From an uncultured Alphaproteobacteria bacterium (GTDB lineage: Bacteria; Pseudomonadota; Alphaproteobacteria; Rhodobacterales; Rhodobacteraceae): DNA of 32,035 nucleotides. Below are positions 1-32,035 of this stretch, piece by piece. The stretch covers positions 1 through 32,035 of the forward strand of contig CACNDI010000023.1 of the NCBI GenBank assembly GCA_902619165.1, read 5' to 3'. The notes under the pieces were generated by a model. It was given only the letters and a program-made list of their open reading frames with translations, did no database searches and was not told the origin of the DNA. The first letter of the stretch is position 1; every line of letters starts with the position of its first letter. The translations under genes were made by a program, and so were the position numbers.

Positions 1-1
1 C

Positions 2-226
2 TGGACAGAAGTTTATCGCAAAAGCGATGACTTTCTTTTTCATGCAGATAATCCCCCTGTTCAAGAGTACGTAGAAAAGCACGCGGAGCTGGCAACGCAT
101 TTCTCCATTGAGATTTATGGCGATGTTTCCAATGAAGTCATTGAGAGAATAAACTCATTAGAAATCCCTCTTGAGCATTTCGTATCAACATCTGTTGGGT
201 ATGTTAGGTCAGAGCGATTTTCTTAA
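2..226 (+). CDS. 3' end of an unidentified protein (74 residues visible)
   Basis: An open frame enters from the left edge and ends at TAA 224-226. The visible C-terminal 74 residues are mixed and charged, start at WTEVYRKSDDFLF and end in GYVRSERFS. They show no signal peptide, membrane segment or motif I can assign. The length before the edge is unknown. It is the only long frame here on either strand and its stop is followed by non-coding sequence, which supports a real gene end. I do not recognise the family and give no function. Confidence 0.55.
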   Translation, partial: WTEVYRKSDDFLFHADNPPVQEYVEKHAELATHFSIEIYGDVSNEVIERINSLEIPLEHFVSTSVGYVRSERFS

Positions 227-537
227 AGCGACTGTGCTGCAAAATGTAATTAATCTAATAAAGCTATCGACGTCTTTAACCTAGAACCTGCTACTCTTCT
301 TTCTAAACGGTTTGTATGAATATTTGTGGGTAGAAAGATTATATGCTGAAAAAAAGTCCAGATAACGGAGGCTTACAGAAAATTGTGGTAGTAGTTCACT
401 CCGCCGCGAAATGTGCCATGTTTTTTATTAATACTGAGGATCCGAATGAAACGCTTGTATTGGCAAACTTAATAGTCAATTGTTGAATCTAATTTCGCTT
501 TGCAGTAACATGAACTGTCATTTCTTTTTGGTAAAAA
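227..537. other. 311-bp intergenic stretch
   Basis: No tRNA, clear promoter pair or strong hairpin was seen. One short plus-strand frame, ATG 343 to TGA 486 (47 residues), is present, but it has no Shine-Dalgarno sequence and no recognisable composition, so I treat it as chance. The stretch probably holds the promoter of the TPR-methyltransferase gene that follows. Confidence 0.5.
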
Positions 538-2184
538 ATGAATAAAAAGAGTTCCAACGATAAAAGTATTCCTGAGGATTCAGTACGAAATCTTGGCGAA
601 CTATATCGAAATGGGAGTTACGAGGAAGCAGAAGTACTGGCTTTATCCCTGATCGAAAAATTTCCTGAAAACGTAAAATTGCACCAAATATTGGGATCTA
701 CATTGAAAAAGAGTGGCAGATTAAATGACGCCTTAACTGCTAATAGAAAGACTGTTTCTTTGTTCCCAGACTCAGCCCAAGCCCATAATAACATGGGTAA
801 TACATTACGTGAGCTAAATAAAATCGAAGAGGCAACAGGGAGCTACAGAAAAGCCATTCTGTTAAAACCAACATTGTCAGAGGCACACCTAGGCATGGGA
901 CTAAGTCTTGTAAAATTGAAAAAAGATTATGAAGCGGCTCTCAGTTTTACTGAAACACTTTCACTCAACCCTGATTCTGCACTAGCGCACTATCATCTTG
1001 GGAATATCTCAAAGAAACTTGGAAATATATATGAAGCTGAGGAGAGTTACAAAAAAGTAATTAAATTAAAGCCTAGGTATGCCGAAGCTTATAATAATCT
1101 TGGCATCATATATGCCGAATTAGGAAGAAAACCTGAAGCAGAAGAAAATTTCAAAAAGGCAATAGAATTACAGCCTCAATTGGCACTTGCCTTCAATAAT
1201 CTGGGTAACTTTTTGAAACAAGAACGTAGATACTATGAGGCTTTTACTATTTTAAAAAAGGCAATCGAGTTAGATCCTGACTTAGTAGAGCCTAGGATGA
1301 AACTAAATGAAGTTTCAGCTAAGGCCGTTCCAATATGGCATTTGTCCATGATGAATGACACTGCAAGAAACGATGCATATTTTGCTGCTATAAAGCGAGC
1401 AGTCGAGGAGGAAATGTTAGTTTTAGAAATAGGTACAGGATCGGGATTATTATCGATGATGGCTGCAGATAGTGGTGCAAAAAATGTGATTACCTCTGAA
1501 ACTATTGAGACGATTTCTAAAACAGCAAGAGAGATAATCTATGAAAATGGCTACCAAGAAAAGATCACCGTATTAAATAAGAAATCGACTGAGCTAATTG
1601 TTGGTGAAGACCTACCTCGCAAAGCTGATATTTTAATATCAGAGATCTTATCATCAGAATTCGTAGGTGAGGGGGTTAGAACCACTTTAGCAGATGCAAA
1701 TGCAAGATTGCTTAAAGATGGCGGAAAAGTTATTCCTGAAAGTGGGAAAATCAGGGTCGCTCTTATTGGAGATAGTCCAGAAATTTTAAATGTTACTAAT
1801 GTTGCGAACGTTAGAGGATATGACCTATCAAAATTTAATTTGATAACCGCGAATAAAATTAATGTAAAGCTTGAAAACAAGGCACCTTTTTTAAGCAATC
1901 CTAAAGATGCATTTGACATTCGTCTTAGCGAACCAAATAAAGTTTTGAATGAAAAAAAAATCTTAGAGTTTGAGGCAAATAAAAACGGAACTTGTGTAGG
2001 AATAATTCAATGGATGTCAGTTAAGCTTTATGAAGACATACAATACGAAAATATACCTGGAAATGTTTCCTCACATTGGAGCACACCTATATATCTATTT
2101 GATGAGCCTATTAAAATTAGGGTAGGTGATAAGGTTTCCATCAAAGCTTATCTAGGAAAAGATTCTGTATGGTTTTATAAATAG
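538..2184 (+). CDS. TPR-repeat protein fused to a PRMT-type protein arginine methyltransferase
   Basis: The N-terminal half (about residues 15-255) is a run of roughly seven 34-residue TPR units with the usual W/LG-Y-A-P pattern (e.g. AYNNLGIIYAELG). From residue 265 it becomes a SAM-dependent arginine methyltransferase of the PRMT7/PRMT9 type. Visible motifs are WHLSMMND (267-274, PRMT entry motif), motif I EIGTGSG (297-303), the double-E loop with E369 and E378 nine residues apart, and a THW-like loop at H513-W514 followed by the C-terminal beta barrel (to 548). In PRMTs these loops bind the substrate arginine. The TPRs probably recruit the protein substrate. TPRs ahead of a PRMT domain are best known from eukaryotic PRMT9, so the architecture is unusual in bacteria. 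The start ATG lacks a clear ribosome site. The fold assignment is firm; the substrate is unknown. Confidence 0.85.
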   Translation: MNKKSSNDKSIPEDSVRNLGELYRNGSYEEAEVLALSLIEKFPENVKLHQILGSTLKKSGRLNDALTANRKTVSLFPDSAQAHNNMGNTLRELNKIEEATGSYRKAILLKPTLSEAHLGMGLSLVKLKKDYEAALSFTETLSLNPDSALAHYHLGNISKKLGNIYEAEESYKKVIKLKPRYAEAYNNLGIIYAELGRKPEAEENFKKAIELQPQLALAFNNLGNFLKQERRYYEAFTILKKAIELDPDLVEPRMKLNEVSAKAVPIWHLSMMNDTARNDAYFAAIKRAVEEEMLVLEIGTGSGLLSMMAADSGAKNVITSETIETISKTAREIIYENGYQEKITVLNKKSTELIVGEDLPRKADILISEILSSEFVGEGVRTTLADANARLLKDGGKVIPESGKIRVALIGDSPEILNVTNVANVRGYDLSKFNLITANKINVKLENKAPFLSNPKDAFDIRLSEPNKVLNEKKILEFEANKNGTCVGIIQWMSVKLYEDIQYENIPGNVSSHWSTPIYLFDEPIKIRVGDKVSIKAYLGKDSVWFYK

Positions 2185-2400
2185 CTTTTTAAAAAAAATA
2201 GAAACACTCCATTGAATTATTACCTACTGAAAAATTATAGTTTTTAAAATTTTTCTTTCTGCCTTCATTTCTGACATCAAATTACTCTCACTGATACTCC
2301 AGACATGATATACAATATATGTAAATTTGCAAAAATAGTTTAGTTAATAAACCATTTATATGTTTATTTTTATAGGATTAAAAAACGTTAAACAAGAGAT

Positions 2401-2817
2401 TTGGCTAACGAATATAAATATAAGATAGAAAAATCGTTTATTGATTTTAATGGCCACCTAGCGGAATTTGGTTATTACTATTATGGTGTCGATGGGTTGA
2501 GGAAACTTTGTGAAGATAAAGGCTGCACTCCAAAGCTTTACGAAGAATTGAAGATTGGTCCCATTACCTTTCAAACAACAGTATCTTTTAAAAAGGAAGT
2601 TCGGGAGAACTCAATGATTATTGTAAATCCGAGAATTACTTCAATGTCAGAAGATTGCAAAAAGTGGTCTAGTCAATCTGATATTATGAATGAAACGAGG
2701 GAACTTTGCGCTTCAATCGTCAGTAATGGAGCATTCATGGACCACGTAAGCAGAAAGGTGGCCCCGCCTCCAAAAGAATTACAAGAAAAATGGAAATTGT
2801 TATTAGAAATTGACTAA
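2401..2817 (+). CDS. acyl-CoA thioesterase-like hotdog-fold protein
   Basis: This 138-residue protein has the length and layout of a single hotdog domain of the 4-hydroxybenzoyl-CoA thioesterase type (4HBT_2). The N-terminal segment FIDFNGHLAEFGYYYY matches the family pattern D-x-N-G-H-x5-Y, although the position usually occupied by the catalytic Asp reads F/N here (DFNGH). A central beta-strand run (ITFQTTVSFKKEV) fits the fold. It begins at TTG 2401; no ATG lies in frame upstream, and AGAG 6 nt before it is a weak ribosome site. It stands alone with 216 bp before and 246 bp after. The substrate cannot be read from the sequence. Confidence 0.7.
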   Translation: MANEYKYKIEKSFIDFNGHLAEFGYYYYGVDGLRKLCEDKGCTPKLYEELKIGPITFQTTVSFKKEVRENSMIIVNPRITSMSEDCKKWSSQSDIMNETRELCASIVSNGAFMDHVSRKVAPPPKELQEKWKLLLEID

Positions 2818-2836
2818 AAAATCTTCGATTTTTTTT
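2816..2836 (+). terminator. AT-rich hairpin overlapping the thioesterase stop codon
   Basis: Stem AAAAAATC (2816-2823), loop TTC, stem GATTTTTT (2827-2834), followed by two more T. It is a perfect 8-bp stem but has only one G-C pair, so termination strength is uncertain. The stem begins inside the TAA stop codon. Confidence 0.4.
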
Positions 2837-3063
2837 GTAAACTTAATAATTAAAAAAAAATTACGAAGTATACAAAATATTTTAATACAGAGAGCTGTCT
2901 TCCCAGACATAGTTGCATAAAAATATAAAACACTTGCCGGTGAAAAATTATGCTTGAATAATCTTCATCAATAATTAATTGGTATGGTCATGGGGAAGAT
3001 AAATAGGAACTTTCGCCCCTGTTTGTTTAGATAGTGCGTTTGTAATCGGAAAGGAAAAAGCAG

Positions 3064-4233
3064 ATGAATATTTTGCCTGACATTAGAGTAAATTCTAATT
3101 ACCTAGAGGAGATTTATAAAGATCTTCATTCTCACCCAGAGCTTGGCTTCGAAGAAGAGAGAACATCAAAAATTGTGCAAGAGAAATTGAAGGAATACGG
3201 AGTAGACGAAATACATACGGAGATCGGAAAAACTGGTGTAGTAGGTATCATTAGAGGTAATAATGGTGGAGGAAATAGGAGAATTGGCTTAAGGGCTGAT
3301 ATGGATGCTCTTCCAATTCAAGAAGATACGGGACTTTCCTATGCATCAAGAGTTGATGGAAAAATGCACGCATGCGGTCACGATGCACATACAACCATGC
3401 TTCTTGGAGCAGCAAAGTACTTAGCTAAGACCAGAAATTTTAGTGGGACAGCAATTTTAATATTCCAACCGGCAGAGGAAGGTCAGGGCGGTGCAACAAA
3501 AATGCTCGATGATGGATTATTCAAAAAATTTCCATGTGATGAGATATATGGCATACATAACGATCCTAATGGAAAAAATGGAGAGATAGGCATTTGTAAG
3601 GGTAAAGCTATGGCAGGAGCGGCCATATTTGATATTAATATTGACGGGATAGGTAGTCATGCTGCAATGCCTCATCAATCAAAAGATCCTATAATTATCG
3701 CGCATGAGCTTATTACCCAACTTCAGAGCATTTTAAGTCGCAACGTACCTCCTTTAGAAACAATAGTTTTATCAGTAACAAAAATTCACGCGGGATCTGC
3801 CTTCAACGTCATACCAAGTAACTGTGTTATTGCTGGGACTATTAGATATTTCTCAGATGAAGTCTATGCAATTGTTGAAGAGCGTTTTAAAAATATATGT
3901 AAGGGTTTAGAATTAAGTAATGGCGTTAAAATCCAGCTCAATATCAAAAAGCTTTTTGATGTCTTAGTTAACGATGATGAAATTTCGGATTATTATATGG
4001 ATGCTGCTGAAAAAATTGTTGGACAAAAAAACATCAAGAGAAATCAGCTACCATCTACTGGCTCCGAAGACTTTGCTGATATGCTACGGTATGTTAAGGG
4101 TGCATATTGCTTCATTAGCCATTCTGGGAAAGCGCCTCTTCATAGTCCTCACTTTACTCTCGATACGAGCATACTTCCAATTGGGGCGTCAGTATTAGCC
4201 AAAGTGGTTGAGGACAGACTAATAAAAAGCTAA
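3064..4233 (+). CDS. M20D-family metal-dependent amidohydrolase (hippurate / N-acyl amino acid hydrolase-like)
   Basis: A 389-residue cytoplasmic enzyme of the M20D family (hippurate hydrolase, IAA-amino acid hydrolase), full length for the family. The metal-site motifs are all present: MHACGHDAH (C104, H106, H109), FQPAEEG with E138/E139, H165 in GIHND, and LHSPHF near the C-terminus (H360, H363). SEDFA near residue 335 is also typical. The dimerisation lid domain is inserted in the middle (GSHAAMPH onward). Members hydrolyse N-acyl or N-aroyl amino acids; the exact substrate is not readable. The start is well supported by AGGAAAAAG just upstream of ATG 3064. It is monocistronic by spacing. 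Confidence 0.92.
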   Translation: MNILPDIRVNSNYLEEIYKDLHSHPELGFEEERTSKIVQEKLKEYGVDEIHTEIGKTGVVGIIRGNNGGGNRRIGLRADMDALPIQEDTGLSYASRVDGKMHACGHDAHTTMLLGAAKYLAKTRNFSGTAILIFQPAEEGQGGATKMLDDGLFKKFPCDEIYGIHNDPNGKNGEIGICKGKAMAGAAIFDINIDGIGSHAAMPHQSKDPIIIAHELITQLQSILSRNVPPLETIVLSVTKIHAGSAFNVIPSNCVIAGTIRYFSDEVYAIVEERFKNICKGLELSNGVKIQLNIKKLFDVLVNDDEISDYYMDAAEKIVGQKNIKRNQLPSTGSEDFADMLRYVKGAYCFISHSGKAPLHSPHFTLDTSILPIGASVLAKVVEDRLIKS

Positions 4234-4367
4234 TTAGGCAAACCTAGCTTTCTAAGAAGTATAGTTTAATGAGACTAGGTCGAAAAATCTTGAAGATATT
4301 GATTTATCAGAAAATCATTTCATACTGAGTCATCAGAAATTTAAAATAATTTGATAGGCTAACTAAA

Positions 4368-5684
4368 GTGTCGGAGCTTGTACAATTAAAACTTGAAGAT
4401 GCATCATTGGATGAGATTGCGGAGTTAGCGTTAAAGGCAATTGGGCCAAATGCTTCAGCAAAAAAAAACATAGATGTAAAAGATGTTTCTGGAAATAGCG
4501 GCGCTAAAACGTATGTCTGTTCCCTCCACGAGGTTCCAAAGTGCATAGTCAAAGTTAGTAGTTCTAAAAGCATTATGAGTTCACAACCAATAACGCAAAA
4601 GAGAGTGTCGCTAGCTACCGAAGTTCTTCGACATCAAAAACTTGCTCCCCCAATTATATTAAAAGGAACTGACTTCCATATTGAGCGCTCAGCTGGAATT
4701 TCTGTAATGCAGGATTTCTTTCATTTTAATGAAGAGTTAGCGCCACCTGATAAAATAGCTGAAGTTTTAGCAAAATTGCACTCAGCACCAACTAACTGGT
4801 ATGATCAATTGAGAGCTGAATTTGTAGATGGAGATAAATTTTTGTCTTCAGCATTACATTCGGTTGCACCTCACGCACCATTTTGGTGTCTGCCATGGTC
4901 CGGGATTGATACGAAAATGCCGGTACTTGGAGTAGGTAACCCAGATCCCAGCATTGCAAAAAGAATTTTTGACCTTGGTGTAAAAACTGGAGTTTATGAA
5001 AAAGTGATACAGTGTGATGCCTTTTCCCCTGTTTCGGAAGCCGCAAGACGGCAGGTGGTCGTTCATAATGATTTCAAGCCAGATAACATATTATATAATC
5101 CTGAATCCAAAGAGCTTACGGTAATAGACTATGACCTGGTTCAAGTCGGAGCGGCAGTAATGGATTTTGGATTGCCATACATGATGTGGCTAGGGTCGAG
5201 GTTTACGGACTTTGCATATAGAAGGGATTTTATCAAATCATATCTTCATCATTCTAGCCTTCCAACAGACGAAAAAAGTGTTAGAGATATGATGGTTGAT
5301 TGTGAAATAAATACTATCGTGGCATTTCCTGGACTATTGGCAAATATTTATGATGCTGAAATTCCACTGCTCCGTGGGGTTGATCACCCTACAGCTAAAT
5401 CAGGATATATAGCCCGTTCTTCTGAAGCTTCTCCTACAGGATCGGAACTGATAGACCTTCTGGCTGAAGCTGTCTTTAAAATTAAATCAAACGCAGATTT
5501 AATCACTTCGAGCCTTGAACAAGGGCTAGTGGTAACGATTTTCAAGAATAAGGGCTTGGGATCAAATTTGCTTTATTCTTGGCTTAAAGAAATGCAAGAA
5601 AATAATATGCTCCGACTTTTTGGCATCGCAGAGACTGATGGAGCTGAACTATTTGTTTCAGATCACGCAAAAGAGAAAAAATAG
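4368..5684 (+). CDS. APH/choline-kinase-like phosphotransferase with C-terminal extension
   Basis: The protein has the catalytic core of the aminoglycoside phosphotransferase / choline kinase fold: the Brenner motif VHNDFKPDN (H232, D234, N239) and the metal-binding IDYDLVQ (D254, D256). An N-terminal Gly-containing loop (SGNSGAKTY) and lysine of CIVKVS fit the ATP-binding lobe. At 438 residues it is longer than most APH enzymes; about 130 residues after the usual core (from roughly 305) have no motif I recognise. GTG 4368 is the chosen start, with AGG about 12 nt upstream, so translation initiation may be weak. It could phosphorylate a small alcohol or amino alcohol; an antibiotic-resistance role is not indicated by context. 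Confidence 0.72.
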   Translation: MSELVQLKLEDASLDEIAELALKAIGPNASAKKNIDVKDVSGNSGAKTYVCSLHEVPKCIVKVSSSKSIMSSQPITQKRVSLATEVLRHQKLAPPIILKGTDFHIERSAGISVMQDFFHFNEELAPPDKIAEVLAKLHSAPTNWYDQLRAEFVDGDKFLSSALHSVAPHAPFWCLPWSGIDTKMPVLGVGNPDPSIAKRIFDLGVKTGVYEKVIQCDAFSPVSEAARRQVVVHNDFKPDNILYNPESKELTVIDYDLVQVGAAVMDFGLPYMMWLGSRFTDFAYRRDFIKSYLHHSSLPTDEKSVRDMMVDCEINTIVAFPGLLANIYDAEIPLLRGVDHPTAKSGYIARSSEASPTGSELIDLLAEAVFKIKSNADLITSSLEQGLVVTIFKNKGLGSNLLYSWLKEMQENNMLRLFGIAETDGAELFVSDHAKEKK

Positions 5685-5735
5685 ACATTTATATTTTCGA
5701 TTTTAGGTTAAAAATGATATCAAACTTCAACTAGA

Positions 5736-6584
5736 TTATTTATTCGCCGATACGTAATTGAGGCATGCCTTATACGTAATTTCTTTTCCACTTTGTCGTT
5801 GCTCACATAGTTTTATGATTTCATTTTTTATCATCGCGATTTTTTCGCTTGATAAATTTTCTTCTGATAAAATTCTTGCTCTCGGACCAATCCCCATTAG
5901 AAGTTCAGCATCTTTCTCGGTGCTATCTTTCGTTGAGATAAAAGTATAAACCTTATCAACACTTATATTTTTAAATCCAGCCGATTCTAAGACTTCTTTA
6001 ATATATTCAGGCTCACTGAATGCAAAGGGACCTGGGTCATTTGTTACCTCTGGAAGAACTTTCTGAGTATATTTAGTGATAATATCCATACCTTCAATTA
6101 TAAACTCATTCTCCATCATATTTGTCCAACACACAAAATTTAGAGAACCACTTGTCTTTAAAGAACAATAAATATTTTTGAAGGCTTCTAAGGGACTTTC
6201 GAAAAACATTACACCAAATCGAGATATAACTTTATCAAAGTAATTTTCATCAAAAGAATAATTCTGAGCATCACAATGCACAAATGTCATTGTATCGATA
6301 TCTGAAAATTTACTTTTTGCATGATCAAGCAAAGTTTTAGAAATATCCGCTCCAACAACATGTCCAGCATCAGCCAATAATTTTGATACTCGAAAAGTTG
6401 TATCACCACCTCCACACCCGATATCTAAAACTTTATCCGATGCCTTTATCTTCACTCTCGAAAAAAATTCGTCAGTTAGTATTGATAATCGCTCATTTAG
6501 TGCATTCTCATTTTTGACCCACTTAGGCCCAGATTTTTCGTTCCAATATTCGGATTGTTCAACATTGATAATTTTTTGTTTCAT
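5736..6584 (-). CDS. class I SAM-dependent methyltransferase (UbiE/Methyltransf_11-25 type)
   Basis: A 282-residue Rossmann-fold methyltransferase. Motif I is VLDIGCGGG at residues 52-60, the acidic end of strand beta-2 is GADIS near 78-82, and CDAQNYSF precedes the strand-4 segment (FDKVISRFGVMFF). WNEKSGPKWV near the N-terminus is common in this group, which acts on small molecules such as quinones, sterols or phospholipids. It lies 14 bp downstream of the iron-sulfur cyclase gene with a good ribosome site (AAGGCAAGG), so the two are almost surely cotranscribed. Whether the cyclase and methyltransferase work together is not known. The substrate is not readable. Confidence 0.85.
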   Translation of the reverse strand: MKQKIINVEQSEYWNEKSGPKWVKNENALNERLSILTDEFFSRVKIKASDKVLDIGCGGGDTTFRVSKLLADAGHVVGADISKTLLDHAKSKFSDIDTMTFVHCDAQNYSFDENYFDKVISRFGVMFFESPLEAFKNIYCSLKTSGSLNFVCWTNMMENEFIIEGMDIITKYTQKVLPEVTNDPGPFAFSEPEYIKEVLESAGFKNISVDKVYTFISTKDSTEKDAELLMGIGPRARILSEENLSSEKIAMIKNEIIKLCEQRQSGKEITYKACLNYVSANK

Positions 6585-6598
6585 ATCGTGCCTTGCCT

Positions 6599-8134
6599 TT
6601 AAGCTTTCTGAATCCAGATATAGCTATCTGCTTCCAGTGTGGGAATAACTGTAAGTGGCTCGCAATCTTTTTCTACTTCTTTAGGTTGTAATCCAACCCA
6701 TTTTCTCACTTCACCTGATCTAAAACAAAACTCACTATTATGATAGGGACATAAGATAGTTCCTTCATCTGTTATCTGACCTATGTCCAATGGTAAATTC
6801 ATATGTGGACATATATTCTCAATAGCAAAGATTCCTTCCTGATTTATAAGAAGAAATTCTTTTCCATTATATTCAAACTTTTTCTTTTCTCCAACATCGA
6901 GCTCACTAATAGGCAAGGTCCTTATCCAAGTATTGCCATCAATCTCTTTTACTTTAATATCTGCGTGATCTACTAGCTTATCTTTATTAAGACCACTAAC
7001 CTCATGCAAGGTAATTAAGTTACTAGATCCCCTTAATTTTAATCGAACAAAATTTCTTACATCAACTGCATCTTTTATTCTTTCATAAGCAACATCGGAA
7101 ATAAGGAAACGTGTTCCCGCCTCTTTATTTATAGCTTCAATTCTACTGGCGATATTTACAGTGTCTCCAATTATGGTAAATTTTTTGTCTTCGCCAAAAC
7201 CAACAGAACCTAGAATAGCTTCACCATAATGAATACCTATTCGTATATCAAAATCTCTACCGTAAGCTTGAGACAGATAATCCTTAAATTCGTCCATAGC
7301 TTGTAGCATTTCTAACGCTGTATTTGCTGCTCTAAGTGTCTGTTGTCTTGAGTCTTTGAGACCAAAGATAGCCAGAATTGCATCACCAATATAATTATTT
7401 ATCTCCCCACCATTTTTAATGATGATTTCGCGCATTATAGAGATGTATCTATTTAAAATGAATATCACATCATAAGCAGCAAGCGCCTCAGAAAAAGGGG
7501 TAAAACCCTTAATATCGACAAACATCACCGTCAGATTTCTTATAGTACCGACGGACTCTAGTTTCGTATCGGACAATTTATTTGAATTACTCAAATCCCT
7601 CTTGTCGAGGAGAAGTCTTCTGTACGAAACAGGTCCACTTATTGTGGTTTGGCAGGCAAGTCTTATATTTTCCGGAAAGGAAAGCTTATCCGATAGCTTT
7701 CTCTCAGCATCTGACCTAGGAGAACAATTTTCTAATCCTTCTGTAATTTCAACTCTGCAAGTCGAGCATTTTCCAGTACCTCCGCAAGCACTTAAGTGAG
7801 ATATATTATTTCTTATTGATGCTGTGAGTATTGTTTCATTTACACCTACCTCTATTTTTTTCTTGTCAGGTTGTACTATTGCTGAGAAGAGATCTCCATC
7901 ATTAAAACTTTTTTCTGGTCTATTATGGCTACCATCACAGAAAGGTTTGTTTTGTGTTTTTTTACATGTGCAGAAATATTTCGTCTCTGTTTTTTCCGCT
8001 ACATATTTTAAGGGTGTGAATTCACTGCCCGCATGACTGCCATCACAAAAAGGCTGATTTTTACTCTTTCCACAACTACACCAAAAGTAGCTTTTATCTT
8101 TCTCGACATCATGAGGTATAGGTTTAAATTTCAT
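6599..8134 (-). CDS. multi-iron-sulfur class III nucleotide cyclase: CDGSH-CDGSH-ferredoxin-cyclase-Rieske
   Basis: Five domains lie in one 511-residue chain. Two CDGSH (mitoNEET-type) 2Fe-2S sites come first (C19, C21, C30, H34 and C55, C57, C66, H70). A plant/adrenodoxin-type 2Fe-2S ferredoxin follows (C117-x5-C123-x2-C126-x34-C161). Next is a class III nucleotidyl cyclase domain (about 195-380) with both metal Asp (D207 in VDIKGF, D251 in YIGD) and the transition-state pair N327/R331 of VNIASR. Last is a Rieske 2Fe-2S domain (C442-x-H444, C462-x2-H465). All sixteen predicted cluster ligands are present, and the catalytic Asp/Asn/Arg set suggests an active cyclase. The purine-selecting Lys position reads N247 with T320 as partner. 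There is no signal peptide or membrane helix, so it is cytoplasmic. Redox or iron-sulfur status probably gates cAMP (or cGMP) synthesis; that is inference. Confidence 0.9.
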   Translation of the reverse strand: MKFKPIPHDVEKDKSYFWCSCGKSKNQPFCDGSHAGSEFTPLKYVAEKTETKYFCTCKKTQNKPFCDGSHNRPEKSFNDGDLFSAIVQPDKKKIEVGVNETILTASIRNNISHLSACGGTGKCSTCRVEITEGLENCSPRSDAERKLSDKLSFPENIRLACQTTISGPVSYRRLLLDKRDLSNSNKLSDTKLESVGTIRNLTVMFVDIKGFTPFSEALAAYDVIFILNRYISIMREIIIKNGGEINNYIGDAILAIFGLKDSRQQTLRAANTALEMLQAMDEFKDYLSQAYGRDFDIRIGIHYGEAILGSVGFGEDKKFTIIGDTVNIASRIEAINKEAGTRFLISDVAYERIKDAVDVRNFVRLKLRGSSNLITLHEVSGLNKDKLVDHADIKVKEIDGNTWIRTLPISELDVGEKKKFEYNGKEFLLINQEGIFAIENICPHMNLPLDIGQITDEGTILCPYHNSEFCFRSGEVRKWVGLQPKEVEKDCEPLTVIPTLEADSYIWIQKA

Positions 8135-8173
8135 AATTTCTCAATCCTTTGATCCTGCCTAATCTCTTTTTAC

Positions 8174-8560
8174 CTATTTGACAACAATGCTATGATCCGA
8201 ATCAAATGCTTTTTTTTCAGAATTAACCATTAAATACTTAATCTGACCGGAATTAATTGAAAATCTTATATTAGTTCCCAGAAATTTACGATATTCCACA
8301 TCGTCCCGGATAGTTAGCGTATATCGACCTCGGATTAACCTCTTCTTAATAATTTGATTTTCTCCTAGCATCCCCAAAACTTTACCATTCAAAATAACTG
8401 TAAAACGGCCAAACATGCCCGGTATTCCAGTGGAACGACCAAGTACAAGTGTACCGTGATCAGAAGATGTGGAAGCAACATTTAATAACTGGGGAGAGGC
8501 TCCAACATCGCACGAGACCAACAGGAAAATCAGCGTGAATATTTGAAACAGCCTTACCAT
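8174..8560 (-). CDS. small predicted lipoprotein, DUF2846-like
   Basis: A 128-residue protein that starts with a hydrophobic signal segment and a lipobox LVSC, putting the lipidated cysteine at C17. The rest is beta-rich; the segment RFTVILNGKVLGMLGE followed by RGRYTLTI resembles the DUF2846 pattern (strand, V/L-N-G-K-x-x-G, then G-x-H/Y-T-L). The family call is tentative, the lipoprotein call firmer. It lies 39 bp upstream of the iron-sulfur cyclase in the same direction, so it may be the first gene of that transcript. The ribosome site is poor: the purine run AAAGAG abuts the ATG. No function is known. Confidence 0.7.
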   Translation of the reverse strand: MVRLFQIFTLIFLLVSCDVGASPQLLNVASTSSDHGTLVLGRSTGIPGMFGRFTVILNGKVLGMLGENQIIKKRLIRGRYTLTIRDDVEYRKFLGTNIRFSINSGQIKYLMVNSEKKAFDSDHSIVVK

Positions 8561-8719
8561 CTCTTTGATATAGTTTTTTGCAAAGAAAAGAAACAGTTCA
8601 CTAATTGTATAACTCTTAATAAAGCCTGTTTAGGCTAATTTTCATCAGGAATTTTGTAAAAAAATATTTTTCAATTTTCACTCGCACCGCTAATTAGAGT
8701 AGCCCGGACGAGTGATATG

Positions 8720-8932
8720 TTATTTCTTGGATAATCCGGTGGGATCATATTGGTCAGAAATCTCTTCCGGTAAATGTTTGCTACCTGTTGGATCATCGAA
8801 AAAATTGAAGAAAGCCAAAATGATTACCAGAACAATAAAAATATAGGCAACCCACTTCATGAAACTTAAAAACATTCCATAAGCCTCCTGCGCTTGTTTT
8901 AAAGCGGCTTCTTTAACGTCTTTGTCATCCAT
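8720..8932 (-). CDS. small single-span membrane protein resembling aa3 oxidase subunit IV (COX4_pro_2)
   Basis: This 70-residue protein has a charged N-terminus (MDDKDVKEAALKQAQEAY), one hydrophobic helix (about residues 23-44) beginning FMKWVAYIF and a polar tail rich in D, P and K. The pattern of an amphipathic N-terminus, then F-x-x-x-K-W and a single long helix, resembles the short alphaproteobacterial aa3-type cytochrome c oxidase subunit IV. No other oxidase gene is near, and the C-terminal tail is longer than usual, so the call is moderate. AGGGG five bases before ATG 8932 gives a strong ribosome site. Confidence 0.5.
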   Translation of the reverse strand: MDDKDVKEAALKQAQEAYGMFLSFMKWVAYIFIVLVIILAFFNFFDDPTGSKHLPEEISDQYDPTGLSKK

Positions 8933-9257
8933 GATATCCCCTAAAATCGCTTTTTATGAGTAGTAAGTAGCCCACTCCATAAAAAAAAGTTAGTTTTTTG
9001 TCTTAATTTGACTTCTTTTTTTTATTAATTCTCATGCGCCCTGGATTTTTTTTGTTTCTAAATCCATAGTCTAGAGCAAGCGTGATTGTGAGCAGAGTTG
9101 TTACAAATAAAACCATGAGTTTGAAATAGGGTTCTATTTTGCTTTGACAAGGATAAAATTTTTGTGAAAAAAGATGGTGGACTGTGCCGTTAGAAATATT
9201 TCGTCTAATAAAGAAAAATCGAAGACGCTAATCAGAACTATTCCTTCGTTTTATAAT
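8933..9257. other. 325-bp stretch between two minus-strand genes
   Basis: It is very AT-rich with long A/T runs. The only coding candidate is a 37-residue minus-strand frame (9003-9116, listed separately). No tRNA, strong inverted repeat or clear promoter was seen. It should hold the promoter of the small membrane protein whose ATG is at 8932. Confidence 0.45.
9003..9116 (-). CDS. possible 37-residue membrane microprotein
   Basis: ATG 9116 to TAA 9003 encodes a hydrophobic N-terminal helix (MVLFVTTLLTITLAL) followed by a strongly basic tail (RNKKNPGRMRINKKKKSN), the look of a small inner-membrane protein with positive-inside topology. No Shine-Dalgarno sequence precedes the ATG, and the same frame is open for about 20 further codons upstream (ending SKIEPYFKL) without a normal start. 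It may be genuine with an unusual start, or chance in an AT-rich spacer. Confidence 0.25.
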   Translation of the reverse strand: MVLFVTTLLTITLALDYGFRNKKNPGRMRINKKKKSN

Positions 9258-9458
9258 TTAATTCGTCGTTTTAGCTTTTTTGTAATAATACCTTAAGCAG
9301 AGTTCATTGTCGCTTGATCGATAGGAAACAATATTTATTAATTCCCACTCAGCATTTCCAAGATGGGCCAAATCGTCATGCTCCAATTTATTTGGAAATC
9401 CATCCTCTATTTGACTTTCATCAAACTTAAAATCCTTCACATAATATTCCCACTGCAT
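9258..9458 (-). CDS. DUF4177-like small protein
   Basis: I place the start at ATG 9458 because AAAGGAAAAAA precedes it and because the protein then begins MQWEYYVKDF, the typical opening of DUF4177-type proteins (M-x-x-W-E-Y-x-V). The second hallmark, LAHLGNAEWELINIV, corresponds to the family's L-N-x-L-G-x-x-G-W-E-L-V, with A-E-W where most have E-G-W. The result is 66 residues, the usual family size. The frame extends 34 codons further upstream but that part overlaps the neighbouring gene and looks non-coding. Cytoplasmic; function unknown for the family. Confidence 0.7.
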   Translation of the reverse strand: MQWEYYVKDFKFDESQIEDGFPNKLEHDDLAHLGNAEWELINIVSYRSSDNELCLRYYYKKAKTTN

Positions 9459-9540
9459 AAGTTTTTTTCCTTTAAAACATTTTGACTGATGTTTGCTTAA
9501 GTTACGGTTTAATTCGGTTATTTTAATGATCCTTAACTCA

Positions 9541-9993
9541 TTACGAATGTAGCTTCGCACCCTTTGTAACTTTGTCGACTATTTTTTTCTCTTCCCTAAG
9601 AGCTAGGCCCACTAATGGAAGATCTTCACTAGAGTAATTTTTAACTGTACCCCGATTAGCCTCATCATGCCCTGTCGAAAACATGTCCTCTATATAGATG
9701 GAACAGATTAGAGTTCTTCCCAAAATTCTGTTATGGATTTTTTTTAAAACTGATAGATCAGCTTCCAAAACAACCACTGGTTGTATATTTAGTGCAAGAT
9801 ATTCATAGTTTGATTTATCAATATATTTTTCGCCAATCAAAGAGCTCGTTTGACCGATGATACCGCTTGTCAAGAATGAGGTCACATTGAGTTTTTGCCA
9901 AGTCTTAAGAGATGATAGAAGTACTATGGCTATTTTTGTATCAAACACTTTTGGTTGCTCCACTGTAAATTTGATCAAGCCCGTTAGGCTCAT
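9541..9993 (-). CDS. DUF2000 family protein
   Basis: A 150-residue protein with the DUF2000 signature: KIAIVLLSSLKTWQKLN near the N-terminus (strand then W-Q-K-L-N), IGEKYIDKSNYEYL, QPVVVLEAD in the middle, TGHDEANR and finally VGLALRE with K-x3-D-K-V-T-K-G at the end. Family members have a peptidyl-tRNA hydrolase 2-like fold but no settled function. The length is right for the family. It is divergent from the membrane protein at 10153 and lies 82 bp upstream of the DUF4177-like gene in the same direction. Confidence 0.82.
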   Translation of the reverse strand: MSLTGLIKFTVEQPKVFDTKIAIVLLSSLKTWQKLNVTSFLTSGIIGQTSSLIGEKYIDKSNYEYLALNIQPVVVLEADLSVLKKIHNRILGRTLICSIYIEDMFSTGHDEANRGTVKNYSSEDLPLVGLALREEKKIVDKVTKGAKLHS

Positions 9994-10152
9994 TGTTTAC
10001 ATCCAGTAATCCAATTATATTAATCGAAGTATATTGTATTTTAAAGTCAATAGAATTAATTTTTTACGCATTCATGGCTCAATCTTTTGCTACTGTCGTA
10101 GCATTTTTGAACTAATCATGTTACGCTCATACCAGTAAATTTGGAGGAAAAA

Positions 10153-10572
10153 ATGATAGATGCATTCAATGGACCAATATTCTTAATTCTTTTTATTATC
10201 AACTTATTAGGGGGAGCATATTACGCATACCAGGCGTTGTTTACATCTGAAAAGTTTTGCGACCAATATGGTATACACCACTCCGCAATATTACCACTTA
10301 GACTGGCTGGCTCTTTAATAGCTGCCCTAGTTCTTGTTTCAATATATATATTATTTCGAGAAAATGGTCCTCAGGGAACATGGCCCATCTTTGTCTTTGG
10401 TTTTTTACAAAGTTTGATTTTTACATACTTCGGTTATGTTACGGTAAAGTTTTCTGAAGCTGCTAAAATGGATGGTGTTAAATATACGGCTGAAGGATAT
10501 ATCGCACCTGCTGGCTTCACCATACTGAATGCTATTCTGATATATGGATTAAGTGATAAGATCTATGCATAA
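10153..10572 (+). CDS. four-helix integral membrane protein, unknown function
   Basis: The start is ATG 10153, placed by an excellent ribosome site (GGAGGAAAAA). The 139-residue product has four hydrophobic segments, roughly residues 5-27, 46-66, 75-96 and 113-131, with short polar loops. The second loop contains FCDQYGIHHSA and the third SEAAKMDGVKY. I see no catalytic or metal motif and do not recognise the family. It lies 28 bp upstream of the CoA-transferase gene and could be cotranscribed with it, but nothing links their functions. Confidence 0.7.
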   Translation: MIDAFNGPIFLILFIINLLGGAYYAYQALFTSEKFCDQYGIHHSAILPLRLAGSLIAALVLVSIYILFRENGPQGTWPIFVFGFLQSLIFTYFGYVTVKFSEAAKMDGVKYTAEGYIAPAGFTILNAILIYGLSDKIYA

Positions 10573-10600
10573 AATTTAATTCAATTGAAAAATTTTATTT

Positions 10601-11830
10601 ATGGAAGCAAGTAGGGACAAAAAATCTGATAATACTCCACTACCTCTAGAAGGTGTAGTTGTACTCGATATAACTCGAGTAGTCGCTGGTCCCTACAGCG
10701 CCATGATCCTAGCAGATTTGGGAGCTACGGTAATTAAAATTGAAAACCCAGGAGACCCTGATTACACGCGAAACTTTCCGCCTTTCACAAAAACAGATAA
10801 AGAAAGTGCATTCTTTGCTCAGTATAATAGAAATAAGTTGGGCATGACCTTGAATCTAAAAACTGTAGAGGGCAAAAAAACCTTAAAGCAATTGGTAAAA
10901 AAGGCAGATATTTTAATTGAGAATTTTCGCCCTGGAGCAATGAATGGTCTAGGGTTGGGGTATGAAGATCTTAAAAAAGAGAATCCCGCACTTGTATATA
11001 CTTCAATAAGTGGTTTTGGTCAGACGGGGCCAAAGTCGTCAAGACCAAGTTTTGATAACACTGGACAGGCTGAAAGTGGGCTTTGGTCTATGAATGGTTA
11101 TCCTGACAGGCCGCCGGTAAGAGTGGGCACCATCATTGGAGATTTGGCAGCCTGTTTTTTTGGCACAATAGGGACTATTGTGGCACTTAGAGAGGCAGAA
11201 AAAACTGGAGTAGGGCAATTAGTTGATGTAGCTCAGGTTGACTCCACTCTATGTTTAACCGAAAGCGCGCTTCTTCGTTATTCTGTCGACGGGGTAGAGG
11301 CCACCCCTACAGGAAATGATCACGCCTTTGTCCGACCATATGAACAATTTTCTTGCAAGGATGGTTTTGTTTTTTTTGGGGGATATAATGATAAGCAGTG
11401 GCGAGAAACGCTTAAAGTTTTTAATTGTGATGATTTAGCGTCAGATCCCGAAATTGATACCATGCATAAGCGTTTCAATAAGGAAGTTTATGACAGACGA
11501 ATAAAGCCTCTTATAAATGGATGGTTTTCCAGATACACTAAGTCCGAGCTTGAAACTATGCTTGCCGATAAAGTTCCGTTAAGCCCAATCAAAGGAATTG
11601 GTGAAGTTGTTTCCGATCCTCAATTAATAGACCGTAAAATGATTCTTGATATGCCTGTACTAAACGAGGTTGTTAAAGTTTTTGGTAATCCAATAAAGCT
11701 TTCGAATATGGCCGAAACCGAAATTAGAAGGGCACCAAAGCTTGGAGAAGATAATATAGCTATATTAAAAGAAATGCTTCGATTGAATAATGACCAAATA
11801 GAGGCACTTAGGGACTCCGGAGCGATTTGA
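10601..11830 (+). CDS. class III (CaiB/BaiF, formyl-CoA transferase-type) CoA-transferase
   Basis: A 409-residue family III CoA-transferase, complete for the family. It opens with PLEGVVVLDITRVVAGPYSA and has DLGATVIKIE, NKLGMTLNLK and ILIENFRPG, all family hallmarks. The catalytic aspartate that forms the acyl anhydride intermediate is D181 in GTIIGDLAA. These enzymes move CoA between organic acids such as oxalate/formate, carnitine/crotonobetaine or dicarboxylates; the substrate is not readable here. No ribosome site is visible before ATG 10601, so coupling to the gene just upstream is plausible. It is 120 bp upstream of the inositol locus but need not belong to it. Confidence 0.92.
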   Translation: MEASRDKKSDNTPLPLEGVVVLDITRVVAGPYSAMILADLGATVIKIENPGDPDYTRNFPPFTKTDKESAFFAQYNRNKLGMTLNLKTVEGKKTLKQLVKKADILIENFRPGAMNGLGLGYEDLKKENPALVYTSISGFGQTGPKSSRPSFDNTGQAESGLWSMNGYPDRPPVRVGTIIGDLAACFFGTIGTIVALREAEKTGVGQLVDVAQVDSTLCLTESALLRYSVDGVEATPTGNDHAFVRPYEQFSCKDGFVFFGGYNDKQWRETLKVFNCDDLASDPEIDTMHKRFNKEVYDRRIKPLINGWFSRYTKSELETMLADKVPLSPIKGIGEVVSDPQLIDRKMILDMPVLNEVVKVFGNPIKLSNMAETEIRRAPKLGEDNIAILKEMLRLNNDQIEALRDSGAI

Positions 11831-11950
11831 AAACGGCTTCACTATTAAATAGTTTTGAGAATTATAAATCTTCCTATCTGATTAAAAATTTAGTTTTCGT
11901 TCTCTAAAAACAGAGTAATATTAGGTACGTTGGCACCTGGAGATTTAGAA

Positions 11951-13135
11951 ATGAAAGATGGAGTTACTGATTTAGAAAAAAAAATTCCTTTCAATGTGGA
12001 ACATGAAAATTTTCAAACTTTTGAAAAACTTGTTAGCAGAGAAACAATAAAAGCTGATGCACCGCATGCTATAGAAATTAAAAATAATATTCCAATTTAT
12101 TCTGGGCAGTTAGTTAGAGACTGTGCAGATTCATTTGAGAGAAAACAGAAATTACTAACTGAGTGGTCTAGCGTATTCGAAAGCGGTGCAGGAATAATTG
12201 CGATTTCAAATGCTATCGAAAATACTTCTGTAATCGACATAGCAACGACTAATTTTGAAGAAATAATAAACTCTGAAAAATTAAATGGGAATGTAGGCGA
12301 TCACTTTGCCAAACCAGGAGCAAACGATAGAATATGGAATTCACTTCAAAAGCACTGTATGAAGGACCCGCAAAACTTTATAGATTACTATTGCTCAGAA
12401 GCCATCGCGTTGGCTTCAGAAGCTTGGCTTGGCCCTAAGTACCAAGTAACGGCACAAGTTAATAGAGTGAATCCTGGTGGAGCAGCTCAAAAGGCTCATA
12501 GAGACTATCACTTAGGATTTATGTCAGGTGAACAATCTGCCAGTTGGCCTCTACACGTACATGCAATGTCACCTTACCTTACCCTTCAAGGCGCAATTGC
12601 GCACTGCGACATGAGTATTGAAAGTGGGCCTACGCTCTTACTACCGTACTCCCAATTATATAAAAGGGGCTATATTGACTTTTCTAAAAAGAAGTATCAA
12701 AAAATTTTTGATAAAAATTCTGTTCAGATTGAAATGACAAAGGGAGATGCTGTTTTCTTTAATCCTGCTGTTATGCATGGAGCAGGAAATAATAAAACTA
12801 AATCAGTAAAAAGAATGGCCAATCTACTCCAAATATCATCAGCATTTGGAAGAGCAATGGAAACCATTAATAGGAAAACTATGGCTATGACACTATACCC
12901 TCATTTATTAGAATTAGTTATGAAAAAAAAGATGCCTTTCAGGCTTATCGAGAATGTTGTGGGAGCAAGTTCAGAAGGCTATTCATTTCCAACGAATTTA
13001 GATTTAGATCCTCCCATAGACGGAATGGCGCCAAAAACCCAAGCTATGATTATCATTGAGTCATTAAAAGCTGAAAAAGAACCAGCTTTGGTCTTTGAAG
13101 AATTGAATTTACTTGATATTCGACAATCTTCGTAA
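11951..13135 (+). CDS. phytanoyl-CoA dioxygenase (PhyH) family Fe(II)/2-oxoglutarate oxygenase
   Basis: The 394-residue product contains a PhyH-type double-stranded beta helix. The iron facial triad reads H183-x-D185 (AHRDYH) and H276 (AVMHGAG), and an Arg about 18 residues later (KRMANLL) suits 2-oxoglutarate binding. The middle segment YQVTAQVNRVNPGG and SGPTLLLPYSQ are typical of the family. I chose ATG 11951 because TGGAGA lies 7-8 nt upstream; a TTG at 11930 would add seven residues. iolG starts only 15 bp after the stop, so the two are cotranscribed. A role in oxidising or demethylating an inositol derivative before IolG is an inference from that placement. Confidence 0.8.
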   Translation: MKDGVTDLEKKIPFNVEHENFQTFEKLVSRETIKADAPHAIEIKNNIPIYSGQLVRDCADSFERKQKLLTEWSSVFESGAGIIAISNAIENTSVIDIATTNFEEIINSEKLNGNVGDHFAKPGANDRIWNSLQKHCMKDPQNFIDYYCSEAIALASEAWLGPKYQVTAQVNRVNPGGAAQKAHRDYHLGFMSGEQSASWPLHVHAMSPYLTLQGAIAHCDMSIESGPTLLLPYSQLYKRGYIDFSKKKYQKIFDKNSVQIEMTKGDAVFFNPAVMHGAGNNKTKSVKRMANLLQISSAFGRAMETINRKTMAMTLYPHLLELVMKKKMPFRLIENVVGASSEGYSFPTNLDLDPPIDGMAPKTQAMIIIESLKAEKEPALVFEELNLLDIRQSS

Positions 13136-13150
13136 AGAAATTTTGATAAT

Positions 13151-14146
13151 ATGAAGCGAATAAAATTTGCAATTTTGGGAATGGGCAGAATTGGCAAAGT
13201 CCACGCTGATACAATTCTAGCAAACTCCAACGCTGAACTTGCTGCTTTATACGACCCAATAAATAATGAAATTAATAGCCTCCAAAAAAGGTATTCATGT
13301 CAACAAATGTCACTTGAGGACATTGCTAATAATGATAAAATTAAGGGTGTTCTTATCTGTACTCCCACTGATACACATATCGATCTCATAAAGAGATTTC
13401 TTCATACTAAAAAAGCTGTATTCTGCGAAAAACCTCTTGATCTAAATTTAAGAAAAGTTAAGAAACTCGTTCAATTAGTTAGCGAATCCAAATCTCAAGT
13501 AATGCTCGGGTTTAATAGAAGATTTGACCCTCATTTTGCAAAATTGAAAGCACATTTAATCAAAAAAGAGGTTGGGGTTATTGAGCAAATCACCATAACA
13601 TCAAGAGACCCAAATCCGCCAACAATTGAATATATTAAACAATCTGGTGGTATATTTAAAGATATGGCTATCCATGATCTCGATATGGCTGTCTTCTTAG
13701 CAGATGAGAAAATACATTCTATCACCGCTTTAGGATCCAATTTTGTAAGTAAAAAAATTGAGCAAGCCGGTGATTACGATACTGCCACTATTTTAATGAG
13801 AACCATTTCTGGAAAGCAGATTTCAATAATTAACTCACGAAGGGCGACATATGGTTATGATCAAAGAGTCGAGGTTCATGGGTCTAAAGGAAGTTTAAAA
13901 GTTAACAATCCCACTCTCTCGGAGATAGAACTAGCAAAGGAAGCTGGAACAACTAAAGATAGGTTGCACCACTTTTTTATGACAAGGTACATAGACGCGT
14001 ACAAAAATCAAATCGACTACTTTGTTGACTGTATAAAAAAACGGTCAATGCCTAAACCTGATGGCGCTGACGGTTATTACGCACTGTACTTAGCCGAAAA
14101 TGCTCTTAAATCTGCTAAAACAGGTAAAACAGTTTATCTGAGCTGA
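13151..14146 (+). CDS. iolG: inositol 2-dehydrogenase (IolG-type, Gfo/Idh/MocA family)
   Basis: It oxidises myo-inositol to 2-keto-myo-inositol (scyllo-inosose) with NAD+, the first step of inositol breakdown. The 331-residue protein has an N-terminal Rossmann motif (GMGRIGKVHA), the family EKP motif with K94, GFNRRFDPHF, and the catalytic pair D171 and H175 in KDMAIHDLDMA; K97, D172 and H176 are the equivalents in B. subtilis IolG. RRATYGYDQRVEVHG is characteristic of IolG. It follows the dioxygenase by 15 bp and runs head-on into a second Gfo/Idh gene, with 6 bp between the stop codons. The family call is firm and the inositol specificity is strongly supported by the neighbours. Confidence 0.88.
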   Translation: MKRIKFAILGMGRIGKVHADTILANSNAELAALYDPINNEINSLQKRYSCQQMSLEDIANNDKIKGVLICTPTDTHIDLIKRFLHTKKAVFCEKPLDLNLRKVKKLVQLVSESKSQVMLGFNRRFDPHFAKLKAHLIKKEVGVIEQITITSRDPNPPTIEYIKQSGGIFKDMAIHDLDMAVFLADEKIHSITALGSNFVSKKIEQAGDYDTATILMRTISGKQISIINSRRATYGYDQRVEVHGSKGSLKVNNPTLSEIELAKEAGTTKDRLHHFFMTRYIDAYKNQIDYFVDCIKKRSMPKPDGADGYYALYLAENALKSAKTGKTVYLS

Positions 14147-14152
14147 TGTTAA

Positions 14153-15277
14153 CTAAATCTTAATCCACTTTCCACTAAGTGCTGATCTATCTACAGCGTC
14201 CATTACTTTTTCTATTTCATATCCTGATTCAAAATTTGGCCAAGTCTCAGTATCGTGCTCTATTGCGAACAGGAGCATCTGTAATTCACACATCTTGACA
14301 TCCATAAATCCTAAACTGTGACCTCCATTAGGCAGAAAGGATTTATAAAAAGGATGATCAGGACCCGTTAAAATTGTTCTAAAGCCATCGGTGCTTTTCT
14401 TTTTTTGTCGTGTAAATAGTTTGATCTCGTTTAGTCTTTCCTGATCAAATATTATGGTGCCCTCGGTTCCATGTAACTCCCATGTAAGTCCACATTTTTT
14501 ACCCCAAGTAACGCGACTGGCACCGATATGCCCATGTACCCCATTTTGGAAATGAATAAGAGCAGAGATCATGTCATCGTTATCAACGGGCTTAGTTTGT
14601 TTTCTATTAGTTGGATCCTTTCTTTTTGGGTGTACAATATTTATATCCCCTACTACTTTAGATATTGTCGATCCAACTAAAAAGTGCGCCACGCTTATAA
14701 CGTGACTCAATATATCTCCATTTGCACCAGTACCAGACGCTTTTCTCGACATACGCCAAGACCATGGTCTTTTTTTATCAGCCTCATTATCAACATCATA
14801 ACGACAGAAAAAGCCGGCAAGGTCGCCGATGACACCAGTTTCTATTAACTCTCGTGCATGTAACACTGCTGGATTTTTTGTATAGTTGTAACCAATAATT
14901 GTTTTGCCTTTGCTTTTCTTAGATGCTGCAAGCATTTTCTTGCTATCGGGGAGATTACTAGACATAGGTTTTTCACACCACACACTCTTTCCCAACTTTA
15001 AAGCTGTAATTGCAATCTCGGCATGCGTGTCGTTCGGTGTGCAAACAGAAACTAGTTTTACTTCTGGATCGTTAACGACGTCTTGCCAGCTACTTGTATA
15101 CCGTGAAAAGCCAAGGTCTGTTGCTCTTTGGCTGGCTCTCTTGGGACTTAAATCACAAACTATCTCTAGTCTTGGCCTCAATCCTGTTCCAAAAACTGAA
15201 GCAGATCCACTGTAGGCAACTGAATGGGCTTTCCCCATAAACCCTGTACCGATAACTCCTACACCAATACCTTTCAT
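14153..15277 (-). CDS. Gfo/Idh/MocA family oxidoreductase, likely cyclitol or sugar dehydrogenase
   Basis: A 374-residue NAD(P)-dependent dehydrogenase. The Rossmann motif is GVIGTGFMGKAH near the N-terminus, the EKP motif gives K103 (VWCEKPM), and D188/H192 in GDILSHVISVAHF occupy the catalytic D-x3-H positions. Compared with IolG nearby it is longer and diverged (NYTKNPA in place of NRRFDP). A good AGGAG site six bases before ATG 15277 fixes the start. It is transcribed divergently from the transporter operon and shares its control region. Oxidation of another inositol isomer such as scyllo- or D-chiro-inositol would fit but is inference. Confidence 0.85.
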   Translation of the reverse strand: MKGIGVGVIGTGFMGKAHSVAYSGSASVFGTGLRPRLEIVCDLSPKRASQRATDLGFSRYTSSWQDVVNDPEVKLVSVCTPNDTHAEIAITALKLGKSVWCEKPMSSNLPDSKKMLAASKKSKGKTIIGYNYTKNPAVLHARELIETGVIGDLAGFFCRYDVDNEADKKRPWSWRMSRKASGTGANGDILSHVISVAHFLVGSTISKVVGDINIVHPKRKDPTNRKQTKPVDNDDMISALIHFQNGVHGHIGASRVTWGKKCGLTWELHGTEGTIIFDQERLNEIKLFTRQKKKSTDGFRTILTGPDHPFYKSFLPNGGHSLGFMDVKMCELQMLLFAIEHDTETWPNFESGYEIEKVMDAVDRSALSGKWIKI

Positions 15278-15322
15278 ATGACTCTCCTAAGCAAATGATT
15301 TATTATTATTTTTTACTGCGCT

Positions 15323-15342
15323 CCAAAAACATTTGGTTCCAA
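15323..15342. promoter_or_regulatory. candidate operator: overlapping inverted repeats
   Basis: Between the divergent dehydrogenase and transporter genes are CCAAA (15323-15327) and TTTGG (15332-15336) as an inverted repeat with a 4-bp spacer. It is followed by CCAA (15339-15342), which forms a second dyad with the same TTTGG arm (TTGG-TT-CCAA). Shared control of both directions is plausible. Such short dyads occur by chance in AT-rich DNA, so the call is weak. Confidence 0.3.
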
Positions 15343-15386
15343 TCTTGTGTCAAAATTTTATTACATTTCTTTTATAAGCACCACTT

Positions 15387-15415
15387 TTGATATTGATTTT
15401 GCGTTAATTTAATAT
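15387..15415 (+). promoter_or_regulatory. sigma-70-type promoter of the inositol transporter operon
   Basis: TTGATA (15387-15392) and TAATAT (15410-15415) are separated by exactly 17 bp and lie about 70 bp upstream of the binding-protein ATG. Transcription would start near 15422 and leave a leader of roughly 60 nt containing the GGAGG ribosome site. Confidence 0.55.
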
Positions 15416-15485
15416 TTAACTGTTGAAGGGACTGGATTCTCCAAGAATTCTTGTCTTTTTAAATATAAATGGAGGAAAATTATTC

Positions 15486-16412
15486 ATGAAAAAAATATTA
15501 GTTACATTGATAGCGCTAGTTCTATCAACTGGTGTTTCTTTTGGTGCAGATCATAAAGCAAACATTATCGTGGTAACTCACGGATCTGATACAGACGCCT
15601 TTTGGGGAGTCGTTAGAAATGGAGTTGAGGCTGCAAAGGCAGACACCGGTGCGGATGTTCAATACAGAAACCCACCAACTGGAGACTTAAACGAAATGGC
15701 ATCTTTGATTGAAGCTGCTATTGCTCAGAAGCCAGATGGTATTGTCGTTTCAATACCTGCACCAGATATTTTAGGTGGACCAATTAAGGCAGCTGTTGCA
15801 GCAGGAATTCCAGTTATATCAATGAATTCTGGAGCCGGCGTTTCAAAAAGCTTAGGTGCTGTAATGCACGTTGGACAACCTGAATATGAAGCTGGTCTAG
15901 GTGGCGGCGAAAAAAGCAAAGGGTTGGGTGGAAAGAACTCAGTTTGCTTTAACCACGAGCCAATGAATACAGCTCTTAAAGATAGATGCCAAGGTTTTGC
16001 TGACGGTATGGGTGAGAAGTTAAATATGGTTGAGGTTTCATCAGATTTCGATGATATCAAAAACACCGTTATCGCACATATGTCTTCCAATCCAGATACA
16101 GGAGCTATAATGGCCGTTGGTCCTACTGGTTGTGATCCAACTATAGCTGCTCTTAAGGAAATGGGTAAAGCTGGAAAAGTAGTTTTAGGTTGTTTTGACC
16201 TCGGACCAGCAATTGTTGATGGAATAATTGACGGTACAGTTAACTACGCCATCGACCAGCAGCAATTTTTGCAAGGCTACGTACCAGTGGTAGTACTACA
16301 TCTAAATCATAGAAATGGTACTCTTCCAGGTAATTCAATTAACTCAGGTCCAGGTTTTGTGACAAAGGGAAATGTTGAATTAGTGAAGAAACTAGCAGGA
16401 AAAGAAAGATAA
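15486..16412 (+). CDS. periplasmic sugar/inositol-binding protein of an ABC transporter
   Basis: The start is ATG 15486, supported by GGAGG ten bases upstream and by the signal peptide that immediately follows (MKKILVTLIALVLSTGVSFG, cleavage likely after G20). The mature 288 residues are a ribose-binding type (Peripla_BP_4) protein: IIVVTHGSDTDAFWG, NPPTGDLNEMASLIEAAI, KPDGIVVSIPAP and FDLGPAIVDGI are typical landmarks. It would capture substrate in the periplasm for the permease and ATPase that follow. Inositol as ligand is inferred from the operon. Only this gene is separated from the rest of the operon by a strong hairpin, as is common where the binding protein is needed in excess. Confidence 0.88.
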   Translation: MKKILVTLIALVLSTGVSFGADHKANIIVVTHGSDTDAFWGVVRNGVEAAKADTGADVQYRNPPTGDLNEMASLIEAAIAQKPDGIVVSIPAPDILGGPIKAAVAAGIPVISMNSGAGVSKSLGAVMHVGQPEYEAGLGGGEKSKGLGGKNSVCFNHEPMNTALKDRCQGFADGMGEKLNMVEVSSDFDDIKNTVIAHMSSNPDTGAIMAVGPTGCDPTIAALKEMGKAGKVVLGCFDLGPAIVDGIIDGTVNYAIDQQQFLQGYVPVVVLHLNHRNGTLPGNSINSGPGFVTKGNVELVKKLAGKER

Positions 16413-16441
16413 GAAGTATACCTCTTTCTTATTTATAACGG

Positions 16442-16475
16442 TCTGGCAAATCATAGCGATTTGCCAGATTTATTT
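16442..16475 (+). terminator. intra-operon hairpin after the binding-protein gene
   Basis: A perfect 11-bp stem, TCTGGCAAATC (16442-16452) with GATTTGCCAGA (16458-16468), closes a 5-nt loop and is followed by TTTATTTT. It lies 30 bp past the binding-protein stop and before the permease ribosome site. It probably acts as a partial terminator or 3' mRNA stabiliser. Confidence 0.75.
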
Positions 16476-16486
16476 TAGGGGGACAA

Positions 16487-17545
16487 ATGGCATCTGATGA
16501 ACGCATACGAGATATCGGATTAATCAGAAGATCTATATCTAGACCAGAGTTAGGGTCTGTTTTTGGTTTAATAATAATTGTCATTACTTTTATGACGCTT
16601 ACCTCAATCAGTGGCACCTTTGGAGCAATGTGGCTAAATCCAATTGGAATCCAAGCATGGGTTGAGCTAGCAGCGTTTGTGGGCATCTTAGCTATCGGTG
16701 CCTCTCTTTTGATGATAGCAGGAGAGTTTGATCTCAGCATGGGAGCAAATATTGCTTTAGCCGGACATAGCTTTGCTATTTTTCTTTTATTTGGAGTGCC
16801 CATTGAGTTGGCGATCATTTTAACCTTTATAGAGCTCGCTTTTTTAGGATTTATCATTGGAGTAATTGTTGTCAGAACGGGACTTCCCAGCTTTATTGTA
16901 ACTTTGGCATTTTGGTTTGCTAGTCGAGGGTTTGCAGTATTTCTTAGCCAAACGTTTTTCAATCAATCTAGATTATCTGTGAAGGCAAATCTAAAACCAC
17001 CCCCGGGAGGTGGAGAGGATCCTACACTGATTGATAACATTTTTGCATTTGATAAGGCTTTTGGGGTTCCCTTCGATGCCGAAGTTTATTACTTTATCAT
17101 TCTCGTATTCATAGTTGCTTTCATTACCAATCGAACACCATATGGAAATTGGATATATGCGTCTGGAGGTGACCCGGTGGCTGCAAGAGCTGTTGGTGTT
17201 CCAGTAGCAAGGGTGAAAATTAGCTTATTTATGATCTCGACTTCTCTTGCCTGTCTCTTAGGTATTTTAACCGTAATGACATCTGGTGCATCAGATCCCA
17301 AAGCAGGAGATTTTCGCGAACTACATGCTATTGCAGCGGCGGTTATTGGCGGTTGTGCATTAACCGGCGGTTACGGCTCTGTCGTTGGAGCAGTTCTTGG
17401 GGCATTAATTTTTGCAATCGCAAGCCGAGGAATAAACTTTGTTCCTTTTATCGACAATAACCTTTTTAGGGTGATGCTGGGAATGCTAATTTTAGGATCT
17501 GCTCTTTTAAACCAATTTTTGAGAGACAGGATAGTGAAAGGCTAA
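16487..17545 (+). CDS. sugar ABC transporter permease (RbsC-type)
   Basis: A 352-residue inner-membrane permease of the BPD_transp_2 group, with about eight to ten hydrophobic helices. Family landmarks are AGEFDLSMGANIALAG (the conserved E-F-D-L-S segment), GLPSFIVTLAFWF, the cytoplasmic coupling loop GGDPVAARAVGV with KISLFM, and near the end AAAVIGGCALTGGYGS. A periplasmic insert at about 160-190 (KPPPGGGEDP) is somewhat long. The ribosome site AGGGGGA precedes ATG 16487. It forms the membrane channel with the ATPase gene, whose start is 7 bp after this stop. Confidence 0.92.
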   Translation: MASDERIRDIGLIRRSISRPELGSVFGLIIIVITFMTLTSISGTFGAMWLNPIGIQAWVELAAFVGILAIGASLLMIAGEFDLSMGANIALAGHSFAIFLLFGVPIELAIILTFIELAFLGFIIGVIVVRTGLPSFIVTLAFWFASRGFAVFLSQTFFNQSRLSVKANLKPPPGGGEDPTLIDNIFAFDKAFGVPFDAEVYYFIILVFIVAFITNRTPYGNWIYASGGDPVAARAVGVPVARVKISLFMISTSLACLLGILTVMTSGASDPKAGDFRELHAIAAAVIGGCALTGGYGSVVGAVLGALIFAIASRGINFVPFIDNNLFRVMLGMLILGSALLNQFLRDRIVKG

Positions 17546-17552
17546 AGAGACT

Positions 17553-18317
17553 ATGATCCCATCAATTGAATTTAGGGGTGTATCGAAGTTTTTTGGTAAT
17601 ATAATAGCGCTGAAGGATATATCGTTTAAGGTTTTTAAGGGTGAGATAACGGCTTTATTAGGTGATAATGGTGCAGGTAAATCAACACTAATAAAACTGT
17701 TATCTGGGGTCCACATTCCTAGTGAGGGCGAAATACTGCTGAGCGGTGAGCCAGTGAATTTTAAGTCACCAAGACAAGCTGTTTCTGCTGGTATCGGTAC
17801 AGTGTATCAGGACTTGGCGTTACAACCTTTGATGAGTGTGACTAGAAATTTCTTTCTAGGTAGAGAGATTACCAAAGGCTTATTTTTAAATATGCCTCTG
17901 ATGAATACAATCACAAAAAAGGAAATGGCGAAACTGGGTATTGATGTAGCGGACCCAACACAACCGATAGGAACTATGTCAGGTGGTCAAAGACAGACAC
18001 TAGCGATCGCTAGAGCTATTTATTTTGGAGCCAATGTTCTTATTCTGGATGAGCCAACTTCGGCCCTCGGACAAAAACAGCAGTTAGAAGTTTTAAGAAC
18101 TATAAAAAAAGTAAAAGAGTTAGGTGACATAGCCATAATATTCATAACCCATAATGATATGCACGCTAAACTTTTGGGAGATCGTTTTGCTTTTCTGAAC
18201 AGAGGAAAAGTTTTGGCCGAGGGATCAAGAGAGGAAATTGATATGAATAACCTTAGACCCTTGATGGCAGGTGGTGCAGAGTTAGAGAAACTTGAAACAG
18301 AATTCTCTGGAAGATAG
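17553..18317 (+). CDS. sugar ABC transporter ATP-binding protein (single domain, FrcA-like)
   Basis: A 254-residue ATPase with one nucleotide-binding domain, unlike the double-domain RbsA/MglA type, and so resembling FrcA. Walker A is GDNGAGKST (37-45), the Q-loop is Q86 (VYQDLAL), the signature is SGGQ (143-146), Walker B is LILDEP (D166, E167) and the switch His is H200 (ITHND). It energises import through the adjacent permease. ATG 17553 lies 7 bp after the permease stop, so translation is probably coupled. Confidence 0.93.
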   Translation: MIPSIEFRGVSKFFGNIIALKDISFKVFKGEITALLGDNGAGKSTLIKLLSGVHIPSEGEILLSGEPVNFKSPRQAVSAGIGTVYQDLALQPLMSVTRNFFLGREITKGLFLNMPLMNTITKKEMAKLGIDVADPTQPIGTMSGGQRQTLAIARAIYFGANVLILDEPTSALGQKQQLEVLRTIKKVKELGDIAIIFITHNDMHAKLLGDRFAFLNRGKVLAEGSREEIDMNNLRPLMAGGAELEKLETEFSGR

Positions 18318-18368
18318 TAGTGATTTAAAAGGGGAAAACATCAGCTTTTTGAAAGGCTTAAAAGTAAA

Positions 18369-20276
18369 ATGGTTAATCAAAAAAATGATCTTGATGTAAT
18401 AACAATTGGACGATCTTCAGTAGATTTATATGGAGGGCAAGTTGGAGGACGACTCGAAGATATGACGTCGTTCCAAAAATACATTGGGGGTAGTCCTACT
18501 AACATTAGCATTGGAGCATCAAGATTAGGTTTGAGATCTGCGGTCATTACAAGAGTAGGTGATGAGCATTTCGGGCGATTTATTACTGAGCAATTAACTA
18601 GAGAGGGTGTAAACACAGAGGGAATTATTATTGATAAGGAACGTCTGTCCGCTCTCGCTATTTTAGGAATTCGCGATAAGGAACAATTCCCTTTATTATT
18701 TTACCGTGAGAATTGTGCTGATATGGGCCTCACAAAGAATGAAATTGATCCAGATTTTATTAAACGCGCAAAATGTGTTGTTGTAACCGGTACCCACTTT
18801 AGCTCGAAGCAAGTATCAGAAGCTTCGTTCCAAGCAATTAACTATGCAAAAAATAATAATGTGCTTGTCGGGTTTGATATTGATTATCGTCCGAACCTCT
18901 GGTCCCTAGGCGGTCATGGTGATGGTGAGAGCAGGTTCGAAGAAAGTAAGGTCGTAACAAGTCATGTTCAAAAAATCATACGCCACTGTGATCTTATTGT
19001 AGGAACGGAAGAAGAATGGCATATAGCAGGGGGAACTCAAGACACATTAAAGGCGCTTAGAATCTGTCGTGAACTAACGCAAGCTATAATAGTCTGTAAA
19101 AGGGGCGCCATGGGGTGCACCGTTTTCCCCGATGCTATAATTAACTGGGCTTCAGGTATTTCTGTAAAAGTTAATAAAATTGAGATATTTAATGTCCTGG
19201 GTGCTGGTGATGGCTTTATGGCAGGTTTTTTATATGGTTGGTTAAATGACCAGTCGTTGGAATTATGCGCGAAGTATGCCAATGCATGTGGTGCTTTAGC
19301 AGTCTCTCGACATGGATGTGCACCAGCTTATCCATCTAAAATAGAGTTAGAACACTACCTCAAAAATGGAAGCCAGCACTTTTCTTTAAGACAAGATACA
19401 TTTCTAGAACAACTGCATTGGAGTACGAATAGAAGAAAGAGTTTTGATAACCTTTTTACTTTGGCAATAGATCACAGAGTGCAATTTAAAAAGCTAGCAG
19501 AGGAAAATGAAAAACAAAAAGAGGATATCGCTGTTTTCAAATCAATGGCATTAGAGGCCTGTTTGGAGGCACAAAAAACTGAGCAAGAAAATGTAGGTAT
19601 CCTTTTAGATGAAGAATATGCAGAAAGCTCTTTGCATGCCACGTCTGATCATGACATATGGATTGGTAGACCAATTGAAAAGGCAGGTGTATTTCCTTTA
19701 GAATTAACTGAGGAGCCTGATATAGGATCACGACTCGCAAACTGGCCAGTCAATCATTGTGTGAAAGTCTTGGCACCCTTAAGAAATGATGATCCAAAAG
19801 AAATCTATGAACATCAAGTAAAACTTTTAAGTCAATTAGCGCAAGCGTGTAGGCTTACTAACCATGAACTATTATTGGAGATTATTACAAAAAGAAATGA
19901 CAAAGCTAGCTCTCCTGAGCAGATCCTATCTCTTATGCAGAAATTGTATGAAGATAATATTTATCCCGATTGGTGGAAACTAGAGCCTATTGAAAATGTC
20001 GAGTTTTGGTCAAAAGCCAATGATATCGTACAGCAGTTTGATCCATATGCCCAAGGAATAATCGTTTTGGGCATGGATGCGCCCTCAGATAAATTGGCTT
20101 CAGTTTTTGATCTATGTAAAAATTATAAATACGTAAAGGGGTTCGCAGTAGGACGGTCGATATTTTTTGAAACAGCCAGAAAGTGGTTTGGAAATAAAAT
20201 AACTAATCAACAAGCAAAGTATGAGATGTTTAATAAATTTACTACGCTTATAAAGTTATGGAAGAGGAAAAATTAA
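18369..20276 (+). CDS. iolC: bifunctional 5-dehydro-2-deoxygluconokinase (IolC) with C-terminal DUF2090 aldolase-like domain
   Basis: The N-terminal PfkB kinase (about residues 8-330) phosphorylates 5-dehydro-2-deoxy-D-gluconate. It carries IGGSPTNISIGASRLG, the anion-hole/catalytic motif GAGDG with D281, and the start IGRSSVDLYG typical of IolC. From about residue 345 a DUF2090 domain follows (LFTLAIDHRVQF with the conserved D-H-R; WWKLEP near 560; GFAVGRSIFF near the end). This fusion is widely annotated as kinase plus 5-dehydro-2-deoxyphosphogluconate aldolase. The 635-residue length is normal for the fusion. It is 51 bp after the ATPase gene, and iolD starts two bases after its stop. Confidence 0.92.
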   Translation: MVNQKNDLDVITIGRSSVDLYGGQVGGRLEDMTSFQKYIGGSPTNISIGASRLGLRSAVITRVGDEHFGRFITEQLTREGVNTEGIIIDKERLSALAILGIRDKEQFPLLFYRENCADMGLTKNEIDPDFIKRAKCVVVTGTHFSSKQVSEASFQAINYAKNNNVLVGFDIDYRPNLWSLGGHGDGESRFEESKVVTSHVQKIIRHCDLIVGTEEEWHIAGGTQDTLKALRICRELTQAIIVCKRGAMGCTVFPDAIINWASGISVKVNKIEIFNVLGAGDGFMAGFLYGWLNDQSLELCAKYANACGALAVSRHGCAPAYPSKIELEHYLKNGSQHFSLRQDTFLEQLHWSTNRRKSFDNLFTLAIDHRVQFKKLAEENEKQKEDIAVFKSMALEACLEAQKTEQENVGILLDEEYAESSLHATSDHDIWIGRPIEKAGVFPLELTEEPDIGSRLANWPVNHCVKVLAPLRNDDPKEIYEHQVKLLSQLAQACRLTNHELLLEIITKRNDKASSPEQILSLMQKLYEDNIYPDWWKLEPIENVEFWSKANDIVQQFDPYAQGIIVLGMDAPSDKLASVFDLCKNYKYVKGFAVGRSIFFETARKWFGNKITNQQAKYEMFNKFTTLIKLWKRKN

Positions 20277-20278
20277 AA

Positions 20279-22126
20279 ATGAAAACAGTTAAATTAACTG
20301 CAGCGCAGGCTCTGGTAAAGTGGATGATTGCCCAGAAGATTGAACAATTTGATGGATCGTTTGAAATGGCTTTCAAAGGTGTGTGGGGAATATTTGGTCA
20401 CGGTAACGTTGCTGGCATAGGTGAGGCTTTAGAAAAGCACAAATCCGAACTTCCGACCTATAGAGGGCATAACGAGCAAGGCATGGCCCATGCGGCATTA
20501 GCATATACAAAAGAGATGCGAAGGAGAAGGTTTATGGCCGTCACATCATCTATTGGTCCTGGAGCAACCAACCTAGTAACAGCAGCGGCATTAGCTCACG
20601 TTAATAGGCTACCAATTCTTTTACTACCAGGTGATATCTTTGCTGACAGACGCCCTGACCCAGTACTTCAACAGGTTGAAGATTTTGAAGACGGAACTGT
20701 ATCTGCTAATGATTGCTTCAGACCAGTCAGCAGATATTTTGATCGAATAACTAGGCCCGAACAATTACTCAATGCGTTACCAAAAGCCATGTCTATTCTT
20801 ACTGACCCAGCTATGGCTGGCCCTGTTACTCTTGCGTTTTGTCAAGATGTCCAAGCCGAAGCCTATAATTATCCAGAATCTTTTTTTGAAATTGTTCACT
20901 GGAATGTCAGAAGAATTCAACCAGACCGAAGAGAGATAGAGAGGTTGGCTAACTCACTAAAAAAGTCAAAAAAACCTGTAGTAATCGCTGGTGGAGGAGT
21001 AAAATATAGCGATGCGCAAAACGAACTAAAGAAATTTTTAGATCTAACTAAAATACCACTAGTGGCAACACAAGCTGGAAAATCAGTCTTAGTAGAAAAA
21101 GATGAGCAGAACCTTGGATCTATCGGAGTGACAGGTTCTAGTTCAGCCAATGCAATTATATCAGGTGCAGATTTCGTTATTTCCGTAGGAAGTCGCTTGC
21201 AAGATTTTACTACAGGCTCCAACGGACTAATAAAAGCTCCGGTATATTCTATAAATGTTCAGGCACATGATCTAACTAAACACAAGTCCATACCTGTTCT
21301 GGGGGATGCTAAGGAGACACTCCAATTGCTGAGAGCGCTAAGCATAAATTATAAGGTTAGTGCAGACTATATCGCGCATTATTCCCGAGCAAAGGCAAAT
21401 TGGACAAAAGACGTAGACAAAGTAACTTCTCCTAGTTTAATGAATAGTCTACCTGCCGACAGTCAAGTAATCGGAGCAGTAAACCGAAGTGTGCCAGAAA
21501 ACACAATCGTTATAGGCGCGGCAGGGTCAATGCCAGGAGAACTACATAAACTCTGGAGAGTTTTAGATCAAGATACGTATCATATGGAATATGGGTATTC
21601 TTGTATGGGATATGAGGTTTCAGCTGGTATTGGAGTAAATCTCGCTGCACCTAATAGACCAAATGTAATTTTTGCAGGCGATGGCTCTTACCTAATGATG
21701 AATTCGGAACTCGCTACCGCCGCAATGATGGGCGTTTCAATGACTCTCATCCTTACAAATAATAGAGGTTATGGTTGTATTAATCGCTTACAAAAAGCTT
21801 CTGGGGGGACCGAGTTTAACAACCTGTTTTCAGACTCTAAATTCGAGAATCAGATAGAAATTGATTACGTTTCTCATGCAAAATCTATGGGAGCTGAAGC
21901 CACACATGTTTCCGACATAACTGAATTGGAGAGAGAGGTTAAAAGCGCAATTTCAAAAAAGGGCGTTAATGTTATAGTGATAGATACAGATCCAAATATA
22001 AGTACTGAGGAAGGAGGTGCTTGGTGGGATGTGGCGATTCCAGAAACCTTCATCGATAATAGCAAGTCAGATCTTTCAAAGAAGTATTTAGTGGCTAGAG
22101 TAATACAAGACAAAGGATCCAAATAG
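20279..22126 (+). CDS. iolD: 3D-(3,5/4)-trihydroxycyclohexane-1,2-dione hydrolase (IolD)
   Basis: A thiamin-diphosphate enzyme that opens the ring of the diketo intermediate to give 5-deoxy-D-glucuronate. The 615-residue protein has the catalytic Glu E66 in YRGHNEQGMAHA, a central domain with VIAGGGVKYS, and the ThDP/Mg motif GDG (467-469) ending with NN (494-495). I start it at ATG 20279 (MKTVKLTAAQALVKW, the usual IolD opening), with AGAGGA ten bases upstream inside the end of iolC. An in-frame ATG at 20258 would overlap iolC and add seven residues. The stop TAG overlaps the GTG of iolB by one base. Confidence 0.94.
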   Translation: MKTVKLTAAQALVKWMIAQKIEQFDGSFEMAFKGVWGIFGHGNVAGIGEALEKHKSELPTYRGHNEQGMAHAALAYTKEMRRRRFMAVTSSIGPGATNLVTAAALAHVNRLPILLLPGDIFADRRPDPVLQQVEDFEDGTVSANDCFRPVSRYFDRITRPEQLLNALPKAMSILTDPAMAGPVTLAFCQDVQAEAYNYPESFFEIVHWNVRRIQPDRREIERLANSLKKSKKPVVIAGGGVKYSDAQNELKKFLDLTKIPLVATQAGKSVLVEKDEQNLGSIGVTGSSSANAIISGADFVISVGSRLQDFTTGSNGLIKAPVYSINVQAHDLTKHKSIPVLGDAKETLQLLRALSINYKVSADYIAHYSRAKANWTKDVDKVTSPSLMNSLPADSQVIGAVNRSVPENTIVIGAAGSMPGELHKLWRVLDQDTYHMEYGYSCMGYEVSAGIGVNLAAPNRPNVIFAGDGSYLMMNSELATAAMMGVSMTLILTNNRGYGCINRLQKASGGTEFNNLFSDSKFENQIEIDYVSHAKSMGAEATHVSDITELEREVKSAISKKGVNVIVIDTDPNISTEEGGAWWDVAIPETFIDNSKSDLSKKYLVARVIQDKGSK

Positions 22127-22926
22127 TGAGCAAGCTCCTAATTAATCCAGATTTGAAATCTATGAGATTACATAACATCACTCCTTCAAGTGCTGGCTGG
22201 AAATATGTTGGATTAGAGGTTTATAAAGCTTTTAAAGGAAATAAGTTCTCTAGAAATGGTGACTCACGAGAGGTCTGCGTTGTGTTATTAAGTGGAGAAA
22301 TAAACTTTTTTTTAAATGGAGAAGAAGTTGGGAACTTTAAAGGCAGAAGTTCAGTTTTTGATAACAAGGCACCTTTTGCGTTTTACTGTCCAGCCAATCA
22401 TAGCTTTGAAATAAATACACTTACAGATTGTGAGTTTGCTTATTGCACAGCACCCGGCTTAACTCAGGATCAAGAATTTCGCGTAATTATACCAGAGAAA
22501 ATGGAAAAAGAAAAAAGGGGGGAAGGTTCCAACACTAGATATGTTTGCAACATACTTCCAGAAACTGAGCCAGCTGATAGCTTATTAGTAGTTGAGGTTA
22601 TTACTCCATCAGGAAACTGGTCCTCCTATCCGCCTCACAAACATGATCAGGACAATTTACCAACAGAGTCCTATCTTGAAGAAACGTACTATCATAGAAT
22701 AGATCCTTCGCAAGGATACGTAACTCAACGCGTATACACAGACGATTTGAGTATTAATGAATCCATGTCGCCCTCTGATAAAAGTGTCGTACTAGTTCCG
22801 GCTGGCTATCATCCAGTTGGTGTCCCACATGGGTATAAAAGTTATTATTTAAATGTAATGGCAGGTCCCAAGAGAGTTTGGAAGTTTAAAAATGATCCAA
22901 ATCATGATTGGATAGTGAATAAATAG
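22126..22926 (+). CDS. iolB: 5-deoxy-glucuronate isomerase (IolB)
   Basis: It isomerises 5-deoxy-D-glucuronate to 5-dehydro-2-deoxy-D-gluconate. The 266-residue bicupin matches IolB closely: GNWSSYPPHKHD with metal ligands H171 and H173, LEETYYHRI with E185/E186 and H190, VPAGYHPVG with H229, and YYLNVMAGP with WKFKNDPNHDW at the C-terminus. GTG 22126 overlaps the last base of the iolD stop codon, a clear translational coupling. This is the canonical copy; a more diverged copy lies at 24839. Confidence 0.94.
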   Translation: MSKLLINPDLKSMRLHNITPSSAGWKYVGLEVYKAFKGNKFSRNGDSREVCVVLLSGEINFFLNGEEVGNFKGRSSVFDNKAPFAFYCPANHSFEINTLTDCEFAYCTAPGLTQDQEFRVIIPEKMEKEKRGEGSNTRYVCNILPETEPADSLLVVEVITPSGNWSSYPPHKHDQDNLPTESYLEETYYHRIDPSQGYVTQRVYTDDLSINESMSPSDKSVVLVPAGYHPVGVPHGYKSYYLNVMAGPKRVWKFKNDPNHDWIVNK

Positions 22927-22952
22927 ATTGTTTTAAAGAAAGTGAGTTGTAT

Positions 22953-23852
22953 ATGGAGGTAAAGCTTGGTATGTCGCCAATTTCATGGACTAATGATGAT
23001 TTACCTGAACTTGGAGGTGATACGAGTTTAGAAACATGCTTAAAAGAAACACGATTGGCTGGATTTTCAGGTACTGAGTTAGGTGGAAAATTTCCAAAGA
23101 ACCCTTCTAGCCTTAAAGAAGTTTTAGAAGAGCATGAATTAAAGCTTATTTCCGGTTGGTATTCTGGCACAATGCTAAATAACAATCTAAAAGACGAAAA
23201 AATTAAACTAGATGAAACTTTAAATTTATTTGCCGAAGTTGGTGCGAGCGTTTTAGTTTATGGTGAAACGTTCAATACAGTTCAAAACAAAAAGAATAAA
23301 CCCTTAAATTCGAGGCCGAGATTATCCGAATTTGATATTAAGCAATACGGCCGAGATTTAGGTGATCTAGCCGATTATTGCTTAGACAAAGGCGTACCAT
23401 TGACCTTTCATCACCATATGGGTACAGCCGTAGAGACACAAAATGAGATCGAGCAATTAATGAATAGCACTAGAGACTCAGTTGGTCTTCTTCTAGACAC
23501 AGGACATCTTTTATTTGCCGACGGTGATTATGATAAAATTATTTCTAATTATGGGGATAGAATAAATCATATTCATACAAAAGATATTAGAAAGGACGTT
23601 TTCAAGAATGTGGATAAAAGTAAAGATAGCTTTTTAGACTGTGTATTGGATGGCGTGTTTACAGTGCCAGGAGATGGTTGCATTAATTATCGAAAGTTTA
23701 TCAAACGGCTTAAAGATATTAGATACAAAGGTTGGATAGTGATTGAAGCAGAGCAAGATCCTCTGAAAGCCAATCCATTTGAGTACGCAAAAAAGGGTTT
23801 CAATACCTTATTTTCCTGCTTAGAAGAATATGATTTTAAGATAATTGCCTAA
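22953..23852 (+). CDS. iolE: inosose dehydratase (IolE)
   Basis: It dehydrates 2-keto-myo-inositol to the diketone used by IolD. The 299-residue TIM barrel of the AP-endonuclease-2 type has KLGMSPISWTNDDLPELGG at the N-terminus, TELGG, HHHMGT (153-158), DTGH (182-185), HTKD (208-211) and EAEQDP (265-270); D182, H208 and E265 are likely metal ligands. I use ATG 22953 because the conserved V-K-L-G strand would be lost at the next ATG (22971), even though a GGAGGT ten bases before 22971 makes that start possible. It is 26 bp after iolB. Confidence 0.92.
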   Translation: MEVKLGMSPISWTNDDLPELGGDTSLETCLKETRLAGFSGTELGGKFPKNPSSLKEVLEEHELKLISGWYSGTMLNNNLKDEKIKLDETLNLFAEVGASVLVYGETFNTVQNKKNKPLNSRPRLSEFDIKQYGRDLGDLADYCLDKGVPLTFHHHMGTAVETQNEIEQLMNSTRDSVGLLLDTGHLLFADGDYDKIISNYGDRINHIHTKDIRKDVFKNVDKSKDSFLDCVLDGVFTVPGDGCINYRKFIKRLKDIRYKGWIVIEAEQDPLKANPFEYAKKGFNTLFSCLEEYDFKIIA

Positions 23853-23857
23853 GTTTA

Positions 23858-24829
23858 ATGACCATCGAATTACCCATAAAATTAAAACAACGAATGGCAA
23901 AGCGTCAATTTGTAATTGTAGGAAGAGCTGGAATGGACCTTTACCCTAAACCAGCCAATAAACAAACGAGTGAAGCCGGTACATTTATCTCTGATTTGGG
24001 GGGATCTGCTGCAAACATTGCTGTTTCTATTTCCAAACTGGGAGGTCGTTCTCAAATTATAACTGTGGTCTCAGATGATGAAATTGGTAATTTTGTTTGG
24101 AAAAAATTAGAAGAGCATAAAGTAGATACTTCACTAGTAACCAAGTCTCAAAATAATAATGCTCGTACATCACTTGCAATAGCAGAGATAAGAGAAGAGC
24201 CAAAGGTCGTTATCTATCGTAATAATGCCGCTGATCTTTTGATAGATAAACAAAATATTGATAGCTTAAATCTAGAGAATTATGCCGGTATTGTGATCAC
24301 TGGAACTGCGCTTTCGGATGAACCATCGAGATCAACAATAAACCTACTTATCGAAAAATCAAAAAATGCAAAATGCCCTGTTATATTCGACGTTGATTAC
24401 AGAGCAAATGCCTGGACTTCAATATCATTGGCATCCGCTGAACTTCGAGGAGTTGCAAAAATAGCTGATATGTGTGTTGGCAATAGAGAAGAGTTTGAAA
24501 TAATGTTTGAACAAACGGATTTACGAAAGGTCAGTGCTAATTTTAATCCAAACCAACTAGTGTTATTCAAAAAAGGAGCTGATGGTTGTGACATTATTTT
24601 AGATGGTGAAACGGAGTCATATACCGTGTTTAAAGTGAAAGCAAAGAAACCATACGGAGCTGGTGATGCATTCTTAGGTACAATTCTTCACTCACTCTCA
24701 AATGGATTATGTTTAGAATCAGCTATAAAAAGAGGTAACGCGTCTGCAGCTATTGTCGTTTCGAAAGAAGGATGCTCATCGGCGATGCCCAATCTTAACC
24801 AGCTAATTGAATTTATCGAGACACATTAG
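23858..24829 (+). CDS. second PfkB sugar kinase, IolC-like, without DUF2090
   Basis: A 323-residue ribokinase-family enzyme. It shows VGRAGMDLYP at the N-terminus (as in IolC), SDLGGSAANIAVSISKLGG, IFDVDYRANAW (matching FDIDYRPNLW in the fused IolC) and the catalytic GAGDAF with D270. These shared positions make it an IolC paralogue rather than a generic sugar kinase. It starts 5 bp after iolE and is followed 9 bp later by a second IolB-like gene, so it belongs to the same operon. Likely substrate: 5-dehydro-2-deoxygluconate or a stereoisomer. Which kinase serves the main pathway cannot be told from sequence. Confidence 0.85.
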   Translation: MTIELPIKLKQRMAKRQFVIVGRAGMDLYPKPANKQTSEAGTFISDLGGSAANIAVSISKLGGRSQIITVVSDDEIGNFVWKKLEEHKVDTSLVTKSQNNNARTSLAIAEIREEPKVVIYRNNAADLLIDKQNIDSLNLENYAGIVITGTALSDEPSRSTINLLIEKSKNAKCPVIFDVDYRANAWTSISLASAELRGVAKIADMCVGNREEFEIMFEQTDLRKVSANFNPNQLVLFKKGADGCDIILDGETESYTVFKVKAKKPYGAGDAFLGTILHSLSNGLCLESAIKRGNASAAIVVSKEGCSSAMPNLNQLIEFIETH

Positions 24830-24838
24830 GAGTATAAA

Positions 24839-25678
24839 TTGCACATACCGCCCTATGACAATGATAATAAACCCATAATTGATATAGACGATGCAAAGGT
24901 TCCATACGCTTTTTTCAATAGAGTTATTTTAAATAGAGATGAGGAATTTGTTTACGAATTAAATGAGTATGAGAGCTGTATTGTCCCCGTGACAGGGAGT
25001 ATTATTGTGAATGTCTATTCTTTGGACGAACGTTTAATAGGTAATCGGATTAATAACGTTTGGGACGGAGAGCCTGAAGGGGTTTATGTGCCAACGGGTT
25101 TAATCGCAAAAATAAAATGTGCCTGTGACCACTCGGAAATTTTTATTGCGGGAGCCAAGTATTCGGACCAATTACAGCCATTCTATATTATGGGAGAAGA
25201 CATTGATGTAGTTCAATATGGGTCTGACGACACCAAAACTCATAGAAAAATTAAACATATCTTAGGACAAAAACAAAATGGAAAAGTTGGTCGCCTATTA
25301 GTTTCTGAGCTTTTTACTGTCGGTAAAGGTGGATGGTCAGGGTTTCCACCCCACAAGCACGATACTGATAGAGATGGTGAAACACACCATGATGAAGTCT
25401 ACAACTTTAGATTCGATCCTAAGGAAGGATTTGCTCTTCAATTATTGCAAGGAGAAAATAAAAAGGTTGGGGATGCGCATCATATAGTGGATGGATCAAC
25501 TTTTGTAATTGATAAGGGTTATCATCCTTGTGTGGTCGCTCCAGGTTACCAAATGTACTATTTCACAATTTTAGCCGGTAAATCTCAGAGATCTTTAGTT
25601 CAATATTTTCAACCTGAATATAGCTGGCAAGTCGAAACTATACCTGGCATTAAAGATATGATAGCCAAATTTAAATGA
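24839..25678 (+). CDS. second IolB-type 5-deoxy-glucuronate isomerase homologue
   Basis: A 279-residue bicupin of the IolB/KduI type. The metal site is conserved: SGFPPHKHD with H172 and H174, DEVYNFRFDP in the position of IolB LEETYYHRI, DKGYHPCVVAPGYQMYYF near 230-245. The E-E-T of canonical IolB is D-E-V here and the N-terminal cupin is hardly alike, so a changed substrate is possible. The start is TTG 24839: AGGAG overlaps the previous stop and lies six bases upstream. Its stop overlaps the aldolase ATG (ATGA), so this trio of kinase, isomerase and aldolase is translated as a unit. Confidence 0.85.
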   Translation: MHIPPYDNDNKPIIDIDDAKVPYAFFNRVILNRDEEFVYELNEYESCIVPVTGSIIVNVYSLDERLIGNRINNVWDGEPEGVYVPTGLIAKIKCACDHSEIFIAGAKYSDQLQPFYIMGEDIDVVQYGSDDTKTHRKIKHILGQKQNGKVGRLLVSELFTVGKGGWSGFPPHKHDTDRDGETHHDEVYNFRFDPKEGFALQLLQGENKKVGDAHHIVDGSTFVIDKGYHPCVVAPGYQMYYFTILAGKSQRSLVQYFQPEYSWQVETIPGIKDMIAKFK

Positions 25679-26508
25679 CCTTATCTACACTCAGCCAAGA
25701 GCTTCATGTTGCTAGAAGCAAGAGGTACGCACTCGCAGGTTTAGTTATATTGGGATGGGAAGATGCAAAATATTATGTAAAGGCAGCAGAAGAAATTAGC
25801 TGCCCAATTATCTTGCAGGTTGGACCAAATTGCCGCGAAAACACTCCTATAGAAATAATAGGGCCGATGTTAAAAAAACTTGCAGAAGATGCGTCAATTA
25901 ATATCGTAACTCTATTGGACCACTCTACTAATTTAAAAGAGTGCGAAAGAGCTCTAGATAATGGCTTTTCATCAATTATGTTTGATGGGTCAAACATGGA
26001 ACTTAACGAAAACATTGATATGACATGCAAAGCTGTTGAGCTTGCAAAAAATTATGGAGCATCTGTAGAGGCAGAGCTGGGAGTTGTTGGTTACGATCAA
26101 GGGATAAAATCTAAGTTTACAGAGCCCAAACTTGCACAAAAATTTTATGCAGCTACGCAGGTAGATGCTTTAGCAATTTCTGTTGGAAACACTCATCTCG
26201 AACAGGATAAGGCAACAGAGGTCGATACCAAACTACTCTCTCAAATTGAAAAATTTGTAAAGTGCCCACTCGTTATTCATGGCGGGTCCGGTATAAAGAA
26301 CACTCAACTTCATTGGTTAGCAAAAAATACTGCCATTTGTAAAATTAATATAGGAACACAATTAAGACAGGTTTTTGGAGAAAATCTAAGGGAATACTTA
26401 TTAAATAACCCAACTATTTTTGATAGGATTGAAATTCTTTCTCACGTATATGAGACGATACTACCTACCACAAAGCAAATAATCTTAAATCTAAGGCCAG
26501 ATAAATGA
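25675..26508 (+). CDS. iolJ: class II fructose-bisphosphate-type aldolase (IolJ-like)
   Basis: A 277-residue zinc aldolase of the class II FBA/tagatose-bisphosphate group, to which IolJ belongs. D82-H83 (LLDHS), H174 (GNTH) and H202 (IHGGSG) are the catalytic Asp and zinc ligands; FDGSN, VEAELG and KINIGTQLR are further landmarks. As IolJ it would split 6-phospho-5-dehydro-2-deoxygluconate into dihydroxyacetone phosphate and malonate semialdehyde. It overlaps the preceding IolB-like stop by ATGA and ends the operon, 23 bp from the convergent GST gene. The gene symbol rests on context, since DUF2090 in the same operon is also proposed to do this step. Confidence 0.8.
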   Translation: MTLSTLSQELHVARSKRYALAGLVILGWEDAKYYVKAAEEISCPIILQVGPNCRENTPIEIIGPMLKKLAEDASINIVTLLDHSTNLKECERALDNGFSSIMFDGSNMELNENIDMTCKAVELAKNYGASVEAELGVVGYDQGIKSKFTEPKLAQKFYAATQVDALAISVGNTHLEQDKATEVDTKLLSQIEKFVKCPLVIHGGSGIKNTQLHWLAKNTAICKINIGTQLRQVFGENLREYLLNNPTIFDRIEILSHVYETILPTTKQIILNLRPDK

Positions 26509-26531
26509 CTTAACAAAATTGGGGTATTTAT

Positions 26532-27569
26532 TTAATTCAAGATCCTTTCACAGTCTGTATCTTTGAGTAAGTTAAGTACTTGTTGTTGATCTTTGTCAAC
26601 AAGACTTCTGAACTCGTCACGAATCCACTTTAAACATTTTACTTGATAGGGAAATGTTCTTTGTTCCCACTCACGACCTAAAATTTCTGCACTCCATTTT
26701 TCTTCACCACTATTAAAAGCTTCTTCGTTCTTTAGCATAGTTGGGACATATGTCTTTCCAACTTCACAAAAAATTCTTTTAACGGTTTCGGGAAGCTTTG
26801 AGTCACTGATCCAATCTTCGCTATCGGGTTCTAATCCAGAAAGGTCTTCTGTTTTTCCTACCCAAGCCATAGTGCGCATTGAGTTTTTCTCTATTATAGA
26901 ACGAGGTGTAGGATCAAATCCTACCAATTGGCTTAATTGTCCAAAGAAAGCAAAATCTGCAGAAGATGGACGGGATCCAAGCAAAAAGGGGAAGTTAATG
27001 AAATGATCCTCTAAAATGCTTATAATTTTTTTGAAACATTGGTCTATAAGAGGCGCTGTTTTTTTGTTCGATCCTACGACCCAAACCCTTCCAAGTTGGC
27101 GCTGTGCTATTTTTTCTTTTTTATAACTAAGTTCCTCGTTTGTAAGAGTGGAGTTTGCATAAAGGGGTAACAACGTCCCTGCATTGTCAATATCCTTGTC
27201 ATCATTCCATCGGTAATGAAACATAAATTTCGTTCCCCACTCATCACCATAATCTTCAAGCAAATAGTTTAAAAATCTCAACACTGGGTTTGAGGGAATA
27301 GTGCTGCGGCTCGTGAATTTGCTCTCTAGCTTTCTGATGATAGGGGTTGAGTCAGTAACTGCTGTAATTTTCTTTTCCGAATTTTCGAATAAGAAGGTTG
27401 GGTGTAAAACTGGTTTAGGTTTTTCAATATTGTTCCGGTCTAAATATTCGTCTGGCTCTCCCCAGATAATTTTATACGGGATATGCTTATACCTTAATAA
27501 GGCGACCATCTTTCGTGTGTAGGGTGATCCGTTGTTACCAATTAATTTTATAGGTGCTTTGATGATCAT
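26532..27569 (-). CDS. glutathione S-transferase-like protein
   Basis: A 345-residue protein with an N-terminal thioredoxin-like domain (KLIGNNGSPYTRKMVALLRYKHIPYK) and a helical GST C-terminal domain (FLLGSRPSSADFAFFGQL, the N-capping box and hydrophobic staple). The active-site position is Ser in GSPYTRK, not the Cys of Omega/Beta types. The C-terminal about 100 residues beyond the GST fold (YVPTMLKNEEAFNSGEEKW onward) resemble long GST-like proteins that may not be catalytic. ATG 27569 is chosen because AAAAAGGAAAA lies about eight bases before; a TTG one codon earlier is possible. No link to the inositol genes is visible. Confidence 0.8.
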   Translation of the reverse strand: MIIKAPIKLIGNNGSPYTRKMVALLRYKHIPYKIIWGEPDEYLDRNNIEKPKPVLHPTFLFENSEKKITAVTDSTPIIRKLESKFTSRSTIPSNPVLRFLNYLLEDYGDEWGTKFMFHYRWNDDKDIDNAGTLLPLYANSTLTNEELSYKKEKIAQRQLGRVWVVGSNKKTAPLIDQCFKKIISILEDHFINFPFLLGSRPSSADFAFFGQLSQLVGFDPTPRSIIEKNSMRTMAWVGKTEDLSGLEPDSEDWISDSKLPETVKRIFCEVGKTYVPTMLKNEEAFNSGEEKWSAEILGREWEQRTFPYQVKCLKWIRDEFRSLVDKDQQQVLNLLKDTDCERILN

Positions 27570-27607
27570 CAAATTTTTCCTTTTTGTAAAATAAGTATCT
27601 TACTAAC

Positions 27608-29689
27608 CTAGTTTTGGTGAAATAAATTTATGTTAGCGTTTTCAATTTTTTGATTGAGATTAGAATACCGTAAATTCATAAACACCTTTTTAAGTGCTTC
27701 TCGTAATACTCTTTTGCTTCCAATTAAGCAGACATTCTGCTTCCCTCTTGTGATTGCCGTATATATCAATTTTCTCGTAAGCATTATGCGATGATCATCC
27801 ACTATTGGCATTACGACGTTTGGGTATTCAGAACCTTGACTCTTATGAACCGTTATAGCATACGCTAAATCTAAATACTCTGTTTTATTGTTATGAAAGA
27901 GTTTCATTTCTCCATCAAACTCCACTCTAATATTTTTTCCAACTTTATTTACAACGTAACCAATATCGCCATTTCTAACATCAATATCATAATCATTTTG
28001 TGTACATATCACCTTATCACCTGCACAAAATTTTATTTCTTTTTCACCCTCCATTTTTGAAAAAACCTTTTCGCCATCAGGGTTGTATTTTTTTTGCATA
28101 ATTGAATTTAAATTTATAAGACCACTTGAATAACGGCGCATTGGGGAAAGAATTTGTGTTTTGTCAAAATCTATACTGCCGTTTTTTTTTCCGGTAAAAA
28201 AATCAACTACTTCAATAATTTTTTCGACAACTTGACCCTTGTCAACTTCTACAAATGAAAAGCCCGAGCTAGAAAAATCTGAAGAGAATTCTATTAACTC
28301 GCCTTTATTTATTGCTCTAGCTACCTTTGGGATCACGCTATCACTGCCTTGTCGAAATTGCTTTGATAATCTGCTAACAACAATTTTTTTTGATCTTATT
28401 AAATCTAAAAATGGTTGCCCTGCACCGACAGGAGGTAGTTGGTCAACGTCTCCAATTAAAATAAGTTGTGACCCTAAAGGTAGCATTTTGACCAAATCAT
28501 TGAATAAATTTATATCGATCATGGACGATTCATCCACAATCAAAGTATCAAACGCAATATCTTTAGCTGATGAATCTATCATCGCTTTTAGCATGTGAAT
28601 TGTCGAAGGTTGAAATTTTTTTAACGCTTGATTTTCTGCTATTCGTTTTGCCGCTCGTCCCGTGGGAGCACAGATACGAATTGTCTTTCTAAAGCCGTTT
28701 ACTAAAACTTGAGCGAGGCCTTCTATAATTCTTGTTTTACCTGTTCCTGGGCCACCAGTTATAATCGAAACTCCTGATTCTAATGAATTTTGGATTGCTT
28801 GCACTTGTTCCTCTGACAAAGGATTAGTGACATTTTTGTTAGCCGAAAACTGCTTGCCCTTTATTGGTTTGAAATTATCTTTTATCAAACAGAGCTGCTG
28901 AGCAATATCGTTGTCTCGTTCACATGCTTCTATGGTTTCTAAAAAATTTTTATCTTGCACTTTGAAATTATTAAATAAATGCTCATGGCTGTTAATAGCC
29001 GTTTGAATTGTTTCAATGTCGTTTTTTGTTATTTCTTGAGTTCTCAGTAAAACCCTCTCTAAAGGCCCACAGGTATTGCCACGTTCGGCTTCACTTTGCA
29101 TCAGTGCATGTCTCGTAGCGGCAACTATTTTTTGATCTAAAGAAACTTCAATTCCAAAAATGGAAATAATACTCTCTATCTTATCAAAGCTGAGTCTAGG
29201 AATTCTTTGAAGCAACATATATGGATCTTTATGTATTTCAGCAAAAAACTTATTCCCAAACTCTTCTTTAACAAACTTCTTTTGTGTATATGAAAAGCCA
29301 ATTTGTGAAAATAATATTTCAAACCCTGAGTTTTCATAATCTAGATCCCATCCTCCTAATAAAGCTTCGGAAAGTTTTTTTGATGTTTTTTTTTCAAGTA
29401 TGTTTACATTGCGCTCATGTAAATACTTGATAACTGTCATCCCAATATTCTGCGCTATGGTATCAGCATTCTTTGGTCCAATACCCTGAAAGTTTTTATT
29501 CGACAAATATTTCTTCAGCCCCTCTATTGGTTCTTCTTTTAAAATTATTTGAGTTCCCAAGGGCACGTCATCTTTATTCAAAGGCACAAAATAAAAGCCA
29601 TCACGAGAGGTTGCAGTGTTTTCTGCTACAACGCTCTCACAATTTAAAGGCTCTGGATTACTATCAAAATAGCTTATTACAGCAATCAA
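27608..29689 (-). CDS. RecD2-type ATP-dependent DNA helicase
   Basis: A 693-residue SF1B helicase of the RecD2 group. A short N-terminal beta domain is followed by helix-hairpin-helix segments (FQGIGPKNADTIA, about 67-80), then Walker A GGPGTGKT (312-319, K318), APTGRAAKR (motif Ia), Walker B VDES (D386-E387), GDVDQLPP (motif III), QFRQ (motif IV), and the C-terminal VHKSQGSE (about 614-621) and YTAITRGK motifs. RecD2 helicases act outside RecBCD in DNA repair. The start is TTG 29689 with GGAG eight bases upstream; no in-frame ATG lies upstream. The N-terminal region is slightly shorter than in typical RecD2. Confidence 0.93.
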   Translation of the reverse strand: MIAVISYFDSNPEPLNCESVVAENTATSRDGFYFVPLNKDDVPLGTQIILKEEPIEGLKKYLSNKNFQGIGPKNADTIAQNIGMTVIKYLHERNVNILEKKTSKKLSEALLGGWDLDYENSGFEILFSQIGFSYTQKKFVKEEFGNKFFAEIHKDPYMLLQRIPRLSFDKIESIISIFGIEVSLDQKIVAATRHALMQSEAERGNTCGPLERVLLRTQEITKNDIETIQTAINSHEHLFNNFKVQDKNFLETIEACERDNDIAQQLCLIKDNFKPIKGKQFSANKNVTNPLSEEQVQAIQNSLESGVSIITGGPGTGKTRIIEGLAQVLVNGFRKTIRICAPTGRAAKRIAENQALKKFQPSTIHMLKAMIDSSAKDIAFDTLIVDESSMIDINLFNDLVKMLPLGSQLILIGDVDQLPPVGAGQPFLDLIRSKKIVVSRLSKQFRQGSDSVIPKVARAINKGELIEFSSDFSSSGFSFVEVDKGQVVEKIIEVVDFFTGKKNGSIDFDKTQILSPMRRYSSGLINLNSIMQKKYNPDGEKVFSKMEGEKEIKFCAGDKVICTQNDYDIDVRNGDIGYVVNKVGKNIRVEFDGEMKLFHNNKTEYLDLAYAITVHKSQGSEYPNVVMPIVDDHRIMLTRKLIYTAITRGKQNVCLIGSKRVLREALKKVFMNLRYSNLNQKIENANINLFHQN

Positions 29690-29823
29690 TGCGCCTACTC
29701 CATTTTTGTTAATAATTTTGCTACTTAAAACCGCTTACCAGACAAATTTACTATACACAAATTAGCCATTTGCGATATATTTGATTAATAGTTCTTTATA
29801 TAAACTTCTTTGAGAGCAAAATC

Positions 29824-31689
29824 ATTAACACCATAAATAGAAAAATAGCAGTAATTTTTGCTACTGACGTCGTTGGTTATAGCAAGCATATGGAAAAAAA
29901 TGAGAATGAGTCAGTAAAAACTCTTAGAGCGTGCGAAAATATTCTCAAAGATCTGTTCAAAAAATATGAAGGGCGTCTCTTTAATTCTGGCGGCGACTCT
30001 TTCTTTGCCGAATTCCCTAGTGCCGTATCAGCTGTTGAATGCGCATCTGAATTTCAGGGACGTCTAAAAGAATTTTACTCTCAGAATAATCTTCCAATAA
30101 AGTTGCAATTTCGAGTTGGAATACATATGGGTGACGTAATAAAAGAGAAGCGAAATCTTCTTGGAGATGGCGTTAATATTGCAGCGAGACTAGAGGCCTT
30201 GGCTCAACCTTCAGGAGTAACGATTTCTAAGTCAATATTTGATTTAGTTAAAGGAAAAGTAAATTTACCCTTCAATGATCTTGGTTTACAAAAAGTCAAA
30301 GAAAATGAATTTCACGCCTATGATATTCTTTTAAGTAAATCGCAAAAACGAACTCTAAGAACATCTTCAAATCCGATGCTACGAAATTTAGGTATTGTAG
30401 CCTCCGTATTCGCAGTAGTAGTTATTGGAATTATTTTTTATCTCCAATCAGATACAAAACCAGTAAGCAAAATTCAAATGATGCCAACGGATAAACCCTC
30501 AGTTTTGGTCATTCCGTTTGAAAATCAAACTGGGAAATCTGATAATGACTTCATAGGATTTGGAATAACAAGTAATATTATCTCTACCTTATCAATTAAT
30601 GACTCAATATTGGTATCTTCCTCTAGCACTGGTAAATATGTTCAAGAGAAAAATTATTCTGATAGCGAGATATTAGAAAGCTACGGCATTCAATATCTTT
30701 TAAGAGGAGATGTTCAGGGTGCTGAAGGAGCCTATCGCGTTTCCTTACAAATGACTGATCTCAAAAAGAGTGAGGTTGTATGGTCAAAACTTTTTGACTT
30801 TAAAGAGTTAAAGGAACTTTTTCCTGTTCAAGAAAAGATAAGTATAGCCATTTTGGAGCAGATGAGAGTTAAGACAAGCGGATCACAGTTAACCCAGAAA
30901 AATTATTTCACTAACCCAGAAGCGTATAGACATTTTCTCAATGCATGGGCTGCTTTTGGCCTTAAAACGGTGGAGGGCAGTGAAAAAGCCGAAAGGCTAT
31001 GGAAAAAGGCCATAGAGCTAGATCCAAACCACCGACGATTAAATTTTATGATGGCATGGGTTCATTGGAGAAAAGTCACTATGAGAATGTCTGATGATCC
31101 CAAAAGAGATATGGAAAAAGCCTATTCTATTGCATTAAATACAATTGATGAGTTTCCTGATTGGGCAACGCCTAAAACTTTAGCAGGCATGATCGAATTA
31201 TTTTTAAAAAAGTATGACAAAGCCTGTAGTAGAATACCCACATTGATAAAGGAAGTAAAAGATCTTTCAGATTTAGCCACAGCCAATATCGTTATTCACT
31301 CTTGTGGTAATCTAGGAGAAGCAATAGAAAACTATGAAAAAATAATGTTGTCGAATCCCCACCATGCGGCATGGATATTTTATATGTACAATCACGCTTT
31401 AATTGAAAATAAACAATATGAGAAATCTGAGAGCTTCGCGCTTACGAAATTAAATGAAAAGCATAATTGGAGTGGAGTTGACCAAACATTATATTTGCAG
31501 CTTGCTTATCTGTATGAGTTGAAGGGAAGTAAGAAGAAAGCAAAAAAAATGTTCGAGCTACAAAAAGCCATCGACGGAAAGGGTAAAACAGGTGAAATTA
31601 TTCATAAAGAATTTATTACTGCGCGTGATAAAACATATCTTAACGAGTTAATATCTGCCCTCAAACCTTATGGGCTAACTGAAAAATAA
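29824..31689 (+). CDS. membrane class III adenylate cyclase with TPR tail; start codon non-canonical
   Basis: Cyclase domain residues 5-165, one membrane helix near 189-208, a TolB/FlgO-like domain (VLVIPFENQTGKSDNDFIGFG, about 230-350) and C-terminal TPR-like repeats. The conserved N-terminal strand RKIAVIFATDVVGYS with metal Asp D15 is encoded upstream of the first ATG (29890). Starting at 29890 would delete D15 and leave only D58 (GGDSF). The frame is open from 29785 but has no ATG, GTG or TTG. ATT 29824, seven bases after GAGAG, is the best start; ATC 29821 and ATA 29833 are alternatives. The transition-state Asn and Arg (VNIAARLE) are present. The catalytic part is cytoplasmic and the sensor probably periplasmic. 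Family call firm, start tentative. Confidence 0.85.
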   Translation: MNTINRKIAVIFATDVVGYSKHMEKNENESVKTLRACENILKDLFKKYEGRLFNSGGDSFFAEFPSAVSAVECASEFQGRLKEFYSQNNLPIKLQFRVGIHMGDVIKEKRNLLGDGVNIAARLEALAQPSGVTISKSIFDLVKGKVNLPFNDLGLQKVKENEFHAYDILLSKSQKRTLRTSSNPMLRNLGIVASVFAVVVIGIIFYLQSDTKPVSKIQMMPTDKPSVLVIPFENQTGKSDNDFIGFGITSNIISTLSINDSILVSSSSTGKYVQEKNYSDSEILESYGIQYLLRGDVQGAEGAYRVSLQMTDLKKSEVVWSKLFDFKELKELFPVQEKISIAILEQMRVKTSGSQLTQKNYFTNPEAYRHFLNAWAAFGLKTVEGSEKAERLWKKAIELDPNHRRLNFMMAWVHWRKVTMRMSDDPKRDMEKAYSIALNTIDEFPDWATPKTLAGMIELFLKKYDKACSRIPTLIKEVKDLSDLATANIVIHSCGNLGEAIENYEKIMLSNPHHAAWIFYMYNHALIENKQYEKSESFALTKLNEKHNWSGVDQTLYLQLAYLYELKGSKKKAKKMFELQKAIDGKGKTGEIIHKEFITARDKTYLNELISALKPYGLTEK

Positions 31690-31805
31690 GGAAGATTACC
31701 AGAAACGAAATTATTGTGATTTGTAAAAACATTATCTTTTAACATAGAAGTTTTCTTAAAAAGGTTTGCAATAGTCAAATATATTTACTCCCTATTTTTA
31801 GGAGC

Positions 31806-31830
31806 ATAGGTTTAATAATTAACCTATTTT
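31806..31830 (+). terminator. weak hairpin downstream of the TPR cyclase gene
   Basis: ATAGGTT (31806-31812) pairs with AACCTAT (31821-31827) around an 8-nt AT loop and runs into TTTT. It is 116 bp after the cyclase stop. The short, AT-rich stem makes it a weak candidate for rho-independent termination. Confidence 0.35.
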
Positions 31831-31844
31831 AGCAAATCTTTATT

Positions 31845-31877
31845 CGCCCTGAAAATGTTTTGACAACACTCAGGGCG
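31845..31877 (-). terminator. GC-rich hairpin after the right-edge minus-strand gene
   Basis: CGCCCTGA (31845-31852) and TCAGGGCG (31870-31877) form a perfect 8-bp stem with a 17-nt loop, 34 bp beyond the stop of the minus-strand gene at the right edge. No T-run follows on either strand, so it is either a factor-dependent terminator or an mRNA-end stabiliser. Confidence 0.45.
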
Positions 31878-31911
31878 ATTGCTTAATAATTTATGCTTCG
31901 TTTTCGGGACC

Positions 31912-32035
31912 TCAGCCACTAGGAGGAGGGCCAGGATCTCCACCGCCGGGACCAGGACCAGGGTCTCCACCGCCGGGACCAGGACCAGGATCTCCACCGC
32001 CGGGACCAGGACCAGGATCTCCACCGCCACCAGGC
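31912..32035 (-). CDS. C-terminal end of a Gly/Pro/Asp-repeat protein (partial)
   Basis: A minus-strand frame enters from the right edge and stops at TGA 31914-31912. Its 41 visible codons read as a repeating nonapeptide GGGDPGPGP, ending GGGDPGPPPSG. This frame is preferred over the other five because its stop is directly followed by a hairpin and because a Gly/Pro/Asp tail is a known kind of low-complexity C-terminus, whereas the alternatives give an improbable VEILVLVPA repeat or W/R/S runs. The protein body lies outside the window, so no function can be given. A disordered, possibly surface-exposed or secreted tail is likely. Confidence 0.6.
   Translation of the reverse strand, partial: PGGGGDPGPGPGGGDPGPGPGGGDPGPGPGGGDPGPPPSG
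31928..32035. repeat. 27-bp tandem repeat, three full copies plus partial copies
   Basis: Full units lie at 31948-31974, 31975-32001 and 32002-32028. The last two are identical and the first differs at one base (G for A). A shortened copy lies at 31928-31947 and a diverged start of another at the right edge. The unit is GC-rich in AT-rich surroundings, is 27 bp so keeps frame, and encodes a nonapeptide on the minus strand. The near identity suggests recent expansion. Confidence 0.9.

Follow-up and report, generated by a model that had tools for sequence, protein, structure and literature searches.

A predicted soluble class III nucleotide cyclase with tandem CDGSH, ferredoxin and Rieske iron-sulfur domains in uncultured Rhodobacteraceae

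A long open reading frame of an uncultured Alphaproteobacteria bacterium (Rhodobacteraceae) raised the question whether a nucleotide cyclase can carry four iron-sulfur sites of three types in one chain, how such a protein arose and what the sites could do for it. The window, as the whole analysed stretch of 32,035 nucleotides on contig CACNDI010000023.1 is called here, belongs to a genome of 2.28 Mb in 51 contigs which is 87.8% complete. The frame starts with ATG and has 511 codons and no internal stop. Pfam found all domains above their curated cut-offs, namely two zf-CDGSH stretches (63.5 bits, cut-off 29.5), Fer2 in residues 87-165 (41.2, cut-off 21), Guanylate_cyc (PF00211) in residues 198-371 (91, cut-off 21.9) and Rieske (PF00355) in residues 403-479 (55.3, cut-off 20.3). 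An earlier note on this DNA had described two CDGSH sites, a ferredoxin, a class III cyclase domain and a Rieske site in a single 511-residue frame with sixteen intact ligand residues and no frameshift, and this description was confirmed in full. The layout of the locus is given in Table 1.

Table 1. Features of the cyclase gene, its product and the adjoining genes, with positions in the window
Feature	Position	Strand	Basis or remark
Whole CDS, CISD-Fer2-cyclase-Rieske, 511 aa	6599..8134	(-)	ORF and Pfam
N-terminal tandem-CDGSH domain (type 6 CISD), residues 1-72	7919..8134	(-)	Pfam, phmmer, ligands
Fer2 [2Fe-2S] ferredoxin domain, residues 85-170	7625..7882	(-)	Pfam, ligands, alignment
Fer2-cyclase linker, residues 171-198	7541..7624	(-)	Spacing in homologues
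Class III nucleotide cyclase domain, residues 199-384	6983..7540	(-)	Pfam, alignment
C-terminal Rieske-type ferredoxin domain, residues 401-511	6602..6934	(-)	Pfam, ligands
Cyclase positions (assumed roles): metal D207 and D251, base-Lys position N247, T320, transition-state N327 and R331			Alignment
Upstream small protein, weak DUF2846 (below cut-off)	8174..8560	(-)	Ends 39 bp before cyclase start
Downstream SAM methyltransferase	5736..6584	(-)	14 bp after cyclase stop

The ligand residues are C19/C21/C30/H34 and C55/C57/C66/H70 in the CISD part, C117/C123/C126/C161 in Fer2 (C-x5-C-x2-C-xn-C) and C442/H444/C462/H465 in the Rieske domain (C-x-H-x17-C-x2-H). None of the 16 varied among the 14 full-length sequences, of which 12 are from the genus (the window included) and two from another family. 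In one respect the first description was refined, as both CDGSH sites belong to a single tandem domain of type 6, with two C-x-C-x2-(S/T)-x3-P-x-C-D-G-(S/A/T)-H motifs at 19 and 55 (type definitions as in excerpts of PMC5311916 and PMC3174974). Among the best 60 of 104 matches in the sequence search, CISD residues 4-71 matched 3tbn (MmCISD; phmmer E 7.8e-21), the cyclase part matched several bacterial class III structures and the Rieske part matched oxygenase-type ferredoxins. In the relative L023, one motif of the first CISD reads CDGNH and lies outside the published motif.

Matches with E <= 1e-60 were found in 13 of the 22 genomes of the same genus, the window's own included. These carriers are recorded as uncultured Alphaproteobacteria isolates with AG- names (some marked MAG), which we take to be marine single-cell genomes, and as bin TMED198. 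Two of the 13 genus copies are incomplete where their contig ends, L019/L028 at the N-terminus and L020/L029 at the C-terminus, and the full-length genus sequences number 12 with the window and TMED198 included. An assembly chimera was ruled out, because other assemblies carry the gene, among them a full-length copy of 60% identity elsewhere, and the domain order is the same in the 12 full-length genus sequences and in two of another family. The assemblies are drafts in which short tandem repeats, such as a CISD unit of 246 bp, may collapse, which would speak for a chimeric or decaying gene; we see virtually no chance of either. Decay is also at odds with dN/dS: every value that was obtained for the four domains was less than 1, synonymous change being saturated or zero in several comparisons. 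Between the window and L031 the values were 0.05 for CISD, 0.29 for Fer2 (on few changes), 0.04 for the cyclase and 0.055 for Rieske, while the short linkers were loose (0.36 before Fer2 and 0.71 before Rieske). CISD gave 0.21 against L022; Rieske gave 0.47 and Fer2 0.16 against L035, the homologue of 60% identity. Synonymous change was mostly saturated against the clade of 81% identity.

The gene is probably not present in every member of the genus. Among the nine same-genus genomes without a match, only in G004 (77% complete) is the expected site occupied by different genes, in a contig of 3 kb (L108), and this genome has no match with E <= 1e-60 elsewhere. The contig of G001 stops too early, and the other seven gave no match to the flanking gene. 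As G004 has other genes after the same flanking genes, the cyclase gene is probably accessory.

Of 385 genomes sampled across the class, two gave matches that extend from the CISD through the Rieske domain, the window's own and G294 (60% identity, residues 5-508), and two of the ten genomes in the family of G294 possess the full architecture (G294 and G783). No further full-length case appeared, under strict E-value limits, among 398 genomes of the phylum or among 198 genomes that represent 197 genera within the family of the window; some of these sample searches scored few candidates per genome. Proteins that match in the Fer2-cyclase part are common, with 73 of 385 class genomes at E <= 1e-45 (own included), nearly all of them by this part alone. 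Ferredoxin-cyclase fusions, which the earlier note placed in some proteobacteria, are thus not rare. The order Fer2-cyclase-Rieske without CISD was observed on plasmids of Rhizobium etli 8C-3 and R. gallicum, in 3 of 87 genomes of one family (G656, G962, G963) and in 3 of the 198 genomes sampled from the window's family (G886, G938, G954). The two Rhizobium records were the ones in the plasmid collection that spanned at least 80% of the query. In addition to the Rhizobium plasmids, Rieske-bearing cyclases occur in five genera besides the window's (g324, g573, g625, g641 and g231, the last with CISD), one of which might in principle be Rhizobium. As to a mobile or phage origin of the gene, the scan of viral contigs found no relative.

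The earlier note knew of no described protein with this combination. No description of a CISD- or Rieske-bearing cyclase was found among the open-access papers listed, most subscription papers being outside this scope. The singularity which the note implied was too strong, as Rieske-bearing cyclases exist elsewhere and the full combination recurs in a second family. Pfam recorded 23 zf-CDGSH architectures according to an excerpt of PMC5311916, and the present one is possibly among them. A literature hit for cdgSH was rejected, as in the available part of PMC8682488 this is the name of a c-di-GMP gene and no CDGSH protein.

To understand how the architecture was built, a tree was constructed from 54 of the 81 collected rows, comprising all 37 non-membrane and 17 of the 44 membrane rows. 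The 15 CISD-bearing rows fell in one clade of 16 rows (100/98), the sixteenth being the contig-cut L019. This clade is nested in a clade of 25 rows (98/97), which itself lies among soluble Fer2-cyclases and is Rieske-bearing except for L036 (from G102, without the Rieske motif) and the C-terminally cut L020. Several long branches, including L100 and L036, were flagged by the tree program as unsure in place. Taken with the domain architectures, the tree suggests a stepwise build-up in which a soluble Fer2-cyclase gained first a C-terminal Rieske domain, then an N-terminal CISD and finally a second CISD.

Two CISD domains are present in 8 of the 13 N-terminally complete proteins of the genus and one in the other five, including the window's. 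The duplicated form (L022, L023, L024, L025, L027, L029, L030 and L033) brings the number of 2Fe-2S sites to as many as six, and L022, the single protein scanned for duplication, gave four zf-CDGSH stretches in Pfam. The repeat unit is 246 bp in L022 (TRF) and 300 bp in L027 (copy spacing), and the copies are 96.7% identical in DNA in L027 against 89-94% in the other seven. As L027 differs from L022 in unit length and from the other seven in copy identity, the CISD probably was duplicated at least twice. These copy numbers rest on draft assemblies, in which repeats that long can collapse, and in any given genome one or two copies could be an assembly effect; L021, the nearest relative of the window, likewise has a single CISD in a separate assembly.

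The catalytic part has the marks of a class III cyclase. All 81 aligned homologues share D207, D251, N327 and R331; D207 and D251 are presumably the metal-binding Asp residues. N327 and R331 correspond to the transition-state Asn-Arg pair described for class III cyclases in excerpts of PMC4215837. The position of the base-selecting Lys holds Asn (Asn247 in the window protein) in all 15 CISD-bearing rows, and also in the contig-cut L019, whereas 43 of the 44 rows of membrane type have Lys there. Asn (3), Lys (3) and Leu (2) were observed there in the eight Rieske-bearing rows without CISD, and Asp (7), Lys (5) and Asn (1) in the 13 soluble rows without Rieske or CISD. T320 is common to 74 of the 81 homologues. 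Of the Lys and Asp/Thr pair that marks an ATP-specific adenylyl cyclase, the protein has the Thr (T320) and lacks the Lys (N247). Because this Lys is absent, we class the protein as a nucleotide cyclase and presume the use of ATP.

According to the same excerpts, adenylyl cyclases have Lys and Asp at the two base-selecting positions, guanylyl cyclases have Glu at the Lys position, and Thr is among the alternatives at the second position and is found in some guanylyl cyclases (PMC4215837). As aligned, Asn247 fits neither rule. The product might be cGMP, or cAMP together with cGMP, instead of cAMP alone; the uniform Asn247 of the CISD-bearing rows and the Thr at the second position agree with this, and in the sister genus the GMP synthesis genes guaB and guaA flank the cyclase gene in both genomes that have the full architecture, a placement which may be a hint towards GTP. 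We hold such a product to be unlikely, as the residue is Asn and not the Glu of guanylyl cyclases, tblastn found no guaB or guaA match in the window, and the Asn-bearing mycobacterial Rv1900c is said to make mainly cAMP. The protein would most likely be an adenylyl cyclase.

The last Fer2 Cys and the first metal Asp are separated by 42-47 residues in 81 of 81 homologues (46 in the window protein), and the RLACQ before the linker is invariant. Because this spacing and RLACQ are kept whatever flanks them, Fer2 is probably the element that moves the cyclase, with the heme anchor, Rieske and CISD as alternative inputs. No hydrophobic helix was found in the window protein (19-residue Kyte-Doolittle maximum 1.13, nothing above 1.6), and for this reason the input is probably cytosolic. 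On balance, we consider it probable that this is a soluble class III cyclase controlled through the condition of its [2Fe-2S] clusters, with Fer2 as the switch. The enzyme would work as a homodimer. Fer2, at its near-fixed distance from the catalytic core, would contact the cyclase as in proteins of the CyaC kind. As the membrane heme anchor is absent, the input role would pass to the N-terminal CISD and the C-terminal Rieske domain, and the CISD, if its sites are occupied, would contribute two redox-active and releasable clusters. Their oxidation, reduction or loss would act through Fer2 to alter the output of cyclic nucleotide, upwards or downwards, and this would be read by cNMP-binding proteins of the CRP/FNR type. 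Five cNMP-binding domains above cut-off were found in the window's genome. The suggestion of the earlier note that redox or iron-sulfur status is turned into cyclic nucleotide is kept as the best reading, which we infer from the CyaC-like core and the kept Fer2 spacing. The predicted activity and substrate are uncertain because Asn247 replaces the base-selecting Lys, and no biochemistry of any Rieske- or CISD-bearing member was found in the open-access literature. The looser Rieske domain in the comparison with L035 would count against this explanation, and so would the finding that no neighbour gene is conserved across the family in the neighbourhoods examined.

The clusters might act by their mere presence or loss instead. 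The labile CISD clusters, perhaps with that of Rieske, would then report iron or iron-sulfur supply, NO or pH, and a change in folding would pass to the cyclase with no need for electrons to move between clusters. Rieske and ferredoxin clusters are usually stable electron carriers, which does not suit such a role, and the kept Fer2-cyclase spacing and the kinship with a quinone-redox cyclase would be left unexplained. We regard this integrity sensing as rather unlikely, in spite of several properties of NEET proteins that would fit it. NEET clusters are releasable when oxidised and inert when reduced (excerpts of PMC8463382), and CISD3 loses its clusters to iron chelators and is unstable with NO (excerpts of PMC10937110). 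One or two CISD copies in close relatives also suit a sensor dose better than a wire.

A bolder form of the favoured Fer2-switch reading is that the four clusters (six in relatives) of three ligand types make up an intramolecular chain, along which electrons from donors in the cytosol would travel to Fer2 and gate the cyclase. We put this forward tentatively, as a possibility open to considerable doubt. CISD3 is cooperatively redox-active near -31 mV (in the available part of PMC10937110), and 15.8 angstrom separates both clusters of MmCISD (in that of PMC3174974). For the window protein, an AlphaFold2 model from an 18-row alignment was too poor for cluster distances (mean pLDDT 48.5, pTM 0.33, residues 305-511 below 50). 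That the number of CISD domains varies among close relatives does not speak for a rigid electron wire. The CISD could supply or withdraw electrons, or it could act through the loss of its clusters. If such a chain is real, the quinone and heme input of the CyaC kind would have been replaced by soluble NEET and Rieske modules, giving a cytosolic meter of redox potential with cyclic nucleotide output and with its input strength tuned by CISD copies. Bacterial NEET domains have, to our knowledge, no settled function and seldom come coupled to an enzyme activity that can be measured; in a fusion to a cyclase, their redox, lability and pH behaviour could show directly as nucleotide production. The series of Fer2-cyclase, the same with Rieske, with CISD and with a second CISD would form a natural ladder for shifts of redox set-point, and a membrane-bound sister enzyme with four His in the same cell allows comparison.

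The gene neighbourhood was also analyzed. The DUF2846-like gene lies upstream in all eight relatives of the group with 94-99% identity whose flank is available, and only in that group. The SAM methyltransferase gene adjoins the cyclase in some relatives, and other genes take its place in L023 and L031. In the 81% clade (L026:3262-4944, L027:3262-4944, L032:3250-4944), a membrane-type Fer2-cyclase gene was observed about 1 kb upstream, with an opposite-strand gene between. The placement between guaB and guaA in the sister genus holds for two of two carriers (L092:4741-9287 and L099); in G294 the gaps measure 3 and 26 bp. No neighbour, reductase or other, was conserved across the family in the neighbourhoods examined, in which many genes are unannotated. 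A conserved operon partner was rejected, as the neighbourhoods vary between the identity groups and the sister genus. About 3.5 kb before the Fer2-cyclase-Rieske gene of R. etli (L089:1481-2503) lies an ORF which by eye resembles a ferredoxin-containing oxygenase reductase; it is not listed near the R. gallicum copy.

CISD and Rieske might serve a partner protein as docking or cluster-donating parts, the cyclase being merely tethered to them and its redox regulation incidental. The gain and duplication of these modules would be in line with this, and so would G631, where a gene for a type 5 CISD (CDGSH with a glutamate synthase domain) stands directly upstream of a short Fer2-cyclase gene (L097:5247-7711). 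Of the 21 scanned genomes or records that lack a fused CISD (25 loci with about 1-7 kb of flanking DNA), only one has a CDGSH motif nearby, the gene context varies around the family, and the fused protein retains its ligands and spacing, all of which makes such tethering quite improbable. As it is one case in 21, this Rosetta-stone type of neighbour was given no weight for the main reading of a Fer2-switched cyclase either.

The genome of the window has a high cyclase load: in its 2.28 Mb, 24 domains of the class III cyclase type score above cut-off; S. meliloti is said to have 28 (in the available part of PMC10463352). Twelve of the Guanylate_cyc matches score below 60 bits, and 11 of the twelve lie within open frames 590-638 aa long. 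One of the twelve is in the window at 29890-31689, a second cyclase-type gene with an N-terminal Guanylate_cyc match of 32.4 bits and a TPR stretch below cut-off. Positions 538-2184 of the window encode TPR repeats fused to a methyltransferase whose C-terminal part barely reaches the threshold for the arginine methyltransferase oligomerization domain (27.1, cut-off 27), presumably an unusual feature in a bacterium. From 15423 to 24829, Pfam identified parts of a sugar ABC transporter followed by PfkB-DUF2090, a TPP enzyme and a second PfkB, which presumably resembles a myo-inositol catabolism cluster.

Among known systems, the closest in its core is CyaC of Sinorhizobium meliloti, in excerpts of PMC10463352 a quinone- or redox-responsive cyclase with two hemes and a [2Fe-2S] cluster. 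Its membrane part is a six-helix diheme unit, the hemes are oxidised and reduced by ubiquinone, and oxidation can raise activity (PMC10463352). The sequence compared here was L091 of strain Ak57, which is annotated as CyaC and may differ from the studied protein. The window protein shares with it the Fer2 directly before the class III cyclase at near-fixed spacing, the Fer2 Cys and the catalytic Asp, Asn and Arg. It differs in having CISD and Rieske instead of the membrane anchor, and Asn at the base-Lys position. In the membrane-type branch, whose proteins are longer and have a hydrophobic N-terminal part, four His columns before Fer2 were found in 43 of 43 sequences and a fifth in 41 of 43. 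L091 and L002, the membrane-type paralogue in the window's own genome, both keep the four columns, and a crude hydropathy scan gave four and five peaks for L091 and L002. The window protein has no membrane diheme anchor with conserved His and for this reason stands outside the diheme subfamily; by analogy, it may work like the diheme CyaC.

The nearest in layout are the eight Fer2-cyclase-Rieske proteins of R. etli 8C-3, R. gallicum, G656, G886, G938, G954, G962 and G963. They have the same domain order and 37-43% identity to the window protein, and Rieske was above the Pfam cut-off in six of six scanned and was identified by motif in R. gallicum and G963. They differ from the window protein in that neither the protein itself nor the available flank contains a CISD motif, and in seven of them the insertion that separates the Rieske Cys-His pairs is longer. 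We know of none that is characterised. The CISD part resembles the type 6 CISD/NEET proteins MmCISD (3tbn) and human CISD3, which likewise have two CDGSH motifs, with 20 residues between His34 and Cys55, but it is fused to a cyclase; for the tandem CDGSH form, the available part of PMC3174974 names one fusion type, with a glutamate synthase domain (type 5). The Rieske part shares C-x-H-x17-C-x2-H and PF00355 with the Rieske-type ferredoxins HcaC, NirD and MocE, and its best Rieske-type NCBIfam match is HcaC with 39 bits, far under the cut-off of 150. Those ferredoxins are electron donors of oxygenases, whereas here the domain is the C-terminal part of a cyclase. What is new in this locus, as judged from the sequences, is an elaborate variant of the known Fer2 class III cyclases.
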